From the NCBI RefSeq assembly GCF_014201715.1, contig NZ_JACHFD010000002.1:248001-312000 (forward strand): a DNA stretch of 64,000 nt. Reading direction: 5' to 3'. The DNA comes from Haloferula luteola. GTDB lineage: Bacteria > Verrucomicrobiota > Verrucomicrobiia > Verrucomicrobiales > Akkermansiaceae. The notes under the pieces were generated by a model. That model saw only the letters and a list, made by a program, of their open reading frames with translations, was not told where the DNA came from and searched no databases. Made by a program: the position numbers and the translations under genes. Positions 1 through 64,000 of this stretch are shown here, piece after piece. How positions within the stretch are numbered: the first letter of the stretch is position 1; each line of letters opens with the position of its first letter.

Positions 1-213
1 CACCACGGCGCCTACGAGTTCGGGTCCCCTACCTTGCCTCGAACCCCTGAGGCGATGGCCCTGCATCACATCGATAACCTCGACGCCAAGCTGGAAATGG
101 TGAAAGACGCCTACGCCGAAAGCACGCAAATCGTCCCCGGTATCTACGAAAAACGCTTTCCCCTGCCCGCCAATCTCGTCGAACCCCTCCCCCATTATCT
201 CCCGCCGACCTGA
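1..213 (+). CDS. HD-domain 3'-5' exoribonuclease, YhaM-like, C-terminal end (partial)
   Basis: The window opens inside a reading frame that ends in TGA at 211-213. The 70 visible residues start with [10 protein letters not shown] and go on to [14 protein letters not shown]. This matches the end of the HD domain in YhaM/CBF1-type 3'-5' exoribonucleases, where a His-Gly-x-Tyr-Glu-x-Gly-Ser-Pro segment precedes an Asn-Leu-Asp-Ala-Lys helix close to the C-terminus. These enzymes combine an OB fold with an HD phosphohydrolase domain and trim RNA in the cytoplasm. The OB fold and most metal ligands lie outside the window, so the family call rests on the tail only. recO begins 5 bases after the stop on the same strand, which suggests one transcription unit. 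Confidence 0.7.
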
Positions 214-218
214 TCACC

Positions 219-800
219 ATGGAGCCCACGGAAGGCATCATCACCCGCCTCACACCGCTCACCGAAACGAGCTTGATCGTCCATTGGTTCACCGAAGATG
301 CGGGGCTGATCAAAACGGTCGCCAAAGGTGCGCGCCGCCCCAAAAGCCCCTTCGCCGGGCGGCTCGACCTGTTCTTTACCTGCTCGCTCCTGTGGTCCCC
401 GTCCCGGCGCAGTGACCTGCACACCCTGCGCGAGGCCATCCCGAGCACCACTCGGTCAACGATTCGCCAAAACTACACAGCCACCCTCCTCGCCGCCTAT
501 TTTTGCCGTCTCCTCGAGCACGCCGTGGAAGGCGATCACCCCGAACCGGAACTCCACGATTTGCTCCGCCGAGCCCTCGATCATGTCGACACGTCCGGTG
601 CTTCCCTGCGTGCATTGACCCATTTTGAAAAGGAACTGGCACGCATTCTTGGGCTGGCATCCCCCCGAATCCGGGCGGAAACCGTTTTGCGTGAAGCACT
701 CGGAAACCTTCCACCTCAGCGCGAATCGTTGCTTGCAACATTCGCACCCGACCGGAGTTTCCCCTTTCCAGAGCACCCTTCCGACCGTAACAAACTCTAA
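219..800 (+). CDS. recO: DNA repair protein RecO (short form)
   Basis: RecO loads RecA on SSB-coated single-stranded gaps together with RecR and anneals complementary strands. The 193-residue product begins EGIITRLTPLTETSLIVHWF, typical of the N-terminal OB fold, with the basic turn KGARRPKSPFAG near residues 37-48. A helical domain follows, including a segment like YFCRLLEHAVEGDHPEPELHDLL. Most RecO proteins are about 230-260 residues and many carry a Cys4 zinc finger. This one is shorter, and I see no CxxC pairs. The ATG at 219 lies 5 bases after the upstream stop. A TPR gene starts 19 bases downstream. Confidence 0.85.
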   Translation: MEPTEGIITRLTPLTETSLIVHWFTEDAGLIKTVAKGARRPKSPFAGRLDLFFTCSLLWSPSRRSDLHTLREAIPSTTRSTIRQNYTATLLAAYFCRLLEHAVEGDHPEPELHDLLRRALDHVDTSGASLRALTHFEKELARILGLASPRIRAETVLREALGNLPPQRESLLATFAPDRSFPFPEHPSDRNKL

Positions 801-819
801 CGATCCCATCCTTCCTCCC

Positions 820-1707
820 ATGGACTCTGCCACCCAAAACCTGCTTCAGCTCCTTCGCGAGCGAGTTCAAACCCTCCTCGCCCAGAAGAATTATGATGAA
901 GCCGTGCACGCCGCCAGTGCCGCGGTGGAGAAGGCCCAACAGACCCTTTCCGGAGATCCAGACAGCGTCGATGCCTTCGTCGGTGCCCTGGAAGTCCGAG
1001 CTGAGCTGTTTCGCTCGTTGCAGCGGTTTCAGGAGGCCAAGGAAGATTACAAGCAGGCGATCGACCAACTCGACAGCCGTGAAGACCGCCTCCACCAAAT
1101 GGCACGTCTGCACGCGACTTACGGAGCCCTCCACGACGAACTGGGACAACCCGAGCGCGCCGCAGAACTCTGGACGACGTCTCTCGATATCTTTGAAAAA
1201 GCCGATCCCCCGGCCCCTCTCGACGTCATCTTGATGGCGAACAACCTCGCCTTCCTCATGAAGTCGCAAGGCAATCTCGACGACGCAGAGACCTACTTCC
1301 TCAAGGCCCTGGAAATCTCCCATAAAACTCTCGGCTCCGATCACGAGGAAACCGCCACCGTCTCCAACAATCTCGGGGCCCTCTACCTTTCCTCCGGATA
1401 CTATGAGCAAGCCCGGGAAATGCACATGATGGCCCTGGAATCTCGCCGCAAGACACTCGGAGATCACCATTCGGACACCGCCCAATCCCACAACAACCTC
1501 GCCTTGGCGCTCCTGGAGACCGGCGATCGCTCATGGGCGCGGCGCCACTTTGAGAAATCGATGTCCATCTACGAGGACCTCGGACGAGCTCACCTGGCGG
1601 ACCTGGAAGCCGTCTCCGCCAACTACTGCCAATTCCTGCGCGAAGAAGGAGAAGAAGGATCTGCCGCAAGAGTCGAGAACCTCGTCAGGGAGATCGCTGC
1701 CGGCTGA
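820..1707 (+). CDS. Tetratricopeptide-repeat protein (kinesin-light-chain-like TPRs)
   Basis: A 295-residue soluble protein made almost entirely of TPR helices. After an N-terminal helical segment there are about five repeats. The clearest are NNLAFLMKSQGNLDDAETYF (about residue 140), NNLGALYLSSGYYEQAREMH and NNLALALLETGDRSWARRHF. The roughly 42-residue period with an Asn-Asn-Leu opening is the KLC-type TPR_12 pattern, which usually forms a protein-binding scaffold. No catalytic domain, signal peptide or membrane segment is visible. The same frame stays open back to 625, but that part overlaps recO. The ATG at 820, after a short gap, is the natural start. The partner is unknown. Confidence 0.85.
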   Translation: MDSATQNLLQLLRERVQTLLAQKNYDEAVHAASAAVEKAQQTLSGDPDSVDAFVGALEVRAELFRSLQRFQEAKEDYKQAIDQLDSREDRLHQMARLHATYGALHDELGQPERAAELWTTSLDIFEKADPPAPLDVILMANNLAFLMKSQGNLDDAETYFLKALEISHKTLGSDHEETATVSNNLGALYLSSGYYEQAREMHMMALESRRKTLGDHHSDTAQSHNNLALALLETGDRSWARRHFEKSMSIYEDLGRAHLADLEAVSANYCQFLREEGEEGSAARVENLVREIAAG

Positions 1708-1721
1708 TCGAATCCGCGGAA

Positions 1722-2492
1722 TCAACGAGCCCCTCGAAACGGCTCACCCAACACCCAACGCCGGGCGATTTCTGGATCGCCGGTGATGGGGCCATGCACG
1801 CGGTATTGAGACCGCCGCAACACCTCTGCCCGGTCTTCCGGCTCGTCCACCACACACCACGGCTTGGAGCCCGACGAATGGACGAAGTGAAACTCGCCAT
1901 TCCCGACAATCAGGAAGCCCACATGCGTATCGAGACCCACGATCCGAATGCCCGGCTTCTCGCCTTTCACCTCTTTGGCAAACTCTGCGTAGTCGATCCC
2001 CACCCGGCGCACCGTCGCCTGCTTCGGCACAAATGTCCGCAACATCGTTTCTGACGCCTCGCGTGCCAGTTCATAACGATCGACTTGGAAGCCCACATCG
2101 CGCAGCACTGTCGCCACGAAATAACCACACGCGATCGGCGCATCTCCCGGACCCTCTGCCGTTCCGTTGAAGTCCCATGGCGTGCCCATCCAGCAAGCCA
2201 TCATGTCCGGCAAAATCGACTCCAGGAATTGCGAGGCTTCCTTCAACACCTCCTGCCGTTCCTCTTGGGTGGCAGCCGCCTGATATCGCTTCTTCAAATC
2301 CTTCCGCCACCGCTCTGCCTCGGATTTGGCCATTTCATAACCTTCTGGATCCGGCCGTCGAAGCCGCTGGCGGAGTTCGATCACACCACTCCAGCCCCCC
2401 TCCCAGCGATCGCGGAATTTCCACGCCGCCCACCCCGCCGCCCCCAATATCAGGACGAAGAGCAGGAAGATTGCCCTTTTCATCTCATCCAT
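1722..2492 (-). CDS. Membrane-anchored NlpC/P60-like putative cysteine peptidase or amidase
   Basis: 256 residues with an N-terminal membrane anchor or uncleaved signal (residues 4-24), a charged helical linker (50-90) and a domain resembling the NlpC/P60 papain-like fold. The likely catalytic Cys122 sits in [11 protein letters not shown] His follows in [10 protein letters not shown] (H190), and another in FHFVHSSG. NlpC/P60 enzymes usually cut peptidoglycan stem peptides. Here only the Cys/His layout supports the call, so the substrate is open. The gene overlaps the end of hisF by 8 bases. An alternative start is the ATG at 2483, directly after the hisF stop. Translation is probably coupled to hisF. 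Confidence 0.6.
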
Positions 2493-3255
2493 CGACGTGA
2501 GGCCTCACCGGGATCCCTCGCTCGGCAAAATGGCGTTTCGCTTCCCCCACCGTATGCGTTCCAAAGTGGAAAATACTCGCTGCCAAAACAGCATCCGCTT
2601 TGCCCCGCTCCAACACCTCAACCATGTGATCCAAATGGCCCGCACCTCCGCTGGCAATCACCGGAATCCCTACCGCTTCGGATACCGCGGCCGTCAGTTC
2701 GCAATCGTATCCTGCTTGGGTACCGTCCGCATCCATGCTCGTTAGCAAAATCTCCCCAGCACCTCGCCGCCACACCTCCTTCGCCCATTCCACGGCATCC
2801 AAACCCACGGGAGTCCGCCCACCATGGGTGTAAACTCCCCATTTTCCAGGCCCCTCACGCTTGGCATCGATCGCCACCACGATGCACTGGGCGCCAAACG
2901 CCTTGGCCCCCGCATCGACCAGCTCCGGCGTTTTCACCGCAGCCGTATTCACCCCGACCTTGTCCGCCCCTGCCAAAAGCATCTCGCGCATGTTTCCCAC
3001 CGTTCGAATGCCCCCTCCCACCGTCAACGGAATGAAGCAGTGCTCTGCTGTCCGCCGCACCACATCCACCATCGTGCCACGATCATCCGAGGAAGCCGTG
3101 ATATCAAGAAACACCAACTCGTCGGCCTGCTGCTCATTGTAGGCCATCGCACATTCCACCGGATCTCCGGCATCGATCAAGTCCACGAAATTGACGCCTT
3201 TGACCACACGGCCATCGGTGACGTCCAGACAGGGAATGATGCGTTTCGCGAGCAC
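2485..3255 (-). CDS. hisF: Imidazole glycerol phosphate synthase subunit HisF
   Basis: HisF is the cyclase half of the HisH-HisF complex. It turns PRFAR plus ammonia into imidazole glycerol phosphate and AICAR. The core [19 protein letters not shown] carries the catalytic Asp11, [10 protein letters not shown] carries the second catalytic Asp, and [18 protein letters not shown] and VIASGGAG are the phosphate-binding loops of the (beta/alpha)8 barrel. I start at the GTG at 3255 because it gives 256 residues, the normal length, and begins at the conserved [11 protein letters not shown]. The frame stays open upstream, with ATG at 3291 (268 residues) and 3351. No other his gene is in view. Confidence 0.93.
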
Positions 3256-3374
3256 CCCGGCAGGGAAACCGCAGCGAGCCCGCTTGTCCATCCTGCGAAT
3301 CACCCGGAGAATCCGCACGCCCCCGCACCAAACCACTTGATCGCCGCCCATCCTTCGCTTCCATCCTTCTCATC

Positions 3375-3908
3375 ATGAAGCGCCGCAAGCTCCTCGCCGC
3401 CTGCCTCCTTAGCTCCCTCGCCGCCGTCACCAGCTCCTGCTCGGTCTCTCCGGCCACGCCACCCGTCACTCACTACGACAGCATGGTCATCGAGCCCATT
3501 CAAACCTCCCTCCGCCCAGGGAGCTCGCCCGCCATGGCGGAGCACCTCGCCGCCGACTATCAATCCGCCCTGCGCACCGCTTTTTACAAACGCTACCGTC
3601 TCACCGGCACACCCGGGCCGTCCACGCTTCACCTTCGCGCCCGCCTTGACGACGGCAGCGGATCTCCTCCCCGGACCTTCGCACGCCCCAAACGCAGCAT
3701 GCAAGGGACTCTGGGAGCCGATGCAGCCCATGTGGCCGCACTCCGCCTCGAAGCCGAAATCGTCGCACCCAACGGAAAAGTGATGGCACGCTCCCACGGA
3801 CATCACCTTGGCTCATCAGGTCAAATTCGAGCCACCAGCCACTGGATGATCCCCCGCAGCTTGGCAGAGACCGACGCCCAGTATCTGGCCGAAAAACTCA
3901 GCCACTGA
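3375..3908 (+). CDS. Putative lipoprotein
   Basis: 177 residues with a classic lipoprotein signal: MKRRKLLAACLLSSLAAVTS then Ser-Cys, so Cys22 would be lipidated. The mature part contains a stretch of short strands and helices (HLAADYQSALRTAFYKRYRL, then LRLEAEIVAPNGKVMARSHG). Small envelope lipoproteins of the DUF3313 type have a similar plan, but I cannot assign this one with confidence. The gene is divergent from hisF, with about 120 bases to the chosen hisF start. It converges on the next gene with only 23 bases between the stops. Confidence 0.7.
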   Translation: MKRRKLLAACLLSSLAAVTSSCSVSPATPPVTHYDSMVIEPIQTSLRPGSSPAMAEHLAADYQSALRTAFYKRYRLTGTPGPSTLHLRARLDDGSGSPPRTFARPKRSMQGTLGADAAHVAALRLEAEIVAPNGKVMARSHGHHLGSSGQIRATSHWMIPRSLAETDAQYLAEKLSH

Positions 3909-3931
3909 CAGCCCCGGCCTCCAAGCCTTGA

Positions 3932-4645
3932 TCACTCGGGCTCCCCGGGATCCACCGGTTCGAGCCAGGGTGGGAGATCTTTGAAATTGTAGATCTTCGG
4001 CTGCTTTGAGCGCCCATCGATCGTCACGACCACCAAGTCACGTTTGGTCTCCAACGCCTTCCAGCCCGGGCTCGAAATCGAAGCCCACTTCCCGTTCGGT
4101 GCCTGCAATTCAATGACCGCTTGGTACATGTTCCAATCGTTCACCTTCACCACCTTCGGATAAGTTTGCATCCCGCCCGGCTTGACCGCCGGCAGCACCG
4201 CGCCAGCCAGGGTCAAGCGGGAGGGATAAGGGGTCAGGTTGACATAGCGCACTCCCCCCATCGGGAAGGAACGCACGTCGTCCGCCATGCAGAGAATCTT
4301 ATAGGGCATCTCCTTGTCCTCATTGGGAACCACCAAAAAGAACTGCCGGGATCCACTCGCTAACTTTCCAGCGGCAACGACCCGCTTTCCTCCTGCAACC
4401 GAAGAATCCTCTACATAGAAAGAAGCCACTCCGTTCTCAAACACTGCTTGGTGGACCTCGCCAATGCTACCGGTATAAAGCGCCACCTCCTGGTTCCCTC
4501 CCTTGCCGGACGCGCAATACACCGAGCGAATTCCTTCCTGATAGGAAATGCAGATTGCTCGAAACGCGACCTCCTGACCCACCGCAGGGAGGTGGAGGAT
4601 GCTCAGAACCAAAAGAACCAGTCGGATGAAAAATCGATGTTTCAT
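3932..4645 (-). CDS. Secreted protein of unknown function
   Basis: 237 residues with a Sec signal peptide (MKHRFFIRLVLLVLSILHLP, cleavage probably after AVG near residue 23). The mature protein is beta-rich, with phrases such as MGGVRYVNLTPYPSRLTLAG and PKIYNFKDLPPWLEPVDPGE. I do not recognise the family. It lies 14 bases downstream of the giant pilin-like gene on the same strand and probably shares its transcript, so a role in the same envelope or surface structure is plausible. That is inference from position only. Confidence 0.65.
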   Translation of the reverse strand: MKHRFFIRLVLLVLSILHLPAVGQEVAFRAICISYQEGIRSVYCASGKGGNQEVALYTGSIGEVHQAVFENGVASFYVEDSSVAGGKRVVAAGKLASGSRQFFLVVPNEDKEMPYKILCMADDVRSFPMGGVRYVNLTPYPSRLTLAGAVLPAVKPGGMQTYPKVVKVNDWNMYQAVIELQAPNGKWASISSPGWKALETKRDLVVVTIDGRSKQPKIYNFKDLPPWLEPVDPGEPE

Positions 4646-4659
4646 ATCTGCGCAGTCGC

Positions 4660-7600
4660 TTAGATTTCTTCAGCCACCAACCAACGGAATGACCGCACCT
4701 CAAAGCGTCGGCCGAACTTTTCGTTGATCGGACTCAACTCATCCAACTCCGTTTCCGCCACGTCCGTGGGATCCACATAATCGGGCATCCGCTGCACCAC
4801 AGCTTCACACCATGCTCGAGCCTGAATCGTGCCCTGCTTGTTGTCGGATTGACCATAGGCACGGATCACAAAGGTATCCCCTCGCACCGTCATTTCACTT
4901 CCCAGGGCAGAAAGAATATCCCCCTGAGTCAGGGACCCTGGGGCTCCCTCGGAGTTATTGCCCAAGGCCGCACTGGGATTCACCCAATCATGGTCCCCCA
5001 TGTTCTGAGCCTCCAAGTCCAGGCCGTCACCCTCAATGGTCGCATTCACCTCGGTCTCATGAATCGCAGCCGCGAGCGCCCCACGCCGGGAAGAAGCGTC
5101 GTTCTGGCCACCCAGTCGACGATTCACGAACTCCGCAAGCGACAGAAAAGGACCACGCTGATGAATCTCATCCACCAGGTTCTCCGCCAGCGCCTGAATC
5201 TGCGTGGCATCCAACTGACGGTATCCCTGCCAGCGAGGTTCGCGCTCCGAGAAGAAGCTATCACCTCCCTCAATCGGGCCATCCGCAGGATGACGCACCC
5301 GGGGAAATGCCGAAGAATCTCCAGAATCCACCAAACCATCTTCCTGATTCGCAATCTGCGTATCCCTCATCGACGAGAGGAACGCGACCCACGCATCAAC
5401 CGAGGTCGAATTCACATTGAATCCCCCCTTCAAGCCTACATACTTGCCGACCAGCTTATCGCCATCGGTGCCGCCGATACTTTCTGCTGCGGCCGCACCT
5501 TCAGTCGTCGCCACCAAGGGAACCATCCGTGGATTCAACAACTCCCGCGTCTGAGAAAAGAAATCCTCCCTTACTTCGTCCGCTCCACGATCATCCCCTT
5601 GGAACGAATCTCCCTCGTAATCCGCCATCGTCGAAAGGAAGTAACGATCCCAGAGCGCCGCATTGCTAAGATAGGCGTGATCGTAGATCTTACCACTCCC
5701 CGTGGGATTGCTACCCGAAACCTCACCCGCAGGAATCATCGGATTCGCCCACGACTCACCCACCGTGTAGGTCATGAAAGGAGGCACACCCGAGTTGGCC
5801 AAGTTCGCATGACGAAATTGGGCTAGCGACTGCATCGGCGCATGCGGGATCTCATAGAAAGTAGCCTTCGACGTCCCACGGTCAGAATCGTGGCCACCGA
5901 AGAAGTAGCCTTCGCTCTCCTCCACCCCCACACCGATCGATGGAGTGCTGGGCTCCACCGGAACCATCACCATCTCATACGGCTGGTCGCCCGGTGCTCC
6001 CGCTCCCGACGAAATGTCCATGTCCGCGACAAACAAGTTTGTCGAAGAATCCACATACGGCCGAGTCGGCACGAAGGACTCACGTGTCGTCTTGCCAGTG
6101 AAGCTCATGATCGCAAAAGGCCGAGCCCGCGAATAGGCACTGAAGGGCGTCGAATCCGCCTCATAGATTTCCTGAGCACGAACATCCGGGCTCGAACCAT
6201 CCGGCCAGGTCATCGGAAACTCACGAGTATCAGGATAACGCTCGGAAGTCCCCTCTGCTGCCATTTCATCCAGATTCTTTTGGTCTCCATAGCTCATCCG
6301 ATACATCCCTGCAGCCTGCCCGTTGAGCTCCATCACGATGTTGAACTCCATCTTCGAATTGGCCAACGGACCCCATTCGACGCCAATCCGGTCGGTCCGC
6401 TTCGCGCCCACTGTTCCCCCAGCACAGAAGGCCGAAGCCATCGCCGTCTGGTTGCTTGGAGCAATGTAGTCGACGTCAAACCCCGCCCCACTCGTCGGGT
6501 CCGACATCAGCCCCGGAATCATCTCAAACTGAGGAGTCCGGTCACTCTGCCAGTCGAACAGCACCTTGTTTCCGGAAGAAGAAATCTCATCCGCCCACGA
6601 CCAGGTCGGATTCACCGCAATGGTGCCGAACACCCGCGTCTGACCTGGCTCCAAAGTCACGGTCGTCGCATCACTGCCGCTCAGCGACTGCTTCACCGTG
6701 ATCCCGAAAGTCTTGCCATTTCCTTGATACTCCGGAAGCACCAGATCCGAAAGAGTGATCAAACTCGATGTCGCCGGACGCTTGTTGTTGTAGAACTTGA
6801 ATCCAACCGGGATGTCTTGGAACGACAGCTTCATGCCCTCAAAGGAAATTGGCGTATCGTAAGGATTGTGCAGCGTGATCACCGGGAGATACATGAGGTG
6901 AATCATGAAATCGTTCTTCAGTGCCGTGTGCTGCGACTTCCAATAACCCGTGTGCGGCACCCGAGCGACGATCGAAAACACCATGTCCACCTTGAGAAGA
7001 CTCGGCATCAGCACCATGCCGCGAGGAACCTGGGGATTGGCCGTATAGCTCGTTCCCGACTTGCTGAACGGACGCAATCCATTGGGAAGAGAGGCCCCCA
7101 CGGCATCCGAACGAACATTGCGAGCAAAGGAAGTGCGCTCTCCGATTTCCTTGTAGAGGTTGTGATAGTCCACCAAAGTCGCCAACGAAGGATCAGAGTT
7201 CGAATCATTGGGAAGTCCCACATGCTGGTAGAGACTTCCTTCGGATTCAAAACTCTGAGGATTCACGGTAAACGCCGTACTCAGATCCCTCTTGAATCCA
7301 CCATCGACAGGATTCGTCATCAGCGAAAGCGACCATGGCGTGATGTCCGACCGGTAATTCCTCAGCGAGGTATTGTTGGTGCCCAACACCGCGGAATCAA
7401 AGCTGACCAACTTCTTGGCCAGCACCTCATCCGGACGAAGATCCTGCAACTGATCCAGGGCGAAAGTACCGAACCGCGCCGGCGAAGATGCCCGCGCGAT
7501 CTTCTTCGCCAAAGTGGAACCCTCCGCGAGTTCGACTGGCTCCTCCAAATCGAAGCGAGCCTTCAAACTCTCATCAATCACTCCCCACGCCAACTTGCCA

Positions 7601-8160
7601 TACGAACGGCCCGTTTGAATCTCGAGCGGCTTACTGCGCAGATACTGCCCTTCCGCATCCGCTCCGGCACTCGGTCCGAATGAATCTTCCCCAAGCAACG
7701 TGACGACACCCTCGTCCGTCGCCTCAGGCATCGGCGGCATGGTCGACCCCACCGCCTCAGAACGGAAGGCATCGGAAACCAACCAATCCACAAATTTCCC
7801 ATCCTTCTCGCCGACCGCTTCCACCAGCTCATTTGAAGTGCTGGCTTCCCAAACGCCTGTCACTCCCAGCGGAGCTGACTCCTTCACCATGCTCGCAGGC
7901 GCAGTGATCCGTCGATCCGGACCTGCTTGCTTCTGAAGCTGCCCAATCGCCAGCTCCAACGCGAGCCGGGCATTCGCCCGAGCCTCCCGCATGGAGTCCC
8001 CCGAACGAGAGCCACGCAGCGACACCGAAGAAAGGGCCAACAAACCCACGGCCAATAGGGTGAGAATGACCATCAAACTGATCGTGATGACCAATGCGAA
8101 TCCGCTTCGACGGTTGGGCTTCCTCCGTCGGAACCGGGAGAGAGACTTGGAGTATTTCAT
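4660..8160 (-). CDS. Verru_Chthon cassette protein A-like giant pilin-like protein
   Basis: 1166 residues. A basic N-terminus (KYSKSLSRFRRRKPNRRSG) is followed by FALVITISLMVILTLLAVGLLALSS, a type IV pilin/PilX-like hydrophobic helix, and then ARANARLALELAIGQLQ, typical of Verru_Chthon cassette protein A (TIGR02600 family). The rest is a long extracytoplasmic region containing repeated mention of strands and an ALAENLVDEIHQRGPFLSLAEFVNRRLG segment. Family members usually sit with cassette proteins B, C and D, which are pseudopilin-like. None of these is in view. The frame extends to 8211, but the ATG at 8160 directly precedes the basic stretch. The function of the cassette is unknown; export through a type II/IV pilus-like machine is a guess from the N-terminus. 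Confidence 0.85.
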   Translation of the reverse strand: MKYSKSLSRFRRRKPNRRSGFALVITISLMVILTLLAVGLLALSSVSLRGSRSGDSMREARANARLALELAIGQLQKQAGPDRRITAPASMVKESAPLGVTGVWEASTSNELVEAVGEKDGKFVDWLVSDAFRSEAVGSTMPPMPEATDEGVVTLLGEDSFGPSAGADAEGQYLRSKPLEIQTGRSYGKLAWGVIDESLKARFDLEEPVELAEGSTLAKKIARASSPARFGTFALDQLQDLRPDEVLAKKLVSFDSAVLGTNNTSLRNYRSDITPWSLSLMTNPVDGGFKRDLSTAFTVNPQSFESEGSLYQHVGLPNDSNSDPSLATLVDYHNLYKEIGERTSFARNVRSDAVGASLPNGLRPFSKSGTSYTANPQVPRGMVLMPSLLKVDMVFSIVARVPHTGYWKSQHTALKNDFMIHLMYLPVITLHNPYDTPISFEGMKLSFQDIPVGFKFYNNKRPATSSLITLSDLVLPEYQGNGKTFGITVKQSLSGSDATTVTLEPGQTRVFGTIAVNPTWSWADEISSSGNKVLFDWQSDRTPQFEMIPGLMSDPTSGAGFDVDYIAPSNQTAMASAFCAGGTVGAKRTDRIGVEWGPLANSKMEFNIVMELNGQAAGMYRMSYGDQKNLDEMAAEGTSERYPDTREFPMTWPDGSSPDVRAQEIYEADSTPFSAYSRARPFAIMSFTGKTTRESFVPTRPYVDSSTNLFVADMDISSGAGAPGDQPYEMVMVPVEPSTPSIGVGVEESEGYFFGGHDSDRGTSKATFYEIPHAPMQSLAQFRHANLANSGVPPFMTYTVGESWANPMIPAGEVSGSNPTGSGKIYDHAYLSNAALWDRYFLSTMADYEGDSFQGDDRGADEVREDFFSQTRELLNPRMVPLVATTEGAAAAESIGGTDGDKLVGKYVGLKGGFNVNSTSVDAWVAFLSSMRDTQIANQEDGLVDSGDSSAFPRVRHPADGPIEGGDSFFSEREPRWQGYRQLDATQIQALAENLVDEIHQRGPFLSLAEFVNRRLGGQNDASSRRGALAAAIHETEVNATIEGDGLDLEAQNMGDHDWVNPSAALGNNSEGAPGSLTQGDILSALGSEMTVRGDTFVIRAYGQSDNKQGTIQARAWCEAVVQRMPDYVDPTDVAETELDELSPINEKFGRRFEVRSFRWLVAEEI

Positions 8161-8592
8161 GAGCAGGACTTCACCAGGGGTTGCGAATCGTCCCGGGAAT
8201 TCCTCACTCAAATGCCGGTCAAATTATGACACAATTAAGACTGGCCTTTAGTGGGTAAATCCCCCAAACGAAACGGTTCTTTTGGTGATACCAGACCTTC
8301 ATTGCCACCGTCGAGCGGCAGATGGCTTTTGTGCCATATTTCCAGTTTCCGGGAGGTTTTCGCCGCAGATCGATCCGCGGGAGCATCCCCAAAACCAGTC
8401 TCCGTGGCGGCTTCCAGGCTCTTCAAAGCTGGAAATGCCCGCGGAGACGCAAGCCGCAAGCGGGTTTCGCGCCACATTCGACACCGGCCCTGTCACCGGG
8501 TAAAACCACGCAATCTTGGAGCCATGGCCGTCCCAGACCAAACAACGGCCTCAAGCCGCATCATCACCTTCGCCCGACCTCGCGGGAAACCC
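8161..8592. other. Gene-poor region upstream of the Verru_Chthon A-like gene, with a structured hairpin
   Basis: I see no convincing gene here. Next to the pilin-like gene (8215-8240) is an AT-rich stretch that could hold its promoter, with a CATAAT-like -10 on the minus strand at 8223-8228 but no good -35. Farther on, 8398-8448 can fold into a long hairpin: GTCTCCG (8398-8404) pairs with CGGAGAC (8442-8448), and GGCTTCCAG (8409-8417) pairs with CTGGAA-(AT)-GCC (8429-8439). Reading frames crossing the stretch look like chance. Confidence 0.5.
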
Positions 8593-8943
8593 TCAGGAAA
8601 CCGGCGGCTCAAACCGCGAATCCACCTCTTTCTCGTGGAGCCAGAAACCCGCCACAATCAACCCCACACCCAAAGTCAGCAGCACCATGGGAACATTCAC
8701 CGCAACCCATCGCACCCCGGCCGACATCCCGGACATGCTGTGAAAAAACTCAGTGTAAGCGAGGATCCCCAAACGCCCGAGAATCAGCGCAATCGCCCCC
8801 CAAATCATGAGCGGAGCATTCAAGGAATGGTAGCGCTCGGCCAACCGAATGGCCCCCACCGCCACCAAACCCAATCCCATCAATCCTGCCGTATCCAGCA
8901 GAAAGGACTGATTGAAAAGCACTTCAAAAAAAGCCGCAATCAT
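8593..8943 (-). CDS. Small integral membrane protein (second of a coupled pair)
   Basis: 116 residues with about three hydrophobic helices: LMGLGLVAVGAIRL, LMIWGAIALILGRLGILAYT and VNVPMVLLTLGVGLIVAGFW. A short polar C-terminal tail follows. I do not recognise the family. The ATG overlaps the stop of the preceding gene as ATGA (8940-8943), so the two are translationally coupled and probably form one complex. The frame stays open far upstream, but that part runs through the neighbour. Confidence 0.7.
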   Translation of the reverse strand: MIAAFFEVLFNQSFLLDTAGLMGLGLVAVGAIRLAERYHSLNAPLMIWGAIALILGRLGILAYTEFFHSMSGMSAGVRWVAVNVPMVLLTLGVGLIVAGFWLHEKEVDSRFEPPVS

Positions 8944-9332
8944 GGGCGCACGATCGTGAATTGAACAGGGCGGCGAGGAGGAAGCGGAGCCCGTGAGGCC
9001 CAAAACAATCCCGCCCCAAACAACAGCCATCCGCCATTCAGGGAGAAGGCCTTCACCACTTGCCAAGCCATCGCCACCACAGGATCCCCATCCACTTGGA
9101 ACAGGGCAGCCTCGGGACTCATCAACACCCCCATCGCATAAAGAGGAAGGATCACCGAGTAACCGAACCCCAACAAAAGGGCTCCCGCCATCAGAATCCG
9201 CGCCGGCCATCCCAACCATTTCCTCGATATCCTCCAGGAAATCACCACGAGGGAAATTCCCATCAAAATCAAAAAAACCGGACGCGCGGCATCAAGCGAA
9301 GCCAAGGGGGGCAACTCCGTGATCAGGGGCAT
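8940..9332 (-). CDS. Small integral membrane protein (first of a coupled pair)
   Basis: 130 residues with three likely membrane helices: RPVFLILMGISLVVISW, ARILMAGALLLGFGYSVILP and SLNGGWLLFGAGLFWAS. Family not recognised. I use the ATG at 9332; a TTG two codons upstream is possible. The downstream gene overlaps as ATGA. A perfect palindrome (9369-9385) lies about 40 bases upstream and a cobalamin riboswitch points toward this operon from about 620 bases upstream. Whether the riboswitch reaches this far is unclear. Confidence 0.7.
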   Translation of the reverse strand: MPLITELPPLASLDAARPVFLILMGISLVVISWRISRKWLGWPARILMAGALLLGFGYSVILPLYAMGVLMSPEAALFQVDGDPVVAMAWQVVKAFSLNGGWLLFGAGLFWASRAPLPPRRPVQFTIVRP

Positions 9333-9368
9333 GCGCAAGCCATCGCCTCCCCTAACCGATTGATCAAT

Positions 9369-9385
9369 AAGCTTTTGAAAAGCTT
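9369..9385. promoter_or_regulatory. Perfect palindrome upstream of the small membrane-protein pair
   Basis: AAGCTTTTGAAAAGCTT is a perfect inverted repeat of two 8-base arms around one G. TTGATCAA, another palindrome, lies next to it at about 9359-9367. The stretch is AT-rich in a GC-rich background and sits 37-53 bases before the ATG at 9332, the usual place for a promoter or operator. No U-tract follows on either side, so a terminator is unlikely. The binding protein is unknown. Confidence 0.4.
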
Positions 9386-9951
9386 AACCTAACTACTCCA
9401 CAGCCATTAAAATCAAGCCCCCCAAATCACCTGCGACCCAATCCCCGAGTTTCCGGGAAATGACACCCTCCCCCACGATCACGCTTCCGTCATCACGGTA
9501 TGGCTTTTGCGGAAAAATTTCTTCGCTCCGACCAGCAAGCCCCTCCCCCCAGACGGACTTGCTGGCCATGGATCCGGGTCCCTCCCTCCCTTTTTGCCCC
9601 CAAGCAAGCCATGCCCTCAGGCATTCCCCCGGCCGCTTGGAGAACAGGATCCGCCCCATGGTGACTCAGAAAAACATCTCCGAGGCCACGAAATGCGAAA
9701 AAACAGGAAAGCCCCTTCTATCCTCCACCCACAGGCCCGCCTTTTTCCAGGCCCCAACGGCCGTCTCGCCACGAGCTCGCAGCTCTCACCTTTCGGAAAC
9801 GGCCAACCCGCCACCACGAAATCTTGGAACCGCGATCACCGACGCACGATCCAACGAGCCCATCCAGCGCCCGCCCGAGGCAGCACGCCATCATTATTCC
9901 TATCATGTCACTCTCTGGGATGCCTGAACTCCGCAGGCCGCTGAGAAAAAA
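9386..9951. other. Gene-poor region downstream of the cobalamin riboswitch
   Basis: About 560 bases on the output side of the riboswitch. I see no recognisable coding sequence in any frame. The longest frames (for example minus 9393-9659 and plus 9460-9927) have no family resemblance and overlap one another. On the minus strand there is a short frame with a fair ribosome site at 9718-9891, listed separately. Another minus-strand frame gives a protein-like stretch, GLWVEDRRGFPVFSHFVASE, that lacks a start codon and follows a stop. This could be decay of a former riboswitch-controlled gene, but no parent can be named. Confidence 0.5.
9718..9891 (-). CDS. Possible short ORF behind the cobalamin riboswitch
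   Basis: A 57-codon frame beginning MACCLGRALDGLVGSCVGDR. An AGGAA motif lies 5 bases before the ATG at 9891. An overlapping ATG one codon earlier (9894) is also possible. It is the first plausible initiation site after the riboswitch, about 60 bases on. The peptide is Gly/Arg/Trp-rich and matches no family I know. It may be a leader peptide, the remnant of a lost gene or chance. Confidence 0.22.
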   Translation of the reverse strand: MACCLGRALDGLVGSCVGDRGSKISWWRVGRFRKVRAASSWRDGRWGLEKGGPVGGG

Positions 9952-10085
9952 CCTTCAGGCTGGCGTCCTGACTCCCCAGCTCTTTCAAGCCAAGTCACAG
10001 TGGCGGTACCGCTCCGGAATCGCACCGGATTTCCCATCAATTTCCTGCCCGTGCCACGGGCCTCCCGAAAGGACTGCGACCGTCT
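9952..10085 (-). ncRNA. Cobalamin (adenosylcobalamin-type) riboswitch
   Basis: Read on the minus strand, the region has the ordered landmarks of the Rfam cobalamin family: ATGGGAAATCCGGTGCGATT (GGGAA plus the GGTG box; GGGAA at 10031-10035), then TTCCGGAGCGG, then the B12 box CCGCCACTGTGA (CCACTGT at 9997-10003), then GAGTCAGGACGCCAGCCTGA near the 3' end. The GATTCCGG arm pairs with CCGG upstream, as in the conserved core. The 3' end runs into TCAGG-acgccag-CCTGA followed by AGG and six T, which could act as a terminator. Such elements turn off B12 synthesis or uptake genes, or genes replaced by B12-dependent versions. No such gene follows here. The ends are approximate. Confidence 0.88.
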
Positions 10086-10179
10086 CACGCCCGCAGCACG
10101 GAAAGACTCCACTTCTCTCTAGCAGAAGAAAAGCCCGAAAGACGTGCATCCCTTACGTGATCCTGCCAGTCTCGACCGC

Positions 10180-10926
10180 ATGGGCTTCAAACGCGTCGCA
10201 TCCGCCACCACTCGCCACCAGGCCCTCGAAATCTGGAAGTCTCCCGTTTCCTGTGAGTTCCGCGTCGCTGGTGCCGTCCACGCCTGGTGGCATCAGGAAC
10301 GATTCCTCACCGGCCTCGCTTGGGATAACCTCGCCGCGGCCACCCTCTTAAGACCTGAAGCCCCCCCCCGCTCCGTCCTCATGCTCGGTCTCGCGGGCGG
10401 CACCACCTTGCGCACCCTCCGCCATCTCCTCCCCGATACCCGCCTCACCGCCATCGATCTGGATCCAGAAATTGTCGACCTCGCCCACGAACACATGCAC
10501 CTCGGCGAAACCAACACCGAAATCCACATCGCCGATGCCTACGACTGGGTTACCCACACCGATCAGTGCTTCGATATCGTCATCGACGACTGCTACCTCG
10601 CCGGAGCCGACGACGTTTACCGCCCTGAGCGCCACCCCGAAAAACTCATCGGCAACCTCCGCCCGCGCATCGCTCCAGGTGGCTTGCTCCTCGCCAATCT
10701 CGTCACCGGCTCCGGCCACCGTCGCTTGCAATCCCGCATGCGGGCCGCTTTTCGCCGGGCATTTCCCCAAGTCCGTTCCGTCACCACCCCCGATAGCCTC
10801 AACGAAACCCTCGTCGGCGGTGACCACATCCTCACCGCTTCCTCCCTCCAACGCTGGACCTCTCACTTCCCCTCCTCCAAAGACCAACGCTACTGGGATC
10901 GAATTGATGTTCGGCTCCTGTCGTGA
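10180..10926 (+). CDS. Spermidine-synthase-like class I SAM-dependent methyltransferase
   Basis: 248 residues. The glycine-rich SAM motif I is SVLMLGLAGGTTLRTL, the acidic end of strand beta2 is LTAIDLDPEIVDLA, the motif near IHIADAYDWV gives the next ligand, and FDIVIDDCYLAGADDVYRPE follows strand beta4. This layout is that of spermidine/polyamine synthase-fold enzymes and their orphan relatives. True spermidine synthases have a DGG-type strand-4 motif and a longer N-terminal beta domain, so aminopropyl transfer is doubtful here. An in-frame GTG at 10144 would add 12 residues; I prefer the ATG. It runs divergently from the riboswitch. Confidence 0.78.
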   Translation: MGFKRVASATTRHQALEIWKSPVSCEFRVAGAVHAWWHQERFLTGLAWDNLAAATLLRPEAPPRSVLMLGLAGGTTLRTLRHLLPDTRLTAIDLDPEIVDLAHEHMHLGETNTEIHIADAYDWVTHTDQCFDIVIDDCYLAGADDVYRPERHPEKLIGNLRPRIAPGGLLLANLVTGSGHRRLQSRMRAAFRRAFPQVRSVTTPDSLNETLVGGDHILTASSLQRWTSHFPSSKDQRYWDRIDVRLLS

Positions 10927-11010
10927 ACCGAATCCCGCCCCCATTCCCCATCCTTTTTCCAGGCTGAGGCCGCGTTGACATCCGCTCTCCTGCTGACCAA
11001 TCTCCGCTCC

Positions 11011-11685
11011 ATGGACACGCTCAAGATCCTCCTCGGCGCCACGCTCGCCCTCATTTTAGGCGCGCTCATCGCCTTTGTCGGCAAGATGAACACCGGCATG
11101 AAGGACGCTCCTGCCGAAGAGATCGCGAAAATGCGTCAAACCATCTCCGAAATGGAGCAGGAGATCACCCGCCTCCAAGACGAAAAGGAACGCCGCACCT
11201 TGCAAGAAGCCGTCGAAGCCCCCTCCGGCACCGACCTCGTCACCCGCGATGAAGCTCAACAACGCGACGAGGAAATTGAAGCCCGGCTCAAACAACTTGA
11301 AGAACTCAACGTCGAGGCCGAACTCGATGCCAAACGCGCCGAAGACGAAGCCCAGTTCCTCACCGGGCGCACCGCCGAAGGCCGCGACAAAAGCGCCCGC
11401 CGCGCCCGCGTCATCAACGACGCCATGCTCATCGCCCGCGTCGCACAATGGCAATCCGACCCCAACTACGGGGACTTCGCCGTACTCGACGTCGTCAGCC
11501 CCGACAACGTCCAATCCGGCTCCGTCCTCGCCATTCGCCGCAATGGCGGCATTCTCGGCAAACTGCGCGTCGGAGAAGTCACCTTCGAGGGTGCCATCGC
11601 CAACCCCGTCACCCAATTTGGCGAAATCAAACCAGAAGCGGGCGACGAACTCATTCTTGACGAAGTCGTCCAACTCGCCAACTGA
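11011..11685 (+). CDS. Membrane-anchored coiled-coil protein
   Basis: 224 residues: an N-terminal membrane helix (LKILLGATLALILGALIAFV), a long coiled coil rich in Glu, Lys and Arg (about residues 30-125, for example KMRQTISEMEQEITRLQDEK), then a compact beta domain (about 135-224) with DFAVLDVVSPDNVQSGSVLA and FGEIKPEAGDELILDE. The frame opens at 10975 but the ATG at 11011 lies directly before the membrane helix. The gene precedes rimO by 24 bases and may share its transcript. The beta domain resembles the periplasmic cores of MreC-like or fusion-type proteins only in outline; function unknown. Confidence 0.75.
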   Translation: MDTLKILLGATLALILGALIAFVGKMNTGMKDAPAEEIAKMRQTISEMEQEITRLQDEKERRTLQEAVEAPSGTDLVTRDEAQQRDEEIEARLKQLEELNVEAELDAKRAEDEAQFLTGRTAEGRDKSARRARVINDAMLIARVAQWQSDPNYGDFAVLDVVSPDNVQSGSVLAIRRNGGILGKLRVGEVTFEGAIANPVTQFGEIKPEAGDELILDEVVQLAN

Positions 11686-11709
11686 GCCGGCCCTTCTTTC
11701 CCATTCGCC

Positions 11710-13104
11710 ATGTCCACCACCGTCGGTCTCATCTCTCTCGGCTGCGCCAAAAACCTCATCGACTCTGAGGTCATGATGGGCCATCTGGCCCAAGCAGGCA
11801 TGGCTCTCACGCCCGATGCCGAACTGGCCGATGTCCTCATCGTCAACACCTGCTCGTTCATCGACATGGCGAAGAATGAGTCCATTGAGGCCGTCTTCGG
11901 AGCCGTCAATGCGCGCAATGACGACAGCGAGCGGAAAAATCAAAAAATCATCGTCGCCGGCTGCCTTTCCCAGCGCTTCGCCACACACCTCCCCGGCCTC
12001 ATGCCGGAAGTCGACGCCTTCATCGGCCTCGACCAGATCACCAAAGTCGCGCCCATCATTGAAGGTCTCGTCGGCAAAACCCCCGCGCCGCCAAAAGACG
12101 ACGGCGTCGCCACCGACGACGAGCGCGACTTCGTCACCCTCAAGCCCAAGTACGTCCCCGACTACAACACCCCTCGCTGGCGCCTCACTCCCGATCACTC
12201 CGCCTACGTCAAAATCGCTGAGGGCTGCAACCACACCTGTACCTTTTGCATCATCCCAAAAATCCGCGGCATGCACCGCTCGCGGACTCAGGAAAGTGTC
12301 GTTCGCGAAGTCCGCGATCTCGTCGCCGCAGGGGTGAAGGAAATCAACCTCATCTCCCAGGACACCACCTACTTCGGCATGGATAAATGGGAGGGCAAAC
12401 GCCCCAATCCCAATTCTCCCGTCGATTCCACCCGAGGAGAATCCCTCGCCTCACTCCTCCGGGAGCTCAACACCATCGAAGGAGACTTCTGGATTCGCCT
12501 CCTCTACACCCACCCGGCGCACTGGTCAGATGAGCTCATCGAAACCATCGCCCAGTGCGACAAAGTGGTGAAATACGTCGACATCCCTCTCCAGCACATC
12601 TCCGACCGCATGCTCGCGGCGATGAAGCGGAAGACCAATGGCGACTACATCCGTGACCTCCTTCGCCGCATGCGCGCCGGCATCCCCGGCCTTGGCATCC
12701 GCACCACCTTCATCGTCGGCTTCCCCGGCGAAACCGAAGAAGACTTTGAAGAACTCCTCGAATTCATCCGCGAATTCCGCTTCGAGCGTGCCGGTGTCTT
12801 CCAATACTCCAAGGAAGAAGACACCCCCGCTTACAAGATGACCGGACACATCCATCACATGACCCGCAAGAGCCGCTGGTCCCGTGCGATGGCCGAACTC
12901 CAAAACATCGCAGGCGAGCTCAACCAACAACAAGTCGGCCAAGCCGTCCGCGTCCTCGTCGAGGAACCCGGAGTCGGCCGCACCGCTTGGGATGCCCCCG
13001 AAATCGACGGTTCCGTCCACGTCGACGAAACCATTCCCGTCGGTGAGTTTGCCGAAGTCACCATTCGCGACTGGCGCGGCTACGATCTCGTTGCCGCCCG
13101 CTAA
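11710..13104 (+). CDS. rimO: Ribosomal protein uS12 methylthiotransferase RimO
   Basis: 464 residues. RimO is a radical SAM enzyme that adds a methylthio group to an Asp of ribosomal protein S12. The N-terminal UPF0004 domain holds three Cys for the auxiliary 4Fe-4S cluster (GCAKNLIDSE, NTCSF, AGCLSQR at about residues 12, 48 and 84). The radical SAM motif GCNHTCTFCIIPKIRG follows, and a TRAM domain ends the protein. The opening VGLISLGCAKNLIDSE separates RimO from MiaB. The ATG at 11710 gives the normal family length. Confidence 0.96.
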   Translation: MSTTVGLISLGCAKNLIDSEVMMGHLAQAGMALTPDAELADVLIVNTCSFIDMAKNESIEAVFGAVNARNDDSERKNQKIIVAGCLSQRFATHLPGLMPEVDAFIGLDQITKVAPIIEGLVGKTPAPPKDDGVATDDERDFVTLKPKYVPDYNTPRWRLTPDHSAYVKIAEGCNHTCTFCIIPKIRGMHRSRTQESVVREVRDLVAAGVKEINLISQDTTYFGMDKWEGKRPNPNSPVDSTRGESLASLLRELNTIEGDFWIRLLYTHPAHWSDELIETIAQCDKVVKYVDIPLQHISDRMLAAMKRKTNGDYIRDLLRRMRAGIPGLGIRTTFIVGFPGETEEDFEELLEFIREFRFERAGVFQYSKEEDTPAYKMTGHIHHMTRKSRWSRAMAELQNIAGELNQQQVGQAVRVLVEEPGVGRTAWDAPEIDGSVHVDETIPVGEFAEVTIRDWRGYDLVAAR

Positions 13105-13215
13105 ACGCCGGCTCCTCGCCCGCGCATCCTGCCCCGCGGCCCGTGCACATCGCCTCACAGCGGTGATGCCGAGAGGCGGAAATCCCTGAAATCTCCGTCT
13201 GGCGCGGCCCCTGCA

Positions 13216-14523
13216 ATGGCTGCTGCCATGGAGTATCCTTGGCCTTCCCTCCTGGCTGCGCGCGCGCCCACGATTCCCGAAATTCTCCTCACCCTTGCGG
13301 TGGCCATCCTCGCATTCATGTTCTGGCGACTCTCCCGTCATCAGGAATGCCACTATGAAGGAGAACCCGAAGGCCGCATCGATACCTCACTGCGGGCCTT
13401 GGCTGGATCCACCCACAGCCGCCTCACCCCCGGCAATCGATTTGAGCTGATTCAGGACGAAGCATTCTTCGATGCCATCGATCAGGCCATCCGCAGCGCC
13501 CGCCACACCATTCACCTCGAAACCTTTCTCTGGGAAAAGGGAGAAGCCGCCACCCTCGTCGCCCATTGCCTCGAGGAAGCCTCCCGCCGTGGAGTCCAGG
13601 TCCGCCTGCTCTTGGATGCCGTCGGTTCGAAAAACGCCTGTCCCGACCAGCTCCGCAATCTCCGCCAAGCCGGCGCCACCGTTCGGCGCTTCCGCCGCAT
13701 CGAAATAGCCAACCTTGGCCGGTGGAATGTCCGTGACCACCGAAAAATCCTCGTCATCGATGGTCACACCGCCTTCATCGGCGGCCATTGCATCACCGAT
13801 TCCTGGTTCAAGGACGGACCCAAACTTCCCCGCTTCCGCGACCTAAGCGCCTGCATCACCGGGCCCATCGTCGCCGAAATCCAATCCTGCTTCTTCGAAA
13901 ATTGGACGGAAAACACCGGAGAGCTTTTCGTCGACGACACCACCTTTCCTCCCCTCAAAGCCCAAGGCGATACCCTCATGCACCTCGCCTACGTCAAGGC
14001 CGACCAATCCCCCTCCTCCGTTCAGGTCCTCCACCACCTCTCCATCGCCTACGCCAAAGAGCGCATCCGCATCCAAAACCCCTACTTCATCCCCGATAAA
14101 ACCGCTTCCGATGCCCTCGCCCGCGCCGCCCGCCGTGGCGTCGATGTCCGCATCATGATTCCCGCTCACGAGGCCACCGACTCCCCCATCGCCGAACGCG
14201 CCGGCCACCATGCCATCCGTGGCCTCTTGGAAGCCGGCGTCCGCGTCTTCTTCTACCAAAAAACCCTCATCCACCAAAAGGTCATCGTTATCGATGGCCT
14301 ATGGGCTGGCATCGGCTCCAGCAACTTCGACGACCGCTCCTTCGAAATCAATGACGAGCTCACCCTCGGCATCGCCGATACCACCATCGCGCATCAACTG
14401 GAAACCATCTTCGAAAACGACCTCCAGGAATGCCGCGAAGTCGATCTGGAGACGTGGAAAAACCGCCCCCTCTTCAACAAGCTTCTCGACGGAGCCATCC
14501 ACCTCTTCAACGAGCAATTCTAA
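13216..14523 (+). CDS. Cardiolipin synthase / phospholipase D-family transferase
   Basis: 435 residues: a membrane helix near the N-terminus (ILLTLAVAILAFMFWRL) and two phospholipase D domains. The two HKD motifs are DHRKILVIDG (H175, K177, D182) and HQKVIVIDG (H353, K355, D360), each followed by Gly-Gly or Gly-Ser-Ser-Asn. This is the bacterial ClsA/ClsB plan: two phosphatidylglycerols react to cardiolipin plus glycerol at the membrane. It has one predicted membrane helix instead of the usual two. A second ATG lies at 13228. It ends 12 bases from the convergent dnaE2 stop. Confidence 0.88.
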   Translation: MAAAMEYPWPSLLAARAPTIPEILLTLAVAILAFMFWRLSRHQECHYEGEPEGRIDTSLRALAGSTHSRLTPGNRFELIQDEAFFDAIDQAIRSARHTIHLETFLWEKGEAATLVAHCLEEASRRGVQVRLLLDAVGSKNACPDQLRNLRQAGATVRRFRRIEIANLGRWNVRDHRKILVIDGHTAFIGGHCITDSWFKDGPKLPRFRDLSACITGPIVAEIQSCFFENWTENTGELFVDDTTFPPLKAQGDTLMHLAYVKADQSPSSVQVLHHLSIAYAKERIRIQNPYFIPDKTASDALARAARRGVDVRIMIPAHEATDSPIAERAGHHAIRGLLEAGVRVFFYQKTLIHQKVIVIDGLWAGIGSSNFDDRSFEINDELTLGIADTTIAHQLETIFENDLQECREVDLETWKNRPLFNKLLDGAIHLFNEQF

Positions 14524-14535
14524 GGCCTCTTCCGG

Positions 14536-17500
14536 CTAATGAAAATCATGGGACTTGGCCCCCAGCCGCGCATCCGCACCCGGCAAGGGCCGCACCTGCG
14601 TCACATACACCGTGCGCTGCTCCCCCTCAGAAATCTGCACCCGACCACTCGCCCACAGAAATGGCTCACTGACGATTGTCAGCCGTAACTCCTCGAACGT
14701 TTTCCGTGGTACAAACAGATTGGAAATCCCCGTCTCATCTTCCAGCGAAATGAAACAATGCCCCTTCGCGGTTCCCGGCCGCTGACGACAAATCACCAAA
14801 CCACCCACCTCGACCGCCATCCCGTGGGGCAAGCCTTGCAGACCTTGCGCATCCACGAGCTTCATCGTACTTCCCTTTCGCCACAGCTTCATCGGATGCG
14901 GACCGCTCGATAAACCCTGCGTGGCAAGATCCGCCGTGAGTCGCTCCGCCATCGACATCGCCGGCAACGCTCCTCTCTCCCTCTCTACCGGTAGCAAATC
15001 CCGCATGAATGGCAGCTCGACCTGCCACATCGCCTCCCGCCGATGCATGCCCTCCGGCAAATCATTCAAGGCCCCAGCCTTTGCCAGCAACCGGCGTTCA
15101 CGCACATCTGGAGCCACCCTCATCAAGAAATCATCCAAACTCTCAAAATCCCGGGCCGCCCGCATCGCGAACAAACGTCCCGCCGTCTCCTTCGAAAGTC
15201 CCTTCACCCGATGGAGACCCAAGCGAATCGTCTGCTCATCCACCACTTCCGTTTCCCAACCACTCCCCACACAAGAAACCGGCAGCGCTCGGATTCCATG
15301 CCTCCGCGCATCCTGGAGCAATGAGTGAGCCGAATAAAAGCCCATCGGCTGATGATTGATAAGCGAGGCGTAAAACGCCGCCGGATGATGCACCTTCAAC
15401 CAACACGATTGATAGGCAATCGCCCCAAACGCCAATGCATGGCTCTCCGGAAAACCATAGAGCGCAAAATTGCCAATCGAACGCACCACCTTCTCCTGCA
15501 CTTCCGCCTCCACACCCCTCTCTTCCATCCGCTCACGCAAGCGCGCCGTCACCTTACGCATCCTCTCGTCCGTCCGATTGAACGCCATCGCACGTCTCAA
15601 CTCATCCGCTTCCGCTCCGGTGAAATCCGCCAGAATCATCGCCATCTTCAGCACCTGTTCCTGAAACAACGGCACTCCCAACGTCCTCGCTAACACCGGC
15701 TCAAAATCGGGGTGGATGCAATCCACGGGCTCCAAACCATGGCGCCGCCGTAGGTAAGGATGCAGCAAATCCCCAACAATCGGCCCCGGACGAACAATCG
15801 CCACCTGAATCGCCACCTCATAGAAGTGATTCGGCTTTAAGATGCGCAGAGTCGACATCTGTGCCCGCGATTCCACCTGAAACGTCCCCACCGTATCCGC
15901 CCGATGAAGCATCGCATACACGGCGGGGTCATCGAGGGGGATTCGCGCCGGATCCACTGGTGTGCCACGCCGCGCACAAATCTCATACGCATCCTGCATC
16001 GCTGCCAGCATCCCGAGACCGAGCAGATCGATCTTCACGATTCCAAGATCCTCGCAGTCGTCCTTGTCCCATTGCACCACCGTCCGTCCTGGCATCGTCG
16101 CCGGCTCGATCGGCACCACTTCGTCCAACCCTCGATCGCAAATGATGATTCCCCCGGAATGCTGCCCGAGGTGCCGTGGTAACCCAAGCACACTCTGATA
16201 AAGGCGCTCCAAGGCATTCGCCCGTGGATGAGATGGAGGCACCAAAGAACCGAATGGCACTCCTTCATCATGATCCGGATGATGATGCCCCAAAGAAGAG
16301 AACCGATCCGCCAATCCAGGGGGGAACCCCAACACCTTCGACATCTCTCGAAACGCCGAACGTGGTCGGTAGGTGATCACATTCGCCGTCATCGCCGCCC
16401 CCCGCGCACCATACTTCTGGAAGCCATACTGAATCACCGCCTCCCGCCGCTCCCCGGAGGGAAAGTCGATGTCGATGTCCGGCCACTTGCGTTGGTTCTC
16501 CGACAAAAACCGTTCGAAGACAAGACGTTGCCCAAAAGCATCGACATGCGTGATCCCGAGCACGAAGCACACGACCGAATTCGCCGCCGACCCTCGACCT
16601 TGGCACAAGGTTCCCTGACTGCGGGCAAATCGGACAAGGTCCTGAACGATCAGGAAATACCCGGAAAAACCCAGTCGATCGATCAAGCCAATCTCTTTCT
16701 CGATCTGCTTCAGGACCTCCCTACGAGGCTTCCCATATCTTTCCTCTGCTCCTTCGAGGCTGCGCTGCCGAAGCAGGGCCGTTTGCTCCGCCATCGCCAT
16801 CGGCCTCCCTGCTGCATCAGGAAAATCCGGAAAACGATACCCCAGATTCTCCAAAGTGAACTCCAAACGCTCTTCAAGCCTCCTCGCCTGATCCAGTGCC
16901 TGCGGCAGATCCGCAAAAACGCGCGCCATTTCTTTAGGAGACTTCAAGTGCCGCTCTCCATTCGGAGCCAGTCGGCTTCCAGCCTGATCGAGAGACACAT
17001 GATGCCGCAGACAGGTAAAGGCATCCGCCAAAAGCCGATCGGCGCGGGTAGCATGCACCGGTGCATTGCAGGCCAATAACGGCAGTTTCAAATGCGCCGC
17101 GAGATCGATGAGATGGCGCACCAAGCGTCCGTCGTCGCGCAACCCATGGCGAAGGATTTCCACATACACCTGATTCCTCCCGAACATCGCCACCAAACCC
17201 TCTGCAGCTCGCAAGGCTGCGGCCCGATCATCGCGCAGCAGATGGCGCATCACCGGCCCTTCACGATCCCCCGTCAGCACCACCAAATCCCCATGATTCA
17301 ATGGACCGTGCTCCACTTCCACCCCGAGGTGCTGATTGCTCAACCATCGGGAAAGTCGCCGGTACCCCTCCCGGGTGGCGCAGAGAACAGGCAGCGGCGC
17401 CCCGTCAAATGGGATCGTCGCCCCCACCACCGCTCGAATTCCCCCTTCACGCGCCGCGTGATGAGCCCGTGCAGAGCCATAGAATCCATCGTGATCGGTG

Positions 17501-17610
17501 ATCGCCAAGGTCCGCAGGCCGAGCGCCGCAGCCTGCTGCACCATTTGCTCCGGTGAGCTTGCTCCGCGCAGAAATGAAAATGCCGAGCGTGCATGGAATT
17601 CCGCCATCAT
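14536..17610 (-). CDS. dnaE2: Error-prone DNA polymerase DnaE2 (ImuC)
   Basis: 1024 residues, a C-family polymerase. The N-terminal PHP domain includes FHARSAFSFLRGASSPEQMV and AITDHDGFYG. The catalytic palm has KWPDIDIDFPSGER, with the Asp residues of the PDIDID motif. A finger domain and an OB-fold (GGLVICRQRPGTAKGHCFIS) follow. DnaE2 with ImuA and ImuB does damage-induced mutagenic bypass. The start at 17610 overlaps the imuB stop as ATGA (17607-17610), so it is translationally coupled. The upstream in-frame codons (to 17697) run through imuB. It is the last gene of the SOS operon. Confidence 0.96.
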   Translation of the reverse strand: MMAEFHARSAFSFLRGASSPEQMVQQAAALGLRTLAITDHDGFYGSARAHHAAREGGIRAVVGATIPFDGAPLPVLCATREGYRRLSRWLSNQHLGVEVEHGPLNHGDLVVLTGDREGPVMRHLLRDDRAAALRAAEGLVAMFGRNQVYVEILRHGLRDDGRLVRHLIDLAAHLKLPLLACNAPVHATRADRLLADAFTCLRHHVSLDQAGSRLAPNGERHLKSPKEMARVFADLPQALDQARRLEERLEFTLENLGYRFPDFPDAAGRPMAMAEQTALLRQRSLEGAEERYGKPRREVLKQIEKEIGLIDRLGFSGYFLIVQDLVRFARSQGTLCQGRGSAANSVVCFVLGITHVDAFGQRLVFERFLSENQRKWPDIDIDFPSGERREAVIQYGFQKYGARGAAMTANVITYRPRSAFREMSKVLGFPPGLADRFSSLGHHHPDHDEGVPFGSLVPPSHPRANALERLYQSVLGLPRHLGQHSGGIIICDRGLDEVVPIEPATMPGRTVVQWDKDDCEDLGIVKIDLLGLGMLAAMQDAYEICARRGTPVDPARIPLDDPAVYAMLHRADTVGTFQVESRAQMSTLRILKPNHFYEVAIQVAIVRPGPIVGDLLHPYLRRRHGLEPVDCIHPDFEPVLARTLGVPLFQEQVLKMAMILADFTGAEADELRRAMAFNRTDERMRKVTARLRERMEERGVEAEVQEKVVRSIGNFALYGFPESHALAFGAIAYQSCWLKVHHPAAFYASLINHQPMGFYSAHSLLQDARRHGIRALPVSCVGSGWETEVVDEQTIRLGLHRVKGLSKETAGRLFAMRAARDFESLDDFLMRVAPDVRERRLLAKAGALNDLPEGMHRREAMWQVELPFMRDLLPVERERGALPAMSMAERLTADLATQGLSSGPHPMKLWRKGSTMKLVDAQGLQGLPHGMAVEVGGLVICRQRPGTAKGHCFISLEDETGISNLFVPRKTFEELRLTIVSEPFLWASGRVQISEGEQRTVYVTQVRPLPGADARLGAKSHDFH

Positions 17611-19088
17611 GACCGCCGATAACATCCGTGAAGCTGCCAGCGCTCCGGTGGCAGATGAGCCAACCGGAACAGTCCACTCCCGAGCTGAATGTCCCACTCC
17701 AGCTGCCGCCAGCTCGCACCCTCATCCCACCATTGGCCTGAACGCAGGAAGGGCCCGCGACAATCCAAAATCTCTCCGCGATGCAGACCTGAAAGAACCG
17801 CCAAAGGCCGCGGCCCCGGCGCGAACGCCACATGCACTTCGTGGGGAGGACGGAATCGCCGCAAAGGAACGGAACCCGCTGGCGCCACCTCAGAGTCTTC
17901 CACGAGACTGGGCTGATCCGGATGGCGAAGACAAAAATGCTCCTCCCGGTGATCCCTCGAAGGCTCAGGAATGCCCACCCGGTCATGCCCCAACAAAGCT
18001 TCAAGTCGCGCGAGCGTCTCCTGCCACTGCTGCGGACGTGGAAGCTGGCGGCGAAAAGCATCGCGCTGCGTGGCTTCCGGCTCCGCGGTTTCCACATCCA
18101 GCCCTATTCTTACGACAGCAGCTGGCAGCTTCAGATTTTCTAGCAACACCTGAATCGGATCCAACAAGGCTTCGCATCGAGGTTCCGGCAGACGCAGCTC
18201 CCGCACTTTCTCTGCGCCATCTTCCAGCAGAAACCGCAGCCGAAGCGCGCGCACCGCTTGATGGCGAGCCTGCAACCTCCCCCCCAAAGGTCCCAGCAAA
18301 CGCTGGAAGGCGAAAACCAACGGCTCCCATTCCACCACCGGATACTCCAAGTCCAGCTCTTGCCCCAACTGCTCGGGAACTCGATGAAGCCGCAGCCAAC
18401 GTTGCTTGCGCCCATGCAAGATGTCGTGCCACTCCCCCACTTCCGGCCCCAGTCGCTCCATGAGTGCCTGCCGCGGCAATCCCATGAAATCCCCCAGGCA
18501 AGACAAGCCCCAGTCTTCCAAAACCGCCAACGCTTCCCCCGCCCCCGGCAGACACCGCAAACACTCCACCGGCAGCGGTTTCAACGCCTCCACCGTCACC
18601 TTCCGCCCGTGCAACTCCTCCACCTGCACCCCCAAGCAGGCAAGGTCTGGCGTTTCTGCCAACACATGCCGGAGTTCCCCGCCACCCGACATTTCCAGCC
18701 AATCGAGCCGCCCGGTCTGGCGCGCCGTCGCCCGCGAAAGATCGAGCACCAAAGTATCCGGCCCAGCCACCTCCAAATCCGGCGTGAGCGTCTCTGCCTG
18801 CTCCAGCATTTCTGCTAACAATGCCAACTCCTGCTCCGCACAAGGCGCAAGCACCTCCAAACCCGGACAACGAACAAGAGCTCGGTTGAGCGGCCAGCCC
18901 GCATCGATTCCCGTCCGCCGTGCCGCCGCATTCACCGCCAACAAAGGCAGCTTCACCTTTTCCACCACGGCCCCTTCCACCAACGACAACACTCCACATG
19001 GCAAGCGCCACGCCTCAGGACGTGCTGTCAACGCCGCCAACACCGGCAAATCCACCAAATGGAGGGCCGCAAACATCTTCAACCCCAT
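17607..19088 (-). CDS. imuB: ImuB, Y-family polymerase-like accessory protein
   Basis: 493 residues. ImuB is related to DinB-type polymerases but normally lacks the catalytic acidic residues, and acts as a hub that links DnaE2 to the sliding clamp. Visible are the opening AALHLVDLPVLAALT, the Y-family palm helix LLAVNAAARRTGIDAGWPLN, the little-finger-like middle and a C-terminal region with GSVPLRRFRPPHEVHVAF. I do not see the DxD and SxDE catalytic motifs. A purine-rich AAAGGAG ribosome site touches the start at 19088; M5 at 19076 is an alternative. It overlaps imuA by 10 bases and dnaE2 by 4. Confidence 0.93.
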   Translation of the reverse strand: MGLKMFAALHLVDLPVLAALTARPEAWRLPCGVLSLVEGAVVEKVKLPLLAVNAAARRTGIDAGWPLNRALVRCPGLEVLAPCAEQELALLAEMLEQAETLTPDLEVAGPDTLVLDLSRATARQTGRLDWLEMSGGGELRHVLAETPDLACLGVQVEELHGRKVTVEALKPLPVECLRCLPGAGEALAVLEDWGLSCLGDFMGLPRQALMERLGPEVGEWHDILHGRKQRWLRLHRVPEQLGQELDLEYPVVEWEPLVFAFQRLLGPLGGRLQARHQAVRALRLRFLLEDGAEKVRELRLPEPRCEALLDPIQVLLENLKLPAAVVRIGLDVETAEPEATQRDAFRRQLPRPQQWQETLARLEALLGHDRVGIPEPSRDHREEHFCLRHPDQPSLVEDSEVAPAGSVPLRRFRPPHEVHVAFAPGPRPLAVLSGLHRGEILDCRGPFLRSGQWWDEGASWRQLEWDIQLGSGLFRLAHLPPERWQLHGCYRRS

Positions 19089-19723
19089 CTCCTTTCTCGC
19101 TCCTGCACGACCTGCATCCGCTCAATCAACTCCCGCCGTGGAACCTCAAAATCCACCAACTCCCACCGCGCGTTGAGCAACCAGCGCACCACCGCACAAG
19201 GCACCCGCGGCCGGAGGCTCATCACCACCAATCGACACCCCGTTTTCTCTGCCACCCACTTGAGCCGCCACCACACCGAATCCGACACCCCCCTCCACTC
19301 CCGCTCCTCCATCCCACAGGTATCCAGCAACACAAAGGGCACATTCCCATCCCGCACCAGCAGCTCCGCGGCCTGGAACATCTCCCGCACCGCCTGACAT
19401 CGCACCCACAACAATCGCGAACATGCCGCGACCGTGAAGGAAGCCGGATCAAAACCATCTCCACCATCCACCAACACAAACTCCGGGAAATCCACCCGCT
19501 CCTCCACCTCACCCAACAAACCCGCCACCAGCATCCCCAGCCCCGGCCCCATCACCTCAGAAATAGCCCCCATCGGAAACAGCTCCGCCGAAAATGCCTG
19601 TCTCTGCGAAGCCGACGAACCCTCGTCCCCCTCTTTCTGATCTGAAATAAAAGCATGCGCCTGCGGGAACTTCTCCCGCAACTGCTTCCGCAAATCCTCG
19701 ATCGCATGCGCCATGCGCCTCAT
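19079..19723 (-). CDS. imuA: ImuA, RecA-like mutasome subunit
   Basis: 214 residues. ImuA is a RecA/SulA-related protein needed with ImuB and DnaE2 for induced mutagenesis. The region SAELFPMGAISEVMGPGLGM resembles the ImuA lead-in to a RecA-fold, and FVLVDGGDGFDPASF and CRLLWVRCQAVREMFQAAEL are typical of the family. I start at the ATG at 19723 (or 19714). The open frame to 19840 would run through the LexA box, so those upstream starts are unlikely. The box ends 22 bases before the start, matching direct SOS control. Confidence 0.9.
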   Translation of the reverse strand: MRRMAHAIEDLRKQLREKFPQAHAFISDQKEGDEGSSASQRQAFSAELFPMGAISEVMGPGLGMLVAGLLGEVEERVDFPEFVLVDGGDGFDPASFTVAACSRLLWVRCQAVREMFQAAELLVRDGNVPFVLLDTCGMEEREWRGVSDSVWWRLKWVAEKTGCRLVVMSLRPRVPCAVVRWLLNARWELVDFEVPRRELIERMQVVQERERRWG

Positions 19724-19744
19724 CGAATCAGCATGCCGGTAAAT

Positions 19745-19758
19745 GTTCAAGTGAACAC
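19745..19758 (-). promoter_or_regulatory. LexA (SOS) box upstream of imuA
   Basis: TGTTCAAGTGAACA is an exact copy of the TGTTC-N4-GAACA motif reported for Verrucomicrobia LexA. It sits 22 bases upstream of the imuA ATG, in the intergenic stretch before the operon. The same motif stands before recA in this window. LexA repression and RecA-dependent induction of imuA-imuB-dnaE2 follow from that. Binding is inferred from the motif. Confidence 0.88.
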
Positions 19759-19857
19759 TTTCGCGCCCATTTCCGCAACGCCGAAGATCCCCGTCCTGCG
19801 GCCTTGAAGTGGTCCCCTGAGCGGAGCCAGGTCCGGGCAAAAATCACCCGAACTTTC

Positions 19858-20856
19858 TCACCCCTTCGCCCGCGCCCAGCGATTGGCCAGCAAGCCGTTG
19901 GCGAACAACTGCAATGGGTGATAAAACATGGTCGGCAGCAAAATCAGAGAAAGGTCGGGGCTATCGCCGAAAATCAACATCGCCAACGGTACCCCCATCG
20001 CCAGGGTTTTCTTCACCGCACAGAAGTAAGCCGCAATACGGTCATCCCGCTCCAGCCCCAACACTCGGCAAGCTCCTCCTGCCAACAGCGAAATCGACAA
20101 AAACAGCACCACCACTCCTGCCACCGTCTGCACAGTCAGCAGGGCTCCATATTTCCCCCAGATGTTCTCCGCCACCGAGTCGCAGAAAGCCGTGTAGACG
20201 ATAAAAAGAATGATCATGTTGCTGATCCTCGCCACCCACGGCTTGCGACGCTCCACCAGCTCCTTGAGCCATGGCCGCAGGCCCATTCCCAAGGCGAAGG
20301 GCAGGAGGGTCAACAGGATGATCTTGACCAGCAAGGGGCCAAAGCTGCCCGTGCTGCCCGTCGATCGCATCAACCCATGCACCAGCAAAGGCGTGATCAC
20401 CACCCCCACTATGTTCGAAAGCGCGGCATTGAATAGCGCCCCGGCGACATTGCCACGAGCTACGGCGGTCAGCACCACCGAAGTCGAAACCGTCGAGGGC
20501 AACACGCAAAGATAGAGAAACCCCTGCCGCACGGCCGCCGGCTGACTTTCCCACAGAACCGGTGCCAGGTGGTCAAAGAGCAGTCCCACCAAAGGGAAGA
20601 TCACAAAGGTGAAGGACTGAACCACCAAGTGAAGCCGCCAATTCGCCGCACCATCACGGATCTTCTCCACCGCCAACGAAAGCCCCTGAAGAAAGAGAAT
20701 CAGCGCAATCCCTCCATTGCCCACCAACTCGGGATGAAGAACGCCACCTCGGGCCCCAGGACCAGGAAAAAGGAAGGCCATAGCCACCACCAGAACGAGC
20801 CCAAGCAGGAATCCGTTCGCGCGCAGCCAGGAAGCGGGTGTGATCGACGAGGCCAT
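19858..20856 (-). CDS. Bile acid:sodium symporter family (BASS/YfeH-like) transporter
   Basis: 332 residues with about 9-10 membrane helices, including LLGLVLVVAMAFLFPGPGA and FLYLCVLPSTVSTSVVLTAVA. The LPSTVSTSVVLTAVARGNVAGALFNA stretch matches the crossover region of SBF-like carriers of the YfeH/BASS7 group. Such proteins carry organic acids or bile-acid-like anions with sodium; the true substrate is unknown. The gene runs in the same direction as imuA and ends about 100 bases before the imuA promoter. Confidence 0.88.
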   Translation of the reverse strand: MASSITPASWLRANGFLLGLVLVVAMAFLFPGPGARGGVLHPELVGNGGIALILFLQGLSLAVEKIRDGAANWRLHLVVQSFTFVIFPLVGLLFDHLAPVLWESQPAAVRQGFLYLCVLPSTVSTSVVLTAVARGNVAGALFNAALSNIVGVVITPLLVHGLMRSTGSTGSFGPLLVKIILLTLLPFALGMGLRPWLKELVERRKPWVARISNMIILFIVYTAFCDSVAENIWGKYGALLTVQTVAGVVVLFLSISLLAGGACRVLGLERDDRIAAYFCAVKKTLAMGVPLAMLIFGDSPDLSLILLPTMFYHPLQLFANGLLANRWARAKG

Positions 20857-20939
20857 CGGAAAGCGGCCTCATAGGCCGACCTCCCCACTTTGGCAAATGC
20901 GATGGATGCCAGGGGAGGCCGGGAAAACCCGAAGCAAAC

Positions 20940-23789
20940 TCATCCCGCAACGGGAGCCACGCTGCTGACCAGGCGTGACAAACTCCTCGCGGAAGCCTCC
21001 TGGATGGCATCCATCAACCCGGAGAACAACGTGTAAGCTTCATTTTTATACTCCACCAACGGATCCTTTTGCCCTTGGGAACGGAGAAAAACGCCCTCGC
21101 GCAGATCCTCCATGTCATCAAGGTGGTTTTGCCAGTGATGGTCGATCGCCCGCAACACCACATCACGCTCGATCGGTTCGAAGCGTTCCGCAGAAAGCCC
21201 CTCGACCCGGCGTTGATACGATGCTTCCAAAAGTTCCGGAAGCTGCACGAGATCCTCCGGCAACTCTTCCACTCCCCAGCCCGCTGCCCACTGGCGCAAA
21301 GAAGTCAAATCCGGCTGCTCTGGATCAAGCTCCGCGAGGTAGCGGCGCAGCGTCACCGCCGTTCCCTCTCGCAGGATTTCCTGCACCATCTCCCTCACGT
21401 CACGTGCATGAATGACTTCATTGCGATGCTCGTAAACGATGCTGCGCTGAAGGTTCATCACATCATCGAAATCGAGCACCCGCTTGCGGATTTTATAGCC
21501 ATGCTGCTCGACTTGCTGCTGAGCGGCTTCGATGAGCTTGCCGAGGGACGCACCTGTCAAAGTGCGGGCTCGGGCAGCAGAATCCTCAATCATGCCCGCC
21601 ATCCGGTTGGGCGCTGCATGATGACGCATCAAGTCATCTTCCAGCGAAAGAAAGAACCGGGCATACCCAGGATCGCCCTGGCGGGAACAGCGCCCGCGCA
21701 ACTGCCGATCCACCCTCCTTGAAGGATTGCGCTCGGTGCCGATGACGAACAAGCCCCCCAGCTCCGCCACCCCGGGAGCGAGTTTGATGTCCGTGCCACG
21801 GCCCGCCATGTTGGTCGAAACCGTCACCGCACCTCGCTCCCCGGCCTTCGTCACAATCGCCGCTTCCTGCGCGTGATTTTTGGCATTGAGAACCGCATGC
21901 GGAATCTTGGCTCGCTTGAGCAAACGCGAAAGCGTCTCCGATGCCTCCACTGAAGCGGTGCCCACCAAAACGGGCTGCCCCGTGATGTGAACCTTGGCGA
22001 TGCGATCGACAACCGCTTGGTATTTCTCTGCGCGGGTTCGATAGATGCAGTCGTTCTCATCCACCCGGATGTTGGGCCGATGGGTCGGGATCGGCAGCAC
22101 ATCCAGTTGGTAGATATCGTGAAACTCGGCGGCCTCCGTTTCCGCCGTCCCTGTCATCCCTGCCAACTTCTGGTAAAGCCGGAAGTAATTCTGGATCGTG
22201 ATGGTCGCACAAGTGCGGTTCTCCCGCTCGATGGCGACTTTCTCTTTCGCCTCAACCGCTTGGTGCAGTCCATCGGACCAACGCCGGCCAGACATTTCGC
22301 GGCCAGTGCTTTCATCAATGATCGTCACCTTCCCCTCGCGAACGACGTAGTGGATGTCGCGCTCATGAAGGCAGTAGGCCTTCAACAACTGCGAGATCGT
22401 ATGCACATCCACCGCACGCGCTGCAAAAAGTTGCCGCTCATCCTCTCCCGCCGCGGCGTCCAGTTCCGGCACAGTGAATGCCTCCGGATCCTGCGGCGAA
22501 AGAAAGCACCGTCCCATCTCCGAAAGATCGGCATCTCGATCCTTTTCGTGGATGCTGAAATACAACTCCTCCTTGAGTTGAACGAGGGTCTTGCCAAAAC
22601 CACCACGCTGGTAACTCAGTTCGGTTTTATCCACGAGGCGGCGCAGCTCCGGCTGCTCCATCATGCGCAGAAACTGTCGGTGACGAGGCTGACCGAGCTT
22701 CAGCTTTAAGAGCGCGACTCCCGCCGCAGACTTCTCACCCGCTTCCAGCAGCCGCTTGGCTTCGGTCGCAAAGCCATTGCAAAGCTCCACTTGTCGGCGC
22801 ACCAAGCGGGCAACAGCGGGTTGGTGCCTCACGAAAGGCTCCGATGCATCGTGACCTGGCATGGTGATGATCAACGGAGTGCGGGCCTCATCGATCAGAA
22901 TCGAATCGATCTCGTCGATGATCGCAAAATAATGACCACGCTGAACCTGCTCCGCACGACTGCGGGCAATCCCATGGTCACGCAAATAATCGAAGCCGAA
23001 CTCCGCATTCGTGCCGTAGGTGATATCGCAGGCATACTGTTGCTGGCGATCTGCCGGTTGCTGCGAATTTTGCAGGCAGCCGACGGTCAATCCGAGAAAG
23101 CGGAAAAGCTCGCCCATCCACTCGGCATCCCGGCGGGCAAGGTAATCGTTGACGGTGACCACATGCACTCCGAGCCCCGTCAGCGCATTGAGATACACGG
23201 GTAGGGTTGCCACGAGGGTTTTGCCCTCGCCGGTTTGCATTTCTGCAATCAATCCACGGTGGATGGCGATTCCCCCCATCAACTGAACGTCGAAATGCAC
23301 CATCTCCCAGGTCATGGTCTGACCACAGACCGTCGCCTGATGTCCGACCATTTTGCGGGCCGCATTTTTCACCACCGCATAGGCTTCCGGGAGAATGCGT
23401 TCCAGATAGCGCGCACGGGCGGCATCGAGGCCATCCTCCATCCGGTGCCACCCGAGCCGGGCCTGCTCCAAGGACTCCGGCGTCGCTTCCACGCGCCGCG
23501 GGAGGGACGGAAATTCCGCCCTCAAGGCATCAAACCGCTCCTGCAGGGAAGCGGCCAACCGTCGGCGACTTTCCTCATCGCCCTCCTTCACTTGTCGCCG
23601 TGATGGCAACTCGAATGGCTGATAGAAGGAAAGCTCGCGCTGCCACTTCTGAGTAAGCTCTCGGAGGGCCTCCTCGGGCTCCCCTTGCAAGGCTTCTTCG
23701 TGGCGGTGAATGCGGCCAACGATCGGACGGATCTTGGCCAATTCGCGTTCGTTTTTTCCCGCGAAAACGGGAAACAGTCGTGAAATCAT
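20940..23789 (-). CDS. secA: Protein translocase motor SecA (PVC-type)
   Basis: 949 residues. SecA is the ATPase that drives preproteins through SecYEG. Walker A is EMQTGEGKTLVA (about residues 184-195), the DEAD-like box is AIIDEIDSILIDEARTPLII, and the helicase end has STNMAGRGTDIKLAPGVAEL and GRCSRQGDPGYARFF. The N-terminal part before Walker A is about 190 residues, against about 100 in E. coli, with an extra segment (about residues 55-125). The C-terminus (ARSLSRLVSSVAPVAG) lacks the Cys-rich zinc motif, so SecB binding is unlikely. The gene begins 23789, with a stretch of T before the ATG and no obvious ribosome site. Confidence 0.93.
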   Translation of the reverse strand: MISRLFPVFAGKNERELAKIRPIVGRIHRHEEALQGEPEEALRELTQKWQRELSFYQPFELPSRRQVKEGDEESRRRLAASLQERFDALRAEFPSLPRRVEATPESLEQARLGWHRMEDGLDAARARYLERILPEAYAVVKNAARKMVGHQATVCGQTMTWEMVHFDVQLMGGIAIHRGLIAEMQTGEGKTLVATLPVYLNALTGLGVHVVTVNDYLARRDAEWMGELFRFLGLTVGCLQNSQQPADRQQQYACDITYGTNAEFGFDYLRDHGIARSRAEQVQRGHYFAIIDEIDSILIDEARTPLIITMPGHDASEPFVRHQPAVARLVRRQVELCNGFATEAKRLLEAGEKSAAGVALLKLKLGQPRHRQFLRMMEQPELRRLVDKTELSYQRGGFGKTLVQLKEELYFSIHEKDRDADLSEMGRCFLSPQDPEAFTVPELDAAAGEDERQLFAARAVDVHTISQLLKAYCLHERDIHYVVREGKVTIIDESTGREMSGRRWSDGLHQAVEAKEKVAIERENRTCATITIQNYFRLYQKLAGMTGTAETEAAEFHDIYQLDVLPIPTHRPNIRVDENDCIYRTRAEKYQAVVDRIAKVHITGQPVLVGTASVEASETLSRLLKRAKIPHAVLNAKNHAQEAAIVTKAGERGAVTVSTNMAGRGTDIKLAPGVAELGGLFVIGTERNPSRRVDRQLRGRCSRQGDPGYARFFLSLEDDLMRHHAAPNRMAGMIEDSAARARTLTGASLGKLIEAAQQQVEQHGYKIRKRVLDFDDVMNLQRSIVYEHRNEVIHARDVREMVQEILREGTAVTLRRYLAELDPEQPDLTSLRQWAAGWGVEELPEDLVQLPELLEASYQRRVEGLSAERFEPIERDVVLRAIDHHWQNHLDDMEDLREGVFLRSQGQKDPLVEYKNEAYTLFSGLMDAIQEASARSLSRLVSSVAPVAG

Positions 23790-23950
23790 GATGAAAAAAA
23801 GTGAAGATGCAGCCCCTCTCAGAGGAGCGGTCGGATGAAACCGGTCAACCTGCCGAAACGGAGTTCAGCCGGGTAAAATGGGTGCCAGCAGCCAAACAGC
23901 CGGTCCCCCTTGGATCAAAAACGAGGCCGCCAATGCTGACCTCTTCCGCA

Positions 23951-24385
23951 TCAAGCAAGCGGTGGCTCGCGGCTCTTCAAATTCCTTCTCAGCAGATGAA
24001 AGGGCGGCAGCTCTGTCCGCTCTTCAACGGGCAGCCAAATGCACGGCAACTCCACCCGGGCGAATCCCACAGACGGAATATCGCGCACCAGAACCGGCCT
24101 CAGCGGCAGATGCCCCTGCACCCCGACATCCGGGCTGGCCTGGGAAATCCCCACCTCATTCGGACCCGGATCCGCCGACTCCGCATGCCCCAGCCCAAGG
24201 GCCGACCAACCCACGCACAACAGCAGGGCGATGACCCATGGGATCAAAGCCGGCCGGGCATGCAGCTCGTCGGTTTTCTTCATCAGACTACGGTCTTCCC
24301 CACTCTCCGCGAGAAAGACCGCTGCAAGCGTCGCTGCTTCCCGTATTTTGTCAAACGAGCTTGCGCAGGATTTCGGCTGGCACAT
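23951..24385 (-). CDS. Possible small membrane-anchored protein, unknown
   Basis: 144 residues from the ATG at 24385, which has an AAAGGGA-type ribosome site 6-8 bases upstream. A single hydrophobic helix lies in the middle (ALIPWVIALLLCVGWSALGL). After it the chain runs through VGVQGHLPLRPVLVRDIPSV to a polar end. An internal ATG at 24283 (KKTDELHARPALIP...) would put the helix at the N-terminus as a signal or anchor. It is divergent from the radical SAM gene (starts 31 bases apart). No family is recognised, so it could be spurious. Confidence 0.4.
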   Translation of the reverse strand: MCQPKSCASSFDKIREAATLAAVFLAESGEDRSLMKKTDELHARPALIPWVIALLLCVGWSALGLGHAESADPGPNEVGISQASPDVGVQGHLPLRPVLVRDIPSVGFARVELPCIWLPVEERTELPPFHLLRRNLKSREPPLA

Positions 24386-24415
24386 CGCACTTCCCTTTCT
24401 ACTGTTCATTTGCTC

Positions 24416-25645
24416 ATGTCCACTCTTCTGGAAAAACTCGCCCTGCTCGCCGACGCAGCCAAATACGATGCTTCCTGCGCCAGCTCGGGAGCCACCCGCC
24501 GCGATTCCACCCAAGGCAAAGGCGTGGGTTCGGCAGGCGGTATGGGGATCTGCCATAGCTATGCTCCCGATGGGCGCTGCATCTCACTGCTCAAGCTCCT
24601 CCTCACCAATCGCTGCCTCTACGACTGCCACTATTGCATCAACCGCCGCTCTTCGAACGTCCGCCGGGCCGCCTTCACATCCCAAGAGGTGGTCCGCCTC
24701 ACGCTCGATTTCTATAAGCGCAACTACATCGAGGGGCTCTTCCTCAGCTCGGGCATTGTTCGCAGTGCCGACCACACCATGGAGCAACTTGTCGAAGTCG
24801 CCCGCACGCTTCGCGAGGATCACGACTTCCGCGGTTACATCCACCTCAAAACCATCCCAGAAGCCTCGCCCGGCTTGATCGAAAAGGCTGCCCGGTTTGC
24901 CGACCGCATCAGTCTCAACCTCGAACTTCCCGTTCAGGAAAGCCTGGATCGCTTCGCTCCAGAGAAAAACCTGGCCCGCACCAAACAGGCGATGGGCCGC
25001 ATCCGGCTGCGCCTCGATGAGGCGGCCGATCGGCGAAAAAATGGCGATCGCTCCCTGCGTCACGCCACCGGCCAAAGCACTCAGGTCATCGTCGGTGCCG
25101 ATGCCTCAACCGATGCCGACTTTCTCGCTCGCTCAGAAGAACTCTATCAATCCTATCGCCTGCGCCGGGTCTACTACTCTGCCTTCAGCCCCATTCCCGA
25201 ACCCTCGGCGATTCTTCCGGCCAAACCGGCTCCGCTCCTCCGCGAGCATCGCCTCTACCAAGCGGATTGGTTGATGCGATTCTACGGGTTCCAGCGAAGT
25301 GAAATCACCTCCGCCTCCCAGCCCAATCTCGACCTTCACCTCGACCCCAAGCTGGCTTGGGCTCTGCGCCATCGGGAACAATTCCCGCTCGACCTCCGCA
25401 CCGCCACCCGCGAGCAACTTCTCCGGATCCCCGGCCTCGGTCCGCGCAATGTCGACCGCCTCCTAGCCATCCGCCGCCACGCTCCGATCCGCCTTATCGA
25501 CCTCGCCCGCCTACGAGTCTCCCTCGACAAAGTTCGGCCCTTTCTCATCACCGCGGATCATCGCCCCCCGGCCGCTGAACTCGATAGCGACCGCCTGCTC
25601 GCCCGCTTCGCCCCGAAACCGGAACAGCTCGAACTCTTCTGCTGA
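24416..25645 (+). CDS. Putative DNA modification/repair radical SAM protein
   Basis: 409 residues. The cluster motif is NRCLYDCHYC (C67, C71, C74, a CxxxCxxC). An early CHSYAPDGRCISLLKLLLTN follows the family pattern, and the C-terminus has a helix-hairpin-helix, LRIPGLGPRNVDRLLAIRR. This is the TIGR03916-type protein that is found next to DUF4130/UdgX genes. It binds SAM and reduces it by a 4Fe-4S cluster. Its substrate is not known; lesion repair is proposed from context. The start at 24416 matches homologue openings. The stop is 2 bases before the UdgX start, so the pair is an operon. Confidence 0.9.
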   Translation: MSTLLEKLALLADAAKYDASCASSGATRRDSTQGKGVGSAGGMGICHSYAPDGRCISLLKLLLTNRCLYDCHYCINRRSSNVRRAAFTSQEVVRLTLDFYKRNYIEGLFLSSGIVRSADHTMEQLVEVARTLREDHDFRGYIHLKTIPEASPGLIEKAARFADRISLNLELPVQESLDRFAPEKNLARTKQAMGRIRLRLDEAADRRKNGDRSLRHATGQSTQVIVGADASTDADFLARSEELYQSYRLRRVYYSAFSPIPEPSAILPAKPAPLLREHRLYQADWLMRFYGFQRSEITSASQPNLDLHLDPKLAWALRHREQFPLDLRTATREQLLRIPGLGPRNVDRLLAIRRHAPIRLIDLARLRVSLDKVRPFLITADHRPPAAELDSDRLLARFAPKPEQLELFC

Positions 25646-25647
25646 CC

Positions 25648-27081
25648 ATGCGAACCGTCGATCCTGGTGATGACTTCGACTCCTGGCGTCCACTTGCCCG
25701 TCAGATGTTGGCGGATGGCATCCGCCCCGAGGAACTTCTATGGCAGAAAGAACCCGGGCTTTTCCTCGGAGAACCCGAATCCCCATTTCGCACCTCGCCT
25801 CCCACCCCCCACCGCGTCCCTGCGTCTTTTCTCCGCCTCGCCCAGGTGGTTGCCTGCCACTCCGATCCGCAACGTTGGGCTTTGCTCTATCGATTGCTTT
25901 GGCGACTCACTGCCGGAGACGAGCCCTCCCTCTTATCGCAACCGAGTGACCCCGATAGAGTCCGCGCCCGAGCTCTCGAAAAAAACGTACGCCGGGAGAT
26001 CCACAAAATGCATGCCTTTGTCCGTTTCCGAAAACTCACGGATGCTGGCAACACTCAGGAACACTACGTGGCGTGGTTCGAACCCGAACACTTCATCGTG
26101 AAGGCCGCTGCACCCTTCTTTTGCAAACGCTTCGCCAACATGGATTGGGCGATCCTCACTCCCAAAGGCTGCGCCCACTGGAACGGTGAGCACCTCACCT
26201 TTTCCCCCGGCGTTTCCCAAGACCCTTTCGCAGGAAAGGATCCCCTCGAAGAAGCCTGGCGCACCTACTACGGCAGCATCTTCAATCCCGCACGTCTCAA
26301 AACCCGCGCGATGCAATCCGAGATGCCCCGGCGCTACTGGAAGAACCTTCCCGAAGCGGGACTCATCGACTCCCTCGTCCGCGATAGTCGACATCGACTC
26401 GATCGCATGGTCGCCTCCACCGGAAGTCCCGTTCGTTCTCCCTCCTCACTTCCTTACCTCGATCAACTTCGCGCAGCGACCTCGGCACCCGAAAACCCAC
26501 CCGCGACCCTGGCTGAAATAGCCCGCCACCTCGCCCATTGCCGCCGCTGTCCCTTGGCCGAAACCGCCACCTGCGCCGTCGCCGGTGAAGGCCCCCTCTC
26601 CGCCCGCATCATGATCGTCGGCGAGCAACCCGGCGATCGGGAAGACCTCACCGGTCGCCCCTTCATCGGGCCCGCCGGCCAGTTGCTCGATCGTGCCCTT
26701 ACCACGGCAGGCATCCCCCGCTCGGAAATCTACCTCACCCATGCCGTCAAACACTTCAAATGGACCCCGCGCGGCAAAACTCGTCTGCACCAAACCCCCA
26801 ACACAGCCGAAATCGAAGCCTGCCGACCTTGGCTGCTCGCCGAACTCTCCGCCCTCACACCACAGATCGTGATCCTCCTCGGTGCTACCGCCGCCCATTC
26901 CCTGATCGGTCCCGGAGTCCGGGTGATGCGCGATCGTGGCCTTGTTTCCCTCCCCTCGCTCGCTCCCCACGTCATCCTCACCGTCCACCCCGCTTCACTC
27001 TTGCGGCAACCAAGTGATCGTCTTTCAGCCGACGCCTTCAACGACTTCGTCGCCGATCTGCGGCTCGCGCTCACATCATGA
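25648..27081 (+). CDS. DUF4130-UdgX fusion, uracil-DNA-binding repair protein
   Basis: 477 residues in two parts. Residues 1-260 are a DUF4130 (TIGR03915-type) domain: REIHKMHAFVRFRKL and HFIVKAAAPFFCKRFANMDW are its core. Residues 285-477 are a family 4-like uracil-DNA glycosylase fold of the UdgX type: motif A GEQPGD (325-330), CRRC (C298, C301) for the 4Fe-4S cluster, and motif B HPASLLR (447-453). The loop KTRLH (H381) stands where UdgX has its KRRIH loop, whose His forms a covalent bond with the deoxyribose after uracil excision. Here Thr replaces the first Arg and Leu the Ile, but the His is kept. Its stop overlaps that of the sulfotransferase by 11 bases. Confidence 0.9.
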   Translation: MRTVDPGDDFDSWRPLARQMLADGIRPEELLWQKEPGLFLGEPESPFRTSPPTPHRVPASFLRLAQVVACHSDPQRWALLYRLLWRLTAGDEPSLLSQPSDPDRVRARALEKNVRREIHKMHAFVRFRKLTDAGNTQEHYVAWFEPEHFIVKAAAPFFCKRFANMDWAILTPKGCAHWNGEHLTFSPGVSQDPFAGKDPLEEAWRTYYGSIFNPARLKTRAMQSEMPRRYWKNLPEAGLIDSLVRDSRHRLDRMVASTGSPVRSPSSLPYLDQLRAATSAPENPPATLAEIARHLAHCRRCPLAETATCAVAGEGPLSARIMIVGEQPGDREDLTGRPFIGPAGQLLDRALTTAGIPRSEIYLTHAVKHFKWTPRGKTRLHQTPNTAEIEACRPWLLAELSALTPQIVILLGATAAHSLIGPGVRVMRDRGLVSLPSLAPHVILTVHPASLLRQPSDRLSADAFNDFVADLRLALTS

Positions 27082-28024
27082 CGGCGGCGATTTTCGAGGC
27101 CATCTGGCCCATCGCTCCCGCCATCTCCATCAATCGCGTCTCCTCCCCTGAAAACTCCTCCTGCAGTCGCGAAAGCAGCGGCTCGGCAATCGTACGATCA
27201 GACAGCGGTCGCAGCACTCGATCCACGACACCTCGATAAATCCCTCCCACCTCCGCCTGCAGAAACCTCGAAATCGGCTCGCCTCCAGGCAATCGCCCCA
27301 TCACCCGCCCCAGCCACAAATCGAACGCATGCGTCGCTGGCAAAACCGACGAATCATTCTCTCTCTTCGCCTCGGGCATGGGGCCGGGATCCACGCCCAG
27401 AAAATCCAGCAACCGCCGCAGGAACGCCTGGGGATTTCCCTCAAAATCCGGCTGCCACCCGATGAACACCCTTTCTTGCCCAAAGGTTTCCTGCCAGCGG
27501 TGGACGTATTCTGAGAAATGGGCGAGCTTTCGGTAGTTCATGCACCCGGCAAATGCAGCCCTCCGGGGCAGTTCCCGACCCGCATCTCGTCGCTCACCCC
27601 GCTCGATCGCTTTCTCAAAGTCTCCGCAATTTTCATAACCGTAGCGCAGCAGATCATGATGCCACGAACGCATCCAGAGCACCGGGGAACGGACCATGAT
27701 GATGATCTTCGCCTCCCCTCCCGTAAACGTCCGGATGCGCTGCGGCGCTTCCTCTGAAAACAAATACGTCGCGGTGGCTTCCCCACAAAGCCTTCCCTCC
27801 GCGGCAGGCTCGAACAGGCGGAGATAATCCTCCTCTGGAATCACTCGCAACCAATCAGCGATCTTCAAGTCGCCCGCGAAATGCCCCGGCTCCTTGAACA
27901 ACCAGTACGCCTCCCGATGCTCCGCGAGCGGAAAATACAGAGCCGGATGCTGCCGCAAACAATGGTACAGCGCCGTCGTGCCGCATTTCGGCGCACCAAC
28001 GATGAAGATCGAGGGACGGGCCAT
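27071..28024 (-). CDS. Sulfotransferase (PAPS-dependent family)
   Basis: 317 residues. The N-terminal 5'-phosphosulfate-binding loop is FIVGAPKCGTTALYHCLRQH, and the 3'-phosphate loop is near IIIMVRSPVLWMRSWHHDLL with the conserved Arg and Ser. These are the two PAPS loops of the Sulfotransfer_1/3 superfamily. Members decorate polysaccharides, glycolipids or proteins, and the acceptor cannot be told here. I take the ATG at 28024, right before the P-loop strand; the frame is open to 28204 without homology. It converges on the UdgX gene with an 11-base overlap of stops. Confidence 0.88.
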   Translation of the reverse strand: MARPSIFIVGAPKCGTTALYHCLRQHPALYFPLAEHREAYWLFKEPGHFAGDLKIADWLRVIPEEDYLRLFEPAAEGRLCGEATATYLFSEEAPQRIRTFTGGEAKIIIMVRSPVLWMRSWHHDLLRYGYENCGDFEKAIERGERRDAGRELPRRAAFAGCMNYRKLAHFSEYVHRWQETFGQERVFIGWQPDFEGNPQAFLRRLLDFLGVDPGPMPEAKRENDSSVLPATHAFDLWLGRVMGRLPGGEPISRFLQAEVGGIYRGVVDRVLRPLSDRTIAEPLLSRLQEEFSGEETRLMEMAGAMGQMASKIAAVMM

Positions 28025-28210
28025 AACCGTAAGAAAAACGGAAGGTTGGGGAGTGGGGTGAAGGGGGATGGGGAGTCCTCCGAAGCGGGTACTTCGGGTG
28101 TTCCTGCGGCAAACCCGCGATGATGCGCAAAGTTGCCCAAGCAGGAGAGGATTTTGGCATCCCCCATCCGTTTCAGCAAGTTCGGTGTTTCGGCAATGCC
28201 CCATGCAGCC

Positions 28211-29476
28211 TCAAGGCCAGCCCCATGCCAACAAACCGGCTCCGACACCAATCGCGCTGAATCCCAACAAGACCGGCCAGAGCATCCTCCGCGTTCCCAA
28301 AACGGCCACCATGCCTGCCTTGAAAACCAAATTCGACATCCCGCCCAGAAGGATCACCCGCCATCCTTGATCCGCCCGAACTTCCCCCGCCGCCACCAAT
28401 TGCGAAGTGGAAAGCGTGATCGCATCCATATCCGTCAGCCCGGAAATCGCCGCCACCCCATAAAGCGCCCCTTCTCCCAAGCGCTCCTTCGCGAAGGCCA
28501 CCCCGCACAACACCGCCACATACATCAGCGCAAACCAGACCGCAGCTTTCAACTCGGACGGAGCCCGGTCCTCGGTCGGCATCCCCGATTCTCCCATCCC
28601 CCTCCAACCCACTCCCGCCGCCACCAGCGCACTCCACCCCAGCATCACCCCGAGCGGCGCCAGCATCGCCCTCCCCTCCGAGCCTCCCGCCGCCACCACC
28701 TCCACCATCACTCGGGCAAACACCACCGCCGTCGCCACCAAGGCAATGAAAGCACAGGCCCGCGATGAATCCGGCGCTCCATGGCTCCGGCGCGACGCCC
28801 CTGCCGTCGTCGCCGTGCTGGAAATCAATCCACCCAAAATCCCCGAAACCAACGCTCCTTGCCGACCACCCACGAACTTTGATGCCAAATAAGCCGCCAA
28901 GCTGATGCCCACGATCAGCACCACCAACAACCACACCTTGAAGGGGTTGATCACATCCAAATAACCCATCTCCCGATTCGGCAACAGGGGCAAAATGACC
29001 AGACCGATCAACACTAACCTCGCCACCTCCCGCAGTTCCCCTTCCCCGAATCGGTCGACCCACGCATGCAACTTCGCCTTCGCATGCAGCAACACCATCA
29101 CCACCCCCGAAACCACCATCGCCTCCATCCAATGACCCATCACACAGATCACCCCCACCGCATACATCACCAATACCGCCATCTCGCTCGTAAGCCCTTC
29201 TCCAGGCCCCTCCGGCCGACGCCATTTCGCCAAATTCGACAACGCCAACATCGCCACACAGGCGACCCCTCCCATGACGATGATTCCGCCCCCATGGACC
29301 TCGCTCATCATCGCACACAAGCCCCCCCACACCGCCACCAGTGGAAAGGTTCGGATCCCCGCCATCCGCTTGTTCGCCCACTCCCGCTCCAAGCCCACCA
29401 ACAAACCCAACCCAAGTGCGATCCCCAGCGACTTCAACGTCTCCGTCGCTTGCGTGATGTCTGCCGCTGTTTCCAT
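28211..29476 (-). CDS. MgtC/SapB family membrane protein with DUF4010 domain
   Basis: 421 residues, about 12 membrane helices. The N-terminal MgtC half has GLLVGLEREWANKRMAGIRT, with the ERE signature of the family, and the C-terminal half matches DUF4010 (ISSTATTAGASRRSHGAPDS and ITDMD-like SGLTDMDAITLST). MgtC affects growth in low magnesium and F-type ATPase; for fused forms the role is not known. The ATG at 29476 lies just before the first helix. The frame upstream (to 30901) is antisense to lysC and is not part of it. Confidence 0.85.
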   Translation of the reverse strand: METAADITQATETLKSLGIALGLGLLVGLEREWANKRMAGIRTFPLVAVWGGLCAMMSEVHGGGIIVMGGVACVAMLALSNLAKWRRPEGPGEGLTSEMAVLVMYAVGVICVMGHWMEAMVVSGVVMVLLHAKAKLHAWVDRFGEGELREVARLVLIGLVILPLLPNREMGYLDVINPFKVWLLVVLIVGISLAAYLASKFVGGRQGALVSGILGGLISSTATTAGASRRSHGAPDSSRACAFIALVATAVVFARVMVEVVAAGGSEGRAMLAPLGVMLGWSALVAAGVGWRGMGESGMPTEDRAPSELKAAVWFALMYVAVLCGVAFAKERLGEGALYGVAAISGLTDMDAITLSTSQLVAAGEVRADQGWRVILLGGMSNLVFKAGMVAVLGTRRMLWPVLLGFSAIGVGAGLLAWGWP

Positions 29477-29596
29477 AGATTCGAGCCAGCCTAACCTGCC
29501 CTTTCCCTCTGGCGATGCAAGGGTTCCCTGTGTCCGACACACACCCAGCGAGGTCTTGCCAAGTGCTGCACTCTCCCCTTCACTCCGCCCCCGGCC

Positions 29597-30823
29597 ATGG
29601 CCCTCATCGTCCAAAAATACGGCGGCACTTCCGTCGGCACCATCGACCGCATCCGCAACGTCGCCGCCCGCATCAAGCGGACTCGCGATGAAGGCAACCA
29701 AGTCGTTGCCGTTGTTTCCGCGATGTCTGGCATCACCGACAAGCTCATCGGCATGGCCAAGGAATTCGGCGACACCCCCCGCGAACGGGAGATGGACGTC
29801 CTCCTCGCCACCGGCGAACAACAGTCCATCGCCCTCGTCACCCTCGCCCTCCATGAGGCCGGCGTCGAGGCCGTCTCCGTCACCGGTCGCCAGGCAGGCA
29901 TCCTCACAACGGGATCCCACACCCGCGGCCGCATCGAGGATATCCGGCCGGACTTCATGTGCCGCTCCCTGGAGGAAGGAAAATCTCTCGTCGTCGCTGG
30001 CTTCCAGGGCGTCACCCCCGAAGGCATGATCCATACCCTCGGCCGGGGTGGCTCCGACCTCACCGCCATCGCCGTCGCCGCAGCCGTCAAAGCCGACGTC
30101 TGCCAAATCCTTACCGATGTCGACGGCGTCTATACCTGCGACCCTCGCATCGTTCCCAATGCCCGTAAGCTGCCGGAAATCTCCTACGACGAAATGCTGG
30201 AACTCGCCTCTTCCGGGGCGAAAGTGATGCAATCCCGCTCCGTCGAATTTGCTAAGAAATACGGCGTCGTCTTCGAAGTCCGTTCCTCCCTCAATGACAA
30301 CCCGGGCACACTGGTGCTCGAAGAACATCCCGCCATGGAAAATGTCGTCATCCGCGGAGTCTCCATCGAGCGCTCCCAAGCCCGCGTCACCATCACCGGC
30401 ATCCCCGATGAACCCGGCATGTCCGGGAAAATCCTCGGTGCCCTCGGCGATGCTGAAATCAACCTCGACATGATCCTGTCGAACATCGCCCACGACGGCA
30501 TGGCTCGCCATTCGTTCACCATGCATACGAACGACCTCGGCAAAGCCCAAGCCGCCCTCAAGCCCGTGCTCGCCGAGATCAGCCCGCTCGCCAAAGTTGA
30601 AACCGAGGCCGGCATCGCCAAGCTCTCCTGTGTCGGCATCGGCATGCGCTCCCACTCCGGAGTCGCCGCCACCATGTTCAAGGCACTCGGGGCCGCAGGC
30701 ATCAACATCGGCATGATCTCCACCTCGGAAATCAAGATCGCCGTCACCGTCGAAGAGACCCGCATCGAAGACGCCGCCCGCGCCGTCCACGATGCTTTTC
30801 ACCTCGATCAGGCCCCGGCCTAA
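29597..30823 (+). CDS. lysC: Aspartate kinase
   Basis: 408 residues. The first step of lysine, threonine and methionine synthesis: aspartate plus ATP to aspartyl phosphate. The opening MALIVQKYGGTSVGT holds the kinase signature, with the nucleotide loop at VVAVVSAMSGITDKL and GRGGSDLTAIAVAAAV nearby. Two ACT domains at the C-terminus (from ERSQARVTITGIPDEPGMSG on, then GIGMRSHSGVAATMFKALGA) point to feedback control by amino acids. The length is typical of the single-function class. No lysine riboswitch is visible upstream. An intrinsic terminator follows. Confidence 0.96.
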   Translation: MALIVQKYGGTSVGTIDRIRNVAARIKRTRDEGNQVVAVVSAMSGITDKLIGMAKEFGDTPREREMDVLLATGEQQSIALVTLALHEAGVEAVSVTGRQAGILTTGSHTRGRIEDIRPDFMCRSLEEGKSLVVAGFQGVTPEGMIHTLGRGGSDLTAIAVAAAVKADVCQILTDVDGVYTCDPRIVPNARKLPEISYDEMLELASSGAKVMQSRSVEFAKKYGVVFEVRSSLNDNPGTLVLEEHPAMENVVIRGVSIERSQARVTITGIPDEPGMSGKILGALGDAEINLDMILSNIAHDGMARHSFTMHTNDLGKAQAALKPVLAEISPLAKVETEAGIAKLSCVGIGMRSHSGVAATMFKALGAAGINIGMISTSEIKIAVTVEETRIEDAARAVHDAFHLDQAPA

Positions 30824-30839
30824 CCCCCTCGCTCCCGAT

Positions 30840-30870
30840 CCTCGGAGATTCTCCCTTCTCCGAGGTTTTT
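30840..30870 (+). terminator. Rho-independent terminator of lysC
   Basis: CCTCGGAG (30840-30847), a 10-base loop and CTCCGAGG (30858-30865) form a perfect 8-base stem, followed by TTTTT. It begins 17 bases after the lysC stop. Confidence 0.9.
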
Positions 30871-30907
30871 CCCGCCTCTTCTTGCCTCTTCTTTTCTCCA
30901 AGGGCGA

Positions 30908-31183
30908 ATGGCGGTAGAGACAGGGATGGGCCCCGATCTCAAATCCAAACGGCTGATCGTCTTCAAAGGAGGACTTTTTCTCCTCCTCGCGATCCTCTCA
31001 GGGGCCCCACTCGTTTTCCTAGAATACACGCCCCCGCTTCGCGCCCTCTTCCTGGGTCTTTGCCTGTGGGCCGCGTGCCGATTCTACTACTTTCTCTTCT
31101 ACGTCCTTCACACCTACGTCGATCCCAGCCTGCCTCAAGCCGGGATCCTAGCCTTGCTCAAGAGCCTCACCTCGCGGAAATGA
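30908..31183 (+). CDS. Small membrane protein, unknown
   Basis: 91 residues with two hydrophobic helices: LIVFKGGLFLLLAILSGAPL and LRALFLGLCLWAACRFYYFL. AAGG lies 4 bases before the ATG at 30908, a usable ribosome site. It lies behind the lysC terminator, so it needs its own promoter. No family is recognised. Its stop is 12 bases from the convergent DUF2339 gene. Confidence 0.6.
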   Translation: MAVETGMGPDLKSKRLIVFKGGLFLLLAILSGAPLVFLEYTPPLRALFLGLCLWAACRFYYFLFYVLHTYVDPSLPQAGILALLKSLTSRK

Positions 31184-31194
31184 ATGCAGGGCCG

Positions 31195-33936
31195 TCATTC
31201 CTCCTGCACCAACTTTCTCAGCAGGCCCGTGAAGCGATTGTAAAAGAATCCCAACACCACCAGTGCCGCTCCCAATGAGAGAAATGCGGCCACTCGCGTG
31301 AAGGCCCCGAACTCCCACACATCGTGGAAGAACAACTTCAGCAGCGCCCCCAGCAGCAGCACAAATCCGGCAATCCGTACGGATGCCAAGCCTCGCCAAA
31401 GACCCGCTGTCACCCATGCGAAGCCCAAGCCGGTCCACAATAAAGTCACCGCTGACCACCCCATTCTCTCTCCCAACCCCTGACTTGCCCACAGGGTAGA
31501 TACCGCAACCGCGATCCAGTCGATCCATGCCGCACGGCGGTCCTTCAGGAAGACCGCTGCTACCCACGCCGCCGACACTCCCCACCCCGCCGGCAAGCCC
31601 TCGCCGCCTGACTCACACCAATCCCACAAGAACGCCACCATCACCACCCCTCCCCAACATCCCAGCTCCACCGGCTTCCAAGCCCTCAGCCAGCGACGCC
31701 AAATCCACCACCCCGCCAGCGTCGAAAGCGCCAACAGATCCATCCAGCTTTCCTTCGCCACGCTGTGCCACGCCAAGCACCAGCCCAAACACCCGACCCC
31801 TCGGGCCAGCCATGCATACAAGCGCCCGCCCGGGGCCGCTTCTTTTCCGCGAGAGCCCACCCATCGCCAGAGCCCCCAAGCCGTAAGGGGCACCCCAAAA
31901 ATCCATCCTCCCAAGCTCGTTGGAGACAACACCGCATCCCCCAAGAAAAGCACCAAAGCAAACCCGCCCACAGCACTCAATCGAGGACATCTCAGCCCAT
32001 ACCATGCCATCGTGGGCCAGCCCACTGCCAGACCCCACTCCCAACCAAACCGGGTCATCGGATCCGCGAATCGCAAGATGGCCCCCATCGCTGCCAAGCC
32101 CGCCAGTCCGCCATGCACCCATGCTGCCACCGAGGCCGTCCATTCCACCGGCTTGCTGAACCCCTCCGTCGCCGGACTTCCTCTTCGCTCCCAAAGCCAG
32201 CACCCGATGATTCCTAAAATCATCGTCAGCAGCATCCCGCCAACACGGCATTCCGGGGACATCAATGTGCACAACGCCGCCACACACCAAGCGAGCACGA
32301 TCCACCCCTCCTCCATCGCCTCCTCCGTCCACTTCCGAAGGAGCACCACCCCGGAGAGACCCACCGCCAGAGCCATCGCCACTGGGCTCTGAATCGACGC
32401 TGGCAACTGCCACCAGGCACAGCCCCCCACCCCTGCCGCACCGATCGCCACCAAACTCGACCCCGCTTTCTCCAAGCCCATCGTTTCGGGTGCGCGACTG
32501 CACCTCAGAAGAAACGAGGCACCCGCTAACAGCAGCGCCATCGCAGTCAGAACACCCACGGAGATTCCTTCCGACTCCAGCGCACAAACTACGGCACCCA
32601 CCGTAGCTAAATTCGCAAATGCCAACTCGGGCCATTTCCCAAACCTCACAAAGGCCCCGGCCATCACCACGGCCTCAAGAGCAAGCCCCAGGCCCAAATG
32701 ATAGCCTTCCAGCTTCATCACCATCGCCATGCTCAATGCCACCAAACCCTGAACCCAATAGGTTTCCATCGCTCGGGATCGCCACCGCCCCCACATTCCC
32801 CATGCCAGCCACACTCCGCCCCACCCCAATGGGACCCGCCACCATTCTCCATACCCCAGTTGAATCCAAGTCAGCGCAAACAGCCCGAAGCCCGCTGCAT
32901 TGTTGATGCCGATCCACCAAGCCCGGCCATAATCCCCAAATCCCGGCAGCCCTCCACGCCACAGCGTCGGGATCGCGAAAACCCCCGCCAACAACGCCGG
33001 GTAGGCCAGGGATGCAGGATTCACCGCACCATTCGATGCCCCGGCTACATGCCAGAAAAAGAAGGCTCCATAAGATCCCACCATCGCCGCCACCCCAGGG
33101 CCTTGCCACCGTTTCCATCTCACCAATCCCACCCCAGCCACCGCCAAAATGAGATTGGAACCAATCGAAAGCCAGCTCATCGGCTGCAGCACCGTCGAAT
33201 ACGCCGCTAACAGCAATCCCATGACTGCGGTCACCTGAGCATCCCGGCGGATCGAGACTCCCACCATCCATCCCGACGCCACCATCAAAGCCCCCGTGCT
33301 CAGCAATGGCGAATCGATCACCTGCAACCGCGGCACATGATACGCCGCATACGTGCACCAATAGAGAAATGCCATGCCTCCTGCCGCCAACACTTCCCCA
33401 AAAGCCTGTGTCCGTTCGCGCAATGCACACCTCCACCCGGCGATGCACATCGCCATGCCCGAGGCTCCCAGCCCCGCCAATCGCCATCCCGCGGAGAGAT
33501 CTCGAACCCAATTCCGATAGGCGTAGTTCCCAAGCAAAACCAACCCTGTCACCAACAAGACCACCCCCACACGCACCAGCCAAACTCTTCCCAAATCCCA
33601 CTCCAGTTGCCCCTTTTCCGGAGCCATCTTCTCTTCCCCGGCTGCCTCATCCACCTTCGCCGCCAACTTCTTCTGGGAACCACTCGATTCAACAAATCTC
33701 GTCACCTTCTGAGGCACCTTCTTTTCCTCAAACAAGCTCGACTGTTCCCCCTTCGATTCCCTGTCGATCACGATCCCTCGCTCCGCCCGTTCCACCTTCA
33801 CGGGCGCCCCATCGAAAAACCTCAATTCCAGCTCTCGGATCTCCTCCCTCAACTCCAGAACCTGCTGTTCCTGCAGCGTCGCCCATCCATCGAGCTTCGC
33901 TTTCAACCTTCTGATCTCCTCTCGGGCCCCATCCAT
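31195..33936 (-). CDS. DUF2339-type polytopic membrane protein
   Basis: 913 residues. A basic/acidic coiled-coil N-terminus (GAREEIRRLKAKLDGWATLQ) is followed by a variable linker, then more than 20 hydrophobic helices rich in Trp and Gly, for example VWLVRVGVVLLVTGLVLLGN and LAGLGASGMAMCIAGW. This is the layout of DUF2339 proteins, whose function is unknown. The ATG at 33936 gives the domain start. It is divergent from rnhA and convergent with the small membrane protein. Confidence 0.82.
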   Translation of the reverse strand: MDGAREEIRRLKAKLDGWATLQEQQVLELREEIRELELRFFDGAPVKVERAERGIVIDRESKGEQSSLFEEKKVPQKVTRFVESSGSQKKLAAKVDEAAGEEKMAPEKGQLEWDLGRVWLVRVGVVLLVTGLVLLGNYAYRNWVRDLSAGWRLAGLGASGMAMCIAGWRCALRERTQAFGEVLAAGGMAFLYWCTYAAYHVPRLQVIDSPLLSTGALMVASGWMVGVSIRRDAQVTAVMGLLLAAYSTVLQPMSWLSIGSNLILAVAGVGLVRWKRWQGPGVAAMVGSYGAFFFWHVAGASNGAVNPASLAYPALLAGVFAIPTLWRGGLPGFGDYGRAWWIGINNAAGFGLFALTWIQLGYGEWWRVPLGWGGVWLAWGMWGRWRSRAMETYWVQGLVALSMAMVMKLEGYHLGLGLALEAVVMAGAFVRFGKWPELAFANLATVGAVVCALESEGISVGVLTAMALLLAGASFLLRCSRAPETMGLEKAGSSLVAIGAAGVGGCAWWQLPASIQSPVAMALAVGLSGVVLLRKWTEEAMEEGWIVLAWCVAALCTLMSPECRVGGMLLTMILGIIGCWLWERRGSPATEGFSKPVEWTASVAAWVHGGLAGLAAMGAILRFADPMTRFGWEWGLAVGWPTMAWYGLRCPRLSAVGGFALVLFLGDAVLSPTSLGGWIFGVPLTAWGLWRWVGSRGKEAAPGGRLYAWLARGVGCLGWCLAWHSVAKESWMDLLALSTLAGWWIWRRWLRAWKPVELGCWGGVVMVAFLWDWCESGGEGLPAGWGVSAAWVAAVFLKDRRAAWIDWIAVAVSTLWASQGLGERMGWSAVTLLWTGLGFAWVTAGLWRGLASVRIAGFVLLLGALLKLFFHDVWEFGAFTRVAAFLSLGAALVVLGFFYNRFTGLLRKLVQEE

Positions 33937-34079
33937 GACCACGCATCATGAACGTTCGTGATCGCGGAACAACCTACATCGACATCGAAAACCCCAATCG
34001 CTTCATCGTTTTTTTCGATCTTTCTCATTTCGTCCACTCCGCCCTTTTCCCATCCCCTCTCCCCACCTACACCGCGGCC

Positions 34080-34550
34080 ATGAAGGACGTTACCATCCAC
34101 ACCGACGGCGCGTGCAAAGGCAACCCCGGCCCTGGTGGCTACGGCGTCGTTCTGGTCTCCGGCAAACACCGCCTGGAACTCTCCGCCGGCTACCTTCATA
34201 CCACCAACAACCGCATGGAGTTGCTCGCTGCCATCGTGGCCCTCGAAAAACTCAATACCCCCTGCCGCGTCACCCTCCTTTCCGATTCTCGTTACCTCAT
34301 CGACGCCATGACCAAAGGCTGGCTCAGCGGTTGGAAAGCCCGCGGGTGGGTCACCGCCTCCCGCCAACCGGTCAAAAACCCCGACCTTTGGAAACGCCTC
34401 GAATCCGCCGCCGCACCTCACACCATCACCTGGAAATGGCTGAGAGGTCATGCGGGTCATCGGGAAAATGAGCGCTGTGATGAACTCGCGGTCGCCGCCA
34501 GCCGCGCTCCAAGACGACTTGAGGACTCTGGATTCGATCCCCAGGCGTGA
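34080..34550 (+). CDS. rnhA: Ribonuclease HI
   Basis: 156 residues. It cleaves RNA in RNA-DNA hybrids. The DEDD metal ligands are visible: [15 protein letters not shown] (Asp), [13 protein letters not shown] (Glu), DSRYLIDAM (Asp) and the C-terminal ENERCDELA (Asp), with the handle loop WLRGHAGH just before it. The ATG at 34080 leads straight into the first strand; the frame is open to 33948 without homology. A gap of about 90 bases with a LexA box separates it from recA. Confidence 0.93.
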
Positions 34551-34581
34551 CGCCATCCACCTTCCTCAAGAGGCTCATTTT

Positions 34582-34595
34582 TGTTCACCCGAACA
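34582..34595 (+). promoter_or_regulatory. LexA (SOS) box upstream of recA
   Basis: TGTTCACCCGAACA is an exact TGTTC-N4-GAACA match to the verrucomicrobial LexA motif. It lies 48 bases before the recA ATG and downstream of rnhA, so it would block recA alone. It is the second exact box in the window; the first precedes imuA. Confidence 0.9.
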
Positions 34596-34643
34596 TCTTT
34601 TTCAGTTTGACCGACACGCCCGGTGCTGCGAAAGATTCGCGCC

Positions 34644-35672
34644 ATGGCCAAATCCGCTGACGACTCTTCGAAACTCGCCGACGCCCGCAAACGCAACCTC
34701 GATCTGGCTATCTCCCAGATTCAAAAGGAATTTGGCGAATCGGCCATCATGCGAATGGGCGACGAGCATCGCATCGATGTCGACGTCATCCCTACCGGCA
34801 ACTTGGTCATCGACCGTGCTCTCGGTGTTGGCGGCTTTCCCCGTGGCCGAATCATCGAGATCTTCGGTCCGGAGTCCTCCGGGAAAACCACCCTCACCCT
34901 CACCGCGATTGCCCAAGCCCAACGCAAAGGTGGCTTGGCGGCCTTCATCGACGTCGAGCACGCCCTCGATCCTCAGTACGCCAAGCGGCTCGGCGTCAAT
35001 CTCGACGACCTTCTCGTCTCCCAACCCTCTTCGGGTGAAGAGGCCCTCCAAATCTGTGAGGCCCTTGTCCGCTCCAACGCCATCGACGTCATCGTGCTCG
35101 ACTCCGTAGCCGCTCTCGTCACCAAACAAGAACTCGATGGTGAGATCGGTGACTCCACCGTCGGGGCCCAAGCACGTCTCATGAGCGCCGCGATGCGCAA
35201 GCTGACCGCCATGATCTCCAAAGCCCGCACAGTCTGCATCTTCACCAACCAAATCCGTGAGAAGATCGGTGTCATGTTTGGCAACCCCGAGACCACTCCC
35301 GGGGGCCGCGCCTTGAAGTTCTTCGCTTCCGTTCGCGTCGACATCCGCCGGATCGGCCAAATCAAAGCAACGGATGGCACCGTTCAGGGCAGTCGCACCA
35401 AAATCAAGGTCGTCAAAAATAAGGTCGCCCCGCCTTTCACCGACTGCGAATTCGACATCATGTACAACGAGGGCATCTCATCGACCGGCTCTCTCCTCGA
35501 TCTCGCACTCGAATTCGATCTCGTCCAAAAGCGCGGTTCTTGGTTTGCCTACAATGGCGAACAACTCGCGCAAGGACGTGACGCCGCCAAACAGGCACTC
35601 AAGGACAACGAAGAACTTTACGCCGAACTCACCGAGAAAGTCCGAACCAAACTCGACGAAGCCAAAAAGTGA
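34644..35672 (+). CDS. recA: Recombinase RecA
   Basis: 342 residues. RecA forms filaments on single-stranded DNA, drives strand exchange and triggers LexA self-cleavage. Walker [10 protein letters not shown] is at about residues 75-83, Walker B is [11 protein letters not shown], and the C-terminal part of the core carries [20 protein letters not shown] (L2 region). The ATG at 34644 ([10 protein letters not shown]) is preferred to the one at 34623. Expression should be under the LexA box at 34582-34595. Confidence 0.97.
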
Positions 35673-36176
35673 CGCGGCGTCGCAGCTTCTGCGCGATGCC
35701 TCCCCCCCCCTCTTTGCCTCCCCCCACGAATCATCGAGATCTCACCGGCATCAGATTGCCGGTGAGACCCTATGAGCCGCCGAGCTCCCTCGCGCGTCAG
35801 CAAGTCGGCTTGATCCACCCTCATCTCAAGGGACAGGGGATCGCCAGTCCCGCTATCCCTTAGCCTTTGCCTCCCGGATCTTCGCACCTTGCCATGCCAA
35901 AAGATCTTGGACTCCTGCACTCCCCGTCAGGAACCGGACTTCCATCGGCAAGGCGCCACCTCGCCTAAGGCCGATTCGTGCATCTTCTCCTCAACGCCAG
36001 CCATCCCCTGAGTCGCCACATCGAGCCCCTCTCCTGATCGGTTTCACGCCGGGCCCCCTTCACGGGCATCTCCTCAGAGTGTACCCGCCGGAGGTCGACA
36101 GGTCGATCCACGCATCGGCACCATCCTACGCCTTTCGAATCAGGGCCTCGAGCGGCCCTTCAAAGAAGCGACCTTC
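35673..36176. other. Convergent intergenic region with several hairpins
   Basis: 504 bases between the ends of recA (+) and pfkA (-). I see no coding sequence. Stems present: 35741-35766, CTCACCGGCA and TGCCGGTGAG around a 6-base loop (10 base pairs); about 35828-35865, AAGGGA...TCCCTT with an inner GGG/CCC; and about 35950-35980, ATCGGC/GCCGAT around AGGCG/CGCCT. None is followed by a T-run. The stretch could carry a small RNA or just transcription ends. Confidence 0.5.
35741..35766. repeat. 10-bp perfect inverted repeat downstream of recA
   Basis: CTCACCGGCA, loop TCAGAT, TGCCGGTGAG. It is a stable stem with no T-run, 69 bases after the recA stop. It may aid termination of recA or pfkA transcription, or be the end of a small RNA. 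Confidence 0.5.
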
Positions 36177-37142
36177 TTACTGGCACAAAGGCTGGCAAAG
36201 CCGCAACACAGCAGGATCCAGCTCGTATCGGGAATCGCAGACCTGATGGATCGGCTTCGTCGAGTACGTTCCATCACGATAAATCATGATCGAGTCCTTC
36301 TCTCCGCGTTCCAAGGCATCCACGGCTCCCACCGCAAATTTATAAGCCATCAGGCGATCCCGCACCGTTGGCGATCCACCTCGCTGCACGTGACCCAACA
36401 CGGTCAGACGGGCCTCCATTCCAATCGAATCGTTGATCCAGCGGGTCAGGTAATCTCCCATCTTGGTTCCCTCCGCCACGATCGCCAGAATGTAGTTGCG
36501 GCCGGATTTCAGATCTCTGCGCAGACGCTCGCCAATCGAATCCATGTTGTAGGGCAATTCCGGAGTCAGGCAAACCTCGGCGCCGCAGGCCAACGCACTT
36601 ACCATCGCCAGGTAGCCACAGTGGCGGCCCATCACCTCAATGACAAAGGCCCTCGAAAACGAATCCGCCGTATCCCGGATCGAATCCACCGATTGGCGAA
36701 TCATGTTGAGCGCTGTGTCCACTCCCAAACAGTAGTCCGTTTCCGGAATGTCATTGTCGATCGTCGCCGGAATCCCGGCAAAGGGCACCCCAAAATCAGC
36801 GTAAAACTGGTTCATCGCACGGAACGATCCATCGCCACCGACCACGATCAGCTTTTCAATCCCCCGTTTCTGCAGGTTTTCATAAGCCTGACGCCGATAC
36901 GCGATGTCAAAAAAGCGCTTGGATCGAGAAGAACGAAGAAAGGTGCCTCCCCGGTGAAGGATCCCGGACATCAGAGCCCGATCCGCTTCAGCAAACTTGT
37001 CGTCAATCAGCCCACGCAGACCGTCGTAGACGACCCAAGGCTTGTATCCGACCCGTGCAGCATATTCCGCGGCACACTTCACGGCGGGGTTCATGCCGGC
37101 CGAGTCTCCTCCAGAGGTGAAAATGGCGATTCCCTTGCTCAT
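36177..37142 (-). CDS. pfkA: 6-phosphofructokinase (ATP-dependent type)
   Basis: 321 residues. It makes fructose 1,6-bisphosphate, the committed step of glycolysis. The N-terminal TSGGDSAGMNPA and the VVGGDGSFRAM motif (GGDGS at 102-106) mark an ATP-PFK: Gly after Gly-Gly-Asp is typical of the ATP form, whereas PPi-dependent enzymes have Asp. The catalytic segment reads GIPATIDND, with Ala in place of the usual Gly (PGTIDND) but the Thr and two Asp kept. EVMGRHCGYLA and HVQRGGSPTVRDR are further substrate motifs. It is convergent with recA. Confidence 0.93.
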   Translation of the reverse strand: MSKGIAIFTSGGDSAGMNPAVKCAAEYAARVGYKPWVVYDGLRGLIDDKFAEADRALMSGILHRGGTFLRSSRSKRFFDIAYRRQAYENLQKRGIEKLIVVGGDGSFRAMNQFYADFGVPFAGIPATIDNDIPETDYCLGVDTALNMIRQSVDSIRDTADSFSRAFVIEVMGRHCGYLAMVSALACGAEVCLTPELPYNMDSIGERLRRDLKSGRNYILAIVAEGTKMGDYLTRWINDSIGMEARLTVLGHVQRGGSPTVRDRLMAYKFAVGAVDALERGEKDSIMIYRDGTYSTKPIHQVCDSRYELDPAVLRLCQPLCQ

Positions 37143-37270
37143 GTTCAGGCGGGAGGGAAAGACGGCTCCCCGCCTATGGCAAGCATCCCTTGTGCCCGGA
37201 ACCCGCTGACAGGAGAAATTTATCGCCAGACTCGCCAGCTTTGCCGCATCCGATCATGCTTCCTCCTGTC

Positions 37271-38296
37271 ATGGCCATGATTTCGCGGCGCAAACTGCGC
37301 TATCCGGTGAGCCCCCCCCTGTGGCAATACCTCTACCACTTCGATCGCATGCGGGAGATTCCGCAGGTGTACGACGACCTTTTCCACTTTTCCGGGTCCA
37401 TTCCCTACGAAGACCCCACCGGCAAAGAAACGCTTTGGCTGACCGTCTTCTACGACCCTCAGCACATGGAGGAACTCCGTCCGAAGCTCACTCAAATTTA
37501 CACCGAGCTGAAAGTCGGCGGGGCTGCCGAGAGACACGACCATCTCCTCGTGGACCGCATCGACTTCGGAGAATTTGGCAACTCCCGCCCCTTCCGGATC
37601 CGCATCACCAACCTCGACAACGACAACTCGGACTACTTCTACGTCAAGCATGCCGACGCATCCCGGATCTATGGCCTAGAGCTCGAGCACATTCTTTCCC
37701 CCAGCCGAATCAACTACCTCGTCAAAGGCAACACCTTGATCGAGGAGCACATTGCCGGTGTTCCGGGCGACGCCTATCAACGCGACCACATGAAAGGCAA
37801 GGACCTCAACAAGGTTCGAATCGCCAAAGAGTTCACCAAATTCAATGAACGCTGCTTCATCCGGCTCCTGGGTGACATGCGCAGCGTCAACTACGTCGTC
37901 GAAATCACCCCAGACTTCGAGGAGGTTCAGTACCGGGTGCGTCCGATCGACTTCGACCAGCAGAGCTACCAAGGGAAGGGCAAAACCTACCTCGCCTATC
38001 ACTTCGATTCGAACCGCCCCGTCACTCGACTCGCATTTGAGGTCCTCAACCGCCGCGCCATCCAGCAATACGTCGCCGAGGAACACGCCCAAATGACTCG
38101 CCGTGCTAAAGTCGAAAGCGGTCGCTTAAAAGCCCTGCTAGGCGTCATGCAACGCGAAGCCGAATTGGCCCCGCCCGCCCACGTCAGTCGCCTCGCCCTC
38201 GACCTTGCCAAATACCACCACACAGATGTTTTCCGAGACTGCACCACCATGGGCGAGCTCACGGCCACCCACATCAGTCACATGCTGGAGCTGTAA
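37271..38296 (+). CDS. Conserved protein of unknown function
   Basis: 341 residues, soluble, no signal peptide. Notable stretches are LVKGNTLIEEHIAGVPGD (about residue 155), KEFTKFNERCFIRLLGDMRS and VRPIDFDQQSYQGKGKTYLA. The last has an IDFD acidic pair, and the layout of a Lys-Gly segment, a Glu-Glu-His helix and an IDFD motif faintly resembles kinase-like phosphotransferases. I do not claim that function. ATG candidates are at 37256, 37271 and 37277. The gene is divergent from pfkA and convergent with the SLC13 gene. Confidence 0.7.
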   Translation: MAMISRRKLRYPVSPPLWQYLYHFDRMREIPQVYDDLFHFSGSIPYEDPTGKETLWLTVFYDPQHMEELRPKLTQIYTELKVGGAAERHDHLLVDRIDFGEFGNSRPFRIRITNLDNDNSDYFYVKHADASRIYGLELEHILSPSRINYLVKGNTLIEEHIAGVPGDAYQRDHMKGKDLNKVRIAKEFTKFNERCFIRLLGDMRSVNYVVEITPDFEEVQYRVRPIDFDQQSYQGKGKTYLAYHFDSNRPVTRLAFEVLNRRAIQQYVAEEHAQMTRRAKVESGRLKALLGVMQREAELAPPAHVSRLALDLAKYHHTDVFRDCTTMGELTATHISHMLEL

Positions 38297-38304
38297 ATTC
38301 CCCA

Positions 38305-40194
38305 TCAAAAGGGCCACAGGATCGGGATCAAAACCGATGCCACCACCCATAACAACAAGTTCAGCGGCAGCCCCACCTTGACGAAATCTTTGAACTGATA
38401 GCCACCGGCACCAAACACGTAGGTATTCGTCTGATAACCAATAGGTGTCGCAAACGAAGCACTCGCCCCGAACATCACTGCCACCAAGAATGGCGTCGGA
38501 GAAACCCCCACCTCCTCGGCGATGCGAATCGCGATGGGCGACAGCACCACCGCCACCGCATTGTTCGAAACCATTTCCGTCATGATGCTGGCCAGCAAGT
38601 AGATCCCACAGAGGATTCCCCATGGCCCAAGCGGTTCAAGCTGATGGGCAACCAGCTCTGCCAAAGTCCTCGCTGCCCCCGTCTTCTCCATGGCCGTTCC
38701 CAAAACCAACATCCCGATGATCAGCAGGAGGATCTTCCAATCCACCGACTCATAGGCCTCTCGCGGCTGCAGGCATCCAGTCAGCAGAACAAACAAAGCG
38801 GCAATGAAGGCCGCAGTGAACGTGTCCATCTTCAGATCGATCCCGATCCGATCAAACGGGAAGGAGGCGAGAAAGACGAACAACGCGATCCCAGCGAGCG
38901 CAAACGGTGCTTTCCGCAAATTGAAGGATTCCGGGCGCGGTTCCGAAAGAGTGATGAAATCCCGTTCACTCTTCAGCCGCTCAATCCCTTCTCGAGCCCC
39001 TTCCACCAGCAGCGTATCACCGAACTCGAGAGTCAGTCTTTCGAAGTCCCGGGTGATGTTGTGACCCTCCCGGTGAATGGCCAAAATCAACGCTCCAAAC
39101 CGCTGCCGGAAAGCAATCTCCTTCAGAGTCCGGCCCACCAGCGAGGAATTCGGCCCGATCATCCCCTCCAGCAGCACCGCTTCCCGTTGTTCCATCGGTG
39201 CCAGATCGCTCTCGCCTAGCCCCACATTGACCCCTTCTGAGCGATGCAGCTCGGCCACCCCTTTCGTCCCCGTCCGAATCAGCAACCGATCCCCCTCTTG
39301 CAAAAGAATCTCGCTCAGAGACTCCTCCAGCACCCGCCCCCGGCGGCGAACTTCCATCACCCGCAGCTTTCGTGAGCGCCCACCGAGGGCCTCCACCACC
39401 GTCTTGCCGATCAGCGACGATCCTTCCGACACCGCGGCCTGAATCAGAAACTCACGCCCACGAGTCGCATCCAACAAGGTGGCCAAAGTATCGCGAGCGG
39501 GCAGCAACTTGCGTCCGAAAAGCGTCAGATACCCCCCGCCAATGACCGCATAAATCAAACCCAAGGGCGCAATCGAGAACAGCCCAAACGGCTCCAATCC
39601 ACTGCTACGCGCCACCCCATCGACCAGAATATTCGTCGAAGTCCCCGCCATCGAACAAGTGCCTCCCAGGATCGTCGCATACGACAGTGGAATCAGCAGT
39701 CGCGAAGGCTTGGCGCCGCTGTCCCGGCAGAAACCCAGAATCACCGGCATCAGAATGACCACCAGTGGCGTGTTATTGATGAATGCCGAGCACACCGTGC
39801 ACACCACCAAAATCGCCACCAATGCCCGCGTTTCACTGCCCCCTGCCACTCGATTGAAGAGCATCCCGAGGCGAGCAATCTGTCCCGTCCTCTCCAGCGC
39901 AGCACTGATGATGAACAACGAACCGATTGTCACCGGCGCCGGATTGGAAAAGGCGGCCAAAAGGTCATCCCGATTCACAATCCCCATCAACAGCAGCAAA
40001 CCCGCCCCCGCCAACGCCACGAGCTCCACCGATAACCTTCCCCAAAGAAAGGCTCCTAGCGTTCCGATCGTCAGAACCAATACAAACCCCTGCTGCCAAT
40101 CGAGCGTCACAGCGGCAGCATTCGCAGGAACCGTTCCCACGGCCAAGAGCGAATTGATCACCCCCCTGTTCCACAATCGACCGGGATTTCTCAT
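38305..40194 (-). CDS. SLC13/DASS-family permease with RCK_C domains
   Basis: 629 residues. Two transmembrane blocks flank two cytosolic TrkA-C (RCK_C) domains (about residues 205-400), for example RSRKLRVMEVRRRGRVLEES and RLTLEFGDTLLVEGAREGI. The membrane parts include ALVAILVVCTVCSAFINNTP and NTPLVVILMPVILGFC, which match the SLC13 signature area, and VSNNAVAVVLSPIAI the second half. Members carry dicarboxylates, sulfate or phosphate with sodium; the RCK_C domains suggest ligand gating. The substrate is not shown by the sequence. Confidence 0.88.
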   Translation of the reverse strand: MRNPGRLWNRGVINSLLAVGTVPANAAAVTLDWQQGFVLVLTIGTLGAFLWGRLSVELVALAGAGLLLLMGIVNRDDLLAAFSNPAPVTIGSLFIISAALERTGQIARLGMLFNRVAGGSETRALVAILVVCTVCSAFINNTPLVVILMPVILGFCRDSGAKPSRLLIPLSYATILGGTCSMAGTSTNILVDGVARSSGLEPFGLFSIAPLGLIYAVIGGGYLTLFGRKLLPARDTLATLLDATRGREFLIQAAVSEGSSLIGKTVVEALGGRSRKLRVMEVRRRGRVLEESLSEILLQEGDRLLIRTGTKGVAELHRSEGVNVGLGESDLAPMEQREAVLLEGMIGPNSSLVGRTLKEIAFRQRFGALILAIHREGHNITRDFERLTLEFGDTLLVEGAREGIERLKSERDFITLSEPRPESFNLRKAPFALAGIALFVFLASFPFDRIGIDLKMDTFTAAFIAALFVLLTGCLQPREAYESVDWKILLLIIGMLVLGTAMEKTGAARTLAELVAHQLEPLGPWGILCGIYLLASIMTEMVSNNAVAVVLSPIAIRIAEEVGVSPTPFLVAVMFGASASFATPIGYQTNTYVFGAGGYQFKDFVKVGLPLNLLLWVVASVLIPILWPF

Positions 40195-40250
40195 TGCCCC
40201 TTTCCACCTAGCACCGAAGACTCCACGCCCAACCTTAACTTCTCTCGACT

Positions 40251-41312
40251 ATGGGCCTCATGGACTTCATCAAAGGCGAGCTGCTTGAAATCATCGAGTG
40301 GCAAGACGATTCCCGCGACACCATCGCTTGGCGTTTCCCCGACGACGACAAAGCGATCAAAAATGGAGCCCAGCTCATCTGTCGCGAAAGCCAGACTGTC
40401 CAGTTTGTCTACCTCGGCCAATTCGGCGACACTTTCGGCCCAGGGAAACACACCCTCACCACCGATAACATCCCGGTCCTCACCCGCCTCAAAGGCTGGA
40501 AATACGGCTTCCAATCCCCCTTCAAAGCCGACGTCTATTTCGTCAACACGCGGCTTTTCACCGGCAACAAATGGGGGACTTCCAACCCCATCATGCTGCG
40601 CGATCCCGATTTCGGTATCGTCCGCGCCCGGGCCTTCGGAACTTACGACTTCAAAGTCGTCAACGTGCAGACCTTCCTCAAGGAAGTCGCCGGCTCCGAC
40701 CACGATTTCCGCGTCAATGAATTCGCGGACACCATGCGTTCCCGCATTGTCAGCATCTTCTCCGAGGCACTCGCCCAAGCCCATGTGCCCGTCCTCGACG
40801 TCGCCACCCGCTACTCGGAACTCGGAGACGCCCTGCTGCCGATCATCAACCCGGCGATTTCAACGAAATACGGCATCGAAGTCGATTCCTTCATCGTCGA
40901 AAACGTCAGCGTCCCGCCGGAAGTCGAAGCTGCCATCGACAAACGCTCCGCCATGTCGGCCATCGGCAACCTCAATGACTACGTCAAATACCAGATGGGC
41001 CAAGGCATGGCCACCGGGCAAGGCGGCGGCCCAGCCGGCATGGCCAGCGAAATGGCCATTGGTTTCGCCATGGCCCAGGAGATGATGAAAAACTCCGGAG
41101 TCGTGGGCTCACCGCCCCCTCTCCCAGACGCCTCTCCCGCTCCGGTTGCCCAGAATCCCGATATCCTCGATCCCGCCACCGTCGCACGCATGCTCGGTGT
41201 CGCCGAATCGGACATCATGACCGAAATTGAAGCTGGCAACCTGCCCGCTAAAAAAATCGGAAGTGCTTATCGCATCACTCGAGCCACCCTCGACGAGTTC
41301 CTCTCCAAATAA
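40251..41312 (+). CDS. SPFH-domain protein with C-terminal excisionase-like HTH
   Basis: 353 residues. The SPFH/prohibitin-like part (about residues 10-240) belongs to the YdjI ('virion core protein' type) group: GAQLICRESQTVQFVYLGQF, FQSPFKADVYFVNTRLFTGN and the coiled end EVEAAIDKRSAMSAIGNLND. After a Gly/Ala/Met-rich linker comes ILDPATVARMLGVAESDI, then KIGSAYRITRATLDEFLSK, an HTH_17/excisionase-like domain (about 302-353). YdjI proteins usually end in a zinc ribbon, so an HTH tail is unusual. The next gene starts 31 bases later with zinc ribbons and a membrane anchor. Confidence 0.82.
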   Translation: MGLMDFIKGELLEIIEWQDDSRDTIAWRFPDDDKAIKNGAQLICRESQTVQFVYLGQFGDTFGPGKHTLTTDNIPVLTRLKGWKYGFQSPFKADVYFVNTRLFTGNKWGTSNPIMLRDPDFGIVRARAFGTYDFKVVNVQTFLKEVAGSDHDFRVNEFADTMRSRIVSIFSEALAQAHVPVLDVATRYSELGDALLPIINPAISTKYGIEVDSFIVENVSVPPEVEAAIDKRSAMSAIGNLNDYVKYQMGQGMATGQGGGPAGMASEMAIGFAMAQEMMKNSGVVGSPPPLPDASPAPVAQNPDILDPATVARMLGVAESDIMTEIEAGNLPAKKIGSAYRITRATLDEFLSK

Positions 41313-41343
41313 GGGAGCCGGGCCTCTCACCCGGGTCTGAACC

Positions 41344-42558
41344 ATGGCTCCTGAGCCTCCACCCATTCCCGACACTGACTCGGGGAGCGACGCCCATGGC
41401 GAAACTCCCGTCACCGTCAGGAAGCGCACGATCCCTCCCCCGCTCCCGAATCTTCGCGGAGCGGCCGCGGAAGTGCGCTCTCTCGAACGCCACGTCTGCC
41501 CCGAATGTGGGGGCAAAGGCGAATGGGATCCCGCCAAGCGCAAGCTCGTCTGCCCCTACTGTGGCACCGTGTTTGAGCGAGTCGCGCCCCCCCCTCTTCC
41601 CGATATCACAGAGCATGATCTCGATGCCATGCTCTCCCAGCTCGGAACGGCCGCCACCACCGTTCGCACCACGCAACGCAAGGTCCAGTGCACCCATTGC
41701 CACGCAGTCCTCACTCGCGACGCCTCCAATGTCGGCCAAAGCTGTGATTTTTGCGGTTCCCCTGAGATGCTCGATTACGACGAAATCGAAGCCCCCATCC
41801 ATCCCGAGTCCCTGCTCCCCGCCATCGTCTCCAAAGAACAGGCCTACCACGCCCTCAAACAATTTCTCTCGTCCAAATGGTTCGCGCCAAACGACCTCAA
41901 GCGCCGCAACCTCGTCGACCGCATCCAGGGGATTTACCTCCCCTATTGGACCTTCGACAGCGCCGCCGAATGCCCGTGGACAGCAGAAAGCGGAACCTAC
42001 TACTACGTCACCGTCACGGACCGTGACTCTCAGGGCCGCACCGTCACCCGCCAAGAACGTCGCACCCGTTGGCGGCCAGCCAGAGGTCATGTATCGACCT
42101 TCTTCGACGACATCCTCGTTTCAGGAACCCGTGGCCTCGATCCCTCGATCCTCCGTCGATTGGAACCATTTCCCACCAAGGACCTCGTTCCCTACGAGAC
42201 CCGCTACGTCTCTGGTTGGGACGTTGAACAATATCAAGTTCCTCTCCTTCAGGCGGCCCGAACCGGCTTCGGAGTCATGGAAGGCATGCTTCGCGAAATG
42301 TGCGCCCGCGAAGTCCCAGGCGATACCTACCGAAATCTCCGCATTCACCCAGACTACCACGCGAAGACCTTCAAGCACATCCTTTGCCCCATCTGGATCC
42401 TCGCCTATCAATACCGGGGCAAATCCTACCAAGGAGCCGCCAACGCGGTGTCCGGACAGACCTACGCCCACTTCCCGAAATCTCCCTGGAAAATCGCGTT
42501 CGTCGTCCTTCTCGTCCTCCTTGTGATCGGTCTCATCTTCCTGTTCGCCCAGCACTAG
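41344..42558 (+). CDS. Zinc-ribbon protein with C-terminal membrane anchor (YdjG-like)
   Basis: 404 residues. Two zinc ribbons: CPECGGKGEWDPAKRKLVCP then YCG (about residues 51-75), and CTHCHAVLTRDASNVGQSCD then FCG (about 117-141). A middle beta-rich domain with AYHALKQFLSSKWFAPND follows. The C-terminus is one helix, IAFVVLLVLLVIGLIFLFA. This resembles the TFIIB-type zinc-ribbon proteins (YdjG) found with SPFH YdjI and PspA in Bacillus. No PspA gene is in the window. The likely role is membrane-stress response with the SPFH partner, inferred from the Bacillus gene neighbourhood. Confidence 0.78.
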   Translation: MAPEPPPIPDTDSGSDAHGETPVTVRKRTIPPPLPNLRGAAAEVRSLERHVCPECGGKGEWDPAKRKLVCPYCGTVFERVAPPPLPDITEHDLDAMLSQLGTAATTVRTTQRKVQCTHCHAVLTRDASNVGQSCDFCGSPEMLDYDEIEAPIHPESLLPAIVSKEQAYHALKQFLSSKWFAPNDLKRRNLVDRIQGIYLPYWTFDSAAECPWTAESGTYYYVTVTDRDSQGRTVTRQERRTRWRPARGHVSTFFDDILVSGTRGLDPSILRRLEPFPTKDLVPYETRYVSGWDVEQYQVPLLQAARTGFGVMEGMLREMCAREVPGDTYRNLRIHPDYHAKTFKHILCPIWILAYQYRGKSYQGAANAVSGQTYAHFPKSPWKIAFVVLLVLLVIGLIFLFAQH

Positions 42559-42645
42559 CCTTCTCCGACCCGTTCGGGAGTGCAGCTCGACATCCGGTGC
42601 GGCTGGACATCCGAGATCCCATGCCCGAAAGATCCTCCCCCGGAG

Positions 42646-43323
42646 ATGGAAATCGACATCCTCACCCTGTTTCCAGAGATCGCCCTCGCTCCCCTCAACG
42701 AGAGCATCATCAAGCGTGCCCAAGAGGCCGGCATCGCCACCATCCGCGCTCACAATCTTCGCGATTGGGCCACGGACAAACATCGCCGTACCGATGACTA
42801 CCTCTGCGGCGGAGGCCAAGGCATGCTACTCCTCCCCGGCCCCCTCTTTGATGCGATCGAGGAACTCAAGCGCCCGGACACCCTCGTCGTTCTCATGACC
42901 CCTCAAGGGAAAGCCTTCAAACAGGCCATCGCCCGAGAGCTTTCCACCCACTCCCACCTCCTCCTCATTTGCGGTCACTACGAGGGCGTCGACCACCGTG
43001 TCATCGAGCAGCACGTCGACCTCGAACTCTCCATCGGAGACTATGTTCTCACCAATGGAGCCATTGCTGCAGCCGTCGTCACCGATGCCATCGTTCGGCT
43101 CCTTCCCGGAGCCCTTGGTGACGCTCGCTCACCAGAGGATGAATCTTTTTCCGATCCGAATCTTCTCGAAGCACCAGCTTACACCAAGCCTGCGGACTTT
43201 CGTGGTCTCAAGGTCCCCGAAGTCCTCCTCTCCGGGCATCATGCCAAGATCGCCGAGTGGAAGAAACAGATGGCCCTTGAGCGCACCCGCACCAACCGCC
43301 CCGATCTCCTCGACTCGCCGTAG
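42646..43323 (+). CDS. trmD: tRNA (guanine-N1)-methyltransferase TrmD
   Basis: 225 residues. It methylates G37 of tRNAs and prevents frameshifts. EIDILTLFPE opens the protein, then YLCGGGQGMLL and LLICGHYEGVDHRVIEQHVD form the SAM-binding knot, with SIGDYVLTNGAIAAAVVTDA after it. The start is the ATG at 42646 with CGGAG just before it; the frame is open to 42580. rpsP, rimM and rplS, its usual neighbours, are absent here. Confidence 0.95.
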   Translation: MEIDILTLFPEIALAPLNESIIKRAQEAGIATIRAHNLRDWATDKHRRTDDYLCGGGQGMLLLPGPLFDAIEELKRPDTLVVLMTPQGKAFKQAIARELSTHSHLLLICGHYEGVDHRVIEQHVDLELSIGDYVLTNGAIAAAVVTDAIVRLLPGALGDARSPEDESFSDPNLLEAPAYTKPADFRGLKVPEVLLSGHHAKIAEWKKQMALERTRTNRPDLLDSP

Positions 43324-43328
43324 TTCGG

Positions 43329-44855
43329 CTACATCTGCGCGGAAATATTCCACGGCACAAATTCCGCGTCCCCAAAGCCCAGTGCCTCCGATTTCGTCTG
43401 GGCACCCGACGCAACTCGCAGGAACTCCTGATAGATTCTCTCCGCAACCTCCTCGTGGGATTCCAAGCCCTCAGCAATCGTCCCCGCATTCAAGTCCATG
43501 TCTTCCTCCATGTGCCGAAACATCGGCGAGTTGGTTGCAATTTTGATCACCGGTGACGGCTTGTAGCCATACACCGAACCACGTCCGGTGGTGAATGCCA
43601 CCAAGGTTGCCCCCGAAGCGACCTCCCCGGTGATCGACATCGGATCGTAACCCGGGCTGTCCATCAGATGCATCCCTGGCTCCTTCACCGGTTCCGCATA
43701 TCGCAATACCGAGACCAGATTCGTGGATCCCGCCTTGCACACCGCACCGAGCGACTTCTCCAAAATGGTCGTCAACCCCCCTGCCTTGTTTCCCGGCGTC
43801 GGATTGTTGTTGATCTCCCCATCGAGCTTCGCCGCGTAGTCTTCCCACCAGCGGATGCGCTCAATCAATGCTTCGCCCACCTCCGGGCGCACCGCTCGCC
43901 GCGTGAGCAGATGCTCTGCGCCGTAGATCTCAGGAGTCTCCGCAAGGATCGCCGAACCACCCTGTGCCACCAATCGATCCACCGCCAATCCCAGCGCCGG
44001 ATTGGCCGTGATGCCCGACAGGCCATCCGACCCTCCGCACTGCAACGCAATGATCAACTCACTCGCAGGAATCTTTTCCCTCCGCGCTCGGTCCGCTGCC
44101 GGTAGCACCTCCGTCTGCAGTTTCTCCAGACAGGCTTCAATCGTCCGCCGCGTACCTCCCATCTGCTGAATCGTGAGAAAGTGCAATTGCCCTTCTGGAG
44201 GCTTCCCGAAGGCCTCGACCATCCCGGGGATCTGATTCGTCTCACAGCCCAGCCCCACCATCATCACCGCACCAAAATTAGGATGGCGCACATGGCCCCA
44301 AACGGTGCGTTGCAGCATGGCAAAGGCTTCGTTGCGCTGGGATATGCAGCATCCGACGCCGTGGGTGATCGCCACCACACCATCGACATGGGGAAACTCC
44401 TTCAACAACTCACGGCGCTCCACCTCCCGAACCACTTGCTGAGCCACGGTGGCAGAACAATTCACCGAGGAAATGATCCCAACGTAGTTGCGTGTCCCGG
44501 ATTTTCCATCTCCCCGTCGAAATCCCAGAAAATGATCCAGCTCGGCCTCCGGCACCCGCATGGTCGGAATCGCCATCTCACCATGAGCATAGTCTTCCGT
44601 ATGCTCCGACATCCCAAGATTGTGCGTATGTACGTGCTCCCCGGCCGCAATCGGCACCCGCGCATGGCCAATCACTTGCCCATACTTTTTCACCGGCATC
44701 CCCTCGGCAATCCCCCGGGTCGCCACCTTGTGGCCTCGCGGAACAACTTGCGTCGTGAAAACATCCAAGGCGGCAAGCACCTGCCCTTCGGCAAGATCCG
44801 TCACCGCCACCGCAACATCATCATCTGGATGCAGGAGAAAAACTGGGTTCATCAT
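43329..44855 (-). CDS. Altronate/galactarate dehydratase family (UxaA-like) protein
   Basis: 508 residues. UxaA/GarD-type enzymes dehydrate sugar acids (altronate to 2-keto-3-deoxygluconate). The N-terminal SAF-like domain has HPDDDVAVAVTDLAEGQVLA and the GEHVHTHNLGMS motif, and the C-terminal domain has GFRRGDGKSGTRNYVGIISS, HGVGCCISQRNEA and ALQCGGSDGLSGITANPALG. Fe-binding in this family is by Cys and His. Whether altronate or galactarate is the substrate cannot be told. Paired ATG codons at 44855 and 44852 are both possible starts. It is 31 bases behind the large dehydrogenase gene and likely cotranscribed. Confidence 0.85.
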   Translation of the reverse strand: MMNPVFLLHPDDDVAVAVTDLAEGQVLAALDVFTTQVVPRGHKVATRGIAEGMPVKKYGQVIGHARVPIAAGEHVHTHNLGMSEHTEDYAHGEMAIPTMRVPEAELDHFLGFRRGDGKSGTRNYVGIISSVNCSATVAQQVVREVERRELLKEFPHVDGVVAITHGVGCCISQRNEAFAMLQRTVWGHVRHPNFGAVMMVGLGCETNQIPGMVEAFGKPPEGQLHFLTIQQMGGTRRTIEACLEKLQTEVLPAADRARREKIPASELIIALQCGGSDGLSGITANPALGLAVDRLVAQGGSAILAETPEIYGAEHLLTRRAVRPEVGEALIERIRWWEDYAAKLDGEINNNPTPGNKAGGLTTILEKSLGAVCKAGSTNLVSVLRYAEPVKEPGMHLMDSPGYDPMSITGEVASGATLVAFTTGRGSVYGYKPSPVIKIATNSPMFRHMEEDMDLNAGTIAEGLESHEEVAERIYQEFLRVASGAQTKSEALGFGDAEFVPWNISAQM

Positions 44856-44886
44856 GATCTGGATTGAGAAATAAGAGAAGGGGAGC

Positions 44887-47800
44887 TCAATGCGTCGTGT
44901 TCTCGGAAGCCGCGCCTCCATGATTCGGAGGAGGCGCCATCACTCCATCCTTGGCAGGCGCTTCCAGAGTGATGCCAGCAATCATGGGGGCCGCCGCCGC
45001 CCCCGAGCTCGAAATCACCAATCGGCGAATCGATTTCTCTGGAGACTTCAAATCCCTCCACAAATAGCGGATTTGACCTTGCTCCACCTCGTCCACACGC
45101 ACCGATCCTGGCACGTCCGGCCCAGCGACATGATCAGAGATATCGATCCCATTCACCAAACGAATTTCCTCCTGATCACCATCCTCGTATTCCACCTCAA
45201 TCGTCACTAGGCGCACCCGCTCTTGAAAGGCTGGATAACCCCACCCCGCTACCGCGCCGAGAAGGTGCAGTCGTCCCGCTTTTCCACCGATAGGAATCTC
45301 CACCCGATCCGGCATGCCCTGGCTTAGTGCCTCGAGATTCATGCCTCCTCGCAACACAATCAGATTCTTTCCCGTCGGTGAAAGCGCGGGATCTTCCAAT
45401 TGGAATGGAATGCCCTCCACCTCGACCAATCCATATCTCTTCAGGGGCACCCGATCTCCCTCGGTGTCCTTCGATGCATACACTCCACGACTCCCATCAG
45501 CGGTCGCTACCCTCGCCAGAGAAACCGTCTGGAACCGCTGCTCTCCCGACCTCAAGTAGGTGATCAGGTTCCTCAGGGCCTCCGCACCCAAACCCTCAAA
45601 GCCCTCAGGCATGAGCGACCGCCCCGTGTCCTCCCGGCTCGCAATCTCATTCCGCCGCACCTCCACCTCTCCCCCAGCATTTCGGAGAAACAAACTCTCC
45701 GCCGTCTCTCGACTGATGAAACCACTGATCACCCGGCCATCCGTCGTCTTCAAATTCCAGGTGTGATAGCTCGGCTCCACCTCCCGGTTCGGATCGACGA
45801 TGTGCGTCAGGAGGGTTTCCACTCCATGAACACCGATCCCTTCCAGCATCGGCCCCACTTGCACCCCCTCACCCTGAAACACATGACATACCGCACAGGC
45901 AGCAAACAACTGGTGGCCGACCTCTCGATCCCCGGGTTGAGACACCTCGGGAAGCAACTTTCGAATCACTTCGTCCTTCGCCACAACCGCACCGCGAAGG
46001 CGCTCGACCACTGGCGAAGAAAGGTGCCGAACCTCGACGTCAGGATGCTCCGCCAATCGACTCAACACCTGAGGTCCTACCACCGCTAACGGCAAAGAAC
46101 CGTCGTCCAGAGCCTTTGTCAGTGCCATCGCCCCCTCCCGACGTGCTAACAGCGACTCTAACAGAACTGCTTTCTCCTGCGCAGGAACCTGGGCCAGCAA
46201 TTCGATCATCCATCGGGCCGCCTTGGAAGATGCATTCCCAGCCAATGCCGGAAGTACGGCTGCACGCATCTCTTCCGAAATCGCCACTCCCTTCAACACC
46301 GGTGCCCTCAAAGCATCGGGCAAATCGGGCAAAGTCACCAACGGAGCCAACACTCGCGGATTGTCACTTCCTCGTGCCAGAACCGACTCGATCGCTCTCT
46401 TCAATCCGTGCTCATCACCTTGCATTCTGGCCATCATGGCGATTCCCGCCGCCGCCGTTGCGGCATCCGAACTCTCCGCCAGTGGCTTCAAAGCCTTCAA
46501 GACTCGAGGGTCCGATTTCAATTCTTTGCCACGAAGCGATTCCAAAGCGGAAGCCACCCAGTCCCCTTGTGTCGCCGCTGCCAATACCTCCAGCATCTCT
46601 GCAAGCCGCTCCGGATCCTCAGCACCTGCATCCAGAACCAAACCAGACCAATCCACCAAGCGTTCAGGCTCGGGGTCCTGCAAAATTCCTACTAGCGTTT
46701 CTGCAGGATACTGACGCGCCAACCGCGCAGCCGCGGCCCGTGTCCATCGGTCCGGACTCCGCTTCACTGCCGATACCAAGACCTCCACTGGCACCTTTGC
46801 GCTCAATGGAAGATGGGCCAGAATCTGCAAGCGGACTCGCGCACTTTCTTCCTCCGGAAAATGCTCGGAGATCCTTTGGATCATGACGCGTCCCACCCTC
46901 TGAGGATACTCACCCATCACCCGCGCAGCACTCACTCGCAGGGCCTCATTTCCCTTTACCATCGCCGTCGCCCATTCCTCCTCACTCAGCACCCCCGCTG
47001 CCGCCCGAATCCACAAGGCGTGGATGGCTGCCACGCCACGCGCATCCTTTAGCATCCCCGCAGCCGACGCAGTGTCTCCCTCTTCAAGCAACCTCTGAGC
47101 ACGATAGCGCACCTCACGATTCGGGTGCGACAAGGCTGCCACCTGGCCGCGCAAAGTCGTCAGATCCGCTTTCGGCAGTGCCTTTGAATCCTTGTGATGG
47201 TATCGATGGATTCTCCCGAAATAGTGATCTCGATCCGGCCGCGCCGCCTGATTGTTCCAAAGGTGGATTGGCCCCCGCGGATCATTGTGAAGAATCGCCT
47301 GATTGTAAAAATCGATCACATACAACTGCCCATCAGGTCCGATGCGGGAGTCGATCGGTCGACTCCAAAAATCCCTCGTCGCCGCAAACTCCTCCTCGCG
47401 GGTCTTCTCCGCCGCGTAGGTCACCCCATCTGGCGTGAGTTGTTCGTGGTGCACGATGTGCACGGTTGGCTCACAGGTGAAATACCCACGGGACCAAGAG
47501 TCGGGCCAGGCACCTCCCTCATACACTGCACAACCGCAGGCCGCCGTAAACGATCCGATCACATCGTTCGGCTGGTTCTCCACAATCTCTTCCCACGACA
47601 TCAGGGGCTTGACCGGGCGCAAGTGGACCATCACTTGGTACGAGGGTTCTCGTCCCAGCCCTCCGGCTGCCATCAAAGCATCGCTCACCGGAACATGCAT
47701 CACCAGATCGCCCGACGTCGGCTGAGTGTAAAATATCTCACCATCCGAGCTTAGGTCCACACCCCAGCAATTGCCGCTCTTGGCACTGTACATCTCTATT

Positions 47801-49149
47801 TTCGAGCCATCGGGTCGAAACCGGACCACTCCGGAATTGATCGCCCCAAAATCCTTTGTCCCATCTCCCGAAGTCACCCGCGGTGACCCAGAATATCCAT
47901 GAGTGGCATACACCCAGCCATCGAGTCCCCAGCGCAAATTATTCAACACCGCATGGCGATCAAAAGTACCAAGCCCATCGTAGAGAACCTCTCGATTGTC
48001 AGCCACACCATCCCCATCACGATCCCTCACCCATAGCACCTGCGGGGGTTGCGCCACGATAATGCCATCCCGGTAGAAACAGAAACTCGTCGCCAGATCG
48101 AATCCCTCTGCAAACACATGCTTACGATCCATCACACCATCACCGTCTCCGTCCTCCAACCACGACACACGATCCAATGGAGGCCGTTCGGCCGGAGCTG
48201 GCCTGGGCAGATCCGAATCCCGTTGCCAGACCGAATACATCCCCTCTGCACCTCCACCCTCCCTTCCCTCGGGATACTCCACACTCTCCACCACCCATAG
48301 TCTCCCTTGAGCATCCCAATCCAGGTTCAGGGGCTTCGAAATCAATGGTTCCGAAGCCACCAAATCCAAATCGAATTCCGGATGCACCTCGATCGCCTTC
48401 AGTTCTTCCGTCGGGGAAAGCGGTCCCCCCTGAGGATACATCAAATCCTCTGCTTCCACCGGCCCCACCGTCACCGTTTCATCGCCCTCCAAGCGACCCG
48501 CCCAATTCAGGGCCCGCTGCAACATGACCTTCACTGCCGGGAGCTCCAAAGTCTTCTCCCGCTTGCCCGGCGTGAAAACGACCACTCTGCCTTTTCCCCA
48601 CTCCATCGTCCACAGAACCGGAGAGACCCCATACACATACGGTTGTGGTGTCGTTCCCTTCAGATGCTTCGAGTTCGGCGTCCAGGTCGTGGCCAAAACC
48701 GTCGCCTGCTGCGGAGGCACGAAGCCGTAAAACATTTCATCTTCACCATCAAAATTCGAAATCCCCGTACTGATCGGGTGGTCGCGTCCCTCCGGCGTGA
48801 AGAACCACGGCAAACTTCCCTCCCATCGCTGAATCTCTCCTTTGAGGAAGCCCGAAGCTGGCACCGCCTCATTGACCAGAACCAACCCGCCCCCTTGCTG
48901 AACCCAGGCATCGATTTCTCTCCGACGGGCATCACTCCACCCCCCCGCTTGGGAACTCAAGATCACTGAAAGCTCTCCCAACTCCGATGCATTCGGTAAT
49001 TCGGTGACGTGAGTTTCGGACTCGAAGAGACCCTTCGGGGCCTGCACCCTTACCACCGGAGATCCATCACAGAGTCCAGCTCCAAGCTGAACAACCAGCC
49101 ATAGAGCCGCCCAAGAGCACGGGGTTCGCATCGAAGTTGATTTCGCCAT
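44887..49149 (-). CDS. PVC-type membrane-bound dehydrogenase / HEAT / cytochrome c fusion
   Basis: 1420 residues, exported (signal RTPCSWAALWLVVQLGAG after a basic start). Order of parts: an N-terminal ThuA-like domain (about 30-210), a beta-propeller dehydrogenase of the TIGR02604 type (LWVVESVEYPEGREGGGAEG, EDGDGDGVMDRKHVFAEGFD), HEAT-like repeats (about 640-1000), a heme c motif CAVCH (about residue 1085) in a PVC-type (TIGR02603) cytochrome domain with VGPMLEGIGVHGVETLLTHI, and a C-terminal beta domain. Such proteins oxidise sugars or sugar derivatives in planctomycetes and verrucomicrobia. The first in-frame ATG is 49173; I use 49149, and 49131 is also possible. Confidence 0.85.
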   Translation of the reverse strand: MAKSTSMRTPCSWAALWLVVQLGAGLCDGSPVVRVQAPKGLFESETHVTELPNASELGELSVILSSQAGGWSDARRREIDAWVQQGGGLVLVNEAVPASGFLKGEIQRWEGSLPWFFTPEGRDHPISTGISNFDGEDEMFYGFVPPQQATVLATTWTPNSKHLKGTTPQPYVYGVSPVLWTMEWGKGRVVVFTPGKREKTLELPAVKVMLQRALNWAGRLEGDETVTVGPVEAEDLMYPQGGPLSPTEELKAIEVHPEFDLDLVASEPLISKPLNLDWDAQGRLWVVESVEYPEGREGGGAEGMYSVWQRDSDLPRPAPAERPPLDRVSWLEDGDGDGVMDRKHVFAEGFDLATSFCFYRDGIIVAQPPQVLWVRDRDGDGVADNREVLYDGLGTFDRHAVLNNLRWGLDGWVYATHGYSGSPRVTSGDGTKDFGAINSGVVRFRPDGSKIEMYSAKSGNCWGVDLSSDGEIFYTQPTSGDLVMHVPVSDALMAAGGLGREPSYQVMVHLRPVKPLMSWEEIVENQPNDVIGSFTAACGCAVYEGGAWPDSWSRGYFTCEPTVHIVHHEQLTPDGVTYAAEKTREEEFAATRDFWSRPIDSRIGPDGQLYVIDFYNQAILHNDPRGPIHLWNNQAARPDRDHYFGRIHRYHHKDSKALPKADLTTLRGQVAALSHPNREVRYRAQRLLEEGDTASAAGMLKDARGVAAIHALWIRAAAGVLSEEEWATAMVKGNEALRVSAARVMGEYPQRVGRVMIQRISEHFPEEESARVRLQILAHLPLSAKVPVEVLVSAVKRSPDRWTRAAAARLARQYPAETLVGILQDPEPERLVDWSGLVLDAGAEDPERLAEMLEVLAAATQGDWVASALESLRGKELKSDPRVLKALKPLAESSDAATAAAGIAMMARMQGDEHGLKRAIESVLARGSDNPRVLAPLVTLPDLPDALRAPVLKGVAISEEMRAAVLPALAGNASSKAARWMIELLAQVPAQEKAVLLESLLARREGAMALTKALDDGSLPLAVVGPQVLSRLAEHPDVEVRHLSSPVVERLRGAVVAKDEVIRKLLPEVSQPGDREVGHQLFAACAVCHVFQGEGVQVGPMLEGIGVHGVETLLTHIVDPNREVEPSYHTWNLKTTDGRVISGFISRETAESLFLRNAGGEVEVRRNEIASREDTGRSLMPEGFEGLGAEALRNLITYLRSGEQRFQTVSLARVATADGSRGVYASKDTEGDRVPLKRYGLVEVEGIPFQLEDPALSPTGKNLIVLRGGMNLEALSQGMPDRVEIPIGGKAGRLHLLGAVAGWGYPAFQERVRLVTIEVEYEDGDQEEIRLVNGIDISDHVAGPDVPGSVRVDEVEQGQIRYLWRDLKSPEKSIRRLVISSSGAAAAPMIAGITLEAPAKDGVMAPPPNHGGAASENTTH

Positions 49150-49219
49150 CACCCCCTTCCTACGACAGCCCACTGGGCTCTCCTAGCACCTGTGCCGAAC
49201 GAATAACCAGATGTGGATT

Positions 49220-50149
49220 TCAGATATTTCTCGCATCGAAGGGTCGGCGCATTCGAGAAGGCCTCCACCCCATCCATTTTTGGAACGTGTTGGAAAACGT
49301 AAATGGGTTGGCAAACCCCACCTTCCTGGAGATCACCTCCACCTTGTCCTCCGTTGTCGATAGCAACTCCCGAGCTTTTTGCATCCGCAGAAAGGTCACA
49401 TGCTGCATCGGCGTCCGCCCCAGTTCGCGGTGGCACAACTTGCGCAGATGCTCTTTGCTCAAACACGCTTGATCCGCCAGATCGTCCAAAGTCCACGGAT
49501 CCCCCAAACGACTCTGCACCTTCTCCCACAATCGCCACAACCGAGAGTCCCCTTGGTGGGGCTGCGCGAAGCGCAAAACATACCCTTGGATCAACTCCAG
49601 CCACAGATGCATGGCGGCCGGCACGGAGGCGGCGAGGCATTCGGCGTGAAGACCTCGAATGGCATGCAAGAGGGGATCAGGGTCGAACTCCCCCAGAATA
49701 GGCGACCGGTGCGCCACCATCGGATTCGCATCTCGAGCCTCCTGGTAACGGACGCAGCAGGAGATCCACGGGGCCCTCCCCTCCGCACGCAATCCGTGAG
49801 TCACAAAGGGTGGCAAAAGACATGCCTGTCCCTCATCGACACGCAACCACTTGCCATCCACCAGCACTCGTCCCCCACCTGCAACGCACGCCAGGAGAAA
49901 AGTCCCGGAGAGATCCTGGCGCATCATTTGAAAAGGTGAAATCGCCTCCAACACCTCAACATGGGCAATGTGATGCTGCGCCAACAACCCACAAACCGGC
50001 GCACCCGCCAGCCAAGGTCGATGGTCCGAATCATCGGCGCGTACCACATGGGATCGCCTCGCCCCCTCGTCGTCTTCCATGAAACTCCATCCCTTCCAGT
50101 TTCCCTCCTCACGGTCAATCCTGTGGATCTGAAATAGGAATTCGCGCAT
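49220..50149 (-). CDS. AraC-family transcription regulator
   Basis: 309 residues. An N-terminal cupin-like sensor (for example GTFLLACVAGGGRVLVDGKW and GQACLLPPFVTHGL) precedes two AraC helix-turn-helix motifs: DLADQACLSKEHLRKLCHRE and VEVISRKVGFANPFTFSNTF. Such proteins sense a sugar or related ligand. It lies 70 bases upstream of the PVC dehydrogenase gene in the same direction and 46 bases from the divergent cupin gene. The ATG at 50149 is preferred; 50080 is also possible. Confidence 0.85.
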   Translation of the reverse strand: MREFLFQIHRIDREEGNWKGWSFMEDDEGARRSHVVRADDSDHRPWLAGAPVCGLLAQHHIAHVEVLEAISPFQMMRQDLSGTFLLACVAGGGRVLVDGKWLRVDEGQACLLPPFVTHGLRAEGRAPWISCCVRYQEARDANPMVAHRSPILGEFDPDPLLHAIRGLHAECLAASVPAAMHLWLELIQGYVLRFAQPHQGDSRLWRLWEKVQSRLGDPWTLDDLADQACLSKEHLRKLCHRELGRTPMQHVTFLRMQKARELLSTTEDKVEVISRKVGFANPFTFSNTFQKWMGWRPSRMRRPFDARNI

Positions 50150-50194
50150 TCCGGTGACTTGTCTGCCCATCCATTGACGTGCCATCCTGCCCCG

Positions 50195-50650
50195 ATGCCC
50201 GACTCGATCCCTCCATTCATCACGGCAGAGAACGTCGTTCACGAGGACAATGATTGGACCCACAATGAATGGCTTTGCCGTCCTGACTTCACCCCCTTGA
50301 AGCATCTTCTCATGGTGCGTGCTCACCTTCAGGCCGGCCATGGTCACCCCTTTCATCGCCATCCCCATCGCGAAGAAATCATCCACATCGTCTCCGGCCG
50401 AGCCGAACAGTGGGTGGGGGAATCCTGCCAAATCCTCGGTCCCGGCGAGATCGCTGTGATCCCTGCCGGAGTCGTCCACGCCACTTACAATCCTTTCCCC
50501 GTCCCCCTCGTCTTCCACGCCATCCTCTCCCCCGCGGAGCTACCCCCCAGCGAGGCCCAAGCCCCGGATCCCGAAGACGTATCCGATCAGGAGCCCTGGA
50601 ATCACCTGCGCCACGGGAGAAAACCCTGTCGGCTTCTCAAGGATCAGTAG
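50195..50650 (+). CDS. Cupin domain protein
   Basis: 151 residues with a single cupin barrel. The metal-site motif is HGHPFHRHPHREEIIHIVSG, with several His and a Glu as in the cupin_2 pattern, and the second is GPGEIAVIPAGVVHATYNPF. It is soluble and could be a sugar epimerase/isomerase, dioxygenase or sensor; the reaction is unknown. It is divergent from the AraC gene, so it may be controlled by it. The ATG at 50195 begins at the family start; the frame is open to 50159. Confidence 0.82.
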   Translation: MPDSIPPFITAENVVHEDNDWTHNEWLCRPDFTPLKHLLMVRAHLQAGHGHPFHRHPHREEIIHIVSGRAEQWVGESCQILGPGEIAVIPAGVVHATYNPFPVPLVFHAILSPAELPPSEAQAPDPEDVSDQEPWNHLRHGRKPCRLLKDQ

Positions 50651-51162
50651 CCGGATGGGTGGCGCATCACATGACCCGACGAAGGGCGTGGCATCGGCTT
50701 CCAACGCGGCCCCGTACGCCCGCCGCCATAACCAGTGTCCAAACGCAAACCCGCTACCGTCATGAAAACGTGCCCATCGCGCACGTAAATCGTGATCCAA
50801 TCTCCCGCCCCCTTCTTGCCGTAGGAAAAGAATCCCCGCGAAGGCAACTGTCCCTTCATCAGGCCAGCTTCCCGCAAAACATAGGACACCGAACCGGAGC
50901 AATCGTATCCGCTGTCGTCGAACACCGCATGCCCGCCGCCCCACTTGTAGGGCTTGTTTTGCAGGCGATTTCCCGCCTGCAAAGCCCGTTTCACGACCTC
51001 GGGAGCACCAGGAGGGGCATAAGCCAGCCCATCCCTGAGCAAGGCCGTTTTGCCTTTTTGAAAATGATAAGAAACTTCATGGCGCGCCTTCACCTGCCGA
51101 CTGCACGACACCATCGATAAACCTGCCATCGCGACCACCAGAGACCACGTCAACGCTTTCAT
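50644..51162 (-). CDS. NlpC/P60-family lipoprotein (peptidoglycan hydrolase candidate)
   Basis: 172 residues. Lipoprotein signal: KALTWSLVVAMAGLSMVSCS, with lipidated Cys near residue 19. The catalytic core is DSGYDCSGSVSYVLREAG (Cys) and VRDGHVFMTVAG (His), the standard NlpC/P60 pair. It probably cuts cell-wall peptides at the outer membrane or periplasm. The stop overlaps the cupin stop by 7 bases (convergent). AT-rich DNA before the start has a TTGAAA (51193-51198) and TAAAAA (51170-51175) pair with 17-base spacing, though so near the ATG that a leaderless transcript would follow. Confidence 0.85.
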   Translation of the reverse strand: MKALTWSLVVAMAGLSMVSCSRQVKARHEVSYHFQKGKTALLRDGLAYAPPGAPEVVKRALQAGNRLQNKPYKWGGGHAVFDDSGYDCSGSVSYVLREAGLMKGQLPSRGFFSYGKKGAGDWITIYVRDGHVFMTVAGLRLDTGYGGGRTGPRWKPMPRPSSGHVMRHPSGY

Positions 51163-51169
51163 TGTGGGG

Positions 51170-51198
51170 TTTTTAACGGACTTGCTTAAGTTTTTCAA
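51170..51198 (-). promoter_or_regulatory. Possible promoter of the NlpC lipoprotein gene
   Basis: TTGAAA (51193-51198) and TAAAAA (51170-51175), spaced 17 bases, fit a weak sigma-70 promoter. The -10 element ends 7 bases before the ATG, so initiation would fall at or near the start codon. It lies in the 43-base gap behind the ATPase gene. Confidence 0.3.
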
Positions 51199-51205
51199 AA
51201 TGTTT

Positions 51206-51787
51206 TTAAAATTTAACTTCTTCTCCATTCCAGCGGTCGTAGCACTCCAGCCATAGCTCGCGGAGATTTCCGCGATGGGCTTCGAGACGCCCCGCCCAAT
51301 CCAGGTGAGCTCCAGCAGATTCTGGCAAAAGTCGACGCCAGAGAACTTCCACCAGAACTTCATCCGGCGCCAACCTCAGCAGCTCTGGTATGCCCTGTTT
51401 TCGATGCCTTGCGCTCAGCCACCCCCGTGCATCGTGAGCCCACCGAAACAACTCACGTCGCTGGAGAGACGGCAGGTGGTCATCCCCATCGATCAGCAGC
51501 ACTGCCCCTTCCAACTTCGACAGCAACCCTCTCTCCTCCTTCCCCAGATCTCGGTGTCCTTCGTGAAAGAACAGGCGCACGACCCGATACTTGAGCTCCA
51601 AATGTCGCTCAAAACCATCAAGGAAAGTCGTTTTGCCAGCGCCATGGCGGCCCGTCACACAAGCTTGGCGGCCCATGTTTTCCCAGCGGTCTTCCAATTC
51701 TTCCCAGGAGGTTCCACAAAGTCTTGGATCAAAGGACAAAAGCTTCTCCACCCGCCGCGTTGCAAAAGGATTTTCACAGGCACTCAT
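51206..51787 (-). CDS. P-loop ATPase
   Basis: 193 residues. Walker A GRHGAGKTT (46-54) and a Walker B-like AVLLIDGDDHLPSLQ (about 95-109) mark an AAA+/P-loop ATPase, followed by a helical part (RELFRWAHDARGWLSARHRK). No transmembrane helix, no DNA-binding motif. It does not match a named family I know. Third gene of a coupled operon: its ATG overlaps the upstream stop as ATGA (51784-51787). Confidence 0.7.
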   Translation of the reverse strand: MSACENPFATRRVEKLLSFDPRLCGTSWEELEDRWENMGRQACVTGRHGAGKTTFLDGFERHLELKYRVVRLFFHEGHRDLGKEERGLLSKLEGAVLLIDGDDHLPSLQRRELFRWAHDARGWLSARHRKQGIPELLRLAPDEVLVEVLWRRLLPESAGAHLDWAGRLEAHRGNLRELWLECYDRWNGEEVKF

Positions 51788-52194
51788 CCCTGAGTCCCGA
51801 ATGGATGAAAAATCGTCTTCAGCTTCTTATGGGCAGGCTTCTCGACCTTGGGCAATTCCACCCTGCAACCCGTCGGTGAAACCACCAAACCGCACTCCGC
51901 CACGGCTCGCCCTTTGCCGTCGACCCACTCCAGCGCCCACTCGACTCCCACCAAAGTGCCCGAAAAACTCACCGGTGCGGCAGGAAGGACAAAGGTGAAG
52001 TGGGATCCCTGAGTCAGCGGCCACCTCGCCACCACTTCCACATCCGTGGTGCCTCGGCCCACGGTCGACCAAAACAACCGCACTTCACCGTGAATGGGGG
52101 ATTCCCCCCTGACTGCACCCTTCAAGACTCCGCCGGGCACACCCATCCCATCGCCATCCAACTCAAGGCTCGGCCGGTCATTCGCGGGCTTCAT
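51784..52194 (-). CDS. Small beta-rich protein, unknown
   Basis: 136 residues. A predicted all-beta segment: PGGVLKGAVRGESPIHGEVR, VGRGTTDVEVVARWPLTQGS and GTLVGVEWALEWVDGKG. The pattern is like an arrestin-type beta-sandwich half, but weak. No signal peptide. It overlaps the genes on both sides by 4 bases (ATGA), so all three are probably made in a fixed ratio as one complex. Confidence 0.55.
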   Translation of the reverse strand: MKPANDRPSLELDGDGMGVPGGVLKGAVRGESPIHGEVRLFWSTVGRGTTDVEVVARWPLTQGSHFTFVLPAAPVSFSGTLVGVEWALEWVDGKGRAVAECGLVVSPTGCRVELPKVEKPAHKKLKTIFHPFGTQG

Positions 52195-53876
52195 GGTACC
52201 ACATCGATTTCATATTCATCCAACACGGCTGGCATCCTTGGAGTCTCAACTCCCAAAACTGCGAACCACCTTAGCTTGTTATGGGGAGTCCGCAGACTCG
52301 GCATTCCCCCAGCCGGGATCGTCACTGTGAGCCGACCTTCCCGCATTCGGAGAGGCGCTTCCGTCGCAAACAGCTCCTGCTCGAAAAACGTTTCCCGAGC
52401 CGTGGTCGTCGAGCTTCCGCGCTGATAAGTCGCCTCTTCCCTCCCCACCAACCAGATTCGCAAGCGACGGGGGGTTCCCACACCTCCCGTCCGCATCCAC
52501 TGCAGTGCCGTATCTTCCCCGGGCCGCAAGCTCACCTTCTCAAGCTCCACACCATACCGTGGCGAAAACAAAGCCACCCCCTGCACCACCACCGCACCGA
52601 GCAAAAAGATTCCGATCCCGACAAAGGGAATCAAAAACAGCATCAGGAACCACTCGGGATTCCCTCCCTTCCATGCCTTCCACGCCACGCCCACAAACAC
52701 CGAAACCAACCCATTCCAAAACCCCGCCGTCAGCAATGCCACGGTCAGCGATGTCCATCGTCGCCGCAACGAACCGTCTCGAACTTCTCGTCCCAGCCCT
52801 TTCCGATTCTCGTTCTCCCTCAGGCGCCTTGATGCATCCCCATCGCTCGGCCCTCCCAGCACCCGCCACCAACATCCCATCGAGGTCAAAAGAATCGCCA
52901 CGGCCACGGCCGCCATCACACCGTGAAAAACCCAGCCCCGCTCCAGCACCGCCCGGTCCGGGTGACCCGGATCGACCCAACACGAAATCGCCTGACCTGG
53001 CGGATGCGCATCCACCTCCGCCTGCTTCGACGCCCGACCACTCGACGAACTGGAGATCAAGCGGCGTCGATTCGAGCGATACTCCTGCCCCTCGTAGGTA
53101 TAACGATAAAAGATATCCACCGAATAGGTCGTCCCATCATCGGAGTCCTGCTCTCGAACCCTCGACCAGATCACCTCCGCCGGCGTTTTCACCCAAGACC
53201 TCGCATTCAGGGCTTCCTGCCACTTCCCGGAAAAAGAAATCACCCACACGATCCCAATGACCGAAGTCGCCCAAGCGACAACCCGGACTCCACGGTCCTT
53301 CCGCACCGGACTCTTCCTTCTCACAGCTCCAGCGGTCCGAGCCCTATTCGATCTCATCGCCAGAATCGACGCCACCGTGACCCCCACACCTATCGATACA
53401 AAGACGCCGACAAACAACAACATCAGCAGGGCCCGACCCAACTCACCCTCCTCCACGGCCAAAACCGCTTCGTCCGCATCCGAGGGGTTGACCCAACAAT
53501 TCAAATGACCCGCCTCTTGGCGCTCCTTCGCCAACTCGCGAATTTCCACCAAGTCCGAGTATTTGTCGTCACGGGTGCTCTCGGACGATGACGTCGAAAA
53601 CAATCTCGTGCCCCGATGCCAACGGCCCTCCACTTGGTAGACAAACTCCACCTCCGCTCGAAACGGAGGATCGTCATCCGGCTCGTCGTGAATCTCAAAC
53701 CGCTCCAACTGACAGGGCACTTCATCCCAGCCACGCACCTCCATGACCTTTCTCAAGTGCTGCAGAACCAGCACGGCGAAAACCAAGGTGAAAGCGGTCC
53801 AACCAAGGCCGAAAACGACACCACAGCCCGCCCCAGCAGAGGTGGCCTTCGTGGTTCGACCGCGCTTCCAGCTCAC
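52191..53876 (-). CDS. Membrane protein with tandem DUF3592 domains
   Basis: 561 residues. An N-terminal membrane helix (FGLGWTAFTLVFAVLVLQHL), then DUF3592 domain 1 (ends NCWVNPSDADEAVLAVEEGE), a second membrane segment (ALLMLLFVGVFVSIGVGVT), domain 2 (ends CWVDPGHPDRAVLERG), more membrane helices, and a C-terminal beta-rich part (about 440-561). The two CWVNP/CWVDP repeats are the DUF3592 signature. Function unknown. It is the first gene of the operon with the small beta protein and the ATPase. Confidence 0.75.
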   Translation of the reverse strand: MSWKRGRTTKATSAGAGCGVVFGLGWTAFTLVFAVLVLQHLRKVMEVRGWDEVPCQLERFEIHDEPDDDPPFRAEVEFVYQVEGRWHRGTRLFSTSSSESTRDDKYSDLVEIRELAKERQEAGHLNCWVNPSDADEAVLAVEEGELGRALLMLLFVGVFVSIGVGVTVASILAMRSNRARTAGAVRRKSPVRKDRGVRVVAWATSVIGIVWVISFSGKWQEALNARSWVKTPAEVIWSRVREQDSDDGTTYSVDIFYRYTYEGQEYRSNRRRLISSSSSGRASKQAEVDAHPPGQAISCWVDPGHPDRAVLERGWVFHGVMAAVAVAILLTSMGCWWRVLGGPSDGDASRRLRENENRKGLGREVRDGSLRRRWTSLTVALLTAGFWNGLVSVFVGVAWKAWKGGNPEWFLMLFLIPFVGIGIFLLGAVVVQGVALFSPRYGVELEKVSLRPGEDTALQWMRTGGVGTPRRLRIWLVGREEATYQRGSSTTTARETFFEQELFATEAPLRMREGRLTVTIPAGGMPSLRTPHNKLRWFAVLGVETPRMPAVLDEYEIDVVP

Positions 53877-53922
53877 CCTTTCCCGCTAACAAAAGTTCAC
53901 GTGCTTGGCCCGAAAAAACCCG

Positions 53923-54519
53923 TCATTCTCTGTCCGCCAAAAAGGCAACCACCTGCTGCAAGGCCCGCGCCCGATGGCTGAGCTGGTTTTTCACCTCCGG
54001 CCCCAGCTCCGCAAAGCTTCGATCATATCCCTCCGGAGCGAAAAACGGATCATAACCGAACCCCCCTTCGCCACTCATTTGCTTCAAAATGCGCCCTTCC
54101 ACAGCACCCGAGAAATCCGCCAACACCTGACCCTTCTCCGCCAGAACCATCACACATCGAAAGCGCGCCTGCCGCTGCTCTACCGAGGCCATTTCATCGC
54201 TCAACCGAGCATTGTTTTTGGCATGATTCCCTTCCTCCCCGCCAAAAGAACTCGACCAAACTCCCGGCCTCCCCCCCAGAGCATCGACCTCAAGCCCAGA
54301 ATCGTCCGACAGCACCATTCCCTCGACCCCAAGACTGACTGCCACCGCCTTCAAGGTCGCATTCTCCAGGAAAGTCGTCCCGGTCTCCTCCACCTCCGGC
54401 AAACCCGGGAAATCGTTCGCATTGAGGACCGTGTAGCGGTCCCCCACCATCTGCCGAATCTCTTCTGTCTTGTGCGCATTTCGCGTCGCGACCACCAATC
54501 TGGGTTTGTCTGCCGTCAT
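53923..54519 (-). CDS. rdgB: dITP/XTP pyrophosphatase (RdgB/HAM1 family)
   Basis: 198 residues. It removes deaminated purine nucleotides from the pool. The opening RLVVATRNAHKTEEIRQMVG holds the substrate-binding T/S-x-N-x-x-K motif, and VLSDDSGLEVDALGGRPGVW and SGEGGFGYDPFFAPEGYDRS are the metal and base sites. Length and order match the family. Nothing unusual. It lies 46 bases upstream (in its own direction) of the DUF3592 operon. Confidence 0.95.
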   Translation of the reverse strand: MTADKPRLVVATRNAHKTEEIRQMVGDRYTVLNANDFPGLPEVEETGTTFLENATLKAVAVSLGVEGMVLSDDSGLEVDALGGRPGVWSSSFGGEEGNHAKNNARLSDEMASVEQRQARFRCVMVLAEKGQVLADFSGAVEGRILKQMSGEGGFGYDPFFAPEGYDRSFAELGPEVKNQLSHRARALQQVVAFLADRE

Positions 54520-54596
54520 GCGAGAACCCCACCGATCTCCGGCTTCCCCGACAAGAAATTTGAAATAATCCTGAATTGGACGACGCCTATGGCAGC

Positions 54597-55055
54597 ATGA
54601 AAGCCGTTACCTATCTCGCCTCCTTCGCCCTTGCTGGCACCACCATGGTTAGTACGGCCCTGGCCGCGACCCCCAAAGGATGGACCACCGACCTTGAGCA
54701 AGCCTTCAAAGATGCCAAGGCGAAGAACAAAGCCGTGCTCGTCGAATTCACCGGCTCGGATTGGTGCCCTCCCTGCAAGATGATGCACAAGAACGTGTTC
54801 TCAAAAGAAGACTTCGTCACCAAGGCAGCGGAAGATTTCATTCTCGTCGAACTCGATTTCCCCCGCGGGGACGAAGCCGTGACCGAGAAAAACAAGCCCT
54901 ACGCCGAGAAATACGAAATCGAAGGGTTTCCGACCGTCATCCTCTTCGACAAGAGCGGAAAGGAAATGAACCGGTTTTTCGCTTCCGAGTTCCCCTCGGT
55001 CGACAAGTTCCTCGCTCATCTCGACCAAGTCACCGAGCGTGCCCAGCTCGACTGA
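54597..55055 (+). CDS. Periplasmic thioredoxin-fold protein
   Basis: 152 residues. Signal peptide (KAVTYLASFALAGTTMVSTA, cleaved after ALA), then a thioredoxin-like fold. The redox motif is WCPPCKMM, with FPTVILFDKSGKEMNRFF giving the cis-Pro loop. The WCPPC centre suggests a reductant or heme-delivery protein of the periplasm. A Ser/Lys-rich linker precedes the fold. Divergent from rdgB with about 80 bases between, and followed by a strong terminator. Confidence 0.85.
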   Translation: MKAVTYLASFALAGTTMVSTALAATPKGWTTDLEQAFKDAKAKNKAVLVEFTGSDWCPPCKMMHKNVFSKEDFVTKAAEDFILVELDFPRGDEAVTEKNKPYAEKYEIEGFPTVILFDKSGKEMNRFFASEFPSVDKFLAHLDQVTERAQLD

Positions 55056-55077
55056 ATTCTCCCCTCCATCTCTCCCC

Positions 55078-55117
55078 ATGGCCCCATCTCCCGACTCGGG
55101 ACATGGGGCCATTTGTT
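55078..55117 (+). terminator. Strong hairpin terminator after the thioredoxin gene
   Basis: ATGGCCCCAT and ATGGGGCCAT pair perfectly around an inner TCCC-GACTC-GGGA stem (55078-55112), then TTTGTT. It begins 23 bases after the thioredoxin stop and also faces the convergent AraC gene, so it may end both transcripts. Confidence 0.75.
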
Positions 55118-55122
55118 GACCG

Positions 55123-56040
55123 CTACGACGTCGCCTCTCTTGGGGATTCACCCTCTGGCTCCAACGCGTTCGCGACATCACCACGGCGCAGGTCCCGAGG
55201 GGTCACTCCATGATGCTTCCGGAAAGCATCGGTGAAAGCCCAAGGATCTGAATAGCCCGCTTCATGGGCCAAATCCTCGATCGATCGTCGGCTTTCCAAC
55301 AATCCCCGCTTCGCGCGAGTCAGCCGCAATCGAGTCAAATGCCGCCGCGGACTGGTCGCGAACTCCCGCTGGCACAATCGCCGAAATTGCTCCGACGAAC
55401 AGGCGGCCAGTCGCGACATCGACGATAACTCCCAGTGGCCGTCCAGTTCGGTTTCGATCAGCTCCCAAGCCGAATAAAACCGCGCCATCTCCGGCAGTGG
55501 AGAGATAAATCGGCCCACCATCCGCTCGATCATCCCCAACGACTGCCGAACCAGCCAGCTGTCATGGCTGCCACCGCATTCCGCGAGAAGGCACTCCACC
55601 GCATGGAACAGCGGCCGCACTTCAAACTCCCTGCGCCCCGTTCGGCTGGCCTCCGGCACGCGCGATCCCTTCCCAAAGCAAAGCCATACCAACGACCACG
55701 GTGCCTCACCCACCACCGCGTGATAAGCCGCCGCCTTGCCTGCGGGCAACAACGTTGCCGTTCCTGGCGGTAGCTCCATCCAATGCCCCCCGGTTTTCAC
55801 CCGGCCCAGACCTCCCGCACATGCCAAAAATATCGGCTGGGGAATGCGCTTCCGCTCAAAACGATACGGCGCCACCGCCCGCACAATCCCAAGGTGGCGA
55901 AAGCCAAACTCCTCCAAGTGAGGAGTCGACCCCAAATCCCGAAACCATGGCATCGAGCGCTCATTCCCATCCGTCGCACAGAGCCCGTGATGCTCCGTGC
56001 GCTCACCGATGATCGTGATGCCCGCGGGAGAAATGTTCAT
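55123..56040 (-). CDS. AraC-family transcription regulator
   Basis: 305 residues. An N-terminal sensor domain (IFLACAGGLGRVKTGGHWME and TLLPAGKAAAYHAVV) is followed by the AraC DNA-binding domain: MSRLAACSSEQFRRLCQREF and IEDLAHEAGYSDPWAFTDAF. The ATG at 56040 is preferred to that at 56127. It is divergent from the GH128-LamG gene (starts 137 bases apart), so it probably controls it. The second AraC in the window. Confidence 0.85.
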   Translation of the reverse strand: MNISPAGITIIGERTEHHGLCATDGNERSMPWFRDLGSTPHLEEFGFRHLGIVRAVAPYRFERKRIPQPIFLACAGGLGRVKTGGHWMELPPGTATLLPAGKAAAYHAVVGEAPWSLVWLCFGKGSRVPEASRTGRREFEVRPLFHAVECLLAECGGSHDSWLVRQSLGMIERMVGRFISPLPEMARFYSAWELIETELDGHWELSSMSRLAACSSEQFRRLCQREFATSPRRHLTRLRLTRAKRGLLESRRSIEDLAHEAGYSDPWAFTDAFRKHHGVTPRDLRRGDVANALEPEGESPREATS

Positions 56041-56177
56041 GGTTCCCAGCGGCAAGCACTGGCCGCACCAGAAACGCGAACCCATGTGGATTTCACCGGG
56101 ATATTCGTGCTTTCCACCCGTGCCCAAAATAACCGAATCGGGGGACTTGGCGCAGGCCCTTCTTTATGGGGCGCCCG

Positions 56178-59100
56178 ATGAACCCCAAGCGTCCTCAACC
56201 TTTTATCCGATTCGCCAGCAGCGGCTGCCGATCCGGCACAACTCTCTTCACGAGAGTGCTCACCGCTTGTGCCGCCGCCAGTCTGGCACCGGCGCAGACC
56301 ACCTCCATCGAAAGTGATGTGGTCACCCGCTCCGCTCTCACCAGTGAATCGGTGACCCTTTCAGGAAATGCCGAACTCCGGCTTACGGACGCGACCCTTC
56401 CCCTCGTTTCCTCGACCGTCGATCTCGTCTCCGAAAACGCTTGGCTCGTCCTCACCCTCGTGGACCCCAGCGACGCCATTGACGGCTTTCTCGACCAAGT
56501 GCGCGTCCACGGAGAGCCCGCCGTGCTCGATGAAAACGTCCGCGTCATGCAACACGCTTCGGGAACGGCCATCGTCGCCCAAGGTCCGGAATTTCTCCCG
56601 CTTCAGGTATTCACCGGACCTGCATTCACCGGCGATTCTTCCTTCCCCACCCAGCTCACTTATCACCGAGCTTCTGGACTGGGCACGTTTCACGACGCGA
56701 TCAGTTCCTTCAAACTGAAGCGTGGCTACATGGCCACCTTCGCTGAAAACGAGGACGGCACCGGCATCAGCAAAGTCTTCATCGCTCAGGACGGCGACCT
56801 TGAGGTCAACGTCATGCCTCCGGGCCTTGATGACACCGTCTCTTTCGTTCGCATCTTTCCTTGGGCCGCGGTTGGCAAAAAAGGCTGGTCGGGTGGTGTG
56901 CCCATGCAACGGGATCTTCCCTTGTCAGAAACACCCGACCAGCCAGGCCCCGTCGTAGACAGCGATTGGCTCAACCTCGATTGGAACTACGACTGGAACA
57001 ACGCCACCGTCTCGACCCGTTCCACCGAATACATCCCCATGCGGCACAACGCCGGCTGGAACTCGTGGACGAACATCAATAACAAGATCGGCTCCACCCA
57101 AGTCCTCGGCTTCAACGAACCCGATCGCCCAGATCAGGCGAACATGACCGTCGATGCGGCCATCGCCCTTTGGCCCAACCTACTTACTTCCGGGCTGCGG
57201 ATTGGGTCACCTGCCCCCGCCAGCGCCAACTGGACCTCAAATGCCGACTGGTTGGGCCAGTTCATCGAGAAAGCCGATGCACTCAACTACCGCGTCGACT
57301 TTGTCGCCCTCCACTTCTACCAGGCGAACTACTCTGCCCAAAACCTCTACGACTATCTCCGCGCCATCCACGTCCGCACCCGCCGACCGATTTGGATCAC
57401 GGAAATGAACAACGGGGCAAACTGGACCGACGATGCCCAGCCCAACCTCACCCAAGCCGAGAACTCGACCATTCTTCAGGCTTTCGTCCAGATCATGGAC
57501 TCCGCCCCATTCGTTGAGCGCTACGCCATCTACAACTGGGTCGGCGACAACCGCTCCATGGTGCTCTACGATGCCAACCTCGGCATCGATGTGCTCACTC
57601 CGGCAGGCGAGATGTACAAGGCCCACCATGCTCCCGCGGCCTTCGTCGCCGAGGCCCCACCGGTCAACGACACCCGCTTCGAGGCCAACTACCACTTCGA
57701 CGGAGACCTCACCGACGCCTCTGGCAGCGCCAGCCCAGCCAGCTCGGCAGGCACCCCGCAATTTGTCGATGGTGTGATCGGTCAGGGCCTGCACTTCGAC
57801 GGCACGGATGACCATGTTCAGCTACCCTCGAAAATCGCGGGCGGCATCGATTTCACCTTCGCCTCCTGGGTGAAGTGGGATGGTGGAGCCACCTTCCAGC
57901 GAATCTTCGATTTCGGCTGCGATACCAACGAATACATGTTCCTGACGCCAAACTCCGGCGGCAACACTCTGCGTTTCTCAATCACCGAAGGCAGCTACCA
58001 GAATCAGCTCATGCTGCAGACAGACCCGCTTGTCGCAGGCCAGTGGACCCACGTCGCCGTCACCCTCAAGGGCAACACCGGCAAACTCTTCGTCAATGGA
58101 GTGAAGAAAGCCGAGAGCACCACCATGACCATCAATCCGGTCAACCTTGCCGCTTGGTCCAACTACCTCGGAAAAAGTCATTTCGCGGCCGACCCTCACT
58201 TCGCAGGAACCCTTGATGAAGTCGTCATCTCCGATGTGGCCTTCTCGGACGAAACCATCGCCACCATGGCATCCAACACGCCGCCGGAGTTTGCCCAAAC
58301 GGTGATCGAAGCCCCCACCACCGTCGCCGGGCGCTACTTCCGCTGGTCCGTCGCCGATCAAGCCCTCGATTCCCAGTCCCTTCCCTCAGAGTTGCGATTC
58401 GCGAAAGCCGGGGGACCTGCATGGATTGGAGTGCTCCCCGATGGAACCCTCTACGGCACGCCGGAATCTGCCGGAACCTGGGAGGTCGCCGTCACCGTCA
58501 CGGATCCCTCCGGCTCCGCAAACGTCGCCTCCGTGGTCATCACCGCCGACGGCGGCTCAAGCCTGCCCGAGTCAGAAGACGTGGCCGCTCTCTATCACTT
58601 CGACGGCCATCCCCGGAGCTCTGTGGGCCTTCTCCATGGCCAGGCTTCCGGTGGACCCACTTACGTCGAAGGCCACATCGGCCAAGCCATCGCCCTCGAT
58701 GGAACCAACGACTATGTCCAACTCCCCGCCGAAGTGACTTCGGGGCCTGGCTTCACCTTTGGAGCTTGGGTCCGCTGGGACGGTGGCTCCAGCTGGCAAC
58801 GCATCTTTGACTTCGGTGCTGGCAGCTCCAGCTACGCCTTCCTCACTCCCTATTCGGGCAGCGCAACATGCCGATTTGCCATGCTGGCCCCGGGAGCGTC
58901 TGGTGAAGTTCGCCTGGAGTCCTCCACCCCCTTGCGCACAGGAGTCTGGACCTACGTGACCGTCACCATGGATGGCACCACCGCCAAGCTCTACCTTGAT
59001 GGCGTGGAGGCCGACAGCACGGATCTGCCCCTCACCCCAGCCGACCTTGCTGCCACCTCGAACTACTTGGGCAAGAGCCAATTCTCTTCCGACCCCTACT

Positions 59101-60413
59101 TCAACGGACTCATCGATGAAGTTCACCTCTTTCATCGGGCACTGACCGGTCCGGAGATCGCCGAAATCATGGCTGGCGACACCTCCGGACCGGCGTTCGC
59201 CGTTTCTCCACTCGATCTCGGCTCCGCCACGGCGGGAACCCGCTTCAGCGCCTCCATCGCCGATCAAATCACCGGCGCCAGCGGCAGCCTCGTTTTCCAG
59301 AAAACCTCGGGTGCACCGTGGTTGGAAGTCACCGCCGACGGCCGCATCCTCGGCACCCCTGCCGCCATCGATGCCGGCCCGAATCGCTTCGGCGTTCGCG
59401 TCGTCGATGCCACCGGTCGTATCGACGAAGCGGAACTGGACATCCATGTCACCGGCTCTGGATCCGGTGCCATGGCCGCCTACGCCTTCGAAGGCAATGC
59501 TGACGACTACCTCGGCGGAGCCAATGGCCTCCTGAGCGGCACCACCGATTTCGTGGACGGCATGCGCGGCCAAGCCCTCGCCTTTGATGGTTCCACCACT
59601 GCTGTGACTCTCCCCGCGGGAGTGGCCAGCTCGGATGACATCACCATCGCCACCTGGATGCGCTGGGATGGCGGCGCCATTTGGCAACGGCTCTTCGACT
59701 TCGGAAATAGCACCGATCAGTACTTCTTCATCACCCCGAAGAGCGGGGGCGGCACCCTCCGGTTTGCCATCAAAGCCTCCGCAGCGGCGGCCGAAGAACG
59801 CCTCGAAGTCCCTACTCCCGCACCGGGAACCTGGATTCATGTCGCCCTCACTCTGGAAGGAGACCTCGGTCGCCTCTACATCGATGGTCGAGAAAAAGTC
59901 TCCGGCGCCATCCTCACGGATCCTTCCGACCTCAACCCGGCCTTGCTGTACCTCGGTGATAGCTTGTTCGAAGCCGATCCATCGTTCGCAGGGGCGCTCG
60001 ATGAATTTCAGATCTTCGACCATGCCCTGACTGCCAACGAAATCGCCGACCTCGTCGGCAGCGGAGTTCGCAGTGCACCAGAAACCTTTGCCGAATGGTC
60101 AGAGCGCATGCTCCCCACCGGCGCCCGCCCCGGGGCGGACAGCGACGGCGATGGCGCATCGAACCTCGCTGAATTCCGGCTCGGCCTCGATCCCACCGAT
60201 CGCAATTCCGCATTCCGCGTCCACGTCCGCAACGGCCAACTCGAGTGGCCGTCCGCCATGGACCTCCGCTTCTTCGTCGAACGCAACGCCAGCCTTTCCG
60301 CTGGCGGCTGGGAAACCATCGACGAGGTCGAAGGCAGCGACACCTCGAACTCCTGGCCGATGCCCGACCCGGAAGACGACGCCGCCTTCTTCCGCATCCG
60401 ATTTGCCGAGTAG
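56178..60413 (+). CDS. Secreted GH128-like glycoside hydrolase with three LamG domains
   Basis: 1411 residues, exported (signal near the start, ending ASLAPAQ). A catalytic GH128/asl1-like domain (about 220-480) has GFNEPDRPDQ (E314) and IWITEMNNGANWTDD (E409), the two Glu expected of the acid/base and nucleophile. Three LamG/concanavalin-like domains follow (about 500-690, 790-985, 1085-1290), each with a DGTDDHVQLP-type start and a NYLGKSHF-type end; putative Ig-like spacers lie between. The end has GADSDGDGASNLAEFRLGLD, a verrucomicrobial C-terminal module. GH128 cleaves beta-1,3-glucan; this substrate is predicted. A strong hairpin follows. Confidence 0.8.
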   Translation: MNPKRPQPFIRFASSGCRSGTTLFTRVLTACAAASLAPAQTTSIESDVVTRSALTSESVTLSGNAELRLTDATLPLVSSTVDLVSENAWLVLTLVDPSDAIDGFLDQVRVHGEPAVLDENVRVMQHASGTAIVAQGPEFLPLQVFTGPAFTGDSSFPTQLTYHRASGLGTFHDAISSFKLKRGYMATFAENEDGTGISKVFIAQDGDLEVNVMPPGLDDTVSFVRIFPWAAVGKKGWSGGVPMQRDLPLSETPDQPGPVVDSDWLNLDWNYDWNNATVSTRSTEYIPMRHNAGWNSWTNINNKIGSTQVLGFNEPDRPDQANMTVDAAIALWPNLLTSGLRIGSPAPASANWTSNADWLGQFIEKADALNYRVDFVALHFYQANYSAQNLYDYLRAIHVRTRRPIWITEMNNGANWTDDAQPNLTQAENSTILQAFVQIMDSAPFVERYAIYNWVGDNRSMVLYDANLGIDVLTPAGEMYKAHHAPAAFVAEAPPVNDTRFEANYHFDGDLTDASGSASPASSAGTPQFVDGVIGQGLHFDGTDDHVQLPSKIAGGIDFTFASWVKWDGGATFQRIFDFGCDTNEYMFLTPNSGGNTLRFSITEGSYQNQLMLQTDPLVAGQWTHVAVTLKGNTGKLFVNGVKKAESTTMTINPVNLAAWSNYLGKSHFAADPHFAGTLDEVVISDVAFSDETIATMASNTPPEFAQTVIEAPTTVAGRYFRWSVADQALDSQSLPSELRFAKAGGPAWIGVLPDGTLYGTPESAGTWEVAVTVTDPSGSANVASVVITADGGSSLPESEDVAALYHFDGHPRSSVGLLHGQASGGPTYVEGHIGQAIALDGTNDYVQLPAEVTSGPGFTFGAWVRWDGGSSWQRIFDFGAGSSSYAFLTPYSGSATCRFAMLAPGASGEVRLESSTPLRTGVWTYVTVTMDGTTAKLYLDGVEADSTDLPLTPADLAATSNYLGKSQFSSDPYFNGLIDEVHLFHRALTGPEIAEIMAGDTSGPAFAVSPLDLGSATAGTRFSASIADQITGASGSLVFQKTSGAPWLEVTADGRILGTPAAIDAGPNRFGVRVVDATGRIDEAELDIHVTGSGSGAMAAYAFEGNADDYLGGANGLLSGTTDFVDGMRGQALAFDGSTTAVTLPAGVASSDDITIATWMRWDGGAIWQRLFDFGNSTDQYFFITPKSGGGTLRFAIKASAAAAEERLEVPTPAPGTWIHVALTLEGDLGRLYIDGREKVSGAILTDPSDLNPALLYLGDSLFEADPSFAGALDEFQIFDHALTANEIADLVGSGVRSAPETFAEWSERMLPTGARPGADSDGDGASNLAEFRLGLDPTDRNSAFRVHVRNGQLEWPSAMDLRFFVERNASLSAGGWETIDEVEGSDTSNSWPMPDPEDDAAFFRIRFAE

Positions 60414-60418
60414 GCAAA

Positions 60419-60477
60419 GGGGGAAATGGCCGCCGGTCGGAAGCTGGAGCCGGCCGGCGGCCAAACACCATTCCCCC
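60419..60477 (+). terminator. Long hairpin after the GH128 gene
   Basis: TGGCCGCCGGTCGG (60427-60440) pairs with CCGGCCGGCGGCCA (60450-60463), 14 base pairs with one G-T, around a 9-base loop. An outer GGGGGAA/TTCCCCC closes it. No T-run follows, so termination may need other factors, but the stem will stop many polymerases. It begins 6 bases after the stop. Confidence 0.55.
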
Positions 60478-60561
60478 TCCTCCCAGCACTCCGGGCAGAT
60501 GCATTTTGCCCGAAACCACAGATTGTTTGGACAGTAAGGCCACCGTGAATTATTCGGACCC

Positions 60562-61563
60562 GTGCCCCCTGCCCGCGAAACCGCGCCCCAACTCCCGGCC
60601 GATCGGTTTCCCCTACCCGGCCCGCCGGAAGACCATGCCGCGACGCCGTCATTGACGGATCCTCGATTCGCCCACGTTTGCTTTCACGGAGCAGCCGAAA
60701 CCTCTCCAACGATCGTTGTCGATCCATTCACACCGTCGGTTCCCTACGGCACCCCTCTCAAGGACCTCGTCGAGTCGGAACCCCATCCGCCCGAAGATCT
60801 CGGATTCGTCCGCCGCCTGCTCCGTCAGGCCGGCCTGCGCGCGGAGGGTTACCGGGCAACTCCCTTGGTCCGCCGCATTCCCGCCTGCTTGCGCGCCCTG
60901 CGCGTGACCACCAAGGAAGCGGCCGAACGACTCGTTGCTGACGATCCCGCCAAGCTCCAGATCGCCGTCAACGCCCTGCTCATCGGCACCACCAGCTTCT
61001 TTCGTGATGCCGCCACCTTCGGCCTCCTTGAGGAAGCCATCGTCCCTCTGCTCGTCGAACACTCGCCCCTCCCACGGGTCTGGAGTGTCGCCTGCTCAGA
61101 TGGTTCCGAATTGGTCTCCATTGCCCTTCTCTTCGCCCGCTACGGTGCCGCCGGTCGGTGCCGTTTCCTCGGTACCGATTGCCGTCCCTCGGCCATCGCT
61201 TCCGCCAAAAAAGGCCACTACTCGCAGGAAGCCATCGCCTCCATGCCCGCCGACCTCGGCGAACGCTACTTCGAAAATGTCGGCAAGGCCCGCCGCCTCA
61301 TCCCTGCCATCTCCTCCCGCATCATTTGGAAAGTCTCTGACATCCTCTCCGATACGGAGCCCGGCTTGTGGGACCTCATTCTCTGCCGTAATCTCGCCAT
61401 CTATCTCGGGCCTGCGGTGACCCAGCAATTATGGCTCAAACTCGCCGACGCTCTCACTCCCGGCGGCCATCTGGTCGTCGGAAAAGCCGAAAATCCGCAA
61501 CTTCCCGGCTTGGAACGCGTCGGCCCCTGTGTTTTTAGGAAAAGCTCCACGTTCCGCCCATGA
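60562..61563 (+). CDS. CheR-type protein methyltransferase
   Basis: 333 residues. CheR domain: GTTSFFRDAATF (SAM loop lead), WSVACSDGSELVSIALLFAR (motif I; the usual GCSxGEE is here ACSDGSE) and LILCRNLAIYLGPAVTQQLW. CheR methylates Glu side chains of chemoreceptors. No receptor gene is in view. The start codon is GTG at 60562 since no ATG exists before the catalytic region. The last codons overlap the kinase gene as ATGA, so it is coupled to it. The degenerate motif I leaves activity uncertain. Confidence 0.85.
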   Translation: MPPARETAPQLPADRFPLPGPPEDHAATPSLTDPRFAHVCFHGAAETSPTIVVDPFTPSVPYGTPLKDLVESEPHPPEDLGFVRRLLRQAGLRAEGYRATPLVRRIPACLRALRVTTKEAAERLVADDPAKLQIAVNALLIGTTSFFRDAATFGLLEEAIVPLLVEHSPLPRVWSVACSDGSELVSIALLFARYGAAGRCRFLGTDCRPSAIASAKKGHYSQEAIASMPADLGERYFENVGKARRLIPAISSRIIWKVSDILSDTEPGLWDLILCRNLAIYLGPAVTQQLWLKLADALTPGGHLVVGKAENPQLPGLERVGPCVFRKSSTFRP

Positions 61564-63824
61564 CCACACCCGCTGCTGTGCGTGCCGCTCAACCGGTCCG
61601 ATACTACATCTCCCTTGCTCTCTGCATCGGAGTCACCGCCCTCATCATCTGGATGCGGCTGGCGCTCTTTCACGACCGGGTTTTCCCGCTCTCCGCCGCG
61701 CTGCCGCTGCTGCTGTGCCTGTGGAATCGCGACCTCCGGGTGCTCTACACCATGGCGATCGTGCTCACCGGCGTCACTTTCCTCAAATACTTCGGCGTCA
61801 TTCCCGAGCGCGTTTACTCCGCAGGATACGAACGCACCATCATCAGCAGTCAGCTCATCAACATTTGGGTCGTTGCCGGCACCATCCACGCCCTCATCCG
61901 CACCCGCCGGAAAATCATCGCCCAAAACCAACAACTCGGGGAACTCAATGGAGAACTCGAGGCCAGCAACGATGAACTCGCGGCCAGCAACGAAGAACTC
62001 TCCGCCCGCGAAGAAGAAATCAGCCGCCAAAACGAGGAACTCCAGTGCCAGACCGAGGAACTCGAACAACAGGCCGAAGAACTCCGCCAACAAACCGAGG
62101 AAATGGAGGTCCAAAGTCGCGAGCTCAAGACCGCCCACGACGAACTCCTCCGCCGTGAACGCGGCATGAAGACCCTTCTCGAATCTGGCCGTTGGCTCCG
62201 CGCCGACCTCAGCGAAGCCATGGTCATGAACGGCATCTGCGACGCCGCCATCCAAATCCTCGGCGAAAGCGTTCATGCCGCCTGCGTCGTCGACGACAAA
62301 GATGGCCGCCTCCATCTCGCCGGCGATGCCGGATTCGGCCTCCACGGCGCGGTCACCCCCGACATCCCTTTCCCCGATACCTTCGCAGCCCTCATCTTCG
62401 AAAGCAGCCGCACCGCCTTCATCGAAGACGTCCATACTCGGCCCGACCTTCGCCTGCCCCAACCCGGAGCAGGCCGTCCGTTCCGGTCCATCCTCGCCTC
62501 CCCCATCTGGCAGGGTGGCCGCCCCATTGCCGCGCTCGAAGTCTTCAGCCCGGAACCTCGCAAGTGGAGCGAAGAGGAATTCCGAATCATGGAATGGCTC
62601 GCCGCCCAGGCCGCCCTCGCCCTCCAATCAATTCGCTTCCAGAACCAACTGGACGAAAAACGCCTCGCCGCTGAAGAAGCATCCCTCCAAAAAACTCGCT
62701 TCCTCGCTGCCGTCTCTCACGACGTCCGCACTCCCGCCAACGCGATCTCCCTCCTCGCCGAGCTCATCGAACGCTGCTCCAAAGACCCCGATCGCGCTCA
62801 CCAGATTCCCGGCTTGGCCCAGAACCTCTGGAAAAATGCCCGCTCCATGATCGATCTCGTCAGCGATGTCCTCGATCTCACCCGCTTCGACGTCGGCCGC
62901 ATCGACCTCGAACTCGATGACTTCTCACTCAACGAACTCGTCGAGTCCCAATACCGTCAGGCCCTTCCTCTCGCCGAAAAAAAGGAACTCAAGTTCACCG
63001 CCGATTTCCCCTGCGACGAAATCCTCGTCCGGTCCGATCGCACCAAACTCTCCCGCGTCCTCGGCAACCTCATCAGCAACGCCATCAAGTTCACCGAACG
63101 GGGGGAAGTCCGCCTTCACGGCGAACGCCAAAAGAATGGCTCGATCGTCCTCAGCGTCATCGACACCGGCATCGGCATCCCCGGTGATCAGATCGACAGC
63201 ATCTTCGACGAATTTCACCAGCTCCAGAACCCCGAACGCAATCGCGACAAGGGCGCAGGGCTCGGCCTCGCCATCTGTCGCCGCCTCGTCGAGAACCTCG
63301 GCTTCACGCTCAAAGTCGAAAGCCTCGTCGGCGTCGGCTCCAACTTCTCTATCACCCTCCCCGCCAGCTCCCTCACGCTCTCCCATCCCTCCGGAAGAAT
63401 CGTCAGCCCCGAGCCCGATCGCGATGCTCCCTCCCCTCTGAATGGAGTTCGAATTCTCCTGGTCGAAGACCACGACACCGCCCGCCAAGTCACCTCCGAA
63501 CTTCTGGCCACCGAAGGAGCCTTCGTCCACCAAGCAGCCAATGGCCGGGAAGCCCTCGAAAAACTCGTAGAGACCGATCCGGAAATCCTCCTCCTCGATC
63601 TCAACCTGCCTGACTTTGACGGCACCGAAATCCTTAAGAGCCTTCAGGTCAAACGCTCCGACACCCTGCAATCGATCTTCGTCGTCTCAGGGGACGTCCG
63701 CCCCGAACGCATCGAGGAAGTTAAGCTCCTCGGAGCCGACGAACTCATCGCCAAGCCCGTCACTGTCGAAAAACTCCGGGCCGCCCTCTCCGAACAACGG
63801 CCTGACTACTCCGCCTTGAACTGA
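61560..63824 (+). CDS. Hybrid histidine kinase (membrane, coiled coil, GAF, HisKA, HATPase, REC)
   Basis: 754 residues. Membrane helices (about 15-105), a Glu/Gln-rich coiled coil (about 120-200), a GAF domain (about 210-355), HisKA with phosphorylatable H387 (SHDVRTPANAISLLAELIER), HATPase with N box LISNAIKFTERG and G boxes DTGIGIP and GAGLGLAI, then a REC domain with D680 (LLLDLNLPDFDG) and K in IAKPVTVEK. The kinase passes phosphate to its own receiver. Start ATG at 61560 overlaps cheR. Confidence 0.93.
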   Translation: MTTPAAVRAAQPVRYYISLALCIGVTALIIWMRLALFHDRVFPLSAALPLLLCLWNRDLRVLYTMAIVLTGVTFLKYFGVIPERVYSAGYERTIISSQLINIWVVAGTIHALIRTRRKIIAQNQQLGELNGELEASNDELAASNEELSAREEEISRQNEELQCQTEELEQQAEELRQQTEEMEVQSRELKTAHDELLRRERGMKTLLESGRWLRADLSEAMVMNGICDAAIQILGESVHAACVVDDKDGRLHLAGDAGFGLHGAVTPDIPFPDTFAALIFESSRTAFIEDVHTRPDLRLPQPGAGRPFRSILASPIWQGGRPIAALEVFSPEPRKWSEEEFRIMEWLAAQAALALQSIRFQNQLDEKRLAAEEASLQKTRFLAAVSHDVRTPANAISLLAELIERCSKDPDRAHQIPGLAQNLWKNARSMIDLVSDVLDLTRFDVGRIDLELDDFSLNELVESQYRQALPLAEKKELKFTADFPCDEILVRSDRTKLSRVLGNLISNAIKFTERGEVRLHGERQKNGSIVLSVIDTGIGIPGDQIDSIFDEFHQLQNPERNRDKGAGLGLAICRRLVENLGFTLKVESLVGVGSNFSITLPASSLTLSHPSGRIVSPEPDRDAPSPLNGVRILLVEDHDTARQVTSELLATEGAFVHQAANGREALEKLVETDPEILLLDLNLPDFDGTEILKSLQVKRSDTLQSIFVVSGDVRPERIEEVKLLGADELIAKPVTVEKLRAALSEQRPDYSALN

Positions 63825-63825
63825 C

Positions 63826-64000
63826 TCACACCGGCAAGCCAGCTAACAATGCCCGCAGATCATCCGGCACCACGGGCTTCGGCAGAAACCCATCGAAACC
63901 TGCCTCGCGGGCCTTGACCCCCTCCACATCCGCCAAGCCTCCGCTCAACGCATAAAGGTGGATCCCTCCTCCCCCCTCCATTTCCCGAATCATTCCGGCT
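63826..64000 (-). CDS. Response regulator receiver domain, C-terminal end (partial)
   Basis: The window ends inside a minus-strand frame. The 57 visible residues read IREMEGGGGIHLYALSGG and then VKAREAGFDGFLPKPVVPDD, ending LRALLAGLPV. The LPKPV segment with its Lys-Pro matches the conserved Lys of REC domains, and the Ser in ALSGG is the switch residue. No output domain follows, so this is a stand-alone receiver or the last domain of a hybrid kinase whose start is outside the window. Its stop is 1 base from the convergent hybrid kinase stop, and both probably belong to the same phosphorelay. Confidence 0.8.
   Translation of the reverse strand, partial: AGMIREMEGGGGIHLYALSGGLADVEGVKAREAGFDGFLPKPVVPDDLRALLAGLPV

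Follow-up and report, generated by a model that had tools for sequence, protein, structure and literature searches.

The cobalamin riboswitch on the minus strand of the window (the entire 64-kb stretch of Haloferula luteola DNA analyzed here) is very probably a relic whose receptor gene, btuB1, was lost: no inherited target remains, and the two small membrane protein genes that now lie downstream (orf1 and orf2) appear to constitute a separate unit. The riboswitch itself is genuine and of an established kind; what is unusual is its state, the loss of btuB1 having left it an orphan.

A complete riboswitch

A scan of the whole window (cmscan) returned a single Rfam match above gathering, to RF00174 (Cobalamin), at 10083-9941 on the minus strand: the model is matched from end to end (1-189), with a score of 43.0 bits (E 1.8e-7) against a gathering cut-off of 31.5 bits. 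A cobalamin riboswitch on this strand had been claimed in the first-pass annotation from the conserved core, with a covariance-model check against RF00174 as the proposed test, and the significant match bears this out. The span given there (9952-10085) is correct to within about 10 nt, but misses the regulatory hairpin P13 (9938-9922). No same-type orthologue in the genus (28-43 bits) scores higher than the window riboswitch.

Table 1. Features of the riboswitch, the spacer and the neighboring genes, with positions in the window.
Feature	Position	Strand	Remarks
Cobalamin riboswitch aptamer (RF00174)	9941..10083	-	covariance-model score, full model 1-189
P1 closing helix, 7 pairs	10072-10065 with 9959-9952	-	86% paired in an alignment of 12 sequences; both partners changed in 3 pairs
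U6 run after P1	9951-9946	-	
P2 hairpin GCCCGU-GGC-ACGGGC	10047..10061	-	96% of cells paired
P4 hairpin UCCGG-UGCGAUU-CCGGA	10013..10029	-	100% of cells paired, one compensatory change
P5/L5 hairpin GCGGU-ACCGCC-ACUGU	9997..10012	-	helix 93-97/104-108
L5 CCG, predicted kissing-loop core	10006-10004	-	invariant across 12 leaders
J6/3 and 3' side of P3, CAGGACGCCA	9961..9970	-	includes window changes G9967 and A9966; A10032 opposite
P13/L13 regulatory hairpin GCCUG-CGGAGUU-CAGGC	9922..9938	-	100% paired in 12 sequences
L13 CGG, complementary to L5 CCG	9933-9931	-	invariant across 12 leaders
Spacer, site of btuB and terminator in relatives	9339..9921	-	nothing resembling btuB; similarity to relatives confined to an element at about 9372-9360
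62-aa ORF, probably not a gene	9718..9906	-	starts (ATG 9906) where btuB starts in relatives; coding z 0.7, no Pfam
orf1, small membrane protein, bystander	8940..9338	-	conserved in genus; start TTG 9338 or ATG 9332
orf2, small membrane protein	8593..8943	-	overlaps orf1 by ATGA
hisF, synteny anchor on other side	2485..3351	-	
Spermidine-synthase-like methyltransferase, synteny anchor	10180..10926	+	divergent; start by homology
rimO, synteny anchor	11710..13104	+	

Alignment with orthologous leaders shows that P1, P2, P4, P5 and P13 are all present in the window riboswitch. The core helices are backed by covariation in the orthologues; at one predicted core pair (73-150) the window alone has A-C. 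Among the 12 leaders two pairs of P13 have changed on both sides, one of them being G-C in the window and A-U in most. These compensatory changes, together with the complementary CCG and CGG, are the sequence features of an L5-L13 kissing loop with P13 as expression platform. The tertiary contact is predicted from this complementarity; the same bases, CCG in L5 and CGG in L13, have been established by experiment as the kissing-loop bases of another corrinoid riboswitch (PMC10653944). Cobalamin binding and a resulting change of expression are putative functions of the window riboswitch.

Two other arrangements were considered and rejected. Pairing of L4 (GAUU) with L13 involves just 68.8% of cells, and was replaced by the L5/L13 pairing described for the other riboswitch (PMC10653944); a terminator-like hairpin (9971-9955) followed by the U6 run is not conserved in relatives, and such hairpins are no more numerous than expected by chance. 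No conserved promoter is visible upstream of the riboswitch in the alignment.

Three core positions (A10032, G9967 and A9966) have changed in the window at sites that are invariant in the ten other leaders of the genus, the closest btuB-linked orthologues, and the changes would disrupt two predicted core pairs. In L023, the leader of a btuB in another genus, the same A is matched by a compensating change on the other side, and the two J6/3 changes move the window sequence closer to the Rfam consensus: both slight decay and an altered yet working core are therefore possible.

btuB1 behind the riboswitch in relatives

A DNA search covering 57 genomes of the genus, family and order produced matches in 12 genera, and almost all of these matches took in just the riboswitch. 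When about 13 kb was fetched around each of 20 loci (from the family and order), a TonB-dependent receptor of about 600 aa was found downstream of the riboswitch in every case (20/20). In nearly all of these loci the receptor is the next gene, and it begins 170-190 nt from the point where the match starts; G007, G009 and G012 have a DUF4465 gene between the two. In Luteolibacter marinus (L016) the gene was overlooked by the ORF picker and is clearly present (609 aa). The receptors carry the Pfam Plug and barrel domains, and their best NCBIfam model is TonB-B12 (TIGR01779), with scores below that model's strict cut-off. We call this receptor BtuB1; the next gene is BtuB1-like in nearly all of the loci. 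A different, second receptor is called BtuB2.

Four genomes of the genus (G002, G006, G008 and G013) have the order riboswitch-btuB1-orf1-orf2 on one strand. In relatives the conserved aptamer and P13 stand directly before the btuB start. The ancestral state would be a riboswitch serving as the leader of btuB1, in a class that controls btuB in the genus. As to mechanism, in the model described for the E. coli btuB and env8 riboswitches B12 stabilizes P13 via the kissing loop and translation is lowered (PMC10653944). By analogy with these studied relatives, the L5-L13 kissing loop of the B12-bound aptamer would stabilize P13 beside the btuB ribosome-binding site, and the stabilized P13 would lower btuB translation.

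The loci of G009, G012 and G007 (L018, L020 and L022) differ in that the window-type riboswitch precedes a DUF4465-BtuB2 cassette. The first protein of these cassettes has a BtuB1-like signal peptide, and DNA homology to BtuB1 loci continues for about 90-100 nt within the coding region. Apparently the riboswitch was retained while recombination within the signal peptide exchanged the receptor behind it. In G001 (L065 5701-9027) the same locus, from the methyltransferase to orf1, holds a TonB receptor, judged by eye to be siderophore-like, along with a PepSY-like membrane protein; neither a B12 riboswitch nor BtuB was found in that assembly (90% complete).

Probable loss of btuB1 from the window

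The absence of a B12 gene downstream of the window riboswitch, with two small membrane proteins in its place, had been noted at the outset and is confirmed. The comparison of synteny that had been suggested as a search for a lost B12 gene supports the orphan status: relatives carry btuB directly downstream of the riboswitch, and it is absent from exactly that place in the window. The RimO closest to the window's (91%) is that of G002, where the order is w1722-hisF-orf2-orf1-btuB1-riboswitch / methyltransferase-w10975-rimO. The window is colinear with this order minus btuB1, and has three extra genes (3375, 3932 and 4660) between the membrane pair and hisF. One of these (4660-8211) encodes a 1183-aa protein whose N terminus weakly matches Verru_Chthon cassette protein A (TIGR02600); with 3932-4645 it forms an insertion relative to the G002 order.

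BtuB1 was not found elsewhere in the window's own genome, the best query matches (about 30% identity) being to short parts of other TonB receptors. In a MiaB tree, genomes that bear BtuB1 stand on both sides of this genome, whose exact place is weakly resolved. Loss of btuB1 in the window's lineage is therefore the most likely course of events.

The first-pass annotation had offered decay of the target as one option. The gene has indeed gone from the site, but it was lost outright: searches of 9331-9960 with nine BtuB1 sequences (hmmsearch --max with all filters off, nhmmer, blastx, blastn) gave no btuB remnant and no recognizable pseudogene. Homology to relatives ends at 9923, just inside P13; the old start position lies 17 nt further on. 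Most simply, the stretch from the leader to orf1 would have been deleted or replaced, and btuB1 and its terminator lost with it.

Divergence bears on the timing of the loss. Relative to G002, dS is about 1.1 for RimO and about 1.75 for HisF; if half of the RimO value is put on the window's branch, about 40% of unselected sites should, by our own estimate, have changed. Of 92 positions without variation among the ten other leaders, only 8 differ in the window: the riboswitch RNA has thus been under selection for most of this branch. Either btuB1 was lost late, or something still maintains the RNA. A btuB gene that decayed by point mutation in the short time remaining should still be recognizable, which makes slow decay less likely than deletion or replacement, or else the riboswitch is still selected; the data fit both. 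That selection kept the RNA for some other purpose after the loss – as an independent B12-binding RNA, or as a B12-sensing leader whose read-through drives the membrane pair – we consider unlikely; if it were so, the altered P3 and J6/3 positions would represent retuning rather than decay.

The membrane protein pair

A further possibility raised in the first-pass annotation was that the riboswitch reaches the membrane pair. Neither orf1 nor orf2 has a meaningful match in Pfam or NCBIfam. All 16 good-quality genomes of the genus carry the pair, in most cases far removed from a riboswitch. In each of the 16, whether or not btuB is near, orf1 is preceded by an element of the approximate form TTGGnAGTC-N(about 16)-TTTAATAA-CTCTTGCTCAAnGACTTACG. 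The version in the window is divergent, with TTGATCAAT. Across 9338-9400 of the window and the corresponding DNA of 15 relatives, the strongly conserved CTCTTGCTCAAnGACTTACG follows a promoter-like stretch, and together they may represent a promoter and a leader.

In three of the four btuB-linked relatives the pair is parted from btuB by a strong intrinsic terminator directly after the receptor gene (L015, -26.8; L016, -26.1; L017, -22.5 kcal/mol); the fourth (L019) has a weaker terminator between btuB and the pair. Given these terminators and the pair's own conserved upstream element, orf1-orf2 is probably its own transcription unit rather than a riboswitch target, and control of the pair finds no support as an inherited arrangement.

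A new arrangement is a separate matter. No terminator-like hairpin was found between 9960 and 9300 in the window, and with the terminator lost, read-through into the pair is possible; a link between riboswitch and pair could then be an accidental novelty. If the riboswitch now controls the pair, the leader transcript would continue for some 600 nt until it enters orf1-orf2, making them B12-responsive. The pair lies on the same strand and is the next conserved gene, and the aptamer and P13 are largely intact. Nevertheless, a translational P13 switch would not be expected to act on orf1 from a distance of 585 nt, and the pair carries no B12 annotation. These points, added to the conserved upstream element and to the terminators and unlinked copies in other genomes, make present control of the pair very unlikely. 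The case also serves as a warning not to assign B12 control to this downstream pair.

The spacer

About 585 nt separate P13 from orf1. Nothing marks this DNA as a repeat or mobile piece: its matches elsewhere in the genome are no better than chance, it contains no tandem repeats, and no inverted-repeat pair flanks the locus. Control of a small spacer-encoded protein – also among the original suggestions – is highly improbable. The 62-aa ORF begins at the position of the btuB start in relatives, and an 88-aa ORF (9659-9393) has mildly coding-like codon use (z 3.1); however, the former appears non-coding, a search of 59 other family genomes gave no homologue of the latter, and neither has a Pfam match. 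That btuB1 is truly present and was dropped through an assembly error is barely credible: the assembly is a draft (84 contigs, 95.5% complete), but the locus lies within a 383-kb contig, unique DNA rather than a bare junction replaces btuB, and BtuB1 is absent from the rest of the genome.

A second B12 locus in the same genome

The window's genome has two cobalamin riboswitches and is unique in this respect, every other riboswitch-bearing genome of the genus having one. The second (contig C15, 63 bits) precedes a DUF4465 PEP-CTERM-like protein, BtuB2 and a third protein, and is adjoined by metE on the other strand. As a whole this region (L033 7042-13341), with riboswitch, DUF4465, BtuB2, w10143 and convergent metE, is a B12 uptake locus beside a B12-independent methionine synthase. 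Proteins of the DUF4465 family bind B12 (PMC13398666).

B12 uptake should still be useful, since the genome encodes proteins with B12-binding domains: one, in a 1288-aa frame, would fit MetH, and two others, of 726 and 750 aa, would fit a mutase pair (names inferred from size). We infer that BtuB2 can supply this uptake; with its own riboswitch, it probably made BtuB1 dispensable.

Discussion

The window riboswitch is a rather ordinary evolutionary leftover. Its value lies in showing clearly that a riboswitch can survive the gene it served; because a close relative preserves the intact arrangement, the fate of the orphaned element is open to test. In the literature searched we found no report of an orphaned btuB riboswitch in Verrucomicrobiota. 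Within the genus, the riboswitch locus is variously accompanied by BtuB1, a BtuB2 cassette, a receptor-less cassette or nothing, making the genus a useful system for asking how riboswitches persist while the genes behind them change.

The receptor-less state is represented by Haloferula rosea (G015, L067), which also has a B12 riboswitch in a genome where neither BtuB1 nor BtuB2 was found. Its riboswitch (6900-7101) has the top score of the genus (72 bits) and is followed by a DUF4465 protein and a homologue of w10143. Unlike the window riboswitch it is not fully orphaned, because the DUF4465 protein, of a B12-binding family (PMC13398666), has been kept behind it. The btuB leaders of G002 (L015) and L. 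marinus (G013; L016/L074) are orthologous to the window leader, and in G002 the flanking genes are also the same; these loci differ from the window in that btuB is present and is followed by a terminator.

Compared with RF00174 (clan CL00101), the window riboswitch shares the full-length model match, the aptamer core, the P13/L13 hairpin and the CCG/CGG kissing-loop core; it differs in the P3 core changes and in having no B12 gene downstream. The type borders two Rfam families, since the orthologous leader of L. marinus (L016 4403-4504) fits the related family RF01689 (AdoCbl-II) better than RF00174.
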